DNA from: Candidatus Jettenia caeni
GTDB lineage: Bacteria > Planctomycetota > Brocadiia > Brocadiales > Brocadiaceae
DNA length: 64,000 nt
Direction of reading: 5' to 3'
NCBI GenBank assembly: GCA_000296795.1
Contig: BAFH01000003.1
Coordinates: 1,488,401 to 1,552,400, forward strand
Below the pieces are notes generated by a model. That model was not told the origin of the DNA. It was given only the letters and a program-made list of their open reading frames with translations, and made no database searches. The position numbers were made by a program, and so were the translations under genes. Below are positions 1 through 64,000 of the stretch, one piece after another (the stretch's first letter is position 1; each line of letters starts with the position of its first letter).

Positions 1-2
1 GA

Positions 3-3000
3 GTTGATAATGATCAAAATCCAAATGAAAATGATGGCAAAGTATATGAAATATCTCTGCCTCCAATTTCGCCGGGCAATCAAGTACCCACGGTTGATGC
101 TGGATCCGACCAGACAATTATCTTACCGGCGGATGCCTCTCTGGATGGCTCTGTTTTTGATGATGGTCTGCCGAATCCTCCCGGTGCAGTGACCGTTACC
201 TGGAGTAAGATTCGCGGGCAAGGTATTGTTACCTTTGCTAATGCCAATGCTATTGATACGACTGCCAGCTTTCCGGAAGTGGGAACGTATGTGCTTCGCC
301 TGACTGTTGACGATGGTGAACTAATCAATAGCGATGATGTAACCATCGTTGTTTTGGGTAGAGGCGATGAAGAATTTGTAGACGTCAGGGTTGCAGCCAG
401 TACAGATGATGCGGAAGAGAAATCCACAGGTAATGTGGCGCTCACGAGCGCTGATCTCGAAATGGTTCTTGATGGAAGCGACCAGACCGTGGGGTTGCGC
501 TTCAATGGAATCAATATTCCAAAAAATGCCATAATTATTAATGCATATATTCAATTCAAGGCTGATGAGAGAAACTCGGAAGCAACTTCGCTTTCGATTC
601 AAGGCGAGAATGTTGATAATGCTACGACGTTTACCTCTGTTAGCAGGAATATATCATCCAGACCGAGGACAATAGCTGCGATATCATGGTTTCCTGCGCC
701 ATGGACAAAGCTGGGAGAGCTGGGTCTTAATCAGCGGACACCTGATATATCTTCGATTATTCAAGAGATTGTGAATCGGTCAGGTTGGTCTAGTGGTAAC
801 TCATTAGCAGTTATTATTAGCGGGACTGGGAAGCGTGTAGCCGATGCATTTAATGGGGATACAGGTGGGGCGCCCTTGCTTCATGCGGTATATTATTTAG
901 CAGATCACCAGCCGCCAATAGTTGATGCAGGACCGGATCAGACGATTGCACTGTCTGGCCATGCTATTTTAGATGGTACGGTATCTGATGATGGTTTACC
1001 GAGTCCGCCTGGATCAGTAATCACAACCTGGAGTCAAATTAGCGGGACTGGTGAAGTTACCTTTGGCGATATAAATGCCATAGATACAACGGCAAGCTTC
1101 TCAGAGGCAGGGACGTATGTGCTCCGCCTGACAGCCGATGATGGCGAGTTGATCGAAAGTGATGATATTACCGTTGTTGTTAACGGCGCCACTATGGTGA
1201 GAGAGATCCGGGTCTCAGCCAGCACAGATGATGCAGAAGAGAGGCCTTCAGGTAGCATGCTACTCTCCAGTACCGATCTGGATCTGGTATTTGATAAGTA
1301 CAATCAAATAATAGGTATACGTTTTAATGGGATTACTATTCCGGAAGGTGCTACTATTACAAATGCCTATATTCAGTTTAAGGCAGATGAGATAACCTCG
1401 GAGGCAACTTCACTAACGATTCAAGGCGAGCATGTTGATAATGCTACGGCGTTTACCTCTTCCATCGGGGATATATCGTCCAGGCCAAGAACAACAGCCG
1501 CAGTATCGTGGTCTCCTGCGCCGTGGACGACGGTGGGGGAAGTTGGCCCTAATCAACAGACGCCTGATATATCTTCGATTATTCAGGAAATTATGAACCG
1601 GCCGGGTTGGTTAAGCGGCAATTCGGTAGTAGTTATTTTCACGGGAACTGGTAAGCGCGTAGCAGAGGCATATGATGGGAATCAGGCAGAAGCGCCATTA
1701 CTCCATATTGAGTATAGCGTAGCCCAGGTTAATCAGTCTCCCACAGCTAATGCAGGGGCAGATCAATCGATCACCTTACCGGATAATGCAATCCTGAATG
1801 GTACCGTTACCGATGATGGCTTGCCGAATCCTCCTGGAGTAGTAACGGCAACCTGGGGTGTGGTGAGCGGTACAGGTACGGTAAGCTTCGGTGATGTGAA
1901 TGCCGTGGATACAACGGCAAGCTTCTCGGAGGCAGGGACGTATGTGCTGAGTCTAACGGCCGATGATGGTGAATTGAATACGAGCGATAAAGTAACCATC
2001 GAGGTAATACAGTCTATTGTGAATCAGCCACCAACGGTAGACGCAGGGGTAGATCAATCGATTACGTTACCGGATAGTGCAACATTGGATGGTACCGTAA
2101 CGGATGATGGTCTACCGACCGGCACCCTAACGGCAACCTGGGGTGTGGTGAGCGGTACAGGTACGGTAAGCTTCGGTGATGTGAATGCCGTGGATACAAC
2201 GGCGAGCTTCTCGGAGGCAGGTACGTATGTGCTGAGTCTAACGGCAGATGATGGAGAATTGAGTCCCAGCGATGAGATAACCATCGAGGTATCGAACCCT
2301 CCCATAGTGAATCAGCCACCAACGGTAGACGCAGGGGTAGATCAATCGATTACGTTACCGGATAGTGCAACATTGGATGGTACCGTAACGGATGATGGTC
2401 TACCGACCGGCACCCTAACGGCAACCTGGGGTGTGGTGAGCGGTACAGGTACGGTAAGCTTCGGTGATGTGAATGCCGTGGATACAACGGCGAGCTTCTC
2501 GGAGGCAGGTACGTATGTGCTGAGTCTAACGGCAGATGATGGAGAATTGAGTCCCAGCGATGAGATAACCATCGAGGTATCGAACCCTCCCATAGTGAAT
2601 CAGCCACCAACGGTAGACGCAGGGGTAGATCAATCGATTACGTTACCGGATAGTGCAACATTGGATGGTACCGTAACGGATGATGGTCTACCGACCGGCA
2701 CCCTAACGGTTACCTGGGGTGTGGTGAGCGGTACAGGTACGGTAAGCTTCGGTGATGTGAATGCCTTGGATACAACGGCGAGCTTCTCGGAGGCAGGTAC
2801 GTATGTGCTGAGTCTAACGGCAGATGATGGAGAGTTAATTACGAGTGATGAACTCAGTATCGAGGTATCGAACCCTCCCATAGTGAATCAGCCACCAACG
2901 GTAGACGCAGGGGTAGATCAATCGATTACGTTACCGGATAGTGCAACACTGGATGGTACCGTAACGGATGATGGTCTACCGACCGGCACCCTAACGGCAA

Positions 3001-6000
3001 CCTGGGGTGTGGTGAGCGGTACAGGTACGGTAAGCTTCGGTGATGTGAATGCCGTGGATACAACGGCAAGCTTCTCGGAGGCAGGGACGTATGTGCTGAG
3101 TCTAACGGCAGATGATGGAGAGTTAATTACGAGTGATGAACTCAGTATCGAGGTATCGAACCCTCCCATAGTGAATCAGCCACCAACGGTAGACGCAGGG
3201 GTAGATCAATCGATTACGTTACCGGATAGTGCAACACTGGATGGTACCGTAACGGATGATGGTCTACCGACCGGCACCCTAACGGCAACCTGGGGTGTGG
3301 TGAGCGGTACAGGTACGGTAAGCTTTGGTGATGTGAATGCCTTGGATACAACGGCGAGCTTCTCGGAGGCAGGTACGTATGTGCTGAGTCTAACGGCAGA
3401 TGATGGAGAGTTAATTACGAGTGATGAACTCAGTATCGAGGTATCGAACCCTCCCATAGTGAATCAGCCACCAACGGTAGACGCAGGGGTAGATCAATCG
3501 ATTACGTTACCGGATAGTGCAACATTGGATGGTACCGTAACGGATGATGGTCTACCGACCGGCACCCTAACGGCAACCTGGGGTGTGGTGAGCGGTACAG
3601 GTACGGTAAGCTTTGGTGATGTGAATGCCGTGGATACAACGGCGAGCTTCTCGGAGGCAGGTACGTATGTGCTGAGTCTAACGGCAGATGATGGAGAATT
3701 GAGTCCCAGCGATGAGATAACCATCGAGGTATCGAACCCTCCCATAGTGAATCAGCCACCAACGGTAGACGCAGGGGTAGATCAATCGATTACGTTACCG
3801 GATAGTGCAACATTGGATGGTACCGTAACGGATGATGGTCTACCGACCGGCACCCTAACGGCAACCTGGGGTGTGGTGAGCGGTACAGGTACGGTAAGCT
3901 TTGGTGATGTGAATGCCGTGGATACAACGGCGAGCTTCTCGGAGGCAGGTACGTATGTGCTGAGTCTAACGGCAGATGATGGAGAATTGAGTCCCAGCGA
4001 TGAGATAACCATCGAGGTATCGAACCCTCCCATAGTGAATCAGCCACCAACGGTAGACGCAGGGGTAGATCAATCGATTACGTTACCGGATAGTGCAACA
4101 TTGGATGGTACCGTAACGGATGATGGTCTACCGACCGGCACCCTAACGGCAACCTGGGGTGTGGTGAGCGGTACAGGTACGGTAAGCTTCGGTGATGTGA
4201 ATGCCGTGGATACAACGGCGAGCTTCTCGGAGGCAGGTACGTATGTGCTGAGTCTAACGGCAGATGATGGAGAATTGAGTCCCAGCGATGAGATAACCAT
4301 CGAGGTATCGAACCCTCCCATAGTGAATCAGCCACCAACGGTAGACGCAGGGGTAGATCAATCGATTACGTTACCGGATAGTGCAACATTGGATGGTACC
4401 GTAACGGATGATGGTCTACCGACCGGCACCCTAACGGTTACCTGGGGTGTGGTGAGCGGTACAGGTACGGTAAGCTTCGGTGATGTGAATGCCGTGGATA
4501 CAACGGCGAGCTTCTCGGAGGCAGGGACGTATGTGCTGAGTCTAACGGCAGATGATGGAGAGTTAATTACGAGTGATGAACTCAGTATCGAGGTATCGAA
4601 CCCTCCCATAGTGAATCAGCCACCAACGGTAGACGCAGGGGTAGATCAATCGATTACGTTACCGGATAGTGCAACATTGGATGGTACCGTAACGGATGAT
4701 GGTCTACCGACCGGCACCCTAACGGTTACCTGGGGTGTGGTGAGCGGTACAGGTACGGTAAGCTTCGGTGATGTGAATGCCGTGGATACAACGGCGAGCT
4801 TCTCGGAGGCAGGTACGTATGTGCTGAGTCTAACGGCAGATGATGGAGAGTTAATTACGAGTGATGAACTCAGTATCGAGGTATCGAACCCTCCCATAGT
4901 GAATCAGCCACCAACGGTAGACGCAGGGGTAGATCAATCGATTACGTTACCGGATAGTGCAACATTGGATGGTACCGTAACGGATGATGGTCTACCGACC
5001 GGCACCCTAACGGCTACCTGGGGTGTGGTGAGCGGTACAGGTACGGTAAGCTTCGGTGATGTGAATGCCGTGGATACAACGGCGAGCTTCTCGGAGGCAG
5101 GTACGTATGTGCTGAGTCTAACGGCAGATGATGGAGAGTTAATTACCAGTGATGAAATCAGTATCGAGGTATCGAACCCTCCCATAGTGAATCAGCCACC
5201 AACGGTAGACGCAGGGGTAGATCAATCGATTACGTTACCGGATAGTGCAACATTGGATGGTACCGTAACGGATGATGGTCTACCGACCGGCACCCTAACG
5301 GCTACCTGGGGTGTGGTGAGCGGTACAGGTACGGTAAGCTTCGGTGATGTGAATGCCGTGGATACAACGGCGAGCTTCTCGGAGGCAGGTACGTATGTGC
5401 TGAGTCTAACGGCAGATGATGGAGAGTTAATTACGAGTGATGAACTCAGTATCGAGGTATCGAACCCTCCCATAGTGAATCAGCCACCAACGGTAGACGC
5501 AGGGGTAGATCAATCGATTACGTTACCGGATAGTGCAACATTGGATGGTACCGTAACGGATGATGGTCTACCGACCGGCACCCTAACGGCAACCTGGGGT
5601 GTGGTGAGCGGTACAGGTACGGTAAGCTTCGGTGATGTGAATGCCGTGGATACAACGGCGAGCTTCTCGGAGGCAGGTACGTATGTGCTGAGTCTAACGG
5701 CAGATGATGGAGAATTGAGTCCCAGCGATGAGATAACCATCGAGGTATCGAACCCTCCCATAGTGAATCAGCCACCAACGGTAGACGCAGGGGTAGATCA
5801 ATCGATTACGTTACCGGATAGTGCAACATTGGATGGTACCGTAACGGATGATGGTCTACCGACCGGCACCCTAACGGTTACCTGGGGTGTGGTGAGCGGT
5901 ACAGGTACGGTAAGCTTCGGTGATGTGAATGCCTTGGATACAACGGCGAGCTTCTCGGAGGCAGGTACGTATGTGCTGAGTCTAACGGCAGATGATGGAG

Positions 6001-9000
6001 AGTTAATTACGAGTGATGAACTCAGTATCGAGGTATCGAACCCTCCCATAGTGAATCAGCCACCAACGGTAGACGCAGGGGTAGATCAATCGATTACGTT
6101 ACCGGATAGTGCAACATTGGATGGTACCGTAACGGATGATGGTCTACCGACCGGCACCCTAACGGCAACCTGGGGTGTGGTGAGCGGTACAGGTACGGTA
6201 AGCTTTGGTGATGTGAATGCCTTGGATACAACGGCGAGCTTCTCGGAGGCAGGTACGTATGTGCTGAGTCTAACGGCAGATGATGGAGAGTTAATTACGA
6301 GTGATGAACTCAGTATCGAGGTATCGAACCCTCCCATAGTGAATCAGCCACCAACGGTAGACGCAGGGGTAGATCAATCGATTACGTTACCGGATAGTGC
6401 AACATTGGATGGTACCGTAACGGATGATGGTCTACCGACCGGCACCCTAACGGCAACCTGGGGTGTGGTGAGCGGTACAGGTACGGTAAGCTTCGGTGAT
6501 GTGAATGCCGTGGATACAACGGCGAGCTTCTCGGAGGCAGGTACGTATGTGCTGAGTCTAACGGCAGATGATGGAGAATTGAGTCCCAGCGATGAGATAA
6601 CCATCGAGGTATCGAACCCTCCCATAGTGAATCAGCCACCAACGGTAGACGCAGGGGTAGATCAATCGATTACGTTACCGGATAGTGCAACATTGGATGG
6701 TACCGTAACGGATGATGGTCTACCGACCGGCACCCTAACGGTTACCTGGGGTGTGGTGAGCGGTACAGGTACGGTAAGCTTCGGTGATGTGAATGCCGTG
6801 GATACAACGGCGAGCTTCTCGGAGGCAGGGACGTATGTGCTGAGTCTAACGGCAGATGATGGAGAATTGAGTCCCAGCGATGAGATAACCATCGAGGTAT
6901 CGAACCCTCCCATAGTGAATCAGCCACCAACGGTAGACGCAGGGGTAGATCAATCGATTACGTTACCGGATAGTGCAACATTGGATGGTACCGTAACGGA
7001 TGATGGTCTACCGACCGGCACCCTAACGGCAACCTGGGGTGTGGTGAGCGGTACAGGTACGGTAAGCTTCGGTGATGTGAATGCCGTGGATACAACGGCG
7101 AGCTTCTCGGAGGCAGGGACGTATGTGCTGAGTCTAACGGCAGATGATGGAGAATTGAGTCCCAGCGATGAGATAACCATCGAGGTATCGAACCCTCCCA
7201 TAGTGAATCAGCCACCAACGGTAGACGCAGGGGTAGATCAATCGATTACGTTACCGGATAGTGCAACATTGGATGGTACCGTAACGGATGATGGTCTACC
7301 GACCGGCACCCTAACGGCAACCTGGGGTGTGGTGAGCGGTACAGGTACGGTAAGCTTCGGTGATGTGAATGCCGTGGATACAACGGCGAGCTTCTCGGAG
7401 GCAGGGACGTATGTGCTGAGTCTAACGGCAGATGATGGAGAGTTAATTACGAGTGATGAACTCAGTATCGAGGTATCGAACCCTCCCATAGTGAATCAGC
7501 CACCAACGGTAGATGCAGGGGTAGATCAATCGATTACGTTACCGGATAGTGCAACATTGGATGGTACCGTAACGGATGATGGTCTACCGACCGGCACCCT
7601 AACGGTTACCTGGGGTGTGGTGAGCGGTACAGGTACGGTAAGCTTCGGTGATGTGAATGCCGTGGATACAACGGCAAGCTTCTCGGAGGCAGGGACGTAT
7701 GTGCTGAGTCTAACGGCAGATGATGGAGAATTGAGTCCCAGCGATGAGATAACCATCGAGGTATCGAACCCTCCCATAGTGAATCAGCCACCAACGGTAG
7801 ACGCAGGGGTAGATCAATCGATTACGTTACCGGATAGTGCAACATTGGATGGTACCGTAACGGATGATGGTCTACCGACCGGCACCCTAACGGCAACCTG
7901 GGGTGTGGTGAGCGGTACAGGTACGGTAAGCTTTGGTGATGTGAATGCCGTGGATACAACGGCGAGCTTCTCGGAGGCAGGGACGTATGTGCTGAGTCTA
8001 ACGGCAGATGATGGAGAGTTAATTACGAGTGATGAACTCAGTATCGAGGTATCGAACCCTCCTATAGTGAATCAGCCACCAACGGTAGACGCAGGGGTAG
8101 ATCAATCGATTACGTTACCGGATAGTGCAACATTGGATGGTACCGTAACGGATGATGGTCTACCGACCGGCACCCTAACGGCAACCTGGGGTGTGGTGAG
8201 CGGTACAGGTACGGTAAGCTTCGGTGATGTGAATGCCGTGGATACAACGGCGAGCTTCTCGGAGGCAGGGACGTATGTGCTGAGTCTAACGGCAGATGAT
8301 GGAGAGTTAATTACGAGTGATGAACTCAGTATCGAGGTATCGAACCCTCCCATAGTGAATCAGCCACCAACGGTAGACGCAGGGGTAGATCAATCGATTA
8401 CGTTACCGGATAGTGCAATCCTGGATGGAACGGTGACAGATGATGGTCTACCGACCGGCACCCTAACGGCAACCTGGGGTGTGGTGAGCGGTACAGGTAC
8501 GGTAAGCTTCGGTGATGTGAATGCCGTGGATACAACGGCGAGCTTCTCGGAGGCAGGGACGTATGTGCTGAGTCTAACGGCAGATGATGGAGAATTGAGT
8601 CCCAGCGATGAGATAACCATCGAGGTATCGAACCCTCCCATAGTGAATCAGCCACCAACGGTAGACGCAGGGGTAGATCAATCGATTACGTTACCGGATA
8701 GTGCAACATTGGATGGTACCGTAACGGATGATGGTCTACCGACCGGCACCCTAACGGCAACCTGGGGTGTGGTGAGCGGTACAGGTACGGTAAGCTTCGG
8801 TGATGTGAATGCCGTGGATACAACGGCAAGCTTCTCGGAGGCAGGGACGTATGTGCTGAGTCTAACGGCAGATGATGGAGAGTTAATTACGAGTGATGAA
8901 CTCAGTATCGAGGTATCGAACCCTCCCATAGTGAATCAGCCACCAACGGTAGACGCAGGGGTAGATCAATCGATTACGTTACCGGATAGTGCAACATTGG

Positions 9001-10574
9001 ATGGTACCGTAACGGATGATGGTCTACCGACCGGCACCCTAACGGCAACCTGGGGTGTGGTGAGCGGTACAGGTACGGTAAGCTTCGGTGATGTGAATGC
9101 CGTGGATACAACGGCAAGCTTCTCGGAGGCCGGTACGTATGTGCTGCAACTAACGGCCGATGATGGCGACTTAATGACGAGTGATGCGGTGACCGTTGTT
9201 GTTAATAACAGTGCTACCTTAGTGAGAGAGATCCGGGTTGTAGCCAGTACAGATGATGCAGAAGAGAGGCCTTCGGGTAGCATGCTACTCTCCAGTACGG
9301 ATCTCGATCTGGTCTTTGATAAGTACAATCAGGTGATAGGTATACGTTTTAATGGGGTTGATATTCCGAAAAATGCTACTATTACAAATGCCTATATTCA
9401 GTTTAAGGCAGATGAGATAACCTCGGAGGCGACTTCGCTAACGATTCAGGGTGAAGATGTTGATAATGCCGTGGCGTTTGCCGCCGTTAGCAGGAATATA
9501 TCATTAAGGCCAAGAACAACAGCCGCAGTATCGTGGTCTCCTGCGCCGTGGACGACGGTGGGGGAAGTTGGCCCTAATCAACAGACGCCTGATATATCTT
9601 CGATTATTCAGGAAATTATGAACCGGCCGGGTTGGTCAAGCGGCAATTCGGTGGTAGTTATTTTCACGGGAACTGGTAAGCGCGTAGCAGAGGCATATGA
9701 TGGGAATCAGGCAGAAGCGCCATTACTCCATATTGAGTATAGCGTAGCCCAGGGTAATCAATCTCCCACAGTTAATGCAGGGGCAGATCAATCGATTACC
9801 TTACCGGATAATGCAATCCTGAATGGTACCGTTACCGATGATGGCTTGCCGAATCCTCCTGGAGTAGTAACGACTACCTGGAGTGTGGTCAGTGGTCCTG
9901 GCACCGTTACCTTTGGCAATGCGAATGTCGTGGACACAACGGCAAGCTTCTCAGAGACAGGGACGTATGTGCTGAGTCTAACGGCCGATGATAGCGCTTT
10001 AAATATGAGTGATGAGATAACCGTTGTTGTTAATAACGATGCTACTACAGTGAGAGAGATTCGAGTTACGGCCGGTTCAGATGATGCGGAAGAGAGGTCT
10101 TCAGGTAGTGTGATACTTTCCAGTACGGATCTCGATCTGGTATTTGATAAGAACAATCAGACGATAGGTATGCGTTTTAATGGGGTTGATATTCCGAAAA
10201 ATGCTACTATTATAAATGCCTATATTCAATTTAAGGTGGATGAGATAACCTCAGAGGCGACTTCGCTAACGATTCAGGGTGAAGATGTTGATAATGCGGT
10301 GACGTTTGCCGCCGTTAGTATGAATATATCATCAAGGCCAAGAACAACAGCCGCAGTATCGTGGTCTCCCGTGCCATGGACAACCGTGGGAGTATCCGGT
10401 TCTGATCAGCAGACATCTGATATATCTTCTGTTATTCAGGAGATTGTGAACCGTTCTGGTTGGTCAAATGGTAACTCTCTGGTAGTTATTATCACGGGGA
10501 CTGGTAGGCGTACGGCTGAATCGTATGAGGGAAGCCAATCTGGCGCACCCTTGCTCCATGTGGTGTATCATTAG
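3..10574 (+). CDS. Giant repetitive PKD-domain surface protein (5' end outside window)
   Basis: The frame is open from the first bases of the window, so this is the C-terminal ~3,520 residues of a larger protein; the GTG at 189 is internal. It holds 29 PKD-like beta-sandwich domains (core pattern PTVDAGxDQSITLP, [23 protein letters not shown]). Order: PKD, beta module, PKD, beta module, PKD, 25 near-identical PKD units, beta module, PKD, beta module, then stop. The four ~175-residue beta modules (about 355-895, 1190-1720, 9217-9745, 10045-10571) share SxDDAEE, IPxxATIxNAYIQFK, SWSPAPW and GTGKRxAExYDG; I know this module from other bacterial secreted proteins but not by function. No sorting signal or membrane segment is visible at the C-terminus. 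Such chains are usually extracellular or cell-surface proteins acting in adhesion or matrix; that role is inference. Confidence 0.9.
2016..9215 (+). repeat. Tandem array of 25 x 288-bp units inside the giant gene
   Basis: Twenty-five units of exactly 288 bp (96 codons) follow one another without indels. Units differ at only a few positions: TLTATW or TLTVTW, NAVDTT or NALDTT, a C/T silent change in the AGCTTYGGTGAT stretch, and a cassette encoding either SPSDEIT or ITSDELS. The last unit diverges into [10 protein letters not shown] and one late unit (about 8390-8440) carries a divergent [10 protein letters not shown] coding stretch. Near-identity at silent sites indicates recent expansion or gene conversion. 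Copy number may be wrong in a short-read assembly. Confidence 0.95.
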
Positions 10575-10739
10575 GAAACCATCGACTGATCTCTATATCA
10601 ATGAATACTATCTCTATTGCCGTAATTCATAATTCATAATATAATTTGAGTTAATCTTTTTTTGAGGAAAGCTTAAAAAAACAGAAACACTCCGGACTTT
10701 TTGAAGTATTAATCATTCCTGGAAGAAGTTACAATTTCC

Positions 10740-10767
10740 TTGCACAAAAAAGTATTTTTTGTATAAT
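10740..10767 (+). promoter_or_regulatory. Sigma-70-type promoter for tRNA-Ser
   Basis: TTGCAC (10740-10745), a 16-bp spacer and TATAAT (10762-10767) lie about 90 bp ahead of tRNA-Ser. The rest of 10575-10855 is AT-rich and shows nothing else I can support. Confidence 0.6.
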
Positions 10768-10855
10768 GAAATTTCTTGATACAGGGGGATATTCATCACT
10801 ATATTTAAACGAAAGGTAATTACTTGTTATAAGGCTTGCGTTTTAAACGAACTTT

Positions 10856-10948
10856 GGAGAGGTGGCTGAGCGGCTTAAAGCGACGGTTTGCTAAACCGTT
10901 GTAGGGACTAAATCCCTACCCCGGGTTCGAATCCCGGCCTCTCCGCCA
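10856..10948 (+). tRNA. tRNA-Ser (anticodon GCT)
   Basis: A full cloverleaf can be drawn: acceptor GGAGAGG/CCTCTCC, discriminator G, encoded CCA, and a long variable arm (GTAGGGACTAAATCCCTAC) typical of class II serine tRNAs. The anticodon stem ACGGT/ACCGT closes the loop TTGCTAA, giving anticodon GCT at 10890-10892, which reads AGC and AGT. Confidence 0.96.
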
Positions 10949-11015
10949 TATCTTTATCATAGTACGTACAGGCCCCGCCTCAGATATTTTCAATACATAA
11001 CCGAATGCCGAGTTG

Positions 11016-11510
11016 ATGAAGATTGGGATTATTGCAGATACACACGATAATATTATTGCTATTCAAAAGGCTGTTTATTTTTTTAACACACAAGACCTAC
11101 AATACGTCATTCATGCAGGTGATTATGTTGCCCCGTTTTCTTTAAAGGAATTCATGAAGGTGAAGACAAAATTTGTAGGGGTATTCGGGAATAATGATGG
11201 TGAGCGAAAGGGGTTGCTGAGCGTTTGTAAAAATATTCATGAACCGCCTTACGATATACTCCTCGGCGGTAAACATATTGTAGTAACCCATATGCTTGAC
11301 TGTCTTTCAAAAAGATCTAAAATGAATACTGATATTATTATCAGCGCCCATACCCATATTCCAGAAATCAAAAAGGAAAATCCTGTCTATATTAATCCCG
11401 GAGAATGTTGTGGATGGTTACATGGGAGGAGTACGGTAGCAGTGTTAGATCTTGAAGTATCTCGCGCAGAGATTATAGACCTGTCAAACGTATCTCCGGA
11501 TATTATGTAA
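11016..11510 (+). CDS. YfcE/MJ0936-type metallophosphodiesterase
   Basis: A 164-residue calcineurin-like phosphoesterase of the small YfcE/MJ0936 group. Metal-site motifs are in order: IADTHDN near the N-terminus, HAGD, GNND, THM and SAHTHIP, followed by the INPGE stretch common in this family. The family hydrolyses phosphodiesters with Mn or similar metals; the physiological substrate is unknown. An in-frame TTG lies directly before the chosen ATG. The stop codon overlaps the ATG of the next gene by one base (TAATG), suggesting coupled translation with the PEGA lipoprotein. Confidence 0.85.
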   Translation: MKIGIIADTHDNIIAIQKAVYFFNTQDLQYVIHAGDYVAPFSLKEFMKVKTKFVGVFGNNDGERKGLLSVCKNIHEPPYDILLGGKHIVVTHMLDCLSKRSKMNTDIIISAHTHIPEIKKENPVYINPGECCGWLHGRSTVAVLDLEVSRAEIIDLSNVSPDIM

Positions 11511-11968
11511 TGTACGGGCAATTATTTAAACAAATAACCCGGTTTGTTATAACCGGTTTATTCTGGTGTGCTACGCTCTGTGGATGTGTATTGCGATCTC
11601 TTACCGTTGATTCTAATCCTCCGGGCGCTGTAGTTTATTTAGACGATAAACCGATTGGTGAAACACCCGTTACAACTGAGTTCACCTATTACGGGACCCG
11701 AAAGATTACCCTGGAAAAAACAGATGCAGAGGGCAGGCTTCTCTATGAGAGAAAGATTGCATACGAAAAAATCAAAGCCCCTGTCTATCAGATTTTTCCC
11801 ATAGACTTTTTTTTTGAATTAATAATCCCCGTAAAACTAAAGGATGAGCATTATTTTAATTATCAATTGGACCCCTTAAAGCAGATACCTGTTGAAGAAC
11901 TCCGGAAGGAGGTTATGAGAAACGCCGAAGAATTGCGGGATCAACTCCAGGAACCCACAGTTCAATAA
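11510..11968 (+). CDS. PEGA-domain lipoprotein
   Basis: A 152-residue protein. The N-terminus has a hydrophobic stretch ending in a lipobox-like LCGC at about residue 26, so it is probably lipidated. A PEGA-type domain follows (LTVDSNPPGAVVYLDDKPIG, then ETPVTTEF), a beta-rich fold of cell-envelope proteins. The C-terminal ~40 residues are charged and helical. Translation is coupled to the phosphoesterase upstream. Its 3' end overlaps the convergent nitroreductase gene by 7 bp. The exact role is unknown. Confidence 0.75.
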   Translation: MYGQLFKQITRFVITGLFWCATLCGCVLRSLTVDSNPPGAVVYLDDKPIGETPVTTEFTYYGTRKITLEKTDAEGRLLYERKIAYEKIKAPVYQIFPIDFFFELIIPVKLKDEHYFNYQLDPLKQIPVEELRKEVMRNAEELRDQLQEPTVQ

Positions 11969-12468
11969 ATATATTTTATCATTTCTTCTAACGGTTTGCG
12001 GTACGTTGGTTCCGGGGTGTTTAATGGATATCCAAGAGGAGTTATTGCTATCGGCTCGACTCCTGCCGGGAGATTGAGAATGGATTTTAAGAGGGGCGCT
12101 TTAAAAGCGGCAATCCAGCATGTGCCTAATCCCTCAGCCGTTGCAGCAAGAATGAGATGGTCCATCACGATTGTTGCATCAATATCTGCATAGTTTTTTC
12201 CATCGCTTCGTTTCCATGCCCTTTCCGGAATACTGCAGACACAGATAATCACGGGAGCTGTATAAAACCATTCCTCCTGGTATGCCATTTTTAACTGTTG
12301 TTTTATCTTCTCATCCTTAATAACTACACAAAAAACAGGCTGCCTGTTGGCAGCGCTTGGGGCAAACCGCACAGTCTCCAATATCCGATGTACCTTCTCC
12401 TCTTCAATAGGCTCCGGCTTATAGGAACGTATACTCCGCCTTTTCTTCATAATCTCATAAATATCCAT
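11962..12468 (-). CDS. Nitroreductase-family FMN protein
   Basis: A 168-residue member of the nitroreductase (FMN-dependent NAD(P)H oxidoreductase) family. It begins MDIYEIMKKRRSIRSYKPEP, where the RRSIR motif contacts FMN. Further family landmarks are RFAPSAANRQP, the central DATIVMDHLILAATAEGLGTCW, and the C-terminal PLGYP. The start was moved 11 codons downstream of the longest frame because AAGGGA sits about 7 bp before this ATG. The substrate cannot be read from the sequence. The gene follows the HAD hydrolase gene by 11 bp, so the two are probably co-transcribed. Confidence 0.85.
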   Translation of the reverse strand: MDIYEIMKKRRSIRSYKPEPIEEEKVHRILETVRFAPSAANRQPVFCVVIKDEKIKQQLKMAYQEEWFYTAPVIICVCSIPERAWKRSDGKNYADIDATIVMDHLILAATAEGLGTCWIAAFKAPLLKSILNLPAGVEPIAITPLGYPLNTPEPTYRKPLEEMIKYIY

Positions 12469-12479
12469 AGTATTTTCCC

Positions 12480-13130
12480 TTAAAATTCTATAACCTTCCA
12501 ACGATTCATCTTTGCATAGAGTCGAAGCATAGGGCTTGCGTTTACGGCTATTGGGTACCCTACCATACGCATAAACTTTACATCTACATATTGATTGGCA
12601 TAAGCATACGATGATGAAAGGTCGATATTATATTCCGTAGCAAGGCGATTCACAACCTTTACTTTTCCACTGCTATATGAATGTATCCCATCTATTTCTC
12701 CGGTAATTATACCCTCATCGTTAATTGCGAGACTGGTTCCAATGCCTACATCGGCATTACAATATTTCCTGAAACATTCTACGAAAGGACTTAATGTTCC
12801 TGATAATAATATAATGATATAACCCGCATCTTTTAATTCTTTTATCTCTTTTGTGGCAATCGGAGAAATATAGGGAGAAATCCGTTCTGTAAAACATTCA
12901 TGTACCGTTGAGAGTATTTTTTCATATTCTTTATTCTTGAGATAATATTTGTTTTTTCTAACGTAGATTCCTTTGAGGGATAGAAGCCTATACATAAAAA
13001 CATGTGCAAGCCGCAATAAATCCCCGGAGTTAATCAGTTTTTTTTCAAGAAGATAGCGGAAAAATACCCTTTCAGAAGAGATACTCTTAATGATCGTCCC
13101 ATCAATATCGAAAATTGCTGCCTTTTTCAT
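12480..13130 (-). CDS. HAD-superfamily IB phosphatase (SerB-like)
   Basis: A 216-residue HAD hydrolase. Motif I is FDIDGT at the N-terminus, motif II LLSGTLSP, and the distal part has a lysine in GKVKVV followed by SYAYANQYVDVKFMRMVG, the degenerate motif-IV region. The layout matches the HAD-IB (PSPase-like) subgroup with a helical cap of about 80 residues. Substrates in this group include phosphoserine, phosphocholine and lysophospholipids, so the substrate stays open. The start is the ATG directly before KKAAIFDIDGT; a TTG 36 bp upstream would add residues with no family counterpart. Confidence 0.75.
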   Translation of the reverse strand: MKKAAIFDIDGTIIKSISSERVFFRYLLEKKLINSGDLLRLAHVFMYRLLSLKGIYVRKNKYYLKNKEYEKILSTVHECFTERISPYISPIATKEIKELKDAGYIIILLSGTLSPFVECFRKYCNADVGIGTSLAINDEGIITGEIDGIHSYSSGKVKVVNRLATEYNIDLSSSYAYANQYVDVKFMRMVGYPIAVNASPMLRLYAKMNRWKVIEF

Positions 13131-13499
13131 GAAATGGATTTTACAACGTATATGGATGTCTTTCAATAAAAAAACGTATTACCTGTACGCTATTCTACAA
13201 ATACAATACGTTGATTTATTTCAAATATTTTATTTAATCATAAGTACCTATAAAAAAGACAGTTAATTACCAATATATTGTGTCTTTATGGAAAACATAT
13301 ACAAAATATTGTGCTTTATTCTTGACAAAGGTCTTTTTTGTGATTAGATAGTATAAAAGTGGGTATACAACATATGGGATATATTTTGTTAGGAAAGAGA
13401 GGTGATCTGAAAAAGAGATTAACGAAAGTAAAAAAACAAAGCAGATATAATCAACTAAGTAAGGAATTATTAGGTATTCTTGATAAGGAGGTTTAACAG
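13131..13499. other. Intergenic region with promoter
   Basis: This 369-bp stretch between a minus-strand and a plus-strand gene is AT-rich. Apart from the promoter at 13322-13350 and the ribosome binding site of the next gene I see no gene or repeat; the short open frames here have no protein-like composition. Confidence 0.5.
13322..13350 (+). promoter_or_regulatory. Sigma-70-type promoter
   Basis: TTGACA (13322-13327), a 17-bp spacer and TAGATA (13345-13350), with TATAAA close behind, precede the glycyl-radical-like gene by about 150 bp. The long leader ends in a strong AAGGAGG ribosome binding site. Confidence 0.55.
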
Positions 13500-13895
13500 A
13501 TGACAACAGCAGTATTAGAAAATGCAGTAATAAGTAGAGTTGGCAGCGAAAAGGAAGACGTACAATTATTTATCGAAGAAAGACTAAAGGCCTTTGATGA
13601 AGCAATCGAAGGGCACGAGTTTTTGGAGATAGATGGTGATATTGACGGAAGTACACCACAAGAACATTTACTCAAGATTATTAATCACAAGTTAGAATGT
13701 GCTTTCGCTATTAGTATTGATGCAGTAATCCGGCAGGATTTAGGTTTTGTTATCGATGCACTGGAAACAGGAACAACGAATCGGCTCCATGGAGTTACTC
13801 GTATTGTAGGATATTATAGCAGGGTATCTAACTGGAATAAGTCAAAAATCGGCGAATTAAACGACAGACACATGGGAAGATATTCAGTGCGATAA
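13500..13895 (+). CDS. Small protein with a class III RNR (NrdD)-like C-terminal glycyl-radical motif
   Basis: A 131-residue protein translated from a strong AAGGAGG site. The first ~95 residues are acidic and helical with no recognised domain. The last ~35 residues (HGVTRIVGYYSRVSNWN, KSKIGELNDRHMGRYSV) resemble the C-terminal glycyl-radical segment of anaerobic ribonucleotide reductases, where R-[VIT]-x-G-Y carries the radical glycine and an N-x-G/S-K stretch follows. The main catalytic body of NrdD is absent. By analogy with the stand-alone glycyl-radical protein GrcA (YfiD) it could supply or replace a radical domain, but this is inference. Two strong terminators follow. Confidence 0.55.
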   Translation: MTTAVLENAVISRVGSEKEDVQLFIEERLKAFDEAIEGHEFLEIDGDIDGSTPQEHLLKIINHKLECAFAISIDAVIRQDLGFVIDALETGTTNRLHGVTRIVGYYSRVSNWNKSKIGELNDRHMGRYSVR

Positions 13896-13903
13896 ATAAA
13901 GAC

Positions 13904-13928
13904 AGATTTCTCTCTGAGAAATCTTTTT
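13904..13928 (+). terminator. Rho-independent terminator
   Basis: Perfect 9-bp stem AGATTTCTC/GAGAAATCT with a TCT loop followed by a T run, 9 bp after the stop codon of the glycyl-radical-like gene. Confidence 0.8.
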
Positions 13929-13932
13929 ATAA

Positions 13933-13977
13933 AAGCCATTGCAGTGTGTATGAGTTACACTGCAATGGCTTTCTTTA
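13933..13977 (+). terminator. Second, larger rho-independent terminator
   Basis: A 15-bp stem AAGCCATTGCAGTGT/ACACTGCAATGGCTT followed by TCTTT. It stands in tandem behind the smaller hairpin. Confidence 0.8.
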
Positions 13978-14133
13978 TTTGTAATGCAAGGGGATATTCA
14001 ATGCTGCAGGGCAGCCCTTTACAGGTTGTCCGGGAATTGTTTTGTAAGTATCTGACCACAAGTTTTTGTGCATGCTCTTTGCCAACAGAATAGAGAATTC
14101 AGGAGACAGAATCCAGAAGACAGGATACACATA

Positions 14134-14280
14134 CTTAGAGACTGCCTGAAAAGTATCCATGCGGTGGATTCAGCGCAAGAGACAGCGCCTTAATCCACTC
14201 TACTCGTTATAGAATTACATGTAAGGGTGGATTAAACGAAGCGAATCCACCATAGCATCTTTTCAGACAGTTTCTTAGAG
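14134..14280. mobile_element. Small inverted-repeat element (MITE-like), family A
   Basis: Terminal inverted repeats ACTGCCTGAAAAG (from 14141) and CTTTTCAGACAGT (to 14271) enclose two further stems built on GGTGGATT and AATCCACC. The whole is flanked by direct repeats CTTAGAG at 14134-14140 and 14274-14280, which look like a target-site duplication. No coding capacity. A solo copy of the inner stem lies at 60964-60991. Confidence 0.65.
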
Positions 14281-14345
14281 CCTATCCGAAAACCTCTTTT
14301 GAAGTATATTCTTCCTGTGATTTACAGGGGTTTTTGAATAGACTC
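14278..14345. mobile_element. Palindromic element, family B (diverged copy)
   Basis: GAGCCTATCCGAAAAC at the left and GTTTTTGAATAGACTC at the right form imperfect ends about 68 bp apart. A better preserved copy is at 56089-56154. It abuts the family A element. Confidence 0.65.
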
Positions 14346-14352
14346 TTATTTT

Positions 14353-14514
14353 GTAACTATTCAGCGTGTTTGAGTGACAAATACTATATATGGCAAAAAA
14401 CGCTCGATTTGCATTTTCTGCCTATATATGGCGGTACAACCTGTGGTTAATTTTTGTGATTATGACTATTTTATGCCATATATTGTATTCGTGAAAATTA
14501 CGCTGAATAGTTAC
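14353..14514. mobile_element. Inverted-repeat element, family C
   Basis: Perfect 15-bp ends GTAACTATTCAGCGT and ACGCTGAATAGTTAC bound 162 bp that contain several ATATATGGC or GCCATATAT motifs but no open frame. It is the third non-coding element in a row. Confidence 0.65.
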
Positions 14515-14523
14515 CTTATTTTT

Positions 14524-14599
14524 CTGCCTAATCCCGTAGGGATGTTATGATTATAGCAAAAAACAGAAAAAAGCCCTTAAACCCCGAAGGGGTGACATA
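14524..14599. repeat. REP-like dispersed repeat, copy 1
   Basis: Two short hairpins (ATCCCGTAGGGAT and ACCCCGAAGGGGT) are separated by TTATGATTATAGCAAAAAAC. The same arrangement recurs at 51783-51855, and a single inverted half is at 51950-51980. Confidence 0.7.
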
Positions 14600-14640
14600 G
14601 GAGACTTTTTGGACAATGCCAGAGAATACACGTATATGAA

Positions 14641-15126
14641 TCAACTTGCGCCAGGAATACTCCCGCTGGGAATAACAGGGGGTGTAGATGGCATTCTAAC
14701 CATAAGGACTGGGCAGGGTGCCTTGCGGACAACCTTTTCTGCTACACTACCCATCATAACATGAGAAATTCCAGTTCTTCCATGCGTGCCCATTACGATA
14801 ATATCTACCCCGATTTCCTTAGCAGCGTTTGTTATCTCATAAAAGGGCACACCCTTTACGATAATAGTTTCTACCTCCAATACATCCGTTGTTCCCTCAG
14901 GGAGACTCTTTATTAAATTTGCCCGAATTTTGGCAACATCAATCTCCTCGGGCTTATTATAAGGGCTGAATTTGTATATTTCTGTATCGTAAAAACGGGA
15001 ATCTATTACATGCATGAGATATAATTTTGCTTCATCTTTCAGCGCCAAAGAAATTGCATATTTTAAGGCAAGATACGAACATTCGGAGTGGTCTACAGGA
15101 CATAATATCTTCTTTAATACGATCAT
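14641..15126 (-). CDS. Universal stress protein (UspA family)
   Basis: A 161-residue single-domain USP. It starts KKILCPVDHSECSYLALKYA, the usual first strand and helix, and ends with the ATP-binding signature GTHGRTGISHVMMGSVAEKV (G-2x-G-9x-G[S]), then KAPCPVLMVR. It therefore belongs to the nucleotide-binding type. A Pro/Ser-rich tail of about 12 residues follows. AGGAG lies 6 bp before the ATG. It sits 24 bp behind the radical SAM gene and is probably co-transcribed with it. Its stress trigger is not visible. Confidence 0.9.
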   Translation of the reverse strand: MIVLKKILCPVDHSECSYLALKYAISLALKDEAKLYLMHVIDSRFYDTEIYKFSPYNKPEEIDVAKIRANLIKSLPEGTTDVLEVETIIVKGVPFYEITNAAKEIGVDIIVMGTHGRTGISHVMMGSVAEKVVRKAPCPVLMVRMPSTPPVIPSGSIPGAS

Positions 15127-15150
15127 ACGGTCTCCTCGTTATTTTTGTAC

Positions 15151-16161
15151 TTACATGCCAATACCATCGATGCCGGTATTGCATGCCGGACATCTTGAAT
15201 TGATGATGTTGTTTTCAACAATCTGGTATCCATATCTTTTGATAAGGATCTTCTTACATGCATAACAATAGGTGTTTTCTCCTCCTTCGCCAGGCACGTT
15301 GCCTTCATACACATATCGCAGTCCCGCTTCCAAACCTATTTCACGCGCCATTCTCAACGTATCAACTGAAGTTGGGGGTTTTTCAATGAGGCGGTATCCC
15401 GGATAAAAGCGACTTACATGCCACGGAACCTCAGGCCCCAGACTTCTTATAAATCCGGCAATCTGCCTTAATTCTGATTCTGAATCGTTAATTCCCGGTA
15501 TGATCAATGTGGTTATTTCTATCCAGATGCCCATCTCTTTGTAGGAACGGATGCAATCGATTACCCCGTCCAATTGCGCACCGCACAGCTTTTTATAGGT
15601 TTCGCGCGAAAAACTTTTCATATCCACGTTTGCGGCATGCAGATACGGTTTTATTGTCGTAAGGGCCTCACGGGTTATATATCCGTTTGTTACAAATACG
15701 TTTTTCATCGATGTATTATCTGCTATTTTAGCTATTTCATAGGCATACTCAAAAAAGATCGTAGGTTCCGTGTAGGTATATGCAATACTCTTACAGTGAT
15801 AACCCAAAGCCTCTTCAACGATCCTTTCCGGAGCAACATCTCTGCCTGCGATTTGCTCATAATTTCCAGGCAGTTGTGATATCTCATAATTTTGGCAGTT
15901 CAGGCACTTGAAATTGCATCCTACCGTTGCAACAGAAAAAGCGGTTGTGCCGGGATAAAAATGATACAGTGGCTTTTTTTCAACAGGGTCGATATTTTCC
16001 GAGACGAGCTTCCGGTAAACAAGGGAATAGAGTATGCCTTTGTGGTTCTCTCTAACCCGGCAAATGCCCTTTTTCCCATCTGCAATAATACAGTGATGGC
16101 GGCAAAGGTAACACCTTACCTTCGTATCTCCAAGTTTCTCAAAAAACATCGCTTCTTTCAT
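15151..16161 (-). CDS. AmrS-type radical SAM enzyme (AmmeMemoRadiSam group, COG1180)
   Basis: A 336-residue radical SAM protein of the PFL-activase-related COG1180 group. The N-terminus has a cysteine set (RCYLCRHHC, GICRVR); the cluster motif is CNFKCLNC (CxxxCxxC); the C-terminus carries YCYACKK and RCPACN, a rubredoxin-like zinc or iron knuckle. This layout is typical of the enzyme found with AMMECR1 and Memo proteins. Neither partner is in this window, so the target is unknown. The start is the ATG preceded by AAGGAA, 16 codons inside the longest frame. Confidence 0.85.
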   Translation of the reverse strand: MKEAMFFEKLGDTKVRCYLCRHHCIIADGKKGICRVRENHKGILYSLVYRKLVSENIDPVEKKPLYHFYPGTTAFSVATVGCNFKCLNCQNYEISQLPGNYEQIAGRDVAPERIVEEALGYHCKSIAYTYTEPTIFFEYAYEIAKIADNTSMKNVFVTNGYITREALTTIKPYLHAANVDMKSFSRETYKKLCGAQLDGVIDCIRSYKEMGIWIEITTLIIPGINDSESELRQIAGFIRSLGPEVPWHVSRFYPGYRLIEKPPTSVDTLRMAREIGLEAGLRYVYEGNVPGEGGENTYCYACKKILIKRYGYQIVENNIINSRCPACNTGIDGIGM

Positions 16162-16193
16162 AAGTATTTTCCTTAAACTTGAACATTGCATTT

Positions 16194-16466
16194 GGACACA
16201 GAAGAACACAGATAAACACAGACCTTTTCAGCCGAAGAAAGCAATGTTATAGTATTTCAAGGATGAAACCAAACATATTTTTGATAGGGTGGCACGGACA
16301 AACTCGTTTGTCCGTGATGGCACAATCAAATCATGACTCATTTTATTTGGTTTCATTATGTTCCGTCCGGTTTCATCTATTTGATACTATAATCACTTAT
16401 TAGATAAGTTACCTACAATATCTGCATCATGAGTTTATTGGTACATATCTGCGTTAATCTGTGTCC
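16194..16466. mobile_element. Inverted-repeat element, family D, with a nested element
   Basis: Outer ends GGACACAGAAGAACACAGAT and ATCTGCGTTAATCTGTGTCC are inverted copies of the same sequence, as in the copy at 59768-59899. A family E element (16249-16390) lies inside, so one inserted into the other. No open frame is supported in 16210-16560. Confidence 0.6.
16249..16390. mobile_element. Inverted-repeat element, family E (nested)
   Basis: Ends ATAGTATTTCAAGGATGAAA and TTTCATCTATTTGATACTAT mirror each other. The middle carries a GGACAAACTCGTTTGTCC hairpin within the GGTGGCAC sequence that also builds family F at 32838-32938. Related to 47119-47348. Confidence 0.6.
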
Positions 16467-16562
16467 CATTGTAGAATTTTAGGCATAAAAATAATCTTAC
16501 CGTTTTTTCTGTATGCTGGCAAGTAATTTGATCCAAATTTCAATATCGTGTGAAAATATTAG

Positions 16563-16590
16563 TTGACTGGAATATTTCCCGTGATATAAT
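16563..16590 (+). promoter_or_regulatory. Sigma-70-type promoter ahead of the riboswitch
   Basis: TTGACT (16563-16568), a 16-bp spacer and TATAAT (16585-16590). Transcription from here would run through the c-di-GMP-type aptamer into the prepilin gene. Confidence 0.6.
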
Positions 16591-16689
16591 GCGCCAAAAT
16601 CGATATTGTTGTAAAGATATTATTTTAATGAATATATTTATTAGATAAAAAAACATACATGATCAAATAAGTAAGCATTATAAAACATC

Positions 16690-16760
16690 ACATAACGATA
16701 AAGGCAAACCCTGAGTGATCAGGGGACGCAAAGTAAAGGATCTTTAATCATAGCCTGGCA
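16690..16760 (+). ncRNA. Cyclic di-GMP-I (GEMM) riboswitch aptamer
   Basis: The stretch has the GEMM-I core in order: CGATAAAGGCAAACC, a short stem CCTGA/TCAGG capped by a GTGA (GNRA) tetraloop, then GGGACGCAAAG, GGATCT and ATAGCCTGG. These are the most conserved blocks of class I c-di-GMP riboswitches. The closing 3' strand of P1 (normally ending TGCC) deviates here (GGCAGAG). A perfect hairpin GAGACGCATCATGATGCGTC and then a terminator follow. The class often controls pilin and motility genes, matching the gene downstream. Confidence 0.75.
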
Positions 16761-16848
16761 GAGACGCATCATGATGCGTCTCTCCTATGAATAGTAAAGA
16801 TAGCCCTACTACCGAACATGATAAATAAATTTAAGATAAATTTAGACA

Positions 16849-16897
16849 ACCTTACTACGGGAATATTCCGCCGATTATTTCCGGGGTAAGGTTTTTT
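16849..16897 (+). terminator. Terminator between riboswitch and prepilin gene
   Basis: CCTTAC and GTAAGG enclose a loop with CCGCCG and CCGGGG blocks and are followed by seven T residues. Its place between aptamer and gene makes it the likely expression platform, so ligand binding would decide read-through. Confidence 0.65.
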
Positions 16898-17042
16898 TGT
16901 TTTAAAGGCATTTTCAAGAACATGGATTTCAATCTGCTGTTAAAGATATATGTCCTTTTGCAAGAAGGAGGTGAGAAAAAAGCATCTTTGTAACATCGTG
17001 AGAGGATACATCTTAACAATCTTAAAAGGAGGGGGGCTAGCT

Positions 17043-17726
17043 ATGGAGATGAAGAAAATGAGAAGTGCGGGTTTTACGTTAATCGAGTTACTTGTTGTAA
17101 TCGCAATTATTGGTATCCTTGCAGGTATCCTGTTGCCTGCATTGGGCAGGGCGCGTGAATCGGCACGCAGGACGCAGTGTGCTTCTAATTTGAAACAGAT
17201 CGGGATGGCTATGCATATGTATGCGAATGAAAATGGTGAAGTGTTTCCTACGGGTGGAGCCTCCGGTTCTAAAGCTAGTGATAGTGACGATGCAGCGGAA
17301 GAAAGAGAATCGCTTGGTAAACTTTTTGATTCGTATATTACTGATAGGAAGGTTTTCAGATGTCCGAGTGATGCTGTTGTTACAGAAACAAATGTTTTAA
17401 ATTTGACAACTACAAATACTTCATTTACATCAGACACATGCAGCTATGGTTATGATGATAATCATAAACCGGCAGATGATCCAAGTGTAGCTATTGTTGC
17501 CGATAGATTGGGAACCGATACCTCCTCATGGCTCTCAAATAACCATAAAAAGAAAGGACAAAATGTGCTTTATATTGATGGTCACGTTGAGTGGAAGGGT
17601 ACTTCATTAGCCGGCTGGTACGGCACTAATACAACAGGTTTTGGTTATGATAATATATGGACTAATGATGGTGGAAACCATACCACACAAAGTCCTGGTG
17701 GAACTGATACTGCAATACTGCAATAA
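17043..17726 (+). CDS. Prepilin-type N-terminal methylation domain protein (planctomycete pseudopilin)
   Basis: A 227-residue protein. A short basic leader ([10 protein letters not shown]) precedes [20 protein letters not shown], the prepilin peptidase site and hydrophobic helix of type IV pilins and type II pseudopilins. It continues [27 protein letters not shown], common in planctomycete pilin-like proteins, and has [11 protein letters not shown], the H-x9-DG-type C-terminal motif. The chosen ATG follows AGGAGGGGGG; longer upstream starts lack this. The product is probably exported and assembled into a pseudopilus or surface structure. The c-di-GMP riboswitch and terminator upstream suggest control by that messenger. 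Confidence 0.85.
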
Positions 17727-17752
17727 TTTATTTCTGTCTTGAATGTTTATTG

Positions 17753-17790
17753 AAAAGGGTAATATTCTTTTTGGATATTACCCTTTTTTA
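17753..17790. terminator. Bidirectional terminator
   Basis: AAGGGTAATAT/ATATTACCCTT stem with a T-run on the plus side. It lies between the convergent prepilin and larE genes and can serve both. Confidence 0.8.
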
Positions 17791-18593
17791 TTAAGCACCT
17801 CATTCATACTCCCGCTACGATAACCCTCCATATCAAGGGTGACGTATTTATAACCGATCTCCTTGAATTTTTTAACGATCTCTTTCCTTGTGCCATCCTG
17901 CAAGAGTGCGGGGATATCTTCGGGCAATACCTCAATCCGCGCAATGGTATCGTGGTGTCTGACACGGAATTGCCTCAGACCAATACTTCTTAAATAGTTT
18001 TCTGCAGCAGCAACTAATGATATTTTTTCCTCCGTGATAGTTTGTCCATAAGGGAACCGCGAGGACATACATGCGTAGGAAGGTTTATCCCAGTTGGAGA
18101 GGTTAAGATACTTCGATATCTGGCGGATATCGGCCTTTCTTAATCCGCTCTCCTTCAGAGGGCTGCGTACATTAAGCTCCCTTGCGGCATCAAGTCCGGG
18201 CCGGTGTTCACCGGTATCATCGAGATTGGCCCCATCTGCAACGTTTTTATAGCCCTTCTCCTTAGCAATCTCTTTCAGTTTTCCAAATAATTCTGATTTA
18301 CAAAAATAGCATCGGTTCGGAGGATTGTTCGCAAATCCTTCAATACCAAGTTCGCTGGTGTCGATAGTCATATGAGGGATGCCTATTTCCTTTGCTATCT
18401 TTTTTGCCTCCTCGTATTCATATGCCGGATATGTTTCTGAACGCGCAGTTACAGCGAGGGCCTTTTCTCCGAGGACATCATAACAAACCTTTGCCACGAG
18501 AGAGCTATCCACTCCGCCGGAAAAGGCTATCACAACACCTTCCAGGGTTTTCACGGTGTCTTGTAGTTTTTTAAGTTTTTCTTTTATATCCAT
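17778..18593 (-). CDS. larE: LarE-type ATP-dependent sacrificial sulfur transferase
   Basis: A 271-residue PP-loop protein with FSGGVDSS near residue 24 for ATP pyrophosphatase chemistry. RCYFCKSELF and PSYACMSSRFPYG supply three cysteines in the positions seen in the LarE subgroup that carries a [4Fe-4S] cluster; in the other subgroup only the last cysteine is kept and gives up its sulfur. LarE makes the nickel-pincer cofactor of lactate racemase-like enzymes together with LarB and LarC, which are not in this window. The gene lies 105 bp behind nadA on the same strand. Confidence 0.88.
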   Translation of the reverse strand: MDIKEKLKKLQDTVKTLEGVVIAFSGGVDSSLVAKVCYDVLGEKALAVTARSETYPAYEYEEAKKIAKEIGIPHMTIDTSELGIEGFANNPPNRCYFCKSELFGKLKEIAKEKGYKNVADGANLDDTGEHRPGLDAARELNVRSPLKESGLRKADIRQISKYLNLSNWDKPSYACMSSRFPYGQTITEEKISLVAAAENYLRSIGLRQFRVRHHDTIARIEVLPEDIPALLQDGTRKEIVKKFKEIGYKYVTLDMEGYRSGSMNEVLNKKG

Positions 18594-18698
18594 AGGTAAC
18601 AGAGAAAAAATTTTATTTACTGCATGGAAGCAGAAGGCACAGGGTTCAGAGATTAACTACATTAATGTCTTTTATTGCGCTCTTTGTGTTTCTGCGGT

Positions 18699-19616
18699 TT
18701 ATGATAAATCCAGCATTCTTTGGATTGCTGTTCGCGCCTTCCCTGCAATAGTATCCGGCACCTTTACCTGATAAACGAGGTCCTCCAGAGACCATAACAC
18801 CTTTTCCAGGGTAATAAGTTTCATATTGGAACAATCGGCAAGTTTCGTAATTGCATAGAAAGATTTTTCAGGATTCTCTTTCTTTAAACGATGCAGGATA
18901 CCAATCTCTGTTCCTATAATAAATTCCCGGGCATCGTTTTCCCTGCAATACTTGGCAATGCCTGTGGTACTGGCAACATGGTCTGCTAATGCTATTACAT
19001 CAGAAGTACACTCCGGATGTACCACAATCCTGGCATGGGGGTGTTCTTCCTTCAATTTTATAATGTGTTCAGCCAATATCCTGTGGTGGGTGGGGCAATA
19101 TCCTTCCCAGAGTATCATAGGCCGATTCAGTTTTGATGCTACATAACCCCCCAGACTTTTATCAGGTATGAACAGGATTTCTTCATCTTTGGGAATTGAT
19201 GAAACAATCTTCACTGCATTAGAGGATGTGCAGCATATATCACTCTCAGCCTTTACTGCGGCGGTGCTATTTACATAACAGACTACCTTGGCTTGTGGGT
19301 GTTCCTTTTTCTTTATCTGAAGTTGTTTTATGGTGATCATATTGGCCATAGGGCATCCTGCATGTTCATCAGGTAATAATACCAGTTTGCCGGGACAAAG
19401 CAGGGAAGCCGTTTCTGCCATGAAATGCACACCACAGAATACGATAATATCAGCTTTTGTCTTCGCTGCTTGCTGCGAAAGCCCTAACGAATCGCCAGCA
19501 AAGTCTGCAATATCCTGCACTTCTCCCCTCTGGTAATTATGTGCAAGGATTACAGCATTTCTTTTTACCTTTAATTCCTTTATTTTATCTGCTATGGTAG
19601 ACACAGGTATCATCAT
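18699..19616 (-). CDS. nadA: Quinolinate synthase A
   Basis: A 305-residue NadA, the usual length for the compact form. It condenses iminoaspartate with dihydroxyacetone phosphate to quinolinate in NAD synthesis. Landmarks are ILAHNYQRGEVQDIADFAGD, FCGVHFMAETA, the DICCTSSNAVKIV block, GYCPTHHR and HPECTSDV; the cysteines in the 2nd, 4th and 5th blocks are the expected [4Fe-4S] ligands. Two adjacent ATG codons start the frame; the second has better spacing from AGGGAG. No nadB or nadC is nearby. Confidence 0.95.
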   Translation of the reverse strand: MMIPVSTIADKIKELKVKRNAVILAHNYQRGEVQDIADFAGDSLGLSQQAAKTKADIIVFCGVHFMAETASLLCPGKLVLLPDEHAGCPMANMITIKQLQIKKKEHPQAKVVCYVNSTAAVKAESDICCTSSNAVKIVSSIPKDEEILFIPDKSLGGYVASKLNRPMILWEGYCPTHHRILAEHIIKLKEEHPHARIVVHPECTSDVIALADHVASTTGIAKYCRENDAREFIIGTEIGILHRLKKENPEKSFYAITKLADCSNMKLITLEKVLWSLEDLVYQVKVPDTIAGKARTAIQRMLDLS

Positions 19617-19740
19617 ACTCCCTAAATTTATTTTAAATAAATTTGCTGAATTTTAATCATAACAAAGCATAAATTATTTTTAAATACTTTTTTATAAAAT
19701 AATGAGAAGCGCAGACACGATGTCTCAAAATCGTTTTCAC

Positions 19741-19769
19741 TTGACAAGAAAAAATTGTTTTGATATAAT
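19741..19769 (+). promoter_or_regulatory. Consensus sigma-70 promoter for tRNA-Val
   Basis: TTGACA (19741-19746), exactly 17 bp, and TATAAT (19764-19769): a perfect consensus pair. Transcription starting near 19776 would produce tRNA-Val and could continue into thrS. Confidence 0.85.
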
Positions 19770-19843
19770 TGCTAACCCTAAGTATGATATTCTTAAAGGT
19801 TTCGGGAAAAATCTTTCTATCATTTTAAACCGTAAAATACTTA

Positions 19844-19920
19844 GGGCGATTAGCTCAGTTGGCTAGAGCGCTTGCTCGACAAGCAAGAGGTCACTGGTTC
19901 GAGTCCAGTATCGCCCACCA
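19844..19920 (+). tRNA. tRNA-Val (anticodon GAC)
   Basis: 77 nt with encoded CCA. Acceptor stem GGGCGAT/ATCGCCC, anticodon stem CTTGC/GCAAG around the loop TCGACAA, anticodon GAC at 19878-19880, and the T arm GGTTCGAGTCC. It reads GTC and GTT valine codons. Confidence 0.96.
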
Positions 19921-20034
19921 TAGAGTAATGAAAAGATTTCCTAATACGGCATCGAATACCTCAAAGGGGTTGTTGCTAAATCTCAGTATAAAGTTATAGT
20001 ATAGCGAGGAGCAGGAAGGGATACATTTTAAGGA

Positions 20035-21846
20035 ATGGTTAAGGTTACATTGCCTGACGGGACAAAAAAAGAGTGTAAAGATACTCTGGCTGCATCTGTA
20101 GTTACCGGGAATACAAAAGAAGATTTGGAAATTCTTCGTCACAGTGCAGCTCATATTATGGCACAAGCGGTCAGCAGGTTATTTCCTGGTGTGAAACTCG
20201 GTATAGGTCCTACTATTGAGAATGGATTCTATTACGATTTTGGTCTTCAGCACGGTCTGTCTGAAGAGGATCTGAAAAAAATTGAAGAGGAAATGTTCAG
20301 AATTATCCGGGAGGATCTTGTCTTTAAAAGGACGGAATTACCGCGTGACGCCGCTATAAAGAAGATGGAAGCTCTTGGACAGCCTTTTAAAGTGGAACTT
20401 ATTAAGGATATCGAGAGTGATACAGTATCGTTCTATTCACAAGACGACTTTGTAGATTTGTGCCGTGGACCCCATATTCATCGGACAGGAGCGCTAAAGG
20501 TCTTTAAACTTCTGAACGTAGCAGGCGCTTATTGGCGTGGAAAAGAGACGAATCCCATGCTGCAGCGCATTTATGGCACTGCATTTTTTACTCAGACTGA
20601 GCTTGAGAAATATTTAAAATTCCTGGAAGAGGCGGAAAAACGGGATCATCGGAAAATAGGCAAAGATCTGGATCTCTTTAGCTTCCATGAAGAGGGGGGA
20701 CCGGGGTTAACCTTTTGGCATCCAAAAGGCGCCCGGATGCGGAATCTGATAGAGAATTTTTGGAGGGAAGAACATTTCAAGCGGGGGTATGAGATACTTT
20801 ATAGTCCGCACATAGCAAAAATCAATTTATGGAAGACCAGTGGTCATTGGAATTTTTATCGGGAGAGTATGTACTCGCCTATAGATGTTGAGGGGCAGGA
20901 ATATATCCTGAAGCCTATGAATTGCCCCTTTGCTGTGCTTATGTATAAGACGAAACTCCACAGTTACCGTGAGCTTCCCTTACGATGGGGGGAACTAGGA
21001 ACTGTATACCGATACGAGAGGTCCGGTGTCTTACATGGCTTGCTGCGTGTACGAGGGTTTACTCAGGATGATGCTCATATATTCTGTACCCCTGATCAGC
21101 TAGAGGATGAGATACTGGGGGTATTAGAACTGGCTCAGTTTATGCTATCAAGCTTCGGGTTTCATGAATATGAGATAGAATTAAGTGTGCGTGGCAAGGG
21201 TGAAAAAGAAAAGTATATAGGACGGGATGATGTTTGGGATCATGCCGAAAATGCCTTAAAAATTGCCCTTGATAAGAAAGGGTTGCCGTATATCCGCATG
21301 GAAGGAGAGGCAAAATTTTATGGTCCGGCCATTGATATTAAGGTTAGGGATGCTCTTGGAAGAGGATGGCAGGGGCCTACCATTCAGGTAGATTTTAATC
21401 TTCCTGAGAGGTTTGATGTGAAGTATGTTGGTTCAGACGGTTTTCATCATCAGGTAGTAATGGTTCATCGTACAGTCCTGGGCGCTATGGAACGATTTAT
21501 AGGATGCTTGATAGAACACTATGCTGGTGATTTTCCGTTATGGATAGCGCCAATTCAAATGCGGATATTGCCGATTACTGATACGCATATTGAGCATGCA
21601 AAAAAATTGCAAGCGTTGTTGCTTTCAAAGAGTTTTAGGGTAGAATGTGATACAGGGAATGCAAAGATTAATTATAAAATACGGGAAGGCACCCTGGAAA
21701 AAATTCCTTATTTATTGATTGTCGGTGATAAAGAAATGCAAGATGGCACTGTTTCTGTCAGGAGTAGAAGGAAAGGGAATGAGGGGGCAGTTTCTGTTGA
21801 AGATTTTATAAAAAATATCGATGCTGAAATTCGGGAAAAGAGATAG
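20035..21846 (+). CDS. thrS: Threonyl-tRNA synthetase with shortened TGS domain
   Basis: A 603-residue class II synthetase that charges tRNA-Thr. The editing domain begins LEILRHSAAHIMAQAV, and its zinc/editing residues (HSAAH, CRGPHIHRTG) are present. The catalytic core has MNCPFAVLMYK, RYERSGVLHGLLRVRGFTQD and the C-terminal anticodon-binding domain. The N-terminal TGS domain is cut to MVKVTLPDGTKKEC plus a short linker, about 40 residues less than usual, with no frame break visible. It leads the cluster thrS-infC-rpmI-rplT. Confidence 0.95.
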   Translation: MVKVTLPDGTKKECKDTLAASVVTGNTKEDLEILRHSAAHIMAQAVSRLFPGVKLGIGPTIENGFYYDFGLQHGLSEEDLKKIEEEMFRIIREDLVFKRTELPRDAAIKKMEALGQPFKVELIKDIESDTVSFYSQDDFVDLCRGPHIHRTGALKVFKLLNVAGAYWRGKETNPMLQRIYGTAFFTQTELEKYLKFLEEAEKRDHRKIGKDLDLFSFHEEGGPGLTFWHPKGARMRNLIENFWREEHFKRGYEILYSPHIAKINLWKTSGHWNFYRESMYSPIDVEGQEYILKPMNCPFAVLMYKTKLHSYRELPLRWGELGTVYRYERSGVLHGLLRVRGFTQDDAHIFCTPDQLEDEILGVLELAQFMLSSFGFHEYEIELSVRGKGEKEKYIGRDDVWDHAENALKIALDKKGLPYIRMEGEAKFYGPAIDIKVRDALGRGWQGPTIQVDFNLPERFDVKYVGSDGFHHQVVMVHRTVLGAMERFIGCLIEHYAGDFPLWIAPIQMRILPITDTHIEHAKKLQALLLSKSFRVECDTGNAKINYKIREGTLEKIPYLLIVGDKEMQDGTVSVRSRRKGNEGAVSVEDFIKNIDAEIREKR

Positions 21847-21873
21847 TTCTAAACTTTTTGGAGGAGACTATAC

Positions 21874-22371
21874 ATTTCACAAGAACTAAGGATTAACGAA
21901 CGTATTCGCGCTGCAACGGTACGATTGATAGATGAGAATGGTGCGCAGGTTGGGGTGATTAGCAAAGAAGAAGCCCTTGCAAAAGCAAAGGGCGTGGAGC
22001 AAGACCTTGTTGAGGTAGCTCCGGATGCAAATCCTCCTGTTTGCCGGATTATGAACTACGGCAAGTATAAATATAAACAAAAGAAAAAGATGCATCAAAA
22101 GCAGCATGTAGTTCAATTGAAAGAATTAAGAATAAGGCCAAAAACCGGAGAACACGATATTCAAACGAAGATTCGTCAGGCGAGGAAATTTTTAGAAAGC
22201 AAAAATCGTGTACTCATTAATATGCTGTTTAAAGGAAGAGAACGGGCTCATTCTGAGCTGGGAGAAAATATTTTAAAACAGTTTGCTACCGCATTAGAGG
22301 ATATTGCTAAGGTGGAAAAGGAAAAGATAGCAGATGAGCGAAAAATGGGAATGATCCTGGCGCCTAAGTGA
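21874..22371 (+). CDS. infC: Translation initiation factor IF-3 (ATT start)
   Basis: A 165-residue IF-3 that binds the 30S subunit and checks the start codon. Reading back from the obvious coding part gives SQELRINERIRAATVRLIDE, which is the normal IF-3 N-terminus, and the only suitable start is ATT at 21874, 7 bp after GGAGGAG. ATT is the well-known start of infC in Escherichia coli and allows IF-3 to limit its own translation. The next standard start (TTG at 21925) would delete the conserved N-terminus. The C-terminal domain ends RKMGMILAPK. Confidence 0.93.
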   Translation: MSQELRINERIRAATVRLIDENGAQVGVISKEEALAKAKGVEQDLVEVAPDANPPVCRIMNYGKYKYKQKKKMHQKQHVVQLKELRIRPKTGEHDIQTKIRQARKFLESKNRVLINMLFKGRERAHSELGENILKQFATALEDIAKVEKEKIADERKMGMILAPK

Positions 22372-22440
22372 TACAGATCTGCTCCTGTTGTGTTATTCGC
22401 ATTATCGTATCTTTATTATCATTATCAGGGAGATTTATAG

Positions 22441-22638
22441 ATGCCAAAATTAAAAACCCATAAAGGGCTTAAGAAAAGAATAAAGATTAGTGCTAAAGGC
22501 AAGGTAAAGAGGCCGAAGGCCGGGAAAAGCCACTTAATGTCCGGAAAGTCAGGAAGAAAAAAGGAACATTTGAGAAAAAAAGATGAAGTATCCCCTGCTT
22601 TCAGTAAGAATATGAAAAGAGCTTTACGATTGCGTTAA
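22441..22638 (+). CDS. rpmI: Ribosomal protein bL35
   Basis: A 65-residue, very basic protein with the L35 pattern: PKLKTHKGLKKRIKISAKGK at the start, SHLMSGKSGRKK and RKKDEVSPA in the middle. It binds 23S rRNA in the large subunit. It lies between infC and rplT, its conserved place in most bacteria. Confidence 0.95.
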   Translation: MPKLKTHKGLKKRIKISAKGKVKRPKAGKSHLMSGKSGRKKEHLRKKDEVSPAFSKNMKRALRLR

Positions 22639-22674
22639 ACATATATTTGAATTTTTTTATGAGAGATTAGTAAT

Positions 22675-23031
22675 ATGCCAAGAGCAACAAAAGGTGCTGC
22701 AAGAAAAAGGTCAAGAAAAAGGTTATTAAACAAAACAGAGGGCTACTGGGGCGGAAGAGGTAACTTATACCGCAAGGCCATGGAAACCTATATCCGTGCT
22801 ATGGTCTTTTCATTCCGGGACAGGAAGGCGCGTAAGAGGAAATTCAGAGAATTATGGATTTCCAGAATTAATGCTGCCGTAAGGGAACGTGGCATGTCCT
22901 ATAGCCGTTTTATCAGTGGATTAGTCAAGGCCAATGTGGATTTAAATCGAAAAATGCTGGCTGAAATGGCGGTAAATGACAAACCTGCCTTTGATAAGTT
23001 AGTTGAACAAGTAAAGGCAGCAGCAGGATAA
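22675..23031 (+). CDS. rplT: Ribosomal protein bL20
   Basis: A 118-residue L20: PRATKGAARKRSRKRLLNKT, the GYWGGRGNLYRKAME block and RELWISRINAAVRERGMSYS. It is needed for early assembly of the large subunit and in many bacteria represses its own operon by binding leader RNA; no such leader structure is recognised here. A terminator separates it from pheS. Confidence 0.95.
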   Translation: MPRATKGAARKRSRKRLLNKTEGYWGGRGNLYRKAMETYIRAMVFSFRDRKARKRKFRELWISRINAAVRERGMSYSRFISGLVKANVDLNRKMLAEMAVNDKPAFDKLVEQVKAAAG

Positions 23032-23136
23032 GGTATTCTTAGGTGCTGTATAATGTTCTTTATTTTCAGTAAAGAACTATCAGTAGTCTGTTTTTCAGGC
23101 GCTTTACTCGGTAGGCCGCAGAAGCTTGTAAGATAT

Positions 23137-23183
23137 GAGGCACGTCTTTTCCTATAGACAAGGATAGAACGTGCCTCTTTTTT
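23137..23183 (+). terminator. Terminator or attenuator between rplT and pheS
   Basis: A 9-bp stem GAGGCACGT/ACGTGCCTC with a 23-nt loop is followed by six T residues. It lies 30 bp before the pheS start, so it may end the thrS cluster or act as an attenuator for pheST. I see no leader-peptide frame with phenylalanine codons. Confidence 0.7.
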
Positions 23184-23213
23184 ATAGAGTTTATTTTAAG
23201 AGACACCTTTCTT

Positions 23214-24230
23214 ATGTTCAAAAAAACAGAAAAAGTAAAAAGAGACTTACAAGAAGAAATTCGTGCGGTGACTACATTGAAAGATGCAGAGCAACTCAAG
23301 ATAAAATATCTTGGAAGAAAAGGTATTATCCAGGATTTCATGAAACTTATTCCAACGTTACCGGCAGAGCAACGTGCTGCATTCGGACAACAAATTAACG
23401 CTTTAAAGGCGGAAGTTGCCAGTTTCATAGAAGAGGTTATAGAAAAATTATCCCGTGAACCGGTTCTAAAAGTTAACCATGAGATATTTGATATAACCTT
23501 GCCGGGGAAATTGCCTGTCACAGGGAAAAAGCATCCACTTACTCAAACCATTGACGATGTCAAAGAAGTATTTGCCCGATTGGGTTTCGATGTCGTTTAC
23601 GGACCTGAGGTAGAGCTGGAGTATTATAATTTTGAGGCCTTAAATATTCCGGCGGATCATCCCTCCCGAACTGATTTTGATACCTTCTATATTAAAAACG
23701 ATATTCTTTTAAGAAGCCAGACGTCTACGGTTCAGATTCGTATTATGGAGAAACAAAAACCGCCGATCCGTATTATTGCCCCTGGCAAAGTATACAGACC
23801 TGATACGGTTGACGCCAGGCATTCATTTATGTTTCATCAGGTAGAAGGTCTGCTCGTGGATGAGGGGGTAAGCTTTGCAGACCTGAAGGAAGTACTGAAC
23901 CAATTTATTAAAACCTATTTTGGCAAGGATGTCCGGATGCGTTTTAGACCATCCTTTTTTCCCTTTACAGAACCGAGTGCCGAGGTAGATATTTCGTGTT
24001 CTCTGTGTTCGGGTAAGGGATGCAGTGTTTGTTCTTACAGTGGATGGGTGGAAATACTAGGAGCCGGAATGGTTGATCCTCATGTATTCAAAGCTGTCCA
24101 TTATGATACTGAAAAATATACGGGTTTTGCGTTTGGGATGGGAGTAGAGAGGATTACCATGCTAAAACACGGTATCTCTGATATCCGCCTTTTTTATGAA
24201 AATGATATACGTTTTCTCTCTCAATTTTAG
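23214..24230 (+). CDS. pheS: Phenylalanyl-tRNA synthetase alpha subunit
   Basis: A 338-residue catalytic alpha subunit of the (alpha-beta)2 enzyme. The N-terminal coiled coil (residues ~1-90) is followed by the class II core: HPLTQTIDDVKEVFARLGF, the RTDFDTFY and LRSQTS blocks, PGKVYRPDTVDARHSFMFHQ (motif 2), FTEPSAEVD, and GFAFGMGVERITMLKHGI (motif 3). A CSLCSGKGCSVC cysteine set lies before motif 3. Its stop codon directly abuts the ATG of pheT. Confidence 0.96.
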   Translation: MFKKTEKVKRDLQEEIRAVTTLKDAEQLKIKYLGRKGIIQDFMKLIPTLPAEQRAAFGQQINALKAEVASFIEEVIEKLSREPVLKVNHEIFDITLPGKLPVTGKKHPLTQTIDDVKEVFARLGFDVVYGPEVELEYYNFEALNIPADHPSRTDFDTFYIKNDILLRSQTSTVQIRIMEKQKPPIRIIAPGKVYRPDTVDARHSFMFHQVEGLLVDEGVSFADLKEVLNQFIKTYFGKDVRMRFRPSFFPFTEPSAEVDISCSLCSGKGCSVCSYSGWVEILGAGMVDPHVFKAVHYDTEKYTGFAFGMGVERITMLKHGISDIRLFYENDIRFLSQF

Positions 24231-26237
24231 ATGAAGATCAGCTATAACTGGTTAAAAGAATATGCGTATTTTTACTTATCTCCTGAAGAGCTTGCTGATA
24301 AGTTAACCAATGCAGGATTGGTAGTTGCCGATATTAAACCGGTAGAAGACGATTACTGCCTGGAGGTAGAAGTTACTTCCAATCGACCAGATTGCCTTGG
24401 TATTATTGGTATAACGCGTGAAGTAATTGCGGCGGTCGGAGGAGCGTTACACATACCGGATACGGATTTTGAGACACTATCTGCCAAGGTAACAAAATTT
24501 ATTGATGTTACCGTTGAAGATCCTGTGTTATGTCCTCATTATACCGCCAGAGTTGTACGGCATGTAACCGTGAGACCCTCTCCGGAGTGGATGCAAAAAA
24601 AGTTGAGGTGTATAGGTATCCGGCCGGTAAATAATATTGTAGATATCACAAATTATGTGATGATGGAGACGGGACAACCGATCCATGCTTTTGATTTGGA
24701 TAAGATCGCAGATCAAAAAATCGTGGTAAGAAGAGCTTTAGACGGGGAAATGATTGTTGTTATAAACGGAGTAAAGCGGGCGCTTTTTCATGATATGCTG
24801 GTTATTGCCGACAGCAAAAGGCCGGTAGCTATTGCAGGTGTTATGGGAGGCAAGGAAACAGAAGTATCTGATTCAACCAGGAATATCCTTCTGGAATGCG
24901 CTTTATTTGAGCCAGGACACGTGCGACGCACATCAAAGGAGTTAGGCGTATTCACGGATTCATCGTATCGTTTTGAGCGGAGTACAGATCCGGGGGGTAT
25001 AGAACTGGCGTCTAAAAGGGCTGTAAAGCTTATGAAAGAATTGGCTGATGGAGAAATAGTGAGCGGAGTTATTGATATAAAGCAGAGAGAGTATGAGAAG
25101 AAAAGGATTCCGCTTCGTATAGAAAGACTTCAGAGAATTTTGGGCATAGAAATAAAAAGAGACATTGCCAGCGATATCCTAAAAAGGCTTCAATTTACTA
25201 TCGTAAACGAGGTTGATAACTTTATAGATGTTGTGGTGCCAAGCTTCCGGGGTGATATTTATCGTGAGATTGACCTGATTGAGGAAATAGCCAGAATTTA
25301 TGGGTACAATAACATTCCTGCAAAGACATCCATTTGTGTCCGGGGCAGTATAAAAAGCAAATATGAGGCGGTAGAGGATTGTATTCGTCAGTTTCTCATT
25401 GGTCTTGGGTTTTATGAAGTCAAGACCTTTAGTATTGTCGATATTTCACCATTACAATCAGTAAAACTGTGGTCAGAGCGAGAGTCCCTGGATATTGCCA
25501 ATCCGCTTAGACAGGAAGAGAGTCGCATGCGGACGAGCTTATTACCAAGCCTTATTAACACCAAGAGATATAATGTGAATCATGGTAACGAATCCATAAA
25601 GATATTTGAGATCGCCAGAGTTTATCTTGCAGGCGATAAACTGCCTCACGAAAAGACCTGTTTATCCCTGCTCATAGATGCGGATTTTTTCACTTTGAAG
25701 GGTATTATTGAATCATTAGTATTGCACTTAGGTATCTCTTCTTTAAAACGTGAATGGATTCCCTTCAGTGAACCCAAATTGTTTAGGGATGAAAGGGCAG
25801 CAAAGATTCAACTCGATGATAAAACTTTGGGGTATTTGGGGGAGGCTAGCAGAGAATTGGGGTTTAAAACATCCTTCTGTTTATCCGAGTTGGATATGGA
25901 CTTCCTGGCAGAAAAATCAAATTTTGAAAAAAGATATCATCCTTTGTCGCCATACCCCCCTGTCTTTCGCGATCTGGCAATTATTGTTGATGAAGAGGTA
26001 CCGTGGACGTCTATTGAAAAGTGTATTACGGCTACCCATATATCCTTCTTAAAAGGAATACATTTTTTTGATGTTTATCGTGGCAAGCAGATACCGGCAG
26101 GAAAAAAAAGCGTTGCCTTTAACCTTTGTTTTCAAGCTGAAGACCGTACGCTAAAAAGTGAAGAGGTTGAAACTGCTGAGTGGACTATCCTCGATGTGCT
26201 TCATACAACACTCGATGCAGAATTGCGAAAGCTATAA
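24231..26237 (+). CDS. pheT: Phenylalanyl-tRNA synthetase beta subunit, short form
   Basis: A 668-residue beta subunit. It opens MKISYNWLKEY and passes almost directly from DIKPVEDDYCLE to VEVTSNRPDCLGIIGIAR-like sequence, so the ~110-residue EMAPII-like B2 tRNA-binding insert of the standard ~790-residue form is missing. The B3/B4 editing region, the B5 domain and the C-terminal FDX-ACB anticodon domain (SPYPPVFRDLAIIVDEEVPW, KSVAFNLCFQ) are present. Short forms occur in several phyla. Start is the base after the pheS stop. Confidence 0.95.
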   Translation: MKISYNWLKEYAYFYLSPEELADKLTNAGLVVADIKPVEDDYCLEVEVTSNRPDCLGIIGITREVIAAVGGALHIPDTDFETLSAKVTKFIDVTVEDPVLCPHYTARVVRHVTVRPSPEWMQKKLRCIGIRPVNNIVDITNYVMMETGQPIHAFDLDKIADQKIVVRRALDGEMIVVINGVKRALFHDMLVIADSKRPVAIAGVMGGKETEVSDSTRNILLECALFEPGHVRRTSKELGVFTDSSYRFERSTDPGGIELASKRAVKLMKELADGEIVSGVIDIKQREYEKKRIPLRIERLQRILGIEIKRDIASDILKRLQFTIVNEVDNFIDVVVPSFRGDIYREIDLIEEIARIYGYNNIPAKTSICVRGSIKSKYEAVEDCIRQFLIGLGFYEVKTFSIVDISPLQSVKLWSERESLDIANPLRQEESRMRTSLLPSLINTKRYNVNHGNESIKIFEIARVYLAGDKLPHEKTCLSLLIDADFFTLKGIIESLVLHLGISSLKREWIPFSEPKLFRDERAAKIQLDDKTLGYLGEASRELGFKTSFCLSELDMDFLAEKSNFEKRYHPLSPYPPVFRDLAIIVDEEVPWTSIEKCITATHISFLKGIHFFDVYRGKQIPAGKKSVAFNLCFQAEDRTLKSEEVETAEWTILDVLHTTLDAELRKL

Positions 26238-26254
26238 CAGTGCAATGCCGTTAC

Positions 26255-26755
26255 TCATTCAATACTAACCATAATGGCAACTAAGCCGAAATTTGAATTT
26301 CTTACGTAAACGTTTGCTTTTTTTCCTACAGCAGGTATTCCCTTTATGCAGAGGGCTGAATTGATGTCTATTGCTTGCCCCAGAAGTGTAATAGTATTCA
26401 TACCTACCTCTGTAATAATGCCCTCCAGGCTTGAGGACCCTTTTAGTTTTATCTTTTCAGCGATAAAAGAATCATTCTTTATATATCCTTTTGCCTCGAT
26501 CACATCACCTGCTGCAATATCGCTGGCGTGAAGAGAAATAGTGCAATCTTCTAACTTTATTTTAGCCTTGCTTGCATCTATGTCCATGGTATCGTTGAGA
26601 ATTGAAATGATAGACCCTAATACTGAGCTTACTACACCGTGCATTTCAGCCTTAGCGTTGCTATTTCCATAAATGGTATTTTGAAACAGTACAACTGGTA
26701 AGCCAAGACAGAAAAGAAACGTAGTTATAATAATGCCGATACCCTTATGCTTCAT
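26255..26755 (-). CDS. Exported DUF5666-like protein
   Basis: A 166-residue protein with an N-terminal hydrophobic signal segment (IGIIITTFLFCLGLPVVLF). The mature part has two OB-like repeats: MHGVVSSV...DVIEAKGYIKNDSFIAEKIK and LEGIITEVGMNTITLLGQAI...VGKKANVYV, the pattern of DUF5666. The family is periplasmic or surface located and has no settled function. It is convergent with pheT, 17 bp away, and stands alone. Confidence 0.65.
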   Translation of the reverse strand: MKHKGIGIIITTFLFCLGLPVVLFQNTIYGNSNAKAEMHGVVSSVLGSIISILNDTMDIDASKAKIKLEDCTISLHASDIAAGDVIEAKGYIKNDSFIAEKIKLKGSSSLEGIITEVGMNTITLLGQAIDINSALCIKGIPAVGKKANVYVRNSNFGLVAIMVSIE

Positions 26756-26980
26756 TTCTTCCCCTCCCCTTTTGGAAAAGTATTCTCAATATAAAAGGCT
26801 TATGTCTGCTTAATAAAGTTTCTTTACCAGAAGAATAAAGTTTCTATGCTTTAATTCTATAAAAATGAATTGGGTGTATCGAATCTCTGCATTATATCGC
26901 TTTTCATTCTATAACTAATTTCGTAATTGTCAAGTTAATAGTAATCTCTGAAAAATTGCGGTTTTTTACAAACCAGAAAT

Positions 26981-27928
26981 ATGTCACCCTATAAGCGAAT
27001 TATTGACAAAGCGTGGTCTTTAAGAAAAAAGTATATAAATTATACTGCCACAAATGTGTTTCGTCTGGTAAATTCTTATGGAGATGCCTTACCTGAGGTA
27101 ACGATTGATGTTTATGATAAAAATTTCCTGATCCAATATTTCAAGCCATATGAAGAGCATACAAAAAATAAGATTTCTATCGCCCTTAACGAAATCTTTA
27201 AACCAGAAAATATCACACAAAAGACACGATTGAAAGGAGAAGATGTTGAGACCCGTCTTATTTTTGGGCCAGAAATTCCTAAAGATTTTGTAGTAGTGGA
27301 GAATAGCATAAAGTTCAATATATCATTTCAGGATGGCGGTGGTACCGGACTTTTTCTCGATCAAAGGGATAATAGAAAAAAGATACAAACCCTGTCCAAA
27401 GGTAAAGAGTTATTAAACTGTTTTTGTTACACCTCCTCCTTTTCAGTTTATGCGGGCCTGGGTGGTGCTAACAGGACGGTTAATGTTGATTTGTCGAAAA
27501 AGGCAATAGAATGGAGTAAGAAAAATTTTTCACTCAATCAACTGGATAGAAACAATCATGAGTTTATCGTGGGGGATGTGTGGGATTGGATCAAAAGATT
27601 TCAAAAAAAGGGCCGATTATTTGATGTAATTATTTTGGATCCTCCAAGTTTTTCCACCAGTAAAACAAGGGTATTTAGCGTGGAAAAGGATTTTCCGGAA
27701 TTAATCGGGATCGGACTCAATATCCTTCGCGATGATGGCATTCTTATCTTCTCTACCAATATAGCGAAAATCAACTTTTCAAAATTTTTTCAGCTATTGC
27801 CCAGGATTAAAAATTATACATCAAAGGCATACAAGATTATTGACGTATCATCACAGGGATTGGATTTTCCTATTGATGGAATTTATTTGATAGAACCCTA
27901 TCTGAAGTTTATCATGTTGACGTGTTAA
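26981..27928 (+). CDS. RlmI/RlmK-like class I SAM methyltransferase
   Basis: A 315-residue RNA methyltransferase of the RlmI type. The N-terminal half carries TNVFRLVNSYGDALPEVTID, then DGGGTGLFLDQRDNR, a hallmark of the family. SAM binding is by LLNCFCYTSSFSVYAGLGGA, NVDLSKKAIEWSKKN and the catalytic ILDPPSFS. The complete N-terminal PUA domain of RlmI is not evident. The likely product is 5-methylcytosine or another base methylation in 23S rRNA. A 24-bp gap leads to the restriction-modification gene, but a functional link is unlikely. Confidence 0.85.
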   Translation: MSPYKRIIDKAWSLRKKYINYTATNVFRLVNSYGDALPEVTIDVYDKNFLIQYFKPYEEHTKNKISIALNEIFKPENITQKTRLKGEDVETRLIFGPEIPKDFVVVENSIKFNISFQDGGGTGLFLDQRDNRKKIQTLSKGKELLNCFCYTSSFSVYAGLGGANRTVNVDLSKKAIEWSKKNFSLNQLDRNNHEFIVGDVWDWIKRFQKKGRLFDVIILDPPSFSTSKTRVFSVEKDFPELIGIGLNILRDDGILIFSTNIAKINFSKFFQLLPRIKNYTSKAYKIIDVSSQGLDFPIDGIYLIEPYLKFIMLTC

Positions 27929-27952
27929 AAACACATACTTGACGAGGTCTTA

Positions 27953-30910
27953 TTGCATACACAAACTATCATCCCTAAATCTTCTATGGATAAAATTCAA
28001 TCCAGGCAAAATATTTCTCATCTTGCAGAAAAATACCAAAAGCTCGCTGATACAGGCAGAATAAAGGATTTCAATGAGGCGCAAACGGTCAACGAATTCA
28101 TCCTTCCTCTGTTCCAATTCCTTGGCTGGGACATTCATAATATCCATGCAGATGAAGTAACGCCGGAGGAACGTATTTCAAAAGGGCGTGTTGACTGGGC
28201 ATTCAGGATTGATGGTATCCCAAAGTTTTTCCTTGAGGCAAAGGCATTAAAGATTGATCTTAATGTTGGGAAATGGGCAGAACAGGCAATAAACTATTCA
28301 TGGAATAAAGGATGTACATGGGCTGTATTGACAGACTTTGAGTCAATAAAGGTTTTTAACGCAGAGGTATCCGCAAAGAACCTGAAAGAGAGTCTCTTCT
28401 TTGAAATCCCCGTTAACGAGTATCTGTCGCGGTTTGAACAACTCTGGCTTCTGTCGAAAGAGGCCTTTCAACAAGGTCTTCTTGATAAAGAGGCTGAGAA
28501 ATGGGGGAAGAAAGTAAAGCGGATGCCTGTCGGAGATAAGCTCTTTCTGGATATGATGGAATGGCGTACCCTTTTGACAAAACAGTATCACACTCAAAAC
28601 AAACTTGAGTATGAAGAGCTTGATGAAGGGGTACAGAGGGCGCTTGACCGGCTTGTATTTATCAGGGTTACTGAAGATAGGGGGATTGAACCGAACATAC
28701 TCCTTTCTGCCATACGCAGCCAGTCAGAGGGTAAGTCGCTAGTAAAAACCCTTGCGAAGATATTCCGCAATTTTGATGATGGTTACAATTCAAAACTCTT
28801 TATGCCTCACGCATCAGAAAATTGGCTGATAGATAACGAGCCTCTCGAAAGGATTATCAACGGCCTTTATGAGACGAGCGAGGGTTACCGGTATGATTTT
28901 TCAGCCATATCCAGCGATATTCTTGGCGGTATTTATGAGCAATACCTTGGTCATATTTTAAACCAGGCAAAGAAAAGGGCTTCGGTAAAGAAAGAGCACA
29001 AGAAGAGGAAAGAACAGGGGATTTATTACACGCCGACCTTTGTTGTGAAATACATTGTAAAGAATACCCTTGGCAGGATGTTAGAGGAGATGCCTTTGTA
29101 TAAGGCAATGAATATCAGGATACTAGACCCTGCGTGTGGCAGCGGCTCATTTCTTGTCGAGGCGCTGGACGTTATGGACGGCTATCTGGAGACGCAAAGA
29201 AGACAAAAGAGTAAGGTATCACAGATGGAGTTTGATTTTTTCAGGAAGGTAGAGATTTTAAGCAGGAATATCTATGGTGTTGATTTAGACCCGCAGGCAG
29301 TTGAGATATGCCAGTTGAATCTTTTGTTGCGTACGTTAAAACGGAGGGCAATCCTTCCGAACCTTACCGAGAATATCAAATGCGGTAACTCGCTGATAAG
29401 CGGTAAGCCGCTTGAGCTTATGAAATATTTTGATCATCCGGAAGAGAAGCGATACCTTAACTGGGATGAGGCGTTTCGTGATGTTATGAATAACGGCGGC
29501 TTTGATGTGATCATCGGAAATCCGCCGTATATAAGGATACAAACACTGCCAAAAGATGAGGTTGCATATTTCGGTGATACGTTTGAGTCTGCCAGGGGAA
29601 GCTATGACATATATCTCCTGTTTATAGAACAGACATACAGACTTTTACGAAAGGGTGGATTTGCAGGGTTCATATTGCCTAACAAATTCATGGTCTCAGA
29701 CTATGGAAAAAAGTTACGGGAGTTATTGAGCCGTGAGTGTGCCGTATGGAAGATCGTTGATTTTGGCGATGCGCAGATATTTGGAGAAGCAACAACGTAC
29801 ACCATGCTTCTCTTTTTGCAAAAGACACAAAATAGAGATGTCCTTTATGTATCCGCTGCTAATTATCTGAAAGAAAATCAGAGGGCAAATCTTGATGACC
29901 TTGAAACGCAGTTTGTAAAGATAAATCATAATAAGCTTACTGCAAGTCCTTGGAGCTTTGCGACTTCACGATACAGTGAAATTTTGGAGGGAATTGAAGA
30001 AGGGAATGTAAGATTTGTTGATGTGGTTGAGAAAATATTTCAAGGTCTTGTAACAAGTGCTGATAAAGTTTATCTCTTGCAAAAGACAAATGAACAAGTA
30101 AAGGATAAGCACTTATTATCATTGTATTCCTTCTCACTTGGAAAGAAAGTTCTTTTAGAGAAAGAGATTGTTCACCCACTTCTTAAAGGTTCTTTGGATA
30201 TTAGGAGATACCATACAGAAATAGTTTCACGTTTTGTTCTTTTTCCTTACAAAAATGGAAAGCTTATTTCTAAGGAAATATTTGAAAAACATTATCCTTT
30301 CTGTTGGCAGTATCTTCTCGATAATAAGACAACGCTTACTGATAGAGAAAAAGGGAAAATGAAACATGCAGATTGGTATGGCTATGTTTATCCAAAAAGC
30401 TTAACATTGTTTGAAACTCCAAAACTCTTGACTCCATCCATTGCTAATAAAGCCTCATTTACCTATGACGAGAATGGTGAATATTACTTTGTCGGCAGTG
30501 GAGGCGGTGGCGGTGGTGGATACGGGATTATCTTGAAAGAGGATGCCAAGCTCTCGCCTCTTTACATCCTTACCCTTTTAAATAGCAGACTGCTTGATTT
30601 TTACCTGCAAAATATCAGCAGTCCATTCAGACACGGCTATTTTGCCTATAACAAGCAGTACATAGAGCAACTTCCCGTAAAGCTCCTTGATCTTTCTAAT
30701 CCTATTCAAAAAGCCAAACATGATGAACTTGTCACCCTTGCCGACAAAATGCTTAGGATCAACAAAGAGTTACAAAAGACCTCTGAAAATACTGATAAAT
30801 GGTATTCCTTAAAGAAGGAGATTGAACAAACGGATAAGCTAATTGATGAAGAGACGTACGCCTTATACGATATAAAAGAATACGACAGAAATATTATCGA
30901 AAATAATTGA
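27953..30910 (+). CDS. Single-chain restriction-modification enzyme (type IIG-like, Eco57I group)
   Basis: A 985-residue fusion. Residues ~40-130 form an HsdR_N-like nuclease with D81 (GRVDWAF) and E95-x-K97 (FFLEAKA), the PD-(D/E)XK triad. The N6-adenine methyltransferase has DPACGSGSFLVEA at ~392 and the catalytic NPPY at ~523. The last ~350 residues include a TaqI-like target-recognition region with YFVGSGGGGGGGYGI and a C-terminal coiled coil. One chain thus cuts and methylates DNA. The TTG start has GACGAGG 6 bp upstream; an ATG 33 bp further in has no such site. It leads a small defence-like locus. Confidence 0.9.
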   Translation: MHTQTIIPKSSMDKIQSRQNISHLAEKYQKLADTGRIKDFNEAQTVNEFILPLFQFLGWDIHNIHADEVTPEERISKGRVDWAFRIDGIPKFFLEAKALKIDLNVGKWAEQAINYSWNKGCTWAVLTDFESIKVFNAEVSAKNLKESLFFEIPVNEYLSRFEQLWLLSKEAFQQGLLDKEAEKWGKKVKRMPVGDKLFLDMMEWRTLLTKQYHTQNKLEYEELDEGVQRALDRLVFIRVTEDRGIEPNILLSAIRSQSEGKSLVKTLAKIFRNFDDGYNSKLFMPHASENWLIDNEPLERIINGLYETSEGYRYDFSAISSDILGGIYEQYLGHILNQAKKRASVKKEHKKRKEQGIYYTPTFVVKYIVKNTLGRMLEEMPLYKAMNIRILDPACGSGSFLVEALDVMDGYLETQRRQKSKVSQMEFDFFRKVEILSRNIYGVDLDPQAVEICQLNLLLRTLKRRAILPNLTENIKCGNSLISGKPLELMKYFDHPEEKRYLNWDEAFRDVMNNGGFDVIIGNPPYIRIQTLPKDEVAYFGDTFESARGSYDIYLLFIEQTYRLLRKGGFAGFILPNKFMVSDYGKKLRELLSRECAVWKIVDFGDAQIFGEATTYTMLLFLQKTQNRDVLYVSAANYLKENQRANLDDLETQFVKINHNKLTASPWSFATSRYSEILEGIEEGNVRFVDVVEKIFQGLVTSADKVYLLQKTNEQVKDKHLLSLYSFSLGKKVLLEKEIVHPLLKGSLDIRRYHTEIVSRFVLFPYKNGKLISKEIFEKHYPFCWQYLLDNKTTLTDREKGKMKHADWYGYVYPKSLTLFETPKLLTPSIANKASFTYDENGEYYFVGSGGGGGGGYGIILKEDAKLSPLYILTLLNSRLLDFYLQNISSPFRHGYFAYNKQYIEQLPVKLLDLSNPIQKAKHDELVTLADKMLRINKELQKTSENTDKWYSLKKEIEQTDKLIDEETYALYDIKEYDRNIIENN

Positions 30911-31477
30911 ATTATTTTCAATATCAAGAAGATTTAAAAATTATTGGAGGTGCTCCTTATGTCTTATATAATCGAGATTTCTTGTATTATCTGATGCGTC
31001 AAGTAATGGCCGCAATAAAAAAACATAAATATAAGCGACCTTATCCAGAAAGTGGATCAAGGACAGTTAGAGTAATAGATCATCCTTTCTTGTTTGGAGA
31101 TAGTAAAGTCGATATCGACTAAGAAACAACTTTAGATGAGGCTAAAGAGAAGGCAAAGAAAGGGATGGACTCAGTATTGTTTATTATAGAGTCCATACCT
31201 TCTTCAACAAATGATAGACAGTATCTAAGATAAAATTCGTTTAACAACCTTATTCCTAATACTGCCTTTATTCTCATGTGGATGGACAAATCGAATCCAG
31301 ATCTTGATGATGTGCTTAATACAATTAAAGATGTATGTAATAAATTTGGTATATGTGCATTCCATGCTGATGATACTGAACATCAGGATAAGATTACAGA
31401 TTACATCCTTCACAGAACTTAAAAAGTTACTCATTAAAAGGTTTGAGGCAATTACAGGAAGAAAGACAAAAAATTGA
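30907..31477 (+). pseudogene. Decayed TIR-like/nucleotide-binding protein gene
   Basis: One frame runs from a TTG overlapping the stop of the restriction-modification gene to 31419, broken only by TAA at 31120 and 31231. It reads IIGGAPYVLYNRDFLYYLMR ... PHPFLFGDSKVDID-type text, then VLFIIESIPSSTNDRQYLR, then NTAFILMWMDKSNPDLDDVL and FHADDTEHQDKITDYIL. At 31412 the frame shifts to TELKKLLIKRFEAITGRKTKN and a stop at 31475. In proteins I know with the same start and end blocks (predicted nucleotide-binding, TIR-like), a section on the nucleotide pocket lies between them, so an internal deletion is likely. Both TAA could be CAA with one C-to-T change. Confidence 0.7.
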
Positions 31478-31492
31478 GAAAGGAATTGTTGT

Positions 31493-32677
31493 ATGGATAA
31501 GAAGATAAAAAAATATTTCAGAGAGTGTGGAAATATTGAGGGATGTTTGGATGGTTTTTATCCTTTTGTCTGGATTGGTAGATGGGGAGCAAGTTTTAAA
31601 GAAATTAGACAAAAACGAAGTAAGTATAACAAGGGTCTATTTGTTGTAAATCGCAAATGTGGTGATAGCTATACACCTTATCCTGGAATTATCATGCCTA
31701 TATCTATGTGCTTAGACCAGGCAGTTAAAGCAAACCTAATAGCTACTATTGATTCATGCAAAGACGAATTAAACAGACTTAAAAGAGAAAAATTTAAATA
31801 TTCAGGTAACTATCTTATCCATAAAATTAATAAACTCCTGAATAAAATAGAAATGTTCGATCTTTTAGGTACAAAATTATCACCTGGTGATGGATTTATT
31901 CCAATAACAATTACAGAAAGGATATTTTTGTGGATTAAGCAAAATTTTAAAATGGTAATCCAAATTCTTGATAATGACGGACATCTGCCGGTTGAAATTA
32001 CACAATATGAAAATATTCTATGGGATAATGTATTTGAGTTTGTTAGTTGGTGTAACACATCATTTGAACCATGGGATGAACGTATAAGCTCTTTCTCTTG
32101 CGGTATTTTTTACGGTGAGGTAGGAAGCGGGAGATATACACTTCTGAATGAGGGAAAAAATTTAAATCTCGTTAAATATTCTAAAGAATCCTTTACCCGT
32201 CTCTTTGAGTTAAAAAGGAATTTTAAGCCGAGTAACATAGTAGTAAGATTTACTCAGATTGATGAAAAGAAAAAATACATGTATGGTTGGATTGACTTTA
32301 TAATCGATATTGATTCTACCCATCTTGTAATAAATTGCTCGAATGCGTATTCTCCCTTTTCAGCTCTTATTATATGGCTTGATGAAATTAATAATCAGAA
32401 GATGCCAGTATCATTTAATATAGATGAAGAAGGTGAAGAAAAGACTTTAATTGCCTATCCTACAGGAGATGTTGATTATCTCTATTTACAAATTTACAAA
32501 CGCTATGATGAAGAAGTTATTATCGATGCTGTATTAAATAGAAAACAATTCATTGGTGAGGTAAAGCAAAAGTTGGCTAGCTTTATAAAAACTGAATACA
32601 ATAGAGAATACTGGGTTTTTTATGAATATGAAGATGAAAACATTGATTTGCTCAAATTAAATTTACATATTGATTAA
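31493..32677 (+). CDS. Uncharacterised 394-residue protein of the defence-like locus
   Basis: No domain recognised. It starts 16 bp after the pseudogene, with AAGGA 8 bp before the ATG. The protein is AT-rich, contains many Lys, Ile, Tyr and Asp residues, and has no signal peptide or membrane segment. Visible blocks are YPFVWIGRWGASFKEIRQKR, PYPGIIMPISMCLDQAVKAN, a charged helix near residues 85-115 and the acidic C-terminus YEYEDENIDLLKLNLHID. Position behind a restriction-modification enzyme suggests a defence or accessory role, by neighbourhood only. Confidence 0.6.
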   Translation: MDKKIKKYFRECGNIEGCLDGFYPFVWIGRWGASFKEIRQKRSKYNKGLFVVNRKCGDSYTPYPGIIMPISMCLDQAVKANLIATIDSCKDELNRLKREKFKYSGNYLIHKINKLLNKIEMFDLLGTKLSPGDGFIPITITERIFLWIKQNFKMVIQILDNDGHLPVEITQYENILWDNVFEFVSWCNTSFEPWDERISSFSCGIFYGEVGSGRYTLLNEGKNLNLVKYSKESFTRLFELKRNFKPSNIVVRFTQIDEKKKYMYGWIDFIIDIDSTHLVINCSNAYSPFSALIIWLDEINNQKMPVSFNIDEEGEEKTLIAYPTGDVDYLYLQIYKRYDEEVIIDAVLNRKQFIGEVKQKLASFIKTEYNREYWVFYEYEDENIDLLKLNLHID

Positions 32678-32837
32678 TTGTTAAGGTATGCTTTTTATGT
32701 ATAGCGATAAATGTCACTTTATTCTATACAAATTCCTATAGATAACTTAGCCAGAAATACTCCAGTAATTATTCTATTGTTACTCAATATTAATTTGATA
32801 TAGATGTATAGGAATTTTCATTTTCTGTAAGCAAGTT

Positions 32838-32938
32838 CAGGGTGGCATGGACAAACTGGTTTGTCCGTGCTTGTTTCAATATTGGAGTGGATAGGGAATA
32901 TCATACACTGACAAACAAAGTTTGTCAGTGCCACCCTG
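32838..32938. mobile_element. Inverted-repeat element, family F
   Basis: CAGGGTGGCA and TGCCACCCTG are perfect 10-bp ends. Just inside, each arm forms its own hairpin (GGACAAACTGGTTTGTCC; CTGACAAACAAAGTTTGTCAG). The element is 101 bp, non-coding, and shares its left arm with sequence at 16288-16320. The remaining bases of 32678-33312 hold no gene I can support. Confidence 0.7.
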
Positions 32939-33312
32939 GCTAAATGATACCTTGATATGTAAGCTATTGTATACCGTAATTCTATTGAATTTATCTATAG
33001 GACTCTATCGAATTGAAAAAGTTACTGAAAAATTAATTTTAGTTTTAAAGTGTGACAGGATGGAAGAGAATTGGGTTGGATCGGACCTTTTTGAAGTAAC
33101 ACTAGAACAAGGATTCTTTTCAGATGCGGGACTCTTATGATTTAGAAAACAAAACTTGTTAGTTTGCATTAAAATTTGTAGTATTAAGATGCTAATACAT
33201 TCTCTGTAAGGGCAAATGGGAGAAATTGAATCGGCCTTACATGGACTTACATTATCCATGGAAAATATATTTTCTTTCGGGCGCCTACAATAACTTTATT
33301 GAGTCTTTCTTT

Positions 33313-33987
33313 ATGAACACATCTTTAACACGTGAAGAAATGCGGGAGTTAGACCGGAAGGCCATTGAGGAATATAAGATTCCCGGCATTATCCTCATGG
33401 AAAATGCCGGGCGGAATGTGGCTGAAGAGGTTATGAAGATGATCGATAATCCGGAGAAGGTAAAGGTGGCTATTTTATGCGGGAAAGGGAATAACGGGGG
33501 AGACGGGTTTGTCGTTGCCCGGCATCTTCATAATTACCACATTCCTCTGAAAGTTTTTCTCCTTGCAAAGATTGCCGATATTTTAAAGGATGGAAATGCA
33601 GGCACAAATCTGCAAATACTCTTACGTATGAGAGTGCCTGTTCAAGAGATGATTGATAGCGCTGATAGAGATAATGCTGTGAAGGAACTGGATAGTTATA
33701 CTATCCTGATTGATGCGTTGTTTGGAACGGGTCTTTCAGGGGAGGTACGGGAACCTTTTAAGACGTTTATTCACGGTATCAATAATCTCAATAAACCTAC
33801 GGTATCTGTGGATATACCTTCCGGGATTGACTGCAATACGGGTAAGGTCTTGGGCGCTGCTATTAAGGCTGTAAAGACTGTGACCTTCGCGGCTGGTAAG
33901 AGGGGATTTTATCTGGGGGACGGGCCAAGCTATACCGGTGAAGTTATCGTAACAGATATTAGTATACCAGGGGAATTGATACCGTAA
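33313..33987 (+). CDS. nnrE: NAD(P)H-hydrate epimerase
   Basis: A 224-residue YjeF-N protein that epimerises damaged (R)-NAD(P)HX for repair. Landmarks are REEMRELDRKAIEEYKIPG, LMENAGRNVAEE, CGKGNNGGDGFVVARHL, LIDALFGTGL and SVDIPSGIDCNTG, including the K+-binding and catalytic aspartate regions. The dehydratase (YjeF-C) domain is absent from this chain, so it is a stand-alone epimerase. The start matches the usual family N-terminus; an upstream ATG would add 29 atypical residues. No clear ribosome binding site. Confidence 0.9.
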   Translation: MNTSLTREEMRELDRKAIEEYKIPGIILMENAGRNVAEEVMKMIDNPEKVKVAILCGKGNNGGDGFVVARHLHNYHIPLKVFLLAKIADILKDGNAGTNLQILLRMRVPVQEMIDSADRDNAVKELDSYTILIDALFGTGLSGEVREPFKTFIHGINNLNKPTVSVDIPSGIDCNTGKVLGAAIKAVKTVTFAAGKRGFYLGDGPSYTGEVIVTDISIPGELIP

Positions 33988-33989
33988 AC

Positions 33990-34186
33990 AAAAGATTCCC
34001 CAGTCTGTCATTGCGAGGGTTTTTTCCGAAGCAATCTTTTCTGAACTATTCAAGGAATTGCTTCGGACACTACCCTCGTAATGACATTTTCAGAATCCTC
34101 TCCATTTCATACATTTACCTATTAGCCAAAGACTCAACTTTCTCCCTATTCTGTTCGGTTTCATCTCTCGGATACTATAACCGCAG
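33990..34186. repeat. Dispersed repeat, inverted copy of 47118-47307
   Basis: About 195 bp match the reverse complement of 47118-47307. The core 34006-34086 has inverted ends TGTCATTGCGAGGGT and ACCCTCGTAATGACA; the right edge GGTTTCATCTCTCGGATACT is the family E end. A short open frame across it is repeat sequence, not a gene. Confidence 0.7.
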
Positions 34187-34215
34187 TTACCCAAAATAAT
34201 ATGCAAAATTGGCGA

Positions 34216-34306
34216 TAGGGGCGAATCTTATATTCGCACTCATTAAGAGAAAATATACAGGTTTGAATTTGCTTAAAAGGGTGGGCGAACACAAGGTTCG
34301 CCCCTA
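34216..34306. mobile_element. Inverted-repeat element, family G
   Basis: Perfect 10-bp ends TAGGGGCGAA and TTCGCCCCTA, 91 bp in total, non-coding. The left end recurs at 56915, where it begins another inverted-repeat element. Confidence 0.65.
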
Positions 34307-34351
34307 CCCATACCACAAATGTAATACAACAGTATTTAGAACAATATTAAC

Positions 34352-35809
34352 TTATCTGCTGACAAGCTCGCCTAACTGGATATGTTTACGAATTATATCA
34401 TCGATATCCTCAAGATATTTACCTTCCGGGGGATAACACTTGATACCATGTATGTTCACATCGAGGCCGTCGAGTTCTTCTGTTCTGGAAACTCTTATGC
34501 CAATGGTATGTTTCAACCCGAAGAATATGGCAAAACCCAGTCCGCCTGCCCAGACAATGACGGTGAGGAAGGCAATAAACTGGGCAAGGAATTGTTGCCC
34601 GGAACCTGTAATCAATCCGCTTACTTTGCCGTATGAGCCATCAGCGAATATGCCTACAGCAAGGAGCCCCCATAGTCCATTGGTTGCGTGGACAGATATG
34701 GCCCCAAGTGGGTCATCTACCTTAAACTTGTGTTCAACCAGCCAGGTAGTGCCACACATCAATAAACCGCCAATGAGCCCAATGATAACAGCAGACCAGG
34801 GAGCAACATATGCACATGGTCCTGAAATTGCCACAAAACCTGCCAGGGCACCGTTGCAAGCCTCGGCTACATTGGCTTTTTTTGTCTTTATATATAAATA
34901 TAAGATGACGATAACAGCACCTGAAACGCCAGCAAGGAAGGTGTTGGATGCAATGATTGAAGATCTTAAGTCTGATATGGCGAGTGTGCTTCCGGCATCA
35001 TAAGCGAGCCATCCAAAGGCAAGGATAATCGTCCCAAGGATTACATATGCAATATTATGCCCTGGTAAGGCGTTAGCAGAACCATCCACATTAAATCTGC
35101 CGATTCTTGGACCCAGAGCCCATGCGCCCATAAAGGCACATATTCCACCTGATGCATGAACCACCCCGGAACCTGCAAAATCCTTAACTCCGACTCCAAA
35201 TGGTAATTTTGCCAGCCAGCCTTCACCCCATATCCAATGGCCGTAAAATGAATAAATAAAGGTATACACCAGGAAACATGCAAGTAAATAAGCAGGGAAT
35301 TTAATCCTTTCTGCTACAGCACCAGCTATAATGCTGCCAATAAAAGTTGCTACAACGGCCATAAAGATAAAGAGTAAAACGGTTTTTACATCGTACGTTT
35401 CTCCGAGAAGCATAAAACCGCTGTAACCAATAAAGGGATTGCCTTTATCAAGTCCGGGTCCAAGTTCAGAGCCGCCAAACATAAGCGCAAAACCAAAAAG
35501 CCAGAAAATAAATGCGCCTGCTGTTGTTGCCATGAAGCAATGTGTCATATAGCTGAGCATATTTTTAGAACTTACAAGACCACCTAATAAAACAAATCCT
35601 GCCTGCATAAACAGAATAAGGAAAGCCGTCATGAGTATCCAGACAAAATTTCCTGAGATATTCAACCCTTCGAGGCTGTGAGAGAACGTCAATGCGCCGT
35701 TGGGATCGCCTGCCTGTGCGCTTTTCCATGTACAAAACAAAATCATGGGAATGCTGTATCCTATGAGCCTTCCGAGAGATTTTAATTTCATTCCTGATAT
35801 ACTGAGCAC
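34352..35809 (-). CDS. amt: Ammonium transporter (Amt)
   Basis: A 485-residue Amt/Mep/Rh channel protein with a signal-like N-terminus and about 11 membrane helices. The pore histidine pair is visible: H218 in FAGSGVVHASGG and H374 in GAISVHATNGLWG. ALGPRIGRF and FGWLAYDAGSTL are also typical. The C-terminal tail (RVSRTEELDGLDVNIHGIKC) is the region PII proteins bind. The start is GTG with AAAGGAGG 5 bp upstream. It follows two PII genes, with a 12-bp gap, in one transcription unit behind a sigma-54-type promoter. Confidence 0.95.
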   Translation of the reverse strand: MLSISGMKLKSLGRLIGYSIPMILFCTWKSAQAGDPNGALTFSHSLEGLNISGNFVWILMTAFLILFMQAGFVLLGGLVSSKNMLSYMTHCFMATTAGAFIFWLFGFALMFGGSELGPGLDKGNPFIGYSGFMLLGETYDVKTVLLFIFMAVVATFIGSIIAGAVAERIKFPAYLLACFLVYTFIYSFYGHWIWGEGWLAKLPFGVGVKDFAGSGVVHASGGICAFMGAWALGPRIGRFNVDGSANALPGHNIAYVILGTIILAFGWLAYDAGSTLAISDLRSSIIASNTFLAGVSGAVIVILYLYIKTKKANVAEACNGALAGFVAISGPCAYVAPWSAVIIGLIGGLLMCGTTWLVEHKFKVDDPLGAISVHATNGLWGLLAVGIFADGSYGKVSGLITGSGQQFLAQFIAFLTVIVWAGGLGFAIFFGLKHTIGIRVSRTEELDGLDVNIHGIKCYPPEGKYLEDIDDIIRKHIQLGELVSR

Positions 35810-35821
35810 GAGAGCCTCCTT

Positions 35822-36310
35822 TTATGGTTGAGCATAGTTATTAACATCATGACTATCTTTTTGTAATTTTGAATAAGCTACGTTTTTATTTGCAATACCT
35901 TTTTCGGGAATCTCAACGACCTCATTGTTTTTTGTTTCCTCTTTGGATGATAATTTAACAACCCTTCCATTCGCAATGGCACGGTCTCCTGCCTCACCCG
36001 TGCGGATGCGGATTGCAGATTCTACATGCGATATGAATATTTTGCCATCTCCGTTTGCCCCTGTTTGCGCCCCGTCAATAATCATGTTAACAACCTGGTC
36101 TACATCCGCATCGTGAACCACGATCTCGAGTTTTAACTTTTGATGCAAATCAACCTTATATTGCCTGCCACGCCATATCTGGACTGCGCCCGCTTCACTT
36201 CCGTGTCCTCTGACCTCGCTTACCGTCATTCCGCTTTTTTCTATCTCCTGTAACGCCGCACTTATTGCCGGAAAACGTTCAGGGCGAATAACTGCCTCTA
36301 TTTTCTTCAT
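35822..36310 (-). CDS. PII nitrogen-regulatory protein with long C-terminal tail
   Basis: A 162-residue PII (GlnB/GlnK) protein. It begins MKKIEAVIRPERFPAISAAL and has the T-loop block IWRGRQYKVDLHQKLKLEIV with Tyr51, the residue uridylylated in enterobacterial PII. The C-terminal signature DGKIFISHVESAIRIRTGE is intact. About 45 extra residues, rich in Lys, Asn and Glu, extend beyond the usual 112. PII proteins read ATP/ADP and 2-oxoglutarate and gate Amt. GGAGG lies 9 bp before the ATG. It sits between another PII gene and amt. Confidence 0.92.
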   Translation of the reverse strand: MKKIEAVIRPERFPAISAALQEIEKSGMTVSEVRGHGSEAGAVQIWRGRQYKVDLHQKLKLEIVVHDADVDQVVNMIIDGAQTGANGDGKIFISHVESAIRIRTGEAGDRAIANGRVVKLSSKEETKNNEVVEIPEKGIANKNVAYSKLQKDSHDVNNYAQP

Positions 36311-36348
36311 TTTCAATTTCCTCCACAAAATTTCTCTACCAATAAAAA

Positions 36349-36774
36349 CTACGCATAAACATCAGTAATTTCCAACAGTTTTTCTTCAGATTGTTCATCA
36401 ATTTTTAGTTCTTCTTTTGGTTGCATCCTTACCCATCTACCCTTTTCTGTTGCAATATCCTCTTGTACTACCTTTGACTTTAATCGTAACGCATATTCAT
36501 GTTCTCCATTATTATTCCCATTTTTCTCATATAAAAGATTATCAATGGCGCCAGTTACCTCATCGACATCTTCATCTATCAAAATAACCTCAACCTTTGC
36601 ATGTGATATTAAGTCGACGATATATTCCTCACCACGCCAGAAAACAGACCGGCTTGCGCCTTGCCGGTCATATCGTATATATGCCATTTTCAATACCGGA
36701 TACCCCATTGACTTAAAATAATCTTTTACTGCATCTACTGCCCTGGGCTTCACCAATGCCGTTAATCTTTTCAT
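36349..36774 (-). CDS. Second PII-family protein
   Basis: A 141-residue PII paralogue. MKRLTALVKPRAVDAVKDYF is the first strand and helix. The T-loop FWRGEEYIVDLISHAKVEVI again has Tyr at position 51, but the loop is less canonical (ASRSV for the usual GxxxG). The signature region near EYALRLKSKVV is diverged from the normal GDGKIF pattern, so nucleotide binding may differ. It is the first gene of the PII-PII-amt unit. Confidence 0.85.
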   Translation of the reverse strand: MKRLTALVKPRAVDAVKDYFKSMGYPVLKMAYIRYDRQGASRSVFWRGEEYIVDLISHAKVEVILIDEDVDEVTGAIDNLLYEKNGNNNGEHEYALRLKSKVVQEDIATEKGRWVRMQPKEELKIDEQSEEKLLEITDVYA

Positions 36775-36842
36775 TATCTGTGCCTTTCATGAAAAATGAT
36801 TTTTAATTTTAGACTCATAACGGTTCTTCACGATTTTCAAAA

Positions 36843-36858
36843 AGCAATCAAAATACCA
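36843..36858 (-). promoter_or_regulatory. Sigma-54-type promoter of the PII-PII-amt unit
   Basis: On the minus strand TGGTAT-N5... reads TGGTATTTTGATTGCT: GG and GC are exactly 10 bp apart, and the -12 block is TTGCT. The predicted start lies about 58 bp before the first PII gene. An NtrC-type activator is encoded just upstream at 37168-38562. Confidence 0.6.
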
Positions 36859-36969
36859 TTGAGAATAAAAAATAAAAAAGCCGCATAAGAGCTTTCTAAG
36901 TGGTTTTAAGTTATGTATTTACTGATTTAGTAAGTGTATTTTAACAACGTATAGGAAAAATATATGCAA

Positions 36970-36985
36970 AGGGCATATATGCCCT
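36970..36985. promoter_or_regulatory. 16-bp perfect palindrome, possible activator site
   Basis: AGGGCATATATGCCCT is a perfect palindrome about 115 bp upstream of the sigma-54-type promoter, a normal distance for an NtrC-family enhancer site. No second copy was seen by eye. The rest of 36775-37167 shows nothing else. Confidence 0.4.
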
Positions 36986-37167
36986 AAAAATGATGTTGCT
37001 GAGATTGGAGAGATATAAGTTTATGGTATGAGATACTTTATAAAAATTAGGGCATGAAAGGAATTTTCGGGAATTTCTGCACTATTCTATGAACATTTCT
37101 TTTCTACGGGGTTATTTCAGTTATCTGAATATGGAGTTTACCTGATAGGGAGGTTTTCAGATAAACT

Positions 37168-38562
37168 TTAATCTTTAAAAAAATCTTTATTGATATTGTA
37201 CTTCTTCATTTTTCTATAAAGGGTTTTTACATCGATTCCGGAAATCTTTGCAGAGGAATCAATTCGTCCTTTACATTGCTTTAATAGCCTGGTTATGTAC
37301 TTATTTTCACAATGCGCCAGGAAATCCTCCAGGCTCATGCCTATAATTTGATTGTTATCTATATCCTCAAATCTTTCTCTTGTCTGTTTTTGATTAGACA
37401 CGGGTAATTCTATCTCACTAATAATATGGTCTTTTGCCATTATTAAAGCGCGTTCTACCAGGTTCTCCAGTTCTCTTACATTACCTGGCCAACCGTAGGA
37501 CATCATTATATTCAGGGCATTTTGTGAGATAGACTTAATCTCCTTTTTAAAAACCTTGTTATACTTCTCAATAAAGTGAGTTACGAGCAATGGGATATCC
37601 TCTCGTCTCTCTTTTAACGATGGCAATTGTATTGGAATAACATTTAGGCGGTAATATAAATCTTTTCTGAAACACCCTTCTTCTGATAGTTTGTTGAGAT
37701 CCTTATTCGTGGCTGCAAGAACTCTTACATCAACTTTTATTGTCTGATTTCCGCCAATTCTTTCAAAAGACTTTTCCTGTAATAATCTGAGAAGTTTTGT
37801 TTGCATGGAAAGGGGCAGATTACCCATCTCGTCAAAAAAGACTGTTCCGGTATCTGCAAATTCAAATTTACCAACTCTTTGTTTTGTTGCCCCGGTGAAA
37901 GCGCCTTCCTCATGCCCGAAGAGTTCGCTTTCCAGTAAAGATTCAGGTAAGGCGCTACAATTGATGACTACAAAAGGGCAATTTTTCCTTTTACTGTTGT
38001 GGTGGATAGCGTGCGCTACCAGTTCCTTTCCCGTACCTGTTTCACCGGTAATCAAAACAGTAGCATCAGTATTTGCGACCTGAAGGATCAAATCGTAAAC
38101 CCGCTGCATTGCGTATGATTTTCCTATGATATTGTCAAGACTGAATCTCTCCTCAAGTTCCTTTCGTAAGGTCTTGATTTCGGTAATTAAGTTTTGTCTT
38201 TCAAAGGCGCGTTGAATAACCAGCCGTATCTCTTCTGCAGAAACAGGTTTGGTAACATAGTCGTAAGCGCCCATTTTCATAGCCTCAACTGCAGTTCTAA
38301 TACTTCCGTAAGCCGTCATCATAATCAAAGATACATCAGAAAATTCGAGTTTTAACTGCTTTAATAATTCAATCCCATCCATCTGAGGCATTTTAAGGTC
38401 AGCAATAACCAGGTCATACGATTCTCTTCGGTATAAATTCAACGCTTCCAATCCGTTCAAAGCTGTATTGACCTCATATCCTTCTTTATTCAAAAGGATC
38501 CTGATACTACCCAGAACATATTCATCGTCTTCTACCACTAATATCTTCTTTTTTCTGATCAT
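37168..38562 (-). CDS. NtrC-family sigma-54 response regulator
   Basis: A 464-residue three-domain activator. Receiver domain: acidic pocket VVEDDE and phosphate acceptor D55 in IADLKMP, with Lys105. AAA+ domain: Walker A GETGTGKE at 173-180, the sigma-54 contact loop GAFTGA at 220-225, Walker B VFFDEM, arginine finger region YYRLNVIPIQLP. The C-terminal Fis-type helix-turn-helix ends SAKISGIDVKTLYRKMKKY. It lies between the PII-amt unit and the Amt-histidine kinase unit and is the likely activator of the nearby sigma-54-type promoters. Confidence 0.93.
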   Translation of the reverse strand: MIRKKKILVVEDDEYVLGSIRILLNKEGYEVNTALNGLEALNLYRRESYDLVIADLKMPQMDGIELLKQLKLEFSDVSLIMMTAYGSIRTAVEAMKMGAYDYVTKPVSAEEIRLVIQRAFERQNLITEIKTLRKELEERFSLDNIIGKSYAMQRVYDLILQVANTDATVLITGETGTGKELVAHAIHHNSKRKNCPFVVINCSALPESLLESELFGHEEGAFTGATKQRVGKFEFADTGTVFFDEMGNLPLSMQTKLLRLLQEKSFERIGGNQTIKVDVRVLAATNKDLNKLSEEGCFRKDLYYRLNVIPIQLPSLKERREDIPLLVTHFIEKYNKVFKKEIKSISQNALNIMMSYGWPGNVRELENLVERALIMAKDHIISEIELPVSNQKQTRERFEDIDNNQIIGMSLEDFLAHCENKYITRLLKQCKGRIDSSAKISGIDVKTLYRKMKKYNINKDFFKD

Positions 38563-38687
38563 CGATTAGCTACCTCGTTTAAAATAGGGCAAAAAGGTTG
38601 ATTTCAGCCATTTTTTGAAATTATATTCTGTTCTAGAAAAAGTCATAAATAGTAATAATATAGTTATTTATAGAATAAATAGACAAT

Positions 38688-38703
38688 TGGAATAATTATT
38701 GCA
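38688..38703 (+). promoter_or_regulatory. Sigma-54-type promoter
   Basis: TGGAAT, 5 bp, TTGCA: the GG and GC are exactly 10 bp apart. It points at the small gene at 38779, with a predicted start near 38714, and lies in the spacer divergent from the NtrC-type gene. Confidence 0.55.
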
Positions 38704-38778
38704 CCTCTTTTTTATAGAGAATTTATTAAGGTAATTCATAATTTGCTAATTTGGATTAATATCCAAAAGGAGTGTCCT

Positions 38779-39147
38779 ATGCAAAAGATAAAGGTCGTAG
38801 ACCATGAACAACCGCTGTATTCAGAGCCTGACGTTATTACAGACAAAATTGTCGATAATAAGAGATATCAATATTGCCGGTTCTCCGTTCAGGATAATCT
38901 CTATAAGGAAATAAGCAGTATTGCGAAGCGGTGGAAACAGGGTGAAATATCACAAAAAACTGCTTACGAACTCTTAGAGATTGCATCACTTCCATACGAG
39001 CGATGGCTTTTTGATATTATTGTTGACCTGGCTAAAGAGACGAAACATCTCGAGTACATTGCCCACGATGATGAGCATAAGAAGGTAAAGGCAATTGCAT
39101 TTCTACAACACGGCAATGAGAGATCGTATAATATCCAGTATAAATAA
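38779..39147 (+). CDS. Small uncharacterised protein behind a sigma-54-type promoter
   Basis: A 122-residue soluble protein starting MQKIKVVDHEQPLYSEPDVI, translated from AGGAG 7 bp before the ATG. It is acidic and helical (DNLYKEISSIAKRWKQGEIS, YELLEIASLPYERWLFDIIV) with no signal peptide or known motif. Its own sigma-54-type promoter and divergent arrangement with an NtrC-type activator suggest a role in the same nitrogen response. Function unknown. Confidence 0.65.
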   Translation: MQKIKVVDHEQPLYSEPDVITDKIVDNKRYQYCRFSVQDNLYKEISSIAKRWKQGEISQKTAYELLEIASLPYERWLFDIIVDLAKETKHLEYIAHDDEHKKVKAIAFLQHGNERSYNIQYK

Positions 39148-39184
39148 AAACCTGACTGAATAAGTCGGAAAATATGGCAAAGAC

Positions 39185-39235
39185 GTTTAGAGTTTAGAGT
39201 TGACAAAAAATTCTAAACTCTAAACCTTTCTCTTC
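39185..39235. terminator. Terminator
   Basis: Perfect 14-bp stem GTTTAGAGTTTAGA/TCTAAACTCTAAAC followed by a pyrimidine-rich tail, between the convergent genes ending at 39147 and 39287. Confidence 0.6.
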
Positions 39236-39286
39236 TTTTCTTCATTAATTCTGAAGAATTTATCTATAAATCCTCTCAGGGGAAAG

Positions 39287-42200
39287 CTAAAGAGGCAAAG
39301 TAATTTGAATCGTTGTTCCCATGTTAAGTTTACTTTTAACATCGATCCTGCCTGCATGTTCGGTAATGATATTATAGCATATCCATAAACCCAATCCTGA
39401 ACCGGTTCCTTTTTTTGTACTAAAAAAAGGCTCAAAGATTTTTGGCAGGTCTTTATCCGGTATTCCATAGCCGTTATCGGTAAATCTGATCAACAGGTGT
39501 TCGTTTTCCATCTGGGTAACAATATTGATAACTCCGCCATATGGCATTGCATCGATGGCGTTAAGTATAAGATTCGTAAACACCTGTTCTAATTGATTAG
39601 GGTGGCACCTTATCTGAGGAAGGTTATTGTCCAAAAATTGATTTACCGTTATCGTATTTTGAGTAAGCTTTCTTTGCAATAAACTTACAATATTTTGAAT
39701 GTGATGGTTAATATTATGGTCTCCCTTTTCTTCCAGGATATTCAGATTAGATTCTAACAAACGTCTTACAATGCCTGCTATTCTATGAATACCTTCCATT
39801 ACAAGTTCAACATACTTTCTTTCTTCTTCATCTTTAGACATATTCTCCAGAAGTAACTGTAAGTAATTCGTGATCCCTTCCAGTGGGTTATTGATTTCGT
39901 GAGCAACACTTGCAACAACCCTTCCCAGTGAGGCTAACTTTTCTGCCGCTACAAGCTGTACCTCCAGCTTTCTTTTGGCAGTTATGTCTCTGTAGACAGA
40001 CCTGATGGCAATAATTCTACCGCTATTATCACAGATATGATTATCGTTCAGACTTACATCGATGATACTTCCGTCCTTTTTTACCATCTGCAACTCTAAC
40101 CCTTTTGCGAGTTGTCCACTAAAACGTTTTGGTAATAATTCTTCCATGATCCTTCGTGTCTTTTCTGTTTGAAATTCAAAGATATGCCTTCCAATGAGTT
40201 CTTCTTTTTTATATCCAAGAATCGCTGCGCCTGTTTGATTACAGTTAATGATACTGCCATTTTCATCATTCGTTATGTAAATATCCGGGGCATTATCATA
40301 CAGATCTCTGTATCTTTCCTCCGATTCTTTTGTTTTTGCAAATAACCGCGTATTTTCTATTGCGATGGCTAATTGCATGGCAATCTGCTCTAGTATGGTG
40401 AAATGTTTTTCCGAGAAGTTGTTTACCCTTTTACTTCCAAAATTAATTGTTCCGACAATGGCACCTTTGTACTCAAGGGGAAAACCCAGTCTGGATTTTA
40501 TTCCCTCTCTCATTAACGTTTGATCCGACCAAAAGGCGCTTTTTGAAGTATCTCTCACAATAAATGGCTTACCGGTAAACGTTACCCGTTCTAACAGACT
40601 ACCTTCTTTCGGGAACCAGTCACCTTCGCTGATTGCCGTATAATCATATGGCGTATCAACTGCCAAAACTTCAAACCTTTGTGTTTTTTCATCAAGCAGG
40701 GCAATACTAATCCGGTCAAAATCAATAATGCGCTTAAGTTCGTTACTTATGGCTTTAAACATTTCAGGCATGAGACCCGATGTAATAATTTTGTTGATAT
40801 TGTAGATAATCTCCTTCTGATGCTCCATTTGCCACATCTTGGTAATATCCTGTATCAATTCGAGCACCTGGACGATATTTCCCTGAGCGTCCTTTATTGG
40901 CGAACTGATAAAATGGTAGTATTTCTTCTCATTATCTTTGCCAATCACCAGCCTTTTTGTTTCTTGTATTTTACCGGTTTTGAATACACGGCTTGCTGTA
41001 CAATCTTCAGGAGGCACTTCGCCACAACCGAAGATGCTGTGACAATTCGGTACGATAAAACTGTTTATCTTACCAAACCGGTCTTCAAAGGGTTTATTCG
41101 CCCATGCTATTTTCATATTGTTATCTATAAGGCAGAGATAAGCGCCAATCTCGGTTACTATCAATTCCAGTTTCTTCTCTTCCCTTTCTAATTCCAAACG
41201 CGTTTTTTCAAGATCGCTCAGCATATACAAAGTGGCCTCTCTGAAGTCAGATAATTCACTGATAAGTTTTTTTATCTGCCTCATATCACGGGCAACGCCG
41301 ACAATTCCCAGTATCTCTCCTTCATGATTCCGCATAATACGTCCGCAAAAATGCATAGGTATATCTTCGTTATTGCGATTGCGGTAAGTAATATCGTAAT
41401 CTTTAAATACATCCTCATTCGAAATAGCATCCCACCTCCTGTTTACAATAGGATTGCCTTTATCAGGTAAAATGATACTTACCTCTTTGCCGATTAAATC
41501 TTTTTCCTCATACCCTAAGAGCTTCAGCGTTGATTTATTAACGGTTTTTATCTTATTATTTTTATCTACTACAATTAAGGTGTCGATCATACTCTCAATG
41601 ATATTATCTACGTAAGCTTTCGATACCGTAGTCTTCTGCAGGTCTTCGGTCATTTTATTTATGGAGGTAACGAGCATTCCAATCTCGTCCCTTGAATTCA
41701 TATGTATTCTTTTCGCGAGGTCGCCGCTGGCAATGGCGTTCATGGTGTGGGATATCTTTGCTATTGGGCGTGTAATTAATTTTCTGATCAGCAGAAAGGT
41801 AACAGAAATAACAATTCCAATAGAACACGATGCGATACCGATGAGTATTATGATATTTGTCTTTAAACTGGCATAAATAGGCTCCAAAGGAGCGATGATA
41901 CTTATAGCGCCCCTCAAATCTCCTATTTTGTATCCTTCCTTTTTATGTCCGGAAATATCCAGTTCTCCCGAGGGTTCGCCGTGACACTGGAGACATTCTT
42001 CTTCGATATAAAGAGGATCGATATAACGCAATATTTTCTTATTATTTGCGTCTAATGATTCGCGGGAAAATGCATCTTGTGGCTTTTGTTTTTCCATCGT
42101 TTTCAGGATTGCTGTTTCAAAATCGTCCGGCGCATTACGCGGATTTCTGTATTTCAGGCTTATTTGCCGAATGATATAAGGGGTGCTCTTGCTGATGCGA

Positions 42201-42463
42201 TGAGAGATCTCACTGCCGGCTTTTGCCGGATTCAGACCTTTAAAAACCTTATTGCCACTTATGGGATCAGTGTTGATAATATCCTGAACACTTGCCAGAT
42301 ATTTGCGGGTAATCTCTACTTCCTTCACGAGGATTTTTGCCTGTTTTTTAATCTCTTCCTTTAATAAATAGCGTTGCCTTTGAATAATCCACGTAAAGCT
42401 GATTCCCAGGATGAGCGCCAGAGTAATACTTATGGATAAGACACATTTAGTACCGAGTTTCAT
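39287..42463 (-). CDS. Heme-binding multi-PAS sensor histidine kinase
   Basis: A 1058-residue membrane kinase. TM1 ~8-27; periplasmic DUF3365 (Tll0287-like) domain with a c-type heme motif C157-x-x-C160-H161; TM2 ~203-226; HAMP ~227-280; PAS ~286-400; PAS with a cysteine group (CHSIFGCGEVPPEDC) ~430-545; GAF ~560-705; PAS ~715-830; dimerisation domain with H855 in VAHEINNPLEG; ATPase with NLILNAIDAMPYGG, DNGYGIPD and GTGSGLGLWI to the end. It lies 12 bp behind the coiled-coil Amt and probably forms a sensory pair with it. The likely output is the NtrC-type regulator at 37168. Confidence 0.92.
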   Translation of the reverse strand: MKLGTKCVLSISITLALILGISFTWIIQRQRYLLKEEIKKQAKILVKEVEITRKYLASVQDIINTDPISGNKVFKGLNPAKAGSEISHRISKSTPYIIRQISLKYRNPRNAPDDFETAILKTMEKQKPQDAFSRESLDANNKKILRYIDPLYIEEECLQCHGEPSGELDISGHKKEGYKIGDLRGAISIIAPLEPIYASLKTNIIILIGIASCSIGIVISVTFLLIRKLITRPIAKISHTMNAIASGDLAKRIHMNSRDEIGMLVTSINKMTEDLQKTTVSKAYVDNIIESMIDTLIVVDKNNKIKTVNKSTLKLLGYEEKDLIGKEVSIILPDKGNPIVNRRWDAISNEDVFKDYDITYRNRNNEDIPMHFCGRIMRNHEGEILGIVGVARDMRQIKKLISELSDFREATLYMLSDLEKTRLELEREEKKLELIVTEIGAYLCLIDNNMKIAWANKPFEDRFGKINSFIVPNCHSIFGCGEVPPEDCTASRVFKTGKIQETKRLVIGKDNEKKYYHFISSPIKDAQGNIVQVLELIQDITKMWQMEHQKEIIYNINKIITSGLMPEMFKAISNELKRIIDFDRISIALLDEKTQRFEVLAVDTPYDYTAISEGDWFPKEGSLLERVTFTGKPFIVRDTSKSAFWSDQTLMREGIKSRLGFPLEYKGAIVGTINFGSKRVNNFSEKHFTILEQIAMQLAIAIENTRLFAKTKESEERYRDLYDNAPDIYITNDENGSIINCNQTGAAILGYKKEELIGRHIFEFQTEKTRRIMEELLPKRFSGQLAKGLELQMVKKDGSIIDVSLNDNHICDNSGRIIAIRSVYRDITAKRKLEVQLVAAEKLASLGRVVASVAHEINNPLEGITNYLQLLLENMSKDEEERKYVELVMEGIHRIAGIVRRLLESNLNILEEKGDHNINHHIQNIVSLLQRKLTQNTITVNQFLDNNLPQIRCHPNQLEQVFTNLILNAIDAMPYGGVINIVTQMENEHLLIRFTDNGYGIPDKDLPKIFEPFFSTKKGTGSGLGLWICYNIITEHAGRIDVKSKLNMGTTIQITLPL

Positions 42464-42475
42464 ACTACTCCATCG

Positions 42476-44092
42476 CTATGAGCGCTCTTTCTGTTTTAAT
42501 GTCTTCAGTTCTTCTTCCATCTTTTTCATCTTGAGTTCTCTTCCGATAGCAACTTTGGCAAAATTTTCTAATTGCTCTACTTTTTTCTTCAGTTCGTCCC
42601 GCGATGCTTCTAATTCGTATGTTCGATTCTTTACATCCTCTTCGAGATGTTCCTTTATATGCTCAAGTTCTCTTGTTCTTTCTTTTATTTTGTCCTGTAA
42701 TGCAGCATTCAGGTCCTGGACTTTCGAGATTTTTACAAAGTCAAGCCATGAAGTAACGTCTGCATACTCACTGATGTTCAGCCCTTTTACCTCTTCTTCC
42801 TTACTGATCCGGATGCCAACAAATTTTTTTAGACACCAGAAAAGTAAAAGACCCATCGAAAAGGCCCAGACAAATCCCGCGATAATCCCTAAACATTGAA
42901 CACCTGCCTGCAGAAGCCGGTTAGAATTTGTTATAGAGAATGCGGATGCGGGTGTAAACAGGCTTACGGCTAACGTACCCCAGGCGCCGCAAAAACCATG
43001 GACGGAAACAGCGCCTACAGGATCATCCACCTTTAACACCCTCTCAACAAAATCCTTTGCTAATATTGCAATAATTCCTGCGCAGAATCCCACAACGCAT
43101 GCATAGAGAGAGCTCACCCTGCTTGATCCGGCGGCAATGGCAACTAATCCGCCCATGATTCCCAGGAGTATCTCTGCCGCATCTAATCTCTTGTTTTTCA
43201 GTCTTCCAAAAGCGACAGCGCAAACACCTGCAACTGCGCCTGCAAGGGTTGTGTTGATGATTACTAACCCGATACTGGTATCTACCTGTAAAATAGCCCC
43301 GCCGTTAAATCCAAACCAGCCAAACCAGAGGAAAAATGTGCCTATGGTAGCCAGAGGCAGATTGTGTCCGTACATCCTGTTTGCGGTGCCGTCCGGATTA
43401 AATTTTCCCATCCTTGGCCCCAGCATAATGGCTCCGGACAATGCTACCCATCCGCTTATAGAGTGAACTACGGTAGAGCCTGCAAAGTCGATAAATCCCA
43501 ACTTCCCAAGCCAGCCAAATTGGTTGTGGTGAAATAAATGCCCCCATGCCCAGTGACCAAAAACAGGATAAATGAAGCTTACTACAAAAATGGTGGTACA
43601 GACATGCGTCGAAAGTTTCGCCCTTTCTGAGAAGGCGCCGGATGTAATAATAGCTGCAGTACTTGCAAATACCAGTTGGAAGAATACAAAGGCATATCCC
43701 AGAGAAGTCAGGTGGGTATCGATACCGAAAAATAAAAAATTATTTGTTCCTAAATACCCTTTATAACTTGCACCAAACATTATTCCAAAACCGAGTAAAA
43801 AGTACATTATGGCGCTTACGAGAAAGTCCAATATGTTCTTTACTGCAACGCTTATTGCATTTTTAGCCTGCACAGAGCCAGCCTCGAAGGCAGTAAACCC
43901 GACTTGCATGAAAAAGACCATGCTGGCAGAAACAATAAGCCAGATAAAATTCAGTTTTTTCTGAAATAACTGCAAAGGTGTTTCTGCATACACAGCATAA
44001 GAAGGGTAAAAGATTATGGTTAACACACTGATACCTGAAAGAGTAGCTAAAATCAGCCTGCTACTCCTGTAGTAGCTTTGTTTCCTGAGCAT
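42476..44092 (-). CDS. Ammonium transporter-like sensor with C-terminal coiled coil
   Basis: A 538-residue Amt homologue. A signal-like N-terminus and about 11 membrane helices carry the histidine pair H210 (FAGSTVVHSISG) and H365 (AVSVHGFCGAWG). The standard tail ends near ISKEEEVKGLNISEYADVT, after which ~80 residues form a strongly charged coiled coil (ERTRELEHIKEHLEEDVKNR onward). Amt proteins with such linkers joined to a histidine kinase act as ammonium sensors; here the kinase is a separate gene 12 bp downstream. AAGGAG precedes this ATG; an upstream start would add 11 residues. lipA lies 87 bp upstream. Confidence 0.9.
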   Translation of the reverse strand: MLRKQSYYRSSRLILATLSGISVLTIIFYPSYAVYAETPLQLFQKKLNFIWLIVSASMVFFMQVGFTAFEAGSVQAKNAISVAVKNILDFLVSAIMYFLLGFGIMFGASYKGYLGTNNFLFFGIDTHLTSLGYAFVFFQLVFASTAAIITSGAFSERAKLSTHVCTTIFVVSFIYPVFGHWAWGHLFHHNQFGWLGKLGFIDFAGSTVVHSISGWVALSGAIMLGPRMGKFNPDGTANRMYGHNLPLATIGTFFLWFGWFGFNGGAILQVDTSIGLVIINTTLAGAVAGVCAVAFGRLKNKRLDAAEILLGIMGGLVAIAAGSSRVSSLYACVVGFCAGIIAILAKDFVERVLKVDDPVGAVSVHGFCGAWGTLAVSLFTPASAFSITNSNRLLQAGVQCLGIIAGFVWAFSMGLLLFWCLKKFVGIRISKEEEVKGLNISEYADVTSWLDFVKISKVQDLNAALQDKIKERTRELEHIKEHLEEDVKNRTYELEASRDELKKKVEQLENFAKVAIGRELKMKKMEEELKTLKQKERS

Positions 44093-44179
44093 TTTTACTC
44101 CTTTTTCACTCCTTGTAAACAACATGAGGTTGTAATCACAAATTCCCCCGGTTCACCGTCCACGTACCGTTTTATTTCA

Positions 44180-45031
44180 TCAGATAAGGACATAGTCCGT
44201 TTGCCTCTGTGCGTGGTAGGAACTCCGCACGAGTGGTCCTGATTCCACATAGGTAAATCCCATACAGATACCTTCCCGTTTCAATATTTCAAATTCTTCC
44301 GGGGTATAATAGCGCTGAATTGGCAAAGCATTTCTCGCTGGACTTAAATACTGTCCTAAGGTGAGGAGATCGCAACCGGCATTTCTTATGCCCTGCATAA
44401 CCTCGATTATTTCGTTCCATTCTTCACCCAAACCTAACATCAATCCTGATTTTGTTATCAGGAACGGGTTTTTTTCATGCACATGTTTCAATAACTTCAG
44501 GGAACGTGCATAATCTGCCACAGGTCTTACTTTTGAATAAAGACGAGGCACAGTTTCTATATTATGATTTATTATATCAGGTCTTGCATGAATTACTGTC
44601 TCCAGCGCCTTTAAAGACCCTCCAAAATCGGGTATTAAAACCTCAACTTTACAATTTTCAATATACTTCCGGATATGGTAAATAGTTTCTGCATAAACCG
44701 ATGCGCCACCGTCAGAAAGATCGTCTCTTGTCACAGAAGTAACCACCACATAGGCTAGCCCCATTTCCTTAACAGCCTCTGCAATCCGGTGAGGTTCGCC
44801 TTTATCTATTCTCGCGGGATCCCCTTTCTTTACAGCACAAAATTCACACCGTCTGGTACAGGTATTGCCAAGGATTAAAAACGTTGCAGTTCGCTGTTCA
44901 AAACATTCACCGATATTTGGACATAGGGCTTGTTCACAAACCGTATGGAGCTGTTTTTCCCGTAAAATACCTTTTATGTCATGAAAATTTTTACCGGCAG
45001 ATAATTTTGTTTTTAGCCAATGTGGACGCAT
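44180..45031 (-). CDS. lipA: Lipoyl synthase
   Basis: A 283-residue radical SAM enzyme that inserts two sulfurs into octanoyl groups. It has both cluster motifs: the auxiliary CEQALCPNIGEC (CxxxxCxxxxxC) and the radical SAM CTRRCEFC (CxxxCxxC), plus the C-terminal VRSSYHA with the serine ligand. Its partner lipB and the E2 substrate protein are encoded at 53.1-55.1 kb. It is the first gene ahead of the Amt-sensor pair, an unusual place, and I see no terminator between them. Confidence 0.96.
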   Translation of the reverse strand: MRPHWLKTKLSAGKNFHDIKGILREKQLHTVCEQALCPNIGECFEQRTATFLILGNTCTRRCEFCAVKKGDPARIDKGEPHRIAEAVKEMGLAYVVVTSVTRDDLSDGGASVYAETIYHIRKYIENCKVEVLIPDFGGSLKALETVIHARPDIINHNIETVPRLYSKVRPVADYARSLKLLKHVHEKNPFLITKSGLMLGLGEEWNEIIEVMQGIRNAGCDLLTLGQYLSPARNALPIQRYYTPEEFEILKREGICMGFTYVESGPLVRSSYHAQRQTDYVLI

Positions 45032-45352
45032 GGGTATTGGTAACTTTGTAGAGAAGTAAGTATTGTAGTATTATGGAATTATAATAATTATGATTGCCAG
45101 ATTATACGGCGATAAGCATCGGTAATCAAGTGTTATCTTGTATCATTTCTGTACCGGGGAATCTTATAAACTACCGTGAGAGAAGTTGCTCAAGATAAGG
45201 AGCAACAACATTTTTACCTGAGTAGTTACTATAGTTCTATGCTTTTTTGCAGCAGATTGATATAATGCGCTGCAATTGTCTTTTCTCTTATCTCATAACA
45301 ATATATTTTCACTATTTTATACATTCAATGCTACTCAGGAGATTGAAAATTT
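45032..45352. other. Divergent intergenic region
   Basis: 321 bp between lipA and the malic enzyme gene. A TATAAT at about 45262 may be a -10 element for the malic enzyme, but its -35 is poor. No sigma-54-type site, repeat or RNA gene was seen. Confidence 0.4.
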
Positions 45353-46765
45353 ATGAAACTTGCAGAAAATCTTGTAACCATTCGTCTAAAATTAAAAAAT
45401 GTTCCAGGTACACTGGGCAGGGCGCTCAGCACCATTGGTAAATTAGGTGGAAGTATGGGTAATATCCAGATCATTAAAGTGAATAGGGAATTTAAGATTA
45501 GAGATTTAGCCGTGTACGTTACTACAGATAAACAGGTTAAAGAAATTGCAAATGCCCTTTCTGCTATAGGAAAAGAATACATAGAAATAATCAGCATGAA
45601 AGATAAGGTCTTCGAACTTCATGAAAAAGGAAAAATTTTCCTCAGCAACCGTATTAATATTACTACCTTCGAGGACCTTTCAAGGGTATATACACCCGGC
45701 GTAGCAAAGGTATGTAAAGCCATTCAGAAAAGGCCTGAACTAGCCAGAGAGTATACTATTATTAAAAATACCGTTGCTGTTATAACCGATGGTACGGCGG
45801 TCCTTGGGTTAGGTGATATTGGTCCTGTGGCAGGGATGCCCGTCATGGAAGGCAAGGCCATGTTATTCAAAACATTCGGGAATATAGACGCATTTCCCAT
45901 TCTTCTCAACACAAAAGATGCAGGTGAAATAGTGAAAACGATTGTAAATATTGCCCCTACTTTTGGGGGCATTAATCTGGAAGATATCTCGGCTCCGCGC
46001 TGTTTTGAAATCGAAAAGAGATTACAGGCAGAATTAGCTATTCCTGTATTTCACGATGATCAGCATGGCACTGCGGTGGTTTGCCTCGCAGGTCTTATCA
46101 ATGCGCTAAAAGTAGTTAAAAAAGAAATGGAAGGCATTTCTATTGTTATCAGCGGCGCTGGCGCCGCTGGAACATCTATTGCCAGAATACTTCTCAGGGC
46201 CGGGGCAAGAAATATCGTAGTATGCGATACTGCAGGGTCTATCTACAAAGGCAGAAAAGTCCATATGAATCCCGACAAGGAAGCTTTGGCAGAAATCACA
46301 AATCCAAAGAGAGAAAAAGGGACTCTGGCCGATGTTATGAAAGGCAAAGATGTCTTTATTGGCGTTTCCGGCCCCAATATTATCCATAAGGATTTCGTAA
46401 AAACCATGAATGAAAATTCTATCGTATTTGCTATGGCAAACCCTGATCCTGAAATTGAGCCGGATTCAATTGAGGGCATTGCAAGAATTATTGCCACAGG
46501 CCGGTCGGATTATCAGAATCAAATTAATAATGTACTCTGTTTTCCCGGTATTTTCAGAGGGGCGCTGGATAGCGGGGCAACAACAATTAACGACGAGATG
46601 AAGATGGCAGCGGCTTACGCTATTGCTTGTGGTATTGAAGAAGAGCACCTATCAGAGGATTACATTATACCAGGGGTATTTAACGAGAATGTTCATAGAG
46701 ATGTAGCGCGGGCAGTTGCCGATGCTGCAAGAAAAAGTGGTGTGGCTACTCGGGAAGTTTTGTAA
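45353..46765 (+). CDS. NAD(P)-dependent malic enzyme with N-terminal ACT domain
   Basis: A 470-residue malic enzyme (malate to pyruvate plus CO2). Residues ~5-85 form an ACT regulatory domain (VTIRLKLKNVPGTLGRALST). The catalytic part has YTPGVAKVC, TDGTAVLGLGDIGPVAGMPV, PVFHDDQHGTA and the nucleotide fold VISGAGAAGTSIARIL, then FAMANPDPEI and FPGIFRGALD. The fused ACT domain suggests allosteric control by an amino acid or similar ligand. AGGAG is about 10 bp before the ATG. It stands alone. Confidence 0.93.
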   Translation: MKLAENLVTIRLKLKNVPGTLGRALSTIGKLGGSMGNIQIIKVNREFKIRDLAVYVTTDKQVKEIANALSAIGKEYIEIISMKDKVFELHEKGKIFLSNRINITTFEDLSRVYTPGVAKVCKAIQKRPELAREYTIIKNTVAVITDGTAVLGLGDIGPVAGMPVMEGKAMLFKTFGNIDAFPILLNTKDAGEIVKTIVNIAPTFGGINLEDISAPRCFEIEKRLQAELAIPVFHDDQHGTAVVCLAGLINALKVVKKEMEGISIVISGAGAAGTSIARILLRAGARNIVVCDTAGSIYKGRKVHMNPDKEALAEITNPKREKGTLADVMKGKDVFIGVSGPNIIHKDFVKTMNENSIVFAMANPDPEIEPDSIEGIARIIATGRSDYQNQINNVLCFPGIFRGALDSGATTINDEMKMAAAYAIACGIEEEHLSEDYIIPGVFNENVHRDVARAVADAARKSGVATREVL

Positions 46766-46802
46766 TATGATGTATTCCTTACGGCAGAAACGAAGAAATA
46801 TT

Positions 46803-46830
46803 TTGCAATTAAAAGTATGAAATATATAAT
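46803..46830 (+). promoter_or_regulatory. Sigma-70-type promoter for tRNA-Ala
   Basis: TTGCAA (46803-46808), a 16-bp spacer and TATAAT (46825-46830), about 46 bp ahead of the tRNA. Confidence 0.6.
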
Positions 46831-46876
46831 AATAGAAATATATCTTTTAACATTTTCTCCGAAACAGAAACTCTGT

Positions 46877-46951
<75 letters not shown>

Positions 46952-47118
46952 TTTTTAAGTTTTTACCTATAACTCCTTATGATTTTTTCCACCCCTAAAA
47001 AACCGTCCCCGATGTGTCCCCGGAACGTCACCAAATCAAACGAAAATACTTTCAAATGTGATGAATGAGAATAATAAAGGCTCATAGTGTAATATACAAA
47101 AACCTGAAAAGACTTATT

Positions 47119-47348
47119 ATAGTATCCAATAAATGAAACCGGACAGAATAGGGAGAAAGCTGAGTCTTTGGCTAATGGGTAAGTGTATGAAATGGAGAGG
47201 ATTCTGAAAATGTCATTACGAGGGTAGTGTCCGAAGCAATCCTTTGAATAGTTCAGAAGAGATTGCTTCGGAAAAGACCCTCGCAATGACAGACTGGGGA
47301 ATCTTTCTGTAGTTGATGATATGTTCGGTTTCATTATTCGGATACTAT
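47119..47348. mobile_element. Inverted-repeat element, family E, with an inner palindrome
   Basis: Ends ATAGTATCC...ATGAAACCGGACA and TGTTCGGTTTCAT...GGATACTAT mirror each other across 230 bp. Inside, 47211-47291 is an 81-bp inverted repeat (TGTCATTACGAGGGT / ACCCTCGCAATGACA). Most of it recurs inverted at 33990-34186. The adjoining 46951-47118 holds no gene. Confidence 0.65.
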
Positions 47349-47436
47349 GTTTGCGCTAAAGAGGAAGTTCTTATTGGAAATTTACCCACACAGAACTTAG
47401 AAGACCCTTAATTGAAATAGATTTTTTAGATACGGG

Positions 47437-47919
47437 AAAGTCCCCCTTAACAAAGGGGGATTCAGGGGGTTGTTTTCCTTGACAAGGGGTGTTAAAAATA
47501 TCATATGAGGATTTACTATAATTCAAAATTAAAAATCCTTTCCAGAGAACTCAGAAAAAAGAGTACTTTGTCAGAGGTCTTACTCTGGAATATATTAAAA
47601 GGCAAGAAAATAAAAGGGTATCAGTTCATGCGGCAAAAGCCCATTGGCGACTATATCGTTGATTTCTTTTGTAATAAGCTAAAATTGGTAATTGAAATTG
47701 ATGGTATTAGCCATAATGAAAAATCTGCGAGCGATCAAATAAGACAACAGAAGTTAGAATCATTAGGTTTATCGGTGTTACGGTTTTATGAATGGGATGT
47801 TAAAAAAGATATACACGCTGTAGTGCGGGTAATTGAAAACTGGATAGAAGAATTTGAAAGGAAAGATACAACTACAAAAAACACAACCCCCTGAATCCTC
47901 CTTTATTAAGGGGGACTTT
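47437..47919. mobile_element. TIR-bounded DUF559 element
   Basis: Left AAAGTCCCCCTTAACAAAGG (from 47437) and right CCTTTATTAAGGGGGACTTT (to 47919) start a pair of ~40-bp inverted repeats that continue GGGATTCAGGGGGTTG inward with only a few mismatches. They enclose one gene and nothing else; its stop codon lies in the right repeat. Each repeat is itself a CCCCCTT/AAGGGGG hairpin, like REP sequences. No clear target-site duplication was found. Confidence 0.65.
47505..47894 (+). CDS. DUF559 endonuclease-like protein
   Basis: A 129-residue DUF559 protein, related to Vsr/PD-(D/E)XK nucleases. It has the usual ELRKKSTLSEVLLWNILKGK start, then FMRQKPIGDYIVDFFC with D53, and LVIEIDGISH with E64 and D66, the probable metal site. 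It ends LRFYEWDVKKDIHAVVRVI. Family members are thought to be DNA nucleases, without a firm role. No ribosome binding site is visible. The last codons (TTTKNTTP) and the stop are read from the right inverted repeat. Confidence 0.85.
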   Translation: MRIYYNSKLKILSRELRKKSTLSEVLLWNILKGKKIKGYQFMRQKPIGDYIVDFFCNKLKLVIEIDGISHNEKSASDQIRQQKLESLGLSVLRFYEWDVKKDIHAVVRVIENWIEEFERKDTTTKNTTP

Positions 47920-48162
47920 GTGGGTTATGCAGAAAAGGATGGGATATTACCATCGAGGTTACTATTAACGGAGTACGTGATATCATATGAGGTGTTATCC
48001 CATTGCCAAGACAATATTTTGATAATAAAATTACAGATTATCATTGAAAGAAGATAAGAAGAGAATATGATTGATTTAATGGGAAAACCAGCACATCCGG
48101 GAATTTGAAACATCTCCGGAACTTTGGATAAATCTCCAGAATCAATACAAGAGAAATAAACT

Positions 48163-49062
48163 ATGCGAATTGCTATTACCGGTTTAACAGGATTTTTGGG
48201 CTATTATGTAGCAAAAAGGCTTTTTGAAAGGGATGTTCAGATCCAGGCCATGATAAGAAACGACAGCAAAACCTTGCATCTGTCGGATTATCAAAAAAAA
48301 ATTACCTTTGTAAGAGGAGATCTTACTGATAAAGAAACTGTGGGGAAATTTGTCCAGGGCGCCGATGTTGTTATCCATATGGCGTATGAGCGAAAGGGCG
48401 CTACCTTTCAGGAGGCGGCCAATAAGGATCTGAAAAGATTCGTAGAGGCAAATCTTTTCGGTAGCATAGAATTGTTAGAGGCATCGAAGCAAGCCCATAT
48501 CAGGCAATTCATCTTTATCAGCTCCTGCGCAGTGTATGGGCACATCTTTCCTCATATCAAGCTGGATGAATTCCATCCCCTGATACCCGATTCAAACTAC
48601 GGCGCTTATAAGGCATCGATAGAGGCATTTTGTCATGCATACTTCACAACAAAAGCCTTTGATACAACGATTTTCCGTCCTGTAGGCATTTACGGTATCA
48701 ATCCGCACCTGGCTCACTCTGCCTGGTACCATATCGTAAAAGATATTAAGCACGGGTGTAATATAGAGGTTTCCGGCGGCGGAAAGATAGTTTGTGCGGA
48801 GAATGTAGCACAGGCTATAGATTTGGCAATTGACAACAAAGAGACCTCAGGAAAGATTTATAACCTGGTCGACTTCTACGCAGATAACATGAGCATAGCC
48901 CGTATTGCAAAAGAACTCTGTGCCTCCAACTCCCATATCAGCGGCACACCTAAGCAGCCTGTCAATACAATTGATAACACTCAATCCAGGATGTTAGGTG
49001 TGCGCTATACAGGAATTGAGGGTTTAAGGCGATATATTCAAGAATTACTACGTTGTATGTAA
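48163..49062 (+). CDS. NAD-dependent epimerase/dehydratase (extended SDR)
   Basis: A 299-residue extended short-chain dehydrogenase. The Rossmann entry is ITGLTGFLG (GxxGxxG); RGDLTD and FISSCAVYG follow, with the catalytic Tyr and Lys in YGAYKAS; FRPVGIYG closes the substrate part. The group acts on nucleotide sugars or related hydroxy-carbonyl compounds; the specific substrate is not evident. It precedes the MidA-like gene by 29 bp and may share its transcript. The 243 bp before it (47920-48162) show nothing recognisable. Confidence 0.85.
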   Translation: MRIAITGLTGFLGYYVAKRLFERDVQIQAMIRNDSKTLHLSDYQKKITFVRGDLTDKETVGKFVQGADVVIHMAYERKGATFQEAANKDLKRFVEANLFGSIELLEASKQAHIRQFIFISSCAVYGHIFPHIKLDEFHPLIPDSNYGAYKASIEAFCHAYFTTKAFDTTIFRPVGIYGINPHLAHSAWYHIVKDIKHGCNIEVSGGGKIVCAENVAQAIDLAIDNKETSGKIYNLVDFYADNMSIARIAKELCASNSHISGTPKQPVNTIDNTQSRMLGVRYTGIEGLRRYIQELLRCM

Positions 49063-49091
49063 CTATAAAAGCATAATGGAGGGGGAAAACC

Positions 49092-50270
49092 TTGTGTTCG
49101 TCCCGCGATTTACCCCGTATGCAGTCTCTTAAAGACCTGATTGTAGAAAAAATACAGAAAAAAGGGAAGATTCCCTTTGCCGAATTTATGCAAACAGTGT
49201 TATATCATCCGCACTATGGCTATTATAACGCAGAGAAGGAGCGGATAGGAAAATTTGGGGATTATTATACAAGCCCTACGATCCACAGAATATTTGGGGA
49301 ACTTATTGCAAAGCAATTGGAAGAGATGTGGAAGATAATGGGAGAAGGGATATTCAGCGTTGTTGAGATAGGCGCCAATAGAGGCTGGCTATGTTATGAT
49401 ATTGTGCAATGTATAAGAAAGGAATATCCGGAATTTTACCGGTATCTCCGCTATACCATCATTGAAACCAACCCTTATGCAAAGGAAAGACAAAGAGCAC
49501 TTTTGGACTCTATTGAATCGACAGATAAAAAGATTTCGTGGCATACCCGCGCCAAAGATGGATTCTCATTCGGCAAGATTCAAGGATGTTTCTTATCGAA
49601 TGAATTTATTGATGCGCTACCCGTTCACCGGCTCAGGGTAAAAAATAAGACTTTAAAAGAAATTTATGTGGGTTATAATGGTCTGGAGTTTTTCGAAATA
49701 GAAGATGAAGTATCCATACATGCATTAGAAAGTCATCTTGAAACGCTTCCATTAGCCGGAGAAGAAGGGCGCATATACGAAGTAAATTTAGATGCCGCTG
49801 AATGGTTAAGGCATATTTCTGAAAGACTGAGAAAAGGGTTTGTCATAACTATTGATTATGGAGATACTATTGATGGAATATACCGGGAAGGCGCTATGGA
49901 CGGAACCCTGCGATGCTTTTATAAGCATACCGTAAATAAAAATTACTACGACCAGCCTGGTGAACAAGATATTACAGCGCATGTTGATTTTACCAGCCTG
50001 ATGAATATGGGTAAATCTTTTGGATTGGAGGTTACCGGTTTTACAAAACAATCTCATTATTTAATTGCCTTAGGTATTTTGGAGAGATTAGCTGCTATGG
50101 GCAATGATTTTGAAACATTACTGAAGGTAAAAAATCTTTTCCATCCGGAAGGAATGGGAGAGATATTCAAGATACTAATCCAGCATAAGAATATTGAAAA
50201 TCCTCAACTTATGGGTTTAAGACCTTTATGCTCATTACCTATAGTCAACACTAAAACGAAGGTAACGTAA
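49092..50270 (+). CDS. MidA/NDUFAF7-family SAM-dependent methyltransferase
   Basis: A 392-residue COG1565 protein. The family start is GKIPFAEFMQTVLYHPHYGY, followed by GDYYTSPTIHRIFGELIAKQ, the SAM motif VVEIGANRGWL, and SNEFIDALPVHRL. The mitochondrial homologue NDUFAF7 dimethylates an arginine in complex I; bacterial targets are mostly unknown. TTG at 49092 is used because GGAGGG lies about 9 bp upstream; an in-frame ATG follows at 49119. Confidence 0.85.
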   Translation: MCSSRDLPRMQSLKDLIVEKIQKKGKIPFAEFMQTVLYHPHYGYYNAEKERIGKFGDYYTSPTIHRIFGELIAKQLEEMWKIMGEGIFSVVEIGANRGWLCYDIVQCIRKEYPEFYRYLRYTIIETNPYAKERQRALLDSIESTDKKISWHTRAKDGFSFGKIQGCFLSNEFIDALPVHRLRVKNKTLKEIYVGYNGLEFFEIEDEVSIHALESHLETLPLAGEEGRIYEVNLDAAEWLRHISERLRKGFVITIDYGDTIDGIYREGAMDGTLRCFYKHTVNKNYYDQPGEQDITAHVDFTSLMNMGKSFGLEVTGFTKQSHYLIALGILERLAAMGNDFETLLKVKNLFHPEGMGEIFKILIQHKNIENPQLMGLRPLCSLPIVNTKTKVT

Positions 50271-50316
50271 GGCAAGGCTTTCGCTACCGTATCTATTACT
50301 ACAGAAAGGAGTTCGC

Positions 50317-50562
50317 ATGAAGATAAGTTACACATCAGAGCCTTCTTCTATGATGGAAATACTGATGGAGGCAATCAAAAGGGAGCAGGAATCTTACGAT
50401 TATTACTATCGGGCTGCATTACAAGCAGCAAAGCCTGCTACCCGTAAGCTGTTGCTGAATTTAGCAGATTGGGAAAAAGGACATATCGAAGAACTTACGA
50501 ACCATGTGATGGAACTTAAGGCCCAAATGGAGATTGACCGGGCTATGACCGGTGGTTTGTAA
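50317..50562 (+). CDS. Small ferritin-like (rubrerythrin-type) protein
   Basis: An 81-residue protein with the two helices of a half ferritin-like fold: MEAIKREQESYDYYYRAA and LADWEKGHIEELTNHVMELK. The spacing of Glu, Tyr and ExxH (EKGH) fits the iron ligands of rubrerythrin; two chains would be needed for a complete four-helix diiron site. A strong AAAGGAG lies before the ATG. It may protect against oxygen or store iron; that is inference. Confidence 0.7.
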   Translation: MKISYTSEPSSMMEILMEAIKREQESYDYYYRAALQAAKPATRKLLLNLADWEKGHIEELTNHVMELKAQMEIDRAMTGGL

Positions 50563-50684
50563 AACTCACAGGTGTTAAGAAGCGTATCATTGCGGGAAGC
50601 AAAGCGAAGAAATAATCCTTAAATTCGCGCTTATCCGTGTAAATTCGTGGCTAAGTGGCTAATATATTAAAGATGGAGAAAACG

Positions 50685-51653
50685 ATGGATATTAAGCGAG
50701 AAGATCTCGTACAGCTATACTATTATCTGAGATTGACCCGAAGGCTGGAAGAACGGTTTACATCGCTCTATCATCAGGGAAAGATACTGGGAGGCGCATG
50801 GACAAGTAATGGTACAGAGGCTGTTTCTGTCGGGTACGGCTATGCCCTTAAGAGAGACGATATAGCAGCTCCTTATTTCAGGGATATGGGAGTTTTCCTG
50901 GTCAGAGGTATTACCCCAAAGCGCCTTATGGCTCAATATCTCGGGCGAAAGACCGGTGTTACTGGTGGTAAGGAAGGGAATGTTCATGTTGGGGATTTGA
51001 ATTTTGGTGTTATTGGATTCCCCAGTCATCTGGCGGATAATTATCCTGTAGGAGCAGGTGTTGCTCTCGCCTTTAAGATACGGGGCGAAAAAAGGGTTGT
51101 TGCCGCATGCACCGGGGATGGTGGAACGAGCCGTGGTGATTTTCATGAGGGGATGAATCTCGCATCGGTAAGGAAATTACCGATTGTGTTTATCTGTAAC
51201 AATAACCAATATGCCTACTCGACGCCATTGCAGTTACAAATGGCCATTAAAAATATTGCGGACCGCTCCCTTGCTTATAATATCCCCGGTAAAATTGTAG
51301 ACGGAAACAATGTGATAGCCGTTTATACTGCGGCAAAGGAAGCCTACGAGGTCGCAAGAGATGGCGGCGGCCCTACCTTTATAGAATGCAAGACCATGAG
51401 GATGCACGGTCATTCAGAACATGACAGCGCTAAATATGTGCCGCGGGAATTATTGGAAGAGTGGAAGAAGAAAGACCCGATTTTGCATATGGAAAACTAT
51501 TTGCTGGAAGGTAGTATATCTACAAGAGAGGAACTGGAAGACATCGACACACGGGTAAAAAAAGAGGTTGACGAGGCTGAGGCATTTGCGGAGGAAAGTC
51601 CATATCCTGATCCGGAAGACTGCCTGAAGGGTGTTTATGCAACACCTCTCTAG
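50685..51653 (+). CDS. Thiamine-dependent 2-oxoacid (pyruvate/acetoin-type) dehydrogenase E1 alpha
   Basis: A 322-residue E1 alpha subunit. The thiamine diphosphate motif runs from ACTGDGGTSRGDFHEGMNLA to IVFICNNNQYAYST (GDG...NN). EGNVHVGD, GFPSHLADNYPVGAGVALA and RMHGHSEHD also fit. It decarboxylates pyruvate or a similar oxoacid with E1 beta. ATG 50685 has GGAG 7 bp upstream; in-frame starts at 50655 and 50673 lack one. E1 beta follows after a 450-bp gap filled with REP-like repeats. Confidence 0.9.
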   Translation: MDIKREDLVQLYYYLRLTRRLEERFTSLYHQGKILGGAWTSNGTEAVSVGYGYALKRDDIAAPYFRDMGVFLVRGITPKRLMAQYLGRKTGVTGGKEGNVHVGDLNFGVIGFPSHLADNYPVGAGVALAFKIRGEKRVVAACTGDGGTSRGDFHEGMNLASVRKLPIVFICNNNQYAYSTPLQLQMAIKNIADRSLAYNIPGKIVDGNNVIAVYTAAKEAYEVARDGGGPTFIECKTMRMHGHSEHDSAKYVPRELLEEWKKKDPILHMENYLLEGSISTREELEDIDTRVKKEVDEAEAFAEESPYPDPEDCLKGVYATPL

Positions 51654-51782
51654 AAGAAAGGTAAGTATAGTAATCTCAAAACAAAATGTCACAGAGTAGA
51701 GTAAAATTTCCCAGAAAGTACAGATCAGTTTTTCCTCATCCCAAAGAAACGGCGTGATAGAGTATCAAGGTATTTTTGTCTC

Positions 51783-51855
51783 ATAATCCCGAAGGGATGG
51801 TATGATTATAGCAAAAAGCAGAAGAAAGGATTTGAACCCCGAAGGGGTGGCATGG
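51783..51855. repeat. REP-like dispersed repeat, copy 2
   Basis: ATCCCGAAGGGAT and ACCCCGAAGGGGT hairpins with GGTATGATTATAGCAAAAAG between, matching 14524-14599. A half copy in opposite orientation (TATAATCATGACAGCCCTTC) is at 51950-51980, so the E1 alpha-E1 beta spacer holds an inverted pair. I see no gene in 51654-52110. Confidence 0.7.
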
Positions 51856-52110
51856 AAAACCCGTGTATACCTGTCATTGCCTGGGAATTTGCCGTTGTTT
51901 TCTAATAATTATTTCTTCAGGGTTGTTGATTTTGGGGTTATTCATTATCTATAATCATGACAGCCCTTCGGGCTTGAAATAGAGATCATCTTCATTGTAT
52001 CTGTTATCACTTCTGAATTATAGGGTATTTTTGTACTATCATGATCTCAAAAATAAAGCGACATTTTCTTTTAACATTACTTATAGTTCATGAAAAAGAA
52101 AAGGAAAAGT

Positions 52111-53085
52111 ATGAAAGAGATTACCTATCTTGAAGCAATTAAACAGGCAATGGACGAAGAAATGACAAGAGATCCAGGCGTGTTTATTTTGGGTGAAGAT
52201 GTTGGGATTTTTGGCGGCGCTTTCCGTGCGACTGAAGGATTTTTGGAAAAGTACGGAACATGGCGGGTTATTGACACTCCATTATCTGAATCCGGCTTTA
52301 CCGGCGCTGCAATTGGTGCGGCGCTCGCTGGTATGCGGCCAATAGTGGAAATGCAGTTTGCAGATTTTATCACATGTTCCTTTGACCAGTTGGTAACGGT
52401 GGCGGCAAAGAACCATTACCGATGGGGAGCGGCGACTCCGATTGTCGTGCGGGCGCCGTGCGGGGGGAATATTCATGGCGGACCATTCCACTCCCAGTGT
52501 ATTGAAGGATACTTCTTTAATGTGCCCGGATTAAAAATCGTTTTTCCTTCCACGGTATATGATGCGAAAGGTTTATTAAAGGCGGCGATTCGCGATAATG
52601 ATCCTGTTATTTATTGTGAACATAAATACCTCTATAGACGTATCAAAGATTCCATTCCCGAAGAAGATTACGTTGTGCCGATAGGGAGGGCCAGGGTTGC
52701 TCTGGAAGGAAATGATGTATCGGTTATTACCTATGGAGCAATGGTATATACTGCCCTGGAGGCTGCGCAAAAATTAAAGGAACAGGGTTGTTCGGTTGAA
52801 GTTATCGATCTGAGGACTCTTCTGCCTTTAGACAACAAATCTCTGTTCGATACCGTAAAAAAAACAAACAAGGTTGTTGTGTTACATGAACAAACGAAGA
52901 CGGGCGGTGTAGGCGCCGAAGTCTCCGCCTTAATCAATGAGTACTGTTTTGATTATCTCGATGGCCCTATTATCCGCATTGCTGCCCCTGATACCCCTGT
53001 ACCCTATAGCCCGCCATTGGAAGAAGCCTTTATTCCGCAGGTAAAGGATGTCGTTTCTGCGGTAGAGAAACTCATGCGATATTAA
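52111..53085 (+). CDS. Thiamine-dependent 2-oxoacid dehydrogenase E1 beta
   Basis: A 324-residue E1 beta (transketolase-like) subunit. It begins MKEITYLEAIKQAMDEEMTR and has GEDVGIFGGAFRATEGF, DTPLSESGFTGAAIGAAL, EMQFADFITCSFDQL and the C-terminal VVVLHEQTKTGGVGAEVSA. It pairs with the E1 alpha at 50685. The ATG preceded by AAGGAAAA is chosen; another in-frame ATG is 21 bp upstream. E2 follows after 28 bp. Confidence 0.92.
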   Translation: MKEITYLEAIKQAMDEEMTRDPGVFILGEDVGIFGGAFRATEGFLEKYGTWRVIDTPLSESGFTGAAIGAALAGMRPIVEMQFADFITCSFDQLVTVAAKNHYRWGAATPIVVRAPCGGNIHGGPFHSQCIEGYFFNVPGLKIVFPSTVYDAKGLLKAAIRDNDPVIYCEHKYLYRRIKDSIPEEDYVVPIGRARVALEGNDVSVITYGAMVYTALEAAQKLKEQGCSVEVIDLRTLLPLDNKSLFDTVKKTNKVVVLHEQTKTGGVGAEVSALINEYCFDYLDGPIIRIAAPDTPVPYSPPLEEAFIPQVKDVVSAVEKLMRY

Positions 53086-53113
53086 TAAGCATTCGTAAGA
53101 GGAGGTTAAGAAT

Positions 53114-54364
53114 ATGCCTATTGACGTGATTATGCCACAGATGGGTGAAAGCGTAGCTGAAGGAACTATTCTCAAATGGCTTGTACAAGAAGGGGACCGT
53201 GTTGAGAAGGAACAACCTATCGTTGAAATAAGTACCGATAAGATTGATACCGAAGTGCCTGCATCCGTTACCGGTGTTATAAAGAAAATTCTGTATCCTG
53301 AAGGAAAGACAGTGCCGGTACAGACAGTAATTGCTTACCTTGAGGCTGTTGAACAAACAGAAGACGCAGATATACCAGAAGAAAAGCTCAAGGCAGCAAA
53401 GGCGGTTGAAAAAGCAAAGGTACCGGAAGAAATTGAAAAAGCAGAAGAGAAAGAAAGAAGATACTCGCCCCTGGTGCGGAAATTAGCTCAGGAATATGCT
53501 ATTAATCTGGAAGAAGTAAAGGGTACGGGTGAAGGAGGCCGTGTTACAAAAAAAGACGTTATGGATTATATGGCTTCAAAAGCCGTTACTTCTGCGCCTT
53601 CCCGAACAGAAGGCGAAACAAAGATTTTTGAGAGAGAAACGCTTATTCCTTTCAATCCCAAGCGAAAGATTACCGCCGGCAGGATGGTACAAAGCAAGCG
53701 GGCAGCAGCTCATGTAACAACCGTATTTGAGATTGATATGACATCTATTGAACGATATCGGGAATTGAACAAAGACGCCCTGAAAAGAGAGGAGATACAT
53801 CTTACGTATCTGCCGTTCGTAACGCTTGCAACAGCACGCGCACTTAAAGAACATCCTCTCCTGAACTCCTCCTGGACAGATGAGGGTATCGTGCAGAAAA
53901 ATTATTATAATATAGGAATAGCCGTATCTCTTGAGGATGGACTCATCGTTCCTGTAATACAAGATGCTGATAAAAAGGATCTGCTGCAATTAGCTCAGGA
54001 AATTCAGGATCTGGCTCAACGTTCGCGCACAAAGAGATTAAAACCCGAAGATGTACAGGGAGGGACTTTCACTATTACCAATTATGGTATTAACGGAAGT
54101 TTGTTTGGAACGCCTGTCATCGTACTGCCACAAGCGGCTATATTAGGTGTTGGATCTGTACTGAAAAGACCTGTTGTCATAGCGGATGCGATTGCAATTC
54201 GTTCCATGATGTATCTCAGCCTCTCATTCGATCACCGGATTATGGATGGAGCAAATGCCGATATGTTTCTTCGCAGAATAAAAAATATTTTAGAAGGATG
54301 GGAGGTTTCCCCTTATAAGAAGGAGATATCGTATGAAAAGACAAAATCTTCTCCTCCAGCTTGA
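53114..54364 (+). CDS. Dihydrolipoamide acyltransferase (E2)
   Basis: A 416-residue E2. The single lipoyl domain (residues 1-80) has the modified lysine in STDKIDTEV. A Glu/Ala/Lys-rich linker leads to the E3-binding domain (YSPLVRKLAQEYAINL, GTGEGGRVTKKDV). The acyltransferase core ends with LSFDHRIMDGA, the HxxxDG active site. It transfers the acyl group to CoA in the complex. No E3 (dihydrolipoamide dehydrogenase) is encoded here. Its 3' end overlaps lipB by 32 bp. Confidence 0.94.
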   Translation: MPIDVIMPQMGESVAEGTILKWLVQEGDRVEKEQPIVEISTDKIDTEVPASVTGVIKKILYPEGKTVPVQTVIAYLEAVEQTEDADIPEEKLKAAKAVEKAKVPEEIEKAEEKERRYSPLVRKLAQEYAINLEEVKGTGEGGRVTKKDVMDYMASKAVTSAPSRTEGETKIFERETLIPFNPKRKITAGRMVQSKRAAAHVTTVFEIDMTSIERYRELNKDALKREEIHLTYLPFVTLATARALKEHPLLNSSWTDEGIVQKNYYNIGIAVSLEDGLIVPVIQDADKKDLLQLAQEIQDLAQRSRTKRLKPEDVQGGTFTITNYGINGSLFGTPVIVLPQAAILGVGSVLKRPVVIADAIAIRSMMYLSLSFDHRIMDGANADMFLRRIKNILEGWEVSPYKKEISYEKTKSSPPA

Positions 54365-55070
54365 TATCATGGAATACGGTGAAGCCTGGGAGCTTCAAAA
54401 GTTGTTATTAGACGCCAGAATTTCTGATATAATAAAAGATTGTTTTCTCTTACTTCAGCACCCTCCTACTTTTACGTTTGGCCGCAGATATAAAGAAATT
54501 AATTTAATAGCAAATAAAAGGCAGTATGAGGATAAGGGTTTTACCGTCTATAAAACGGACCGGGGTGGCCTGGCTACTTATCACGGTCCAGGCCAGATAG
54601 TTGGTTATCCTATTATAAAAATGTGTACCTATACGAAAGACTACTATCAATACCTGAGAATGCTGGAAGAGGTGATGATAAGGACGCTATCAGACTTTGG
54701 CATCAGGGCGGAACGAAAAGAGGAATACACAGGAGTCTGGATAAACAAGGCAAAGATCGGATTTATTGGTGTCCGGATTGCACTTGGCTATACCATGCAT
54801 GGATTCTCTCTTAATGTAAATAACGATGTATCGCCATTCAATTATATAACTCCTTGTGGAATTCAGGGAGTAACGACTACGTCTGTTCAGGAACTGTCCC
54901 GTACAAAAATATCTGTTTCTGATGTATATACGAGAATTGCCAGTCATTATTCAGAGGTATTTCAAATACAACTCCTGCCGGTTGAAATGGAACCAATATT
55001 CCAAAAGATTGGTTTTAAGAAAAAGAGGCTTCTTTGCAAAGGCGCAAACCTGAAGGTTTGTCCTGCGTAG
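54333..55070 (+). CDS. lipB: Octanoyltransferase
   Basis: A 245-residue LipB that moves octanoyl from acyl carrier protein to lipoyl domains. It has DRGGLATYHGPGQIVGYPI, the catalytic lysine in NKAKIGFIGV, and the catalytic cysteine in ITPCGIQGVTTTS. The gene starts inside the E2 gene with AAGGAG 8 bp upstream, so expression of the enzyme is tied to its substrate protein. LipA at 44180 completes the pathway. The last residues contain KGANLKVCPA, encoded by a dispersed repeat-like sequence. Confidence 0.95.
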   Translation: MKRQNLLLQLDIMEYGEAWELQKLLLDARISDIIKDCFLLLQHPPTFTFGRRYKEINLIANKRQYEDKGFTVYKTDRGGLATYHGPGQIVGYPIIKMCTYTKDYYQYLRMLEEVMIRTLSDFGIRAERKEEYTGVWINKAKIGFIGVRIALGYTMHGFSLNVNNDVSPFNYITPCGIQGVTTTSVQELSRTKISVSDVYTRIASHYSEVFQIQLLPVEMEPIFQKIGFKKKRLLCKGANLKVCPA

Positions 55071-55239
55071 TTGAAATTTCTAAATATTAAGTGAGGCACG
55101 GAAAAGCTATCCCTGCTTAAAGCCTGCAGGGCAAGGTTTGTTCATGTCACCCTTTAACATTTACAAGGATCATAATTTTATGATCAAATAAGAAGATATA
55201 AATATAAAAGACTGCAAAAATAAGATTCGTGAAAAGGGT

Positions 55240-56025
55240 ATGAAAAAAGAGATCTTTGGCAGTATAAAGGATAAGGAAATAGCTCACATAACGTATGACC
55301 GATGGATGGGAGGTCCACGCGGGCCGGAAAGAATAACATTTAAGGATGGCAGCGCTGTAATATTTAAATGCGATATCCGACATTACTGGATGGCCGATAA
55401 TCCCGATACACCAATTCGGGAAGCGATTGTTTATCAAATCGATAAGATAGTAGAACTTGGCCTGGTGCCTAAAACGATGGTGATCGATGACACCATCAAT
55501 AAAACACGATACGATGGCTCAGTTCAGGAATGGATCCAGGATGCTAAAGATGGATATCAGGTAGAAAAATTTACCGAGGAACAGAGAAAAGATTTTCTAC
55601 GGTTAAAGGTGTTTGATTTTGTAATCGGAAATAGCGACAGGCATTTAGGAAATATCTTATTTACAGAAGACGGTAAGATGCATGCTGTAGATAATAATGC
55701 CTGCCTTATTATCGATAAGCATGAGGATATTTTATCTTTTTCAGATTCAATAATACCCTTTTTTAGCAGAACTGTTGTTCATGATATGCCATATATTGTT
55801 GATCTCATAGAAAAGTTTTATGATAATAAAAACAAAATATTAGACCTCATAGATAAATATATCCATGACAATACAGAACTTGCTAAGCTTATGGTAGAGT
55901 CCAGGATTAATTATCTCTACAGGATGATAAAAAAATATAAACCATTCTCCAGAAAGTATAGAGAATGGCGAAAGGGGTTGGAGGAGGAAGTGAATGCTAT
56001 CTTACAAAGGAATGTCTTACCGTAG
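55240..56025 (+). CDS. HipA/PI3K-like kinase-fold protein
   Basis: A 261-residue protein with the catalytic core of the PI3/4-kinase, HipA and FAM20C group: FDFVIGNSDRHLGNILF with D133, H135 and N138, then HAVDNN with D151 as metal ligand. The N-terminal lobe has a strand with FKCD, a possible nucleotide lysine. The remainder is helical and charged. Substrates of bacterial members are proteins or lipids; not determinable here. There is no HipB-like antitoxin next to it, which argues against a classical toxin pair. Confidence 0.65.
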   Translation: MKKEIFGSIKDKEIAHITYDRWMGGPRGPERITFKDGSAVIFKCDIRHYWMADNPDTPIREAIVYQIDKIVELGLVPKTMVIDDTINKTRYDGSVQEWIQDAKDGYQVEKFTEEQRKDFLRLKVFDFVIGNSDRHLGNILFTEDGKMHAVDNNACLIIDKHEDILSFSDSIIPFFSRTVVHDMPYIVDLIEKFYDNKNKILDLIDKYIHDNTELAKLMVESRINYLYRMIKKYKPFSRKYREWRKGLEEEVNAILQRNVLP

Positions 56026-56088
56026 AAACCGAAAAAACCGGCAGGACAATGCATAGTTTAAAACAATAAGGCAGATTGGCGCTCTAAG

Positions 56089-56154
56089 GGCCTATCCGAA
56101 AACTTCTTTTGAAACATATTTCTTTTGTGGCTTATAGGGTTTTCGGATAGGCTC
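56089..56154. mobile_element. Palindromic element, family B
   Basis: GGGCCTATCCGAAAAC and GTTTTCGGATAGGCTC are near-perfect inverted ends 66 bp apart, the intact relative of 14278-14345. It lies between two convergently unrelated plus-strand genes and may also act as a transcription stop. Confidence 0.7.
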
Positions 56155-56218
56155 TCAGTAATTTTCTCGGTTCTCTCTCTGCGGTAAACATATGAAGTGA
56201 AGGTAAAAAATATAAGGT

Positions 56219-56917
56219 ATGAAAATACTGATAATATCCGATATACATGGTAATCTCAATGCATTAGAAGCGGTATGTAAAGAAGAAGCTGATTTAGTTT
56301 TTTGTCTGGGTGATATAGTAAATTATGGGCCATACCCCGGGGAATGTATTAAAAAAGTTCAGGACTTAACGGATACCATTGTTCGTGGAAATCATGATCA
56401 TGCGGTAGGGAGGAATATGGATTGCGGGTGTTCTGTAAAATATCAGGAACTCAGTAATGCGGGAAAGGCCTTTACACGTGACATCTTAAACACATCCGAA
56501 AAAAACTTTCTTGGTAATTTACCCATAACACTGCATAGAGAAGCAGAAGGGAAGTTATTTTTATTAGTGCACGGCTCGCCCAGTGGCGATATTTATAAAT
56601 ACCTTAAACCCGATATTTCTGATGAGGAGTTAGAGGACAAGATAAAGGGTATTCATGCCGATGTTATTTTTATCGGTCATACGCATCTTCCGATGATACG
56701 GAGAATTAAGGATATAGTTATCGTGAATCCCGGCAGTGTGGGTCAACCCCGTGATGGTGTCCCTGAGGCATCATACGCGGTATGGGAAGATGGTCATATT
56801 GAGATAAAACGGGTGCAATACAATATTGAGGCAACTATTCGCGGATTACAAGCAACAAATATGCCATATCAACAGATTGAAATACTTGCAGGGATTTTAA
56901 GAAAGGGCGGAATGTAG
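56219..56917 (+). CDS. Calcineurin-like metallophosphoesterase
   Basis: A 232-residue phosphoesterase, longer than the YfcE type at 11016. Metal-site motifs: ISDIHGNLNALEAV, CLGDIVNYGPYPGECI, VRGNHDHAV, LLVHGSP and IGHTHLP, then IVNPGSVGQPRDG. The NYGP-PGECI block is typical of a widespread group related to diadenosine tetraphosphatases and YfcE-like diesterases. The substrate is unknown. It stands alone between inverted-repeat elements. Confidence 0.85.
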   Translation: MKILIISDIHGNLNALEAVCKEEADLVFCLGDIVNYGPYPGECIKKVQDLTDTIVRGNHDHAVGRNMDCGCSVKYQELSNAGKAFTRDILNTSEKNFLGNLPITLHREAEGKLFLLVHGSPSGDIYKYLKPDISDEELEDKIKGIHADVIFIGHTHLPMIRRIKDIVIVNPGSVGQPRDGVPEASYAVWEDGHIEIKRVQYNIEATIRGLQATNMPYQQIEILAGILRKGGM

Positions 56918-57166
56918 GGGCGAATCGGCGGGTTGTCCCCCTATGCATGTCTTATCCTTACCCACAAGTTAGGTAGGGAACGAAGATAGAAGCAAGGTAA
57001 ACCACGAAGAACACGAAGAGAGAAGTGGCGTAGAGCAGCAAGATTTTGCATCTTTATTGAGATTTGGAATTCTCTTATTCTTCATGTACTTCGTGTTTTT
57101 TGTGGTATTTAAAGATGTGGGTAAGGACAAGATGCATGCGGGGGCAGGTTTAAAACCTGCCCCCTA
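56915..57166. mobile_element. Nested inverted-repeat element before grpE
   Basis: Near-identical arms TATGCATGTCTTATCCTTAC at 56942-56961 and GTAAGGACAAGATGCATGCG at 57121-57140 mirror each other, with a further inner pair (ACCACGAAGAACACGAAG / TTCGTGTTTTTTGTGGT). It begins with the family G end TAGGGGCGAA and closes with a GGGGGCAGG/CCTGCCCCC hairpin. No gene lies in 56918-57261. Confidence 0.65.
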
Positions 57167-57261
57167 CGTACTATTTTTAATTATTGTATTACAATAAACT
57201 ATTTGTCATAATGTAATTCAAGGTAAGATTTGTATGGAAAATTGTTTAGGGTAAGATAACA

Positions 57262-57873
57262 ATGTCAAATGAAGCTGAAAAAGATACGAACCATCCATCA
57301 GAAAAAGTGGAAATTGTACAGCCATCCGAGGTGCTATTTGCAGAACAACAGGCAATTATCCAATCTCTAAAACAAGAATTAGAATCGGGTAAGAAAAGGA
57401 TTTGTGAAACTCAGGAGGCTATGCGGAGACTTGCCGCTGATTTTGATAATTACCAAAAACGGGTAGTAAAAGAACGTCAGGATATTGAACGCACAGCTAC
57501 TGCATCATTGATCAAAAAGCTATTGGATATTTACGAGAGCCTGGAAAAAGCGATTTGTTCGTCAAAAAATGCGGCAGGAAATGAAATTGTGGATGGGATT
57601 AAATTAATTTTTAAAGAATTTTCTCGCATCATGAAGTCAGAAGGTTTGGAACCTATACATTCTATAGGCATCCCTTTGGATGTTTATAAGCACGAGGTCT
57701 TCATGCGAAAGATTGATGATAATGTCCCTGAAGATACCGTTTTGGAAGAGATTCAAAAGGGTTATTTACTAAATAAATTTGTATTAAGAACTGCAAAAGT
57801 GGTAGTATCACAGAAATCAAAACAGGAAAATATTCAGAATCTGGAAAAGACAGAAGAGGAAAAAGGAGGTTAA
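57262..57873 (+). CDS. grpE: GrpE nucleotide-exchange factor
   Basis: A 203-residue GrpE. An acidic N-terminus and long coiled coil precede LAADFDNYQKRVVKERQDIE, the dimer helix. The C-terminal beta domain has GLEPIHSIGIPLDVYKHEVF and LEEIQKGYLLNKFVLRTAKV. It releases ADP from DnaK, encoded 4 bp downstream. No CIRCE element is visible upstream. The start ATG has a weak AGGG upstream. Confidence 0.95.
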   Translation: MSNEAEKDTNHPSEKVEIVQPSEVLFAEQQAIIQSLKQELESGKKRICETQEAMRRLAADFDNYQKRVVKERQDIERTATASLIKKLLDIYESLEKAICSSKNAAGNEIVDGIKLIFKEFSRIMKSEGLEPIHSIGIPLDVYKHEVFMRKIDDNVPEDTVLEEIQKGYLLNKFVLRTAKVVVSQKSKQENIQNLEKTEEEKGG

Positions 57874-57876
57874 GAC

Positions 57877-59751
57877 ATGGCAAAGATTATTGGTATAGAT
57901 TTGGGGACAAGTAATTCTGCTGCAGCCGCGTTGATTGGTGGCAAACCCACCATAATTCCCAGTGCGGAAGGCTCAACCCTGGGGGGCAAAGCATTTCCTT
58001 CATATGTTGCATTTACAAAAGATGGTGAAAAACTTGTGGGTGAACCTGCAAGAAGGCAGGCTGTTAGCAACCCTGAAGGGACTATCTATGGAATTAAGAG
58101 AAAAATGGGCACCGATCATAAAGTCACCATTCGCGGTAAAACCTTCACTCCTCAGCAAATATCCGCGTTTATCTTGCAGAAGATAAAACAGGATGCCGAA
58201 GCATTTCTTGGTGAACGGATTGAAAAGGCGGTAATTACCGTTCCTGCCTATTTTAATGATAATCAGAGGCAAGCTACCAAAGACGCGGGAACTATTGCCG
58301 GACTGGACGTAGTCCGTATTATTAATGAGCCTACAGCAGCAGCATTGGCCTATGGGCTTGATAAGGTTGAGAAATCCCAAAAAATCCTTGTGTTTGATTT
58401 TGGCGGTGGTACCCTGGATTGTACCGTTATGGACTTCGGGCAAGGTGTTTTTGAGGTAGTTTCAACAAGTGGCGATACCCAACTGGGTGGCACCGATATG
58501 GATAACACTATTGTTGAATATCTGGTGGATGAATTTAAGAAGGAATACGGTATTGACATTAAAAATGATAAGATGGCTATGCAACGGTTAAGAGAAGCTG
58601 CGGAAAAGGCGAAAATAGAGCTTTCGACAACCCTCACAACTGATATTAATCTTCCGTTCCTTACCGCCGATGCCTCCGGGCCGAAACACTTTACCCATAC
58701 ATTAACCAGGGCAAAGCTGGAACAACTTGTTTCTCCGATCGTCAGCCGATGCGCTCATTCAGTTGAACAGGCATTAAAAGATGCCAAGTTGACGCCAAAT
58801 GACATCGACAAGGTTATTCTTGTTGGCGGCCCCACACGTATGCCGGTCGTACAGAGGTTTGTTGAAGATTATTTAGGGAAGAAAATCGAACGGGGAATTG
58901 ATCCTATGGAATGTGTAGCCATGGGCGCAGCTATTCAGGCTGGTGTATTATCCGGAGAGGTTAAAGATCTTGTTCTTCTCGATGTAACGCCTCTCTCCCT
59001 TGGTATCGAAACCCTTGGTGGTGTGTTAACCCGTTTAATAGACAGAAACACAACCATTCCTACCAAGAAGAGCCAGGTTTTTACAACAGCGGAGGATAAC
59101 CAGACGAGTGTGGAAATCCATGTACTTCAAGGCGAAAGGGCAATGGCCAGAGATAATGTGACACTGGGGAAGTTTCATCTTACCGGTATACCTCCTGCGC
59201 CACGGGGTGTTCCTCAGGTTGAAGTAAGTTTTGATATTGATGCAAATGGTATTATCAACGTTCATGCAAAGGATCTTGGCACAGGAAATGAACAAAAAAT
59301 TACCATTACGGCTTCAACAAAGCTGAATAAAGAAGATATTGACCGCATGGTGAAACAGGCACAGGAATATGCAGACCAGGATAAACGGTCAAAAGAAAAG
59401 GCCGAAATAAAAAATAAGGCAGATAATCTTGCTTATAGTGCGGAAAAGACCTTAAAGGACATGGCAGGAAAGGTAGATGCTGCTCAGAAAGAAAAGGTCG
59501 AAGCTGCTATCCGGGATTTGAGAGAATCGGTAAAATCCGAAGATGAAACGGGTATGCAGCAAAAGATGGATGCCCTGACAAATGTGTTGCATGAAATTAG
59601 CGCGAAGATGTATCAGGAATCTGCAAAAAAAGGAGAACAGCAACCACCACCACCTCCTCCTCCCGGAAGTGAAGGGAAGAAAAAGGAAGGGAAGAAGGGT
59701 GAAGGTGGAGAGGAAGATATTATCGATGCTGATTATGAAGTAAAAGAATAA
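57877..59751 (+). CDS. dnaK: Chaperone DnaK (Hsp70)
   Basis: A 624-residue Hsp70. The ATPase domain has [37 protein letters not shown], the [14 protein letters not shown] phosphate loop and [11 protein letters not shown]. The substrate-binding domain includes [20 protein letters not shown]. The C-terminal lid ends with a PPPPPPP run, a Lys/Gly/Glu-rich stretch and [10 protein letters not shown], the usual co-chaperone tail. It follows grpE in one unit; no dnaJ is adjacent. Confidence 0.97.
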
Positions 59752-59767
59752 CATAAAAATTGCAAAA

Positions 59768-59899
59768 GGACACAGATGAACGCAGATAAACACTGATTTT
59801 ACAACAGCATATAAAAGCAATGTGAATCGCCTATGGGATGTGTTAAATAAAGTACCTGCATCATGTTTTATTGGTACTTATCTGTGTTAATCTGTGTCC
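59768..59899. mobile_element. Inverted-repeat element, family D
   Basis: GGACACAGATGAACGCAGAT and ATCTGTGTTAATCTGTGTCC mirror each other across 132 bp, as at 16194-16466. The longest reading frame of cbiB begins inside its right arm. Confidence 0.7.
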
Positions 59900-60914
59900 A
59901 ACTGCAGAATTTAACTATCATATTTCTATTTTTATTCTACGGTTTTTAATCCTGCCTACAATAACTCTTATTCAAATTACAGTTGCCTATATCCTGGATC
60001 TCCTTATCGGTGATCCTCAATGGGCTTATCATCCGATCCGATTGATCGGGAAGCTTATAGAAAGTGTTGAATGTATCTTACGAAGGTTATCCATCCCTGA
60101 ACGGATTGCCGGGATATTTTTGACTACGATCATCGTAACAGTAACATATCTGACAACGTATGCAGTAATACGGGTATCGGGGCAATGGTATTACGTCTGT
60201 GAAATAATGACAGGAACTGTTGTTATTTATTTTGCAATTTCTATAAGAAGTCTGGCTGATGAAGCAAAAAAGGTAATGACATTTCTGAAAGAAAATGATT
60301 TAATACAGGCCCGAAAAGCGCTGTCACAGATCGTAGGACGTGATACAGCGTATCTCAATGAAGAACAGATAATACGGGCTTGCGTGGAAACTGTCGCTGA
60401 GAGCAGTGTAGATGGTATCTTATCACCCTTATTTTATTCTTTTGCCGGGGGGCCGGGTGCAGCGATGGCCTATAAGGCTGTAAGTACGCTTGATTCTATG
60501 GTTGGACATAAGGACGAGAGATATATCCGGTTTGGCTGGGCGTCTGCAAGACTGGATGATGTAGCTAACTACATTCCAGCCAGAATTTCTGGCGTGTTAA
60601 TTCCGATAGCATCTTTTCTCTGTGGTTATGGTCTCCGGAAATCTTTGAGAATTGCTTTTCGTGATGGTCGTAAACATCAAAGTCCCAATAGCGGCATTCC
60701 CGAAGCTGCTATGGCGGGAGCCTTAAGAGTACAGCTAGGGGGGCCGAGTACTTATCAGGGTGAGGTGATAAAAAAACCATTCATCGGAGATGTTCAGAAT
60801 CGATTAACTTTGGAATCGATAGGTATGGCAATAACCATAATGCAGGTTGCCTCTCTTTTGTTTTTGACCTGTGGAATCGGAGTTGTTGTGTGCCTGAAAT
60901 GGGCCTTTTCGTAA
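59871..60914 (+). CDS. cbiB: Adenosylcobinamide-phosphate synthase (CbiB/CobD), start uncertain
   Basis: An integral membrane enzyme of late cobalamin synthesis that attaches aminopropanol to adenosylcobyric acid. Family blocks: DLLIGDPQWAYHPIRLIGKL near the N-terminus, ACVETVAESSVDGILSPLFY, AMAYKAVSTLDSMVGHK, DDVANYIPARISG and SPNSGIPEAAMAGALRVQLG. The longest frame starts at TTG 59871, which lies in a family D repeat and has no ribosome binding site; homologues begin about 15 residues before DLLIGDP, near CTG 59952. There is no ATG, GTG or TTG between. It leads the metal cluster cbiB-cbiQ-cbiO. Confidence 0.9.
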   Translation: MVLICVNLCPTAEFNYHISIFILRFLILPTITLIQITVAYILDLLIGDPQWAYHPIRLIGKLIESVECILRRLSIPERIAGIFLTTIIVTVTYLTTYAVIRVSGQWYYVCEIMTGTVVIYFAISIRSLADEAKKVMTFLKENDLIQARKALSQIVGRDTAYLNEEQIIRACVETVAESSVDGILSPLFYSFAGGPGAAMAYKAVSTLDSMVGHKDERYIRFGWASARLDDVANYIPARISGVLIPIASFLCGYGLRKSLRIAFRDGRKHQSPNSGIPEAAMAGALRVQLGGPSTYQGEVIKKPFIGDVQNRLTLESIGMAITIMQVASLLFLTCGIGVVVCLKWAFS

Positions 60915-60963
60915 AAAAACTCAGGCGGGTTTGAGTTTGTAACCCAATGTTATTACGATGCAA

Positions 60964-60991
60964 TGGTGGATTAAACGGAGCGAATCCGCCA
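60964..60991. repeat. Solo stem of family A element
   Basis: TGGTGGATT and AATCCGCCA flank AAACGGAGCG, the same hairpin found within the family A element at 14225-14252. It lies between cbiB and cbiQ. Confidence 0.55.
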
Positions 60992-61072
60992 AAGGGATAA
61001 ATTCTGCAGGATGCTTAACTCAATGACATTGGATCGTAACCTGAACCATTTATTTTGGCCGAACACGATACC

Positions 61073-61903
61073 ATGAAAACATGTTTTAAAACCAATCGAT
61101 ATACAATGGGATTTGCCAATAATCTGGTAGAAGGCTTGGACCCAAGGTCAAAAATTATCTCATTTCTTTCCATAATCCTCTGTATGGTATTGACGCCTAT
61201 TACCCGTCTGAAGGACTTCGGATTGTATTTTTTACTCATACTGGCAATAGCATTCATAGCAAAGATCACACCCAGGCAAATACTGAAAAGGATGTTTTTC
61301 TTAATTCCTTTTATTCTTTTCGTTGCAATTTTTATCCCTTTTATAAAAGAGGGAAATGTTTATTGGTCGATAAAGATAGGTTATTGGCAACTGCGTGTTA
61401 CCTATGAGGGCGTCTGGACATTTTTAAATGTTATTATAAAATCGGGTTTGTCGATAATCTTACTGGTGATTGCCTCCTCTACGACAACCTTTCCTGATTT
61501 TTTACAAGGAATGGAAATGCTTCGCATGCCGCGCTTATTGGTAATACTCATGTCATTTATGTATCGTTATATCTTTGTGCTTTTTGATGAAGCCAAACGA
61601 TTGATGCGGGCAAGAGCTCTCCGGTATTTTGGGTCCCGGTATAGTGAACAATTATGGATAATTGGATATATGATCGGGGTATTATTTATCAGAACCTTTG
61701 AGCGTGCAAGGAGAATTTACAGTGCGATGACCATCAGGGGATTTACCGGGGAAATACGGAGTATTAAACGGTTTCAGTTCTCCTATATAGACTTTTTATT
61801 TATAACCGGTATAATTATATCGCTATTATTCATTGTATCAGGTATTGTTTATAAATTAGAACATATGAAAATAAACAACGCGCACCTATGGCAAGCATTA
61901 TAA
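61073..61903 (+). CDS. cbiQ: ECF transporter T component (CbiQ-like)
   Basis: A 276-residue membrane protein with about six helices. It begins with a CbiQ-like lead-in (FANNLVEGLDPRSKIISFLS) and carries the two coupling motifs that touch the ATPase: RALRYFG and, near the end, ERARRIYSAMTIRGF. It is the energy-coupling T subunit for metal uptake, with the ATPase gene overlapping by 16 bp. The substrate-binding S component (CbiM/NikM) is not in this window. The ATG is preferred over a TTG 18 bp upstream. Confidence 0.88.
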   Translation: MKTCFKTNRYTMGFANNLVEGLDPRSKIISFLSIILCMVLTPITRLKDFGLYFLLILAIAFIAKITPRQILKRMFFLIPFILFVAIFIPFIKEGNVYWSIKIGYWQLRVTYEGVWTFLNVIIKSGLSIILLVIASSTTTFPDFLQGMEMLRMPRLLVILMSFMYRYIFVLFDEAKRLMRARALRYFGSRYSEQLWIIGYMIGVLFIRTFERARRIYSAMTIRGFTGEIRSIKRFQFSYIDFLFITGIIISLLFIVSGIVYKLEHMKINNAHLWQAL

Positions 61904-62679
61904 AAGTTTCAAATCTGAATTACCGTTATCCTGACGGGACGGTAGGGCTAAAAGACGTTAGTTTTGAGGCGGAAGAAGGGGAGACGTTGGTCATTATCGG
62001 CGCCAATGGAACTGGCAAGTCAACGCTGTTTATGAACCTGACGGGTATCCTGGAAGGCGATGGGCATATTACTATTGCAGGTTTAATGTTAAACAAAATA
62101 CAGGTGAAAGAGATCAGACGGAAAGTAGGTATGGTATTTCAAAATCCTGATGATCAACTGTTTTGTCCTACCGTTATTGACGATGTTTCGTTTGGGCCTT
62201 TAAATTTAGGATGGGATAATAACGAGGTGATGGTTGCATCACAAAAGGCGTTAGCGCTGGTCGATCTGGAAGGCTACGAATCCCGTACATCATATCATCT
62301 GAGTTTTGGCGAAAAGAAAAGGGCAGCTATTGCCACCGTACTATCTATGGATCCAAAGATCTTGTTGCTCGATGAACCCACGAGTGGATTAGACCCCAGG
62401 AGTACATCGAAATTTATCAATATACTGTATACCCTAAAATCTCAAGGCAAGACGATCCTCATTGTAACACACGATATCTTCCTTGCGCAGGGGATAGCTG
62501 ATAAGGTGCTTGTTTTTAGTGAGGAAAAAAGACCCGTGGCGATAGGGAGTTATAAAGAAATATTAAGCAATTATGGCCTATTATTAAAAAATAATCTGAT
62601 TTATCAGCACCAGCACTGTCATGACTACACAGTACATAAACATGAACACCGGCACGGATACATCCATGAACATTTATAG
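61888..62679 (+). CDS. cbiO: ECF transporter ATPase (CbiO-like) with His-rich tail
   Basis: A 263-residue ABC ATPase. Walker A is GANGTGKST, the Q-loop FQNPDDQLF is typical of ECF ATPases, the signature is LSFGEKKRAAIA and Walker B ILLLDEPTSGLD, followed by the switch THD. The last ~22 residues, from QHQHCHDYTVHKHEHRHG to the end, contain nine histidines and one cysteine, a probable cobalt or nickel binding tail. Together with CbiQ it points to Co or Ni import, supported by cbiB next door. Confidence 0.92.
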   Translation: MASIIKVSNLNYRYPDGTVGLKDVSFEAEEGETLVIIGANGTGKSTLFMNLTGILEGDGHITIAGLMLNKIQVKEIRRKVGMVFQNPDDQLFCPTVIDDVSFGPLNLGWDNNEVMVASQKALALVDLEGYESRTSYHLSFGEKKRAAIATVLSMDPKILLLDEPTSGLDPRSTSKFINILYTLKSQGKTILIVTHDIFLAQGIADKVLVFSEEKRPVAIGSYKEILSNYGLLLKNNLIYQHQHCHDYTVHKHEHRHGYIHEHL

Positions 62680-63418
62680 TATAAATCTTGCCGATGATAT
62701 TTGTGCGGATGGGATATGCTGTTTCATGAGCATTCCAAAGGAACAGAATCATTTAGGGATGTGGAAATCTTTTCTTAAACGGGGTACTGCATCGTATGGT
62801 GTGAAACTGCTGTATACAGCTCTGGAAGCAAAGGATATAGTATACCGTCCTTGCCGGTGTTTGAATTTTTATTTGAAAGAGGTCGATACACCAAACGGTC
62901 CTGCCCTCAGGGTATTATTACGATGCGGTATATTTGGTAAGAACTGCAGGCCTTATACCTGTAAAGCGTTTCCGGATAAGGCAGACAGTTTTATGCATGA
63001 TGTTCCCGCCCCTTGTATCTATAATGAATACCTGGCACATGAAAATTATGTAAAATTAAAACATAAGCATATTTTTACTCTGTTTTATGCTATTAAGGAT
63101 GATCATACTTTACTGAGAAAGATTTTCCCCGGATATACAGCAGAAGAAGTCAGAAAAAAATTAAGTCAATGCAGTGAGGTTGGTAAAATGAGCGCAATCT
63201 GGAATGAAAAACCGTCCGAATACTTCATTCTGGAGGTGTCAAAGGTTAGTTCCGTTTTGTATATATCTGAGGCGCATCCAAAGATTACCGGTGTAAAACA
63301 GGCGTATCGCCTTTGGCAAGGTCACATTGAGACCTGGCTGGAGAGGCATTATGGCAGCACATGGCAGGATTATTTAACCCGTGCAATTGAACAAGATGAT
63401 CGTAAAAAGATACATTAA
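62666..63418 (+). CDS. YkgJ-like Cys-cluster protein
   Basis: A 250-residue protein related to the YkgJ/UPF0153 cysteine-cluster family. The motif is spread as ICADGICC, RPCRCLNFYL, LRCGIFGKNCRPYTCKAFPD and APCIYNEY, which fits the Cx~6CC...C...CRxYPxxC pattern thought to hold zinc or an iron-sulfur cluster. The start is uncertain: another ATG is 45 bp upstream, inside cbiO, and either overlaps cbiO. Function is unknown; position suggests a link to metal handling. Confidence 0.65.
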   Translation: MNIYSINLADDICADGICCFMSIPKEQNHLGMWKSFLKRGTASYGVKLLYTALEAKDIVYRPCRCLNFYLKEVDTPNGPALRVLLRCGIFGKNCRPYTCKAFPDKADSFMHDVPAPCIYNEYLAHENYVKLKHKHIFTLFYAIKDDHTLLRKIFPGYTAEEVRKKLSQCSEVGKMSAIWNEKPSEYFILEVSKVSSVLYISEAHPKITGVKQAYRLWQGHIETWLERHYGSTWQDYLTRAIEQDDRKKIH

Positions 63419-63433
63419 GGGAATACATAGATT

Positions 63434-63868
63434 ATGAGTAAAAGGAATACGATACTTACCTGCATGCAAATTTTGGTTGTTCTCTGCATACTGGCATGCA
63501 ATAGTGATAGGGCGGTAAATGTTCCCTTAAAATCTGCTGAGTTTCCTTGCAAAGGGCACCAATGTGGCTGTAAGACGGAACCGGATTGCAGAGAACGGTG
63601 TTGCTGTGCACTGCATGAAAATCGCAATAATTTTTTGAACAATAGCGAGGAACAGAAAAACGGTTTTCGTGTCTTTATTAGTACCATAAATTGCAAATAT
63701 GGAAACGAGGCGTTTACCGGTATAAATTTTACCGGTAAATATATTTTAGAGGATAAGGTTCAACCCATAAAAGCATCTTTCCTGTGTTTTCTTTCTCATA
63801 CCATTTCGATCCCCATCTCCGAAGGAATAGTATCTCTCCCCAAAAAACCACCCCGGTATCTCGCATAA
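63434..63868 (+). CDS. Cys-rich putative lipoprotein
   Basis: A 144-residue protein. The N-terminus has a hydrophobic stretch ending in LCILAC, a lipobox-like site, so it is probably exported. The mature part opens with a dense cysteine motif, FPCKGHQCGCKTEPDCRERC and two further Cys: eight cysteines and a histidine within 25 residues, then no recognised fold. I recall related CKGHxCGCxx-C-xxCCC motifs in uncharacterised proteins but know no function. Its place after the ECF Co/Ni genes suggests metal binding; inference only. Confidence 0.6.
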   Translation: MSKRNTILTCMQILVVLCILACNSDRAVNVPLKSAEFPCKGHQCGCKTEPDCRERCCCALHENRNNFLNNSEEQKNGFRVFISTINCKYGNEAFTGINFTGKYILEDKVQPIKASFLCFLSHTISIPISEGIVSLPKKPPRYLA

Positions 63869-64000
63869 GAAGTATTTTTCCTGTATCAATTTTCGTGTTG
63901 CTTTAGGAACTCGAGAAGACAGTTTCGACTGCATTGATGGAACTGCCTAAAAGGGCGTTATCATATCATTGCGAAGGAGAAACAACTGAAGCATCCTAAT
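63869..64000. other. Window end, probable repeat fragment
   Basis: No gene is supported. The last bases (TCATTGCGAAGGAG and AACTGAAGCA near 63976-63995) resemble the start of the TCATTGCGAGG elements at 34006 and 47211, cut by the window end. Confidence 0.35.

Follow-up and report, generated by a model that had tools for sequence, protein, structure and literature searches.

A Vsr/EDxHD-type nuclease gene between inverted hairpin ends looks like a minimal mobile element

REP/REPIN repeats and the RAYT (TnpA-REP) enzyme constitute a system in which a gene lies between inverted hairpin repeats and the repeats also spread alone and as back-to-back pairs. RAYT is a HUH Y1 transposase, and REPs are tagged by GTAG or CGTC. 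Known EDxHD homing endonucleases are found in introns or inteins or are free-standing. Rickettsia palindromic elements (RPEs) are palindromes inserted in frame in protein-coding genes, and to our knowledge they encode no nuclease. We know of the E. coli box C only as an orphan repeat. How do DUF559 nuclease genes and their flanking hairpins relate to these systems? DUF559 units resemble REP/REPIN–RAYT systems both in the gene between inverted hairpins and in the solo and paired spread of the ends. However, DUF559 belongs to the PD-(D/E)XK-type nucleases, and neither tag is found by reading in the arms of the unit described here. DUF559 units share in-frame insertion with RPEs but carry a nuclease and span many phyla. 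Like homing endonucleases, they appear to occupy one site (in MetH) recurrently; unlike known EDxHD homing endonucleases, they possess hairpin ends and, in host genes, are apparently translated within the host protein. The repeat that we take to be box C displays the hairpin architecture of DUF559 units, adjoins the DUF559 gene ycjD and is dispersed. By working principle, DUF559 units are closest to homing endonucleases and REP–RAYT pairs. CGTC REPs have been described without a dedicated transposase and with DUF559 unmentioned (Di Nocera 2013, PMC3733652), and no paper that links DUF559 to such hairpin repeats was found among open-licence PMC papers.

The window, which is the whole 64,000-nucleotide stretch of Candidatus Jettenia caeni DNA analysed here, contains one such unit. 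Inverted-repeat search, reading and folding delineated a left arm (47437-47481, + strand) and a right arm (47875-47919, - strand) as the element ends, and the arms are 45 nt each, 89% complementary and separated by 393 nt. Both arms combine a hairpin with a gene-side run of G (left) or C (right). In the left arm, the hairpin at 47441-47460 (stem TCCCCCTT/AAGGGGGA) is followed by the linker TTCA and a G-run at 47465-47469 that faces the gene, and the right arm contains a C-run at 47887-47891 and a hairpin at 47896-47915. The DUF559 nuclease gene (47505-47894, + strand; 129 aa), defined by its ORF, Pfam and an AlphaFold model, ends with a TGA stop codon (47892-47894, +) within the right arm. No other ORF in the ORF list lies between the arms, and a Pfam search detected no Y1_Tnp (PF01797) HUH transposase there. 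An earlier note on this DNA had proposed a DUF559 gene enclosed by ~40-bp hairpin inverted repeats, with the stop codon inside one repeat and the nuclease as the only protein between them, and the arrangement is indeed as proposed. The flanks yield a local alignment score of 65, compared with 16-20 for five shuffles. Folded as single-stranded DNA, the hairpins exhibit a modest gain over shuffles (z -1.6 to -2.1), and the evidence therefore resides in the inverted pair and its recurrence and not in fold energy alone. The right hairpin is weakened by one T, which is C in both sister genomes.

Are such arms a general property of DUF559 genes? Among 80 named DUF559 loci, 78 had sufficient flank for a search for inverted pairs with a score of at least 30 within 250 bp, and the controls were 386 ORFs from the same contigs at a distance of 1 kb or more. 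Inverted arms were found at 57 of the 78 DUF559 loci (73%) and at six of the 386 control ORFs (1.6%; Fisher p 4e-48). A lack of such repeats at related DUF559 genes would, according to the earlier note, have refuted its proposal, and the outcome mostly favours the note. An explicit hairpin model gave at least one inward hairpin at 79.5% of DUF559 loci versus 3.1% of control ORFs, and inward hairpins on both sides at 55% versus 0%. Vsr is a cellular repair nuclease with a fold similar to that of DUF559, and the same inverted-arm test was positive for 0/26 Vsr genes and for 21/24 DUF559 genes of the window's relatives. The modest z-scores of single hairpins would suit an origin by chance or composition, that is, GC-rich palindromes near a small gene, but the scores lie far above those of the shuffles, the neighbour-gene controls and the Vsr control, and a reversed-sequence control produced zero genome matches. 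This explanation, whose probability we regard as negligible, is already refuted by the controls. A strong inverted pair is missing at 21 of the 78 loci, which suggests that some DUF559 genes have been domesticated, have decayed or follow another way of life.

The DUF559 loci are distributed over about a dozen phyla, including Pseudomonadota, Bacteroidota, Thermodesulfobacteriota, Myxococcota, Chloroflexota, Nitrospirota, Omnitrophota, Planctomycetota, Chlamydiota, Melainabacteria and others; only six phage records matched. The common architecture is a C-rich stem, a loop, a G-rich stem, a short linker or second hairpin and a G-rich tail that faces the gene, with the mirror image beyond the gene. 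The C-termini of the nuclease ORFs extend into the right hairpin, generating peptides such as PPLTPPLKGG. The more alike the nucleases, the more alike their hairpins (Mantel r 0.35, 0/2000 permutations), a correlation that shared descent could also produce. The G-quadruplex was rejected as a defining feature given that the canonical motif occurs in only 22 of 57 arms. A general search for target-site duplications at the arm edges found none (mean longest direct repeat 3.8 versus 4.5 in controls). A DDE insertion sequence or MITE was likewise rejected, with no DDE transposase ORF inside the arms and no systematic constant-length duplication. At one locus (L002, 1380-2050), degenerate half-hairpin arrays surround the DUF559 gene, which suggests a stepwise accumulation of ends.

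Judged from sequence, the gene and its ends recur as a unit, and the ends also occur solo or as gene-less pairs. Searches with each element's own arm elsewhere on the same contigs (733 kb) recovered 45 solo copies compared with five for the reversed arm. The window-type hairpin is present in 31 of 33 family genomes, with as many as ~80 copies in a genome, and none of the 33 contains the reversed pattern. The exact window arm (up to three mismatches) occurs in its own genome only at the two sides of the gene, and a looser pattern finds six copies, of which two are the element ends and four lie elsewhere. The same genome contains two further DUF559 loci whose hairpins differ but share the architecture, and at C4:190.8-191.0 kb, hairpins of another DUF559 type stand back to back in pairs with no gene between them.

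Something other than DUF559 could move the solo hairpins. The hairpins could represent an independent REP-like family that is mobilized by another enzyme, such as RAYT (an HUH Y1 transposase), with DUF559 as a bystander or cargo. Nine Y1_Tnp matches in the window's own genome, the large excess of hairpins over DUF559 genes and the richness of these genomes in other nested repeats are compatible with such a family. However, six tested Y1 transposase (RAYT-type) loci of that genome have hairpins of other kinds and lack the DUF559 type. Of the genes next to hairpins, DUF559 stands out by far as the enriched one, the kind of hairpin goes with the kind of nuclease, and DUF559 is the sole enzyme in the inserts within MetH, LeuRS and PriA. 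We thus consider an independent family unlikely. The earlier note had treated repeats that are present genome-wide without a link to the gene as contrary evidence; the genome-wide dispersal is real, but the missing link is not, as hairpin type tracks the nuclease.

Comparison of interrupted and uninterrupted alleles establishes that genes uninterrupted in their relatives have received units and ends by insertion, often in frame. hsdR was compared among relatives of the window's genome (loci L016 and L149-L157). Site 1 contains a DUF559 unit in L016, L149 and L150 and a gene-less hairpin pair in L156 and is empty in L151-L155. Site 2 contains a different DUF559 type in L152-L155 and the site-1 type in L156, and both sites are empty in L157. 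In HsdM, the unit lies between residues matching 447 and 451 of 3khk, and in HsdR and HsdM alike it is in frame. Host-gene domains flank DUF559 on both sides within one open frame in at least ten of the 80 named loci. In-frame units, some of them within essential genes, are observed in MetH (L102, twice, and L108, L129, L130 and L133), LeuRS (L111), MetRS (L121), PriA (L074 and L095) and an Lhr-like helicase (L099). Relative to solved homologues, the MetH insert comprises 141 residues in place of 15, and the LeuRS insert comprises 161 residues in place of 12. Such inserts are not only assembly artefacts because L108 and L130 derive from cultured type strains. Inspected by eye, the inserts end in Pro/Gly-rich linkers with no obvious splice residues, and the in-frame insert is apparently not spliced out but translated within the host protein.

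At MetH site 1, the nucleases form two supported clades in rough trees built from few columns, one consisting of L108 and L129 and the other also including the site-2 copies of L102 and L133. Nuclease identity does not track MetH identity at these inserts. These data suggest that one MetH site has been occupied repeatedly, as in homing, although the trees are rough. The uninterrupted homologues, the gene-less hairpin inserts and the two nuclease clades at one MetH site collectively show that the DUF559 unit inserts. Hairpin-only inserts were also noted. LeuRS of L111 contains, after FILEKDP, an extra hairpin-only in-frame insert (STSPAGGGGRAGDG) beside the DUF559 insert, and an Eco57I-type methylase gene (L100, 8651-13297) contains a DUF559 insert and several in-frame hairpin-only inserts encoding PSPSGRGVGGEG-like peptides.

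The E. coli DUF559 gene, ycjD, adjoins a hairpin of the DUF559-unit kind, which we take to be box C. The ycjD-type repeat occupies a median of 14 places per E. coli genome (range 1-24), and no more than one partial inverted partner is left at ycjD itself. A copy of the repeat that lies between pstA and pstB is present in some E. coli strains and absent in others; in this single case, the insert comprises 84 bp plus an 8-bp duplication (ACACGGTT), and a deletion between two direct repeats would look alike. Polymorphism without clean junctions was observed at the ppc-argE, phnP-yjdP and glycosyltransferase hairpin loci of E. coli. Of 5426 complete genomes, about 3330 have the full fabI-sapF interval, in which ycjD resides. 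The presence or absence of ycjD was rejected as a clean empty site, as the examined strains without ycjD carry a regulator and an efflux-pump operon instead.

What kind of enzyme does the window gene encode? The protein matches PF04480 (DUF559) with 111.8 bits (gathering cut-off 20.6); its Pfam hits include a sub-threshold match to MTES_1575 as the only other match and none to Vsr (PF03852). The AlphaFold model (pLDDT 91.6) superimposes in VIA-align on the solved DUF559 protein 3hrl with a Z score of 15.3 and, as the best match outside DUF559, on the catalytic domain of the EDxHD homing endonuclease I-Bth0305I (Z 11.7, rmsd 2.7, 94 residues), followed by Vsr (Z 9.5); the fold is also similar to that of HJC. 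Residues invariant over 42 relatives include R17, T21, E24, W28, D53, F54, E64, D66, G67, H70, D77 and R93, and among these, E24, D53, E64, D66 and H70 are candidates for the EDxHD catalytic residues. A genome paper assigned a DUF559 gene to the EDxHD homing endonuclease family (PMC9403480). The window protein is thus predicted to be a Vsr/EDxHD-type PD-(D/E)XK nuclease.

The similarity to Vsr and HJC also accommodates a host-serving role, in which DUF559 would be a structure-specific nuclease (Vsr- or Holliday-resolvase-like) for hairpin processing or defence and the hairpins would regulate or terminate the gene. PADLOC reports a weak match to a methyl-directed restriction enzyme, some DUF559 genes adjoin or split DNA methyltransferase genes, and ycjD occurs widely in E. 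coli, where few hairpins remain next to it. We nevertheless regard such a role as improbable, given that terminators or regulatory hairpins are not expected in frame within essential genes, or as one sequence that recurs inverted at either side of a gene, and that patchy presence and diverse occupied sites fit a mobile unit better. As to methyltransferase genes, a DUF1156-type DNA methyltransferase gene on a Synechocystis sp. B12 plasmid (L139, 2316-4840) is apparently split by a DUF559 gene, and DUF559 adjoins DUF1156-type DNA methyltransferase genes in related plasmids.

The reading that we favour, and hold to be probable on comparative evidence, is a minimal mobile element that consists of one Vsr/EDxHD-type nuclease gene between inverted hairpin ends. 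The mobility of DUF559 units is well supported by sequence comparison, and DUF559 as the driver of movement is what we infer. The nuclease would recognize either the target site or the hairpins that bound its unit and nick or cut DNA at the hairpin or target, and the unit, or the end pair alone, would then be copied in through repair or template switching. The ends alone would spread as non-autonomous REP-like repeats. The unit may settle in coding genes as an apparently unspliced linker-nuclease-linker insert because its ends are GC-rich and readable without stops. The earlier note had seen the layout of a minimal mobile element whose hairpin ends recall REPs, and solo ends, gene-less pairs and the interrupted and uninterrupted alleles in relatives bear this out; its suggestion of a homing-like element draws on the fold and on the apparent repeated use of one MetH site, and the nuclease is the putative driver.

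Recurring across many phyla, the gene and hairpin unit has the look of a mobile element class that has so far gone unrecognised, and there is a real chance that DUF559 units are a new class. More tentative, and somewhat short of an even prospect, is the full proposal of a categorically new element class, in which one small nuclease with hairpin ends mobilises both itself and a bacteria-wide family of orphan REP-like repeats, inserts in frame into conserved genes, among them essential ones, and persists there unspliced through translation within the host protein. If true, palindromic repeats that are dispersed in bacteria and have long been orphans, the repeat next to E. coli ycjD among them, would acquire a candidate mobilising enzyme, the REP–RAYT idea would gain a second, non-HUH enzyme, and a selfish nuclease would tolerate life within, for example, leucyl-tRNA synthetase and methionine synthase. 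The mover of these repeats would become directly testable with one small protein, for which the solved DUF559 structure 3hrl exists.

Within its genus, the window unit occupies the same place in all three genomes, and no movement of the window copy itself is visible across them. Empty sites, for which the earlier note had proposed a test, are found in relatives at hsdR, and MetH and LeuRS have uninterrupted homologues, but the site of the window copy is filled in all three. The genus' other DUF559 copies and solo ends likewise have no clean empty sites, as the orthologues are filled or located in nested repeats. The left arm of the G001 orthologue is identical to that of the window, and that of G002 differs by one stem substitution. 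In G002 (L043; G002:C86 11521-12446), the nuclease gene is broken by a ~410 bp insertion with inverted ends AAGTACCTGA/TCAGGTACTT, and the hairpin ends remain. The window contains other repeats. A MITE-like repeat of ~230 bp at 47116-47348 has inverted ends of 27 nt, encloses a nested palindrome (47211-47291) and is present in dozens of copies across the three genus genomes. The nested palindrome family, TGTCATT(A/G)CGAGGG...CCGAAGCAATC, has a second copy at 34006-34086 of the window, in the form of an inverted pair.
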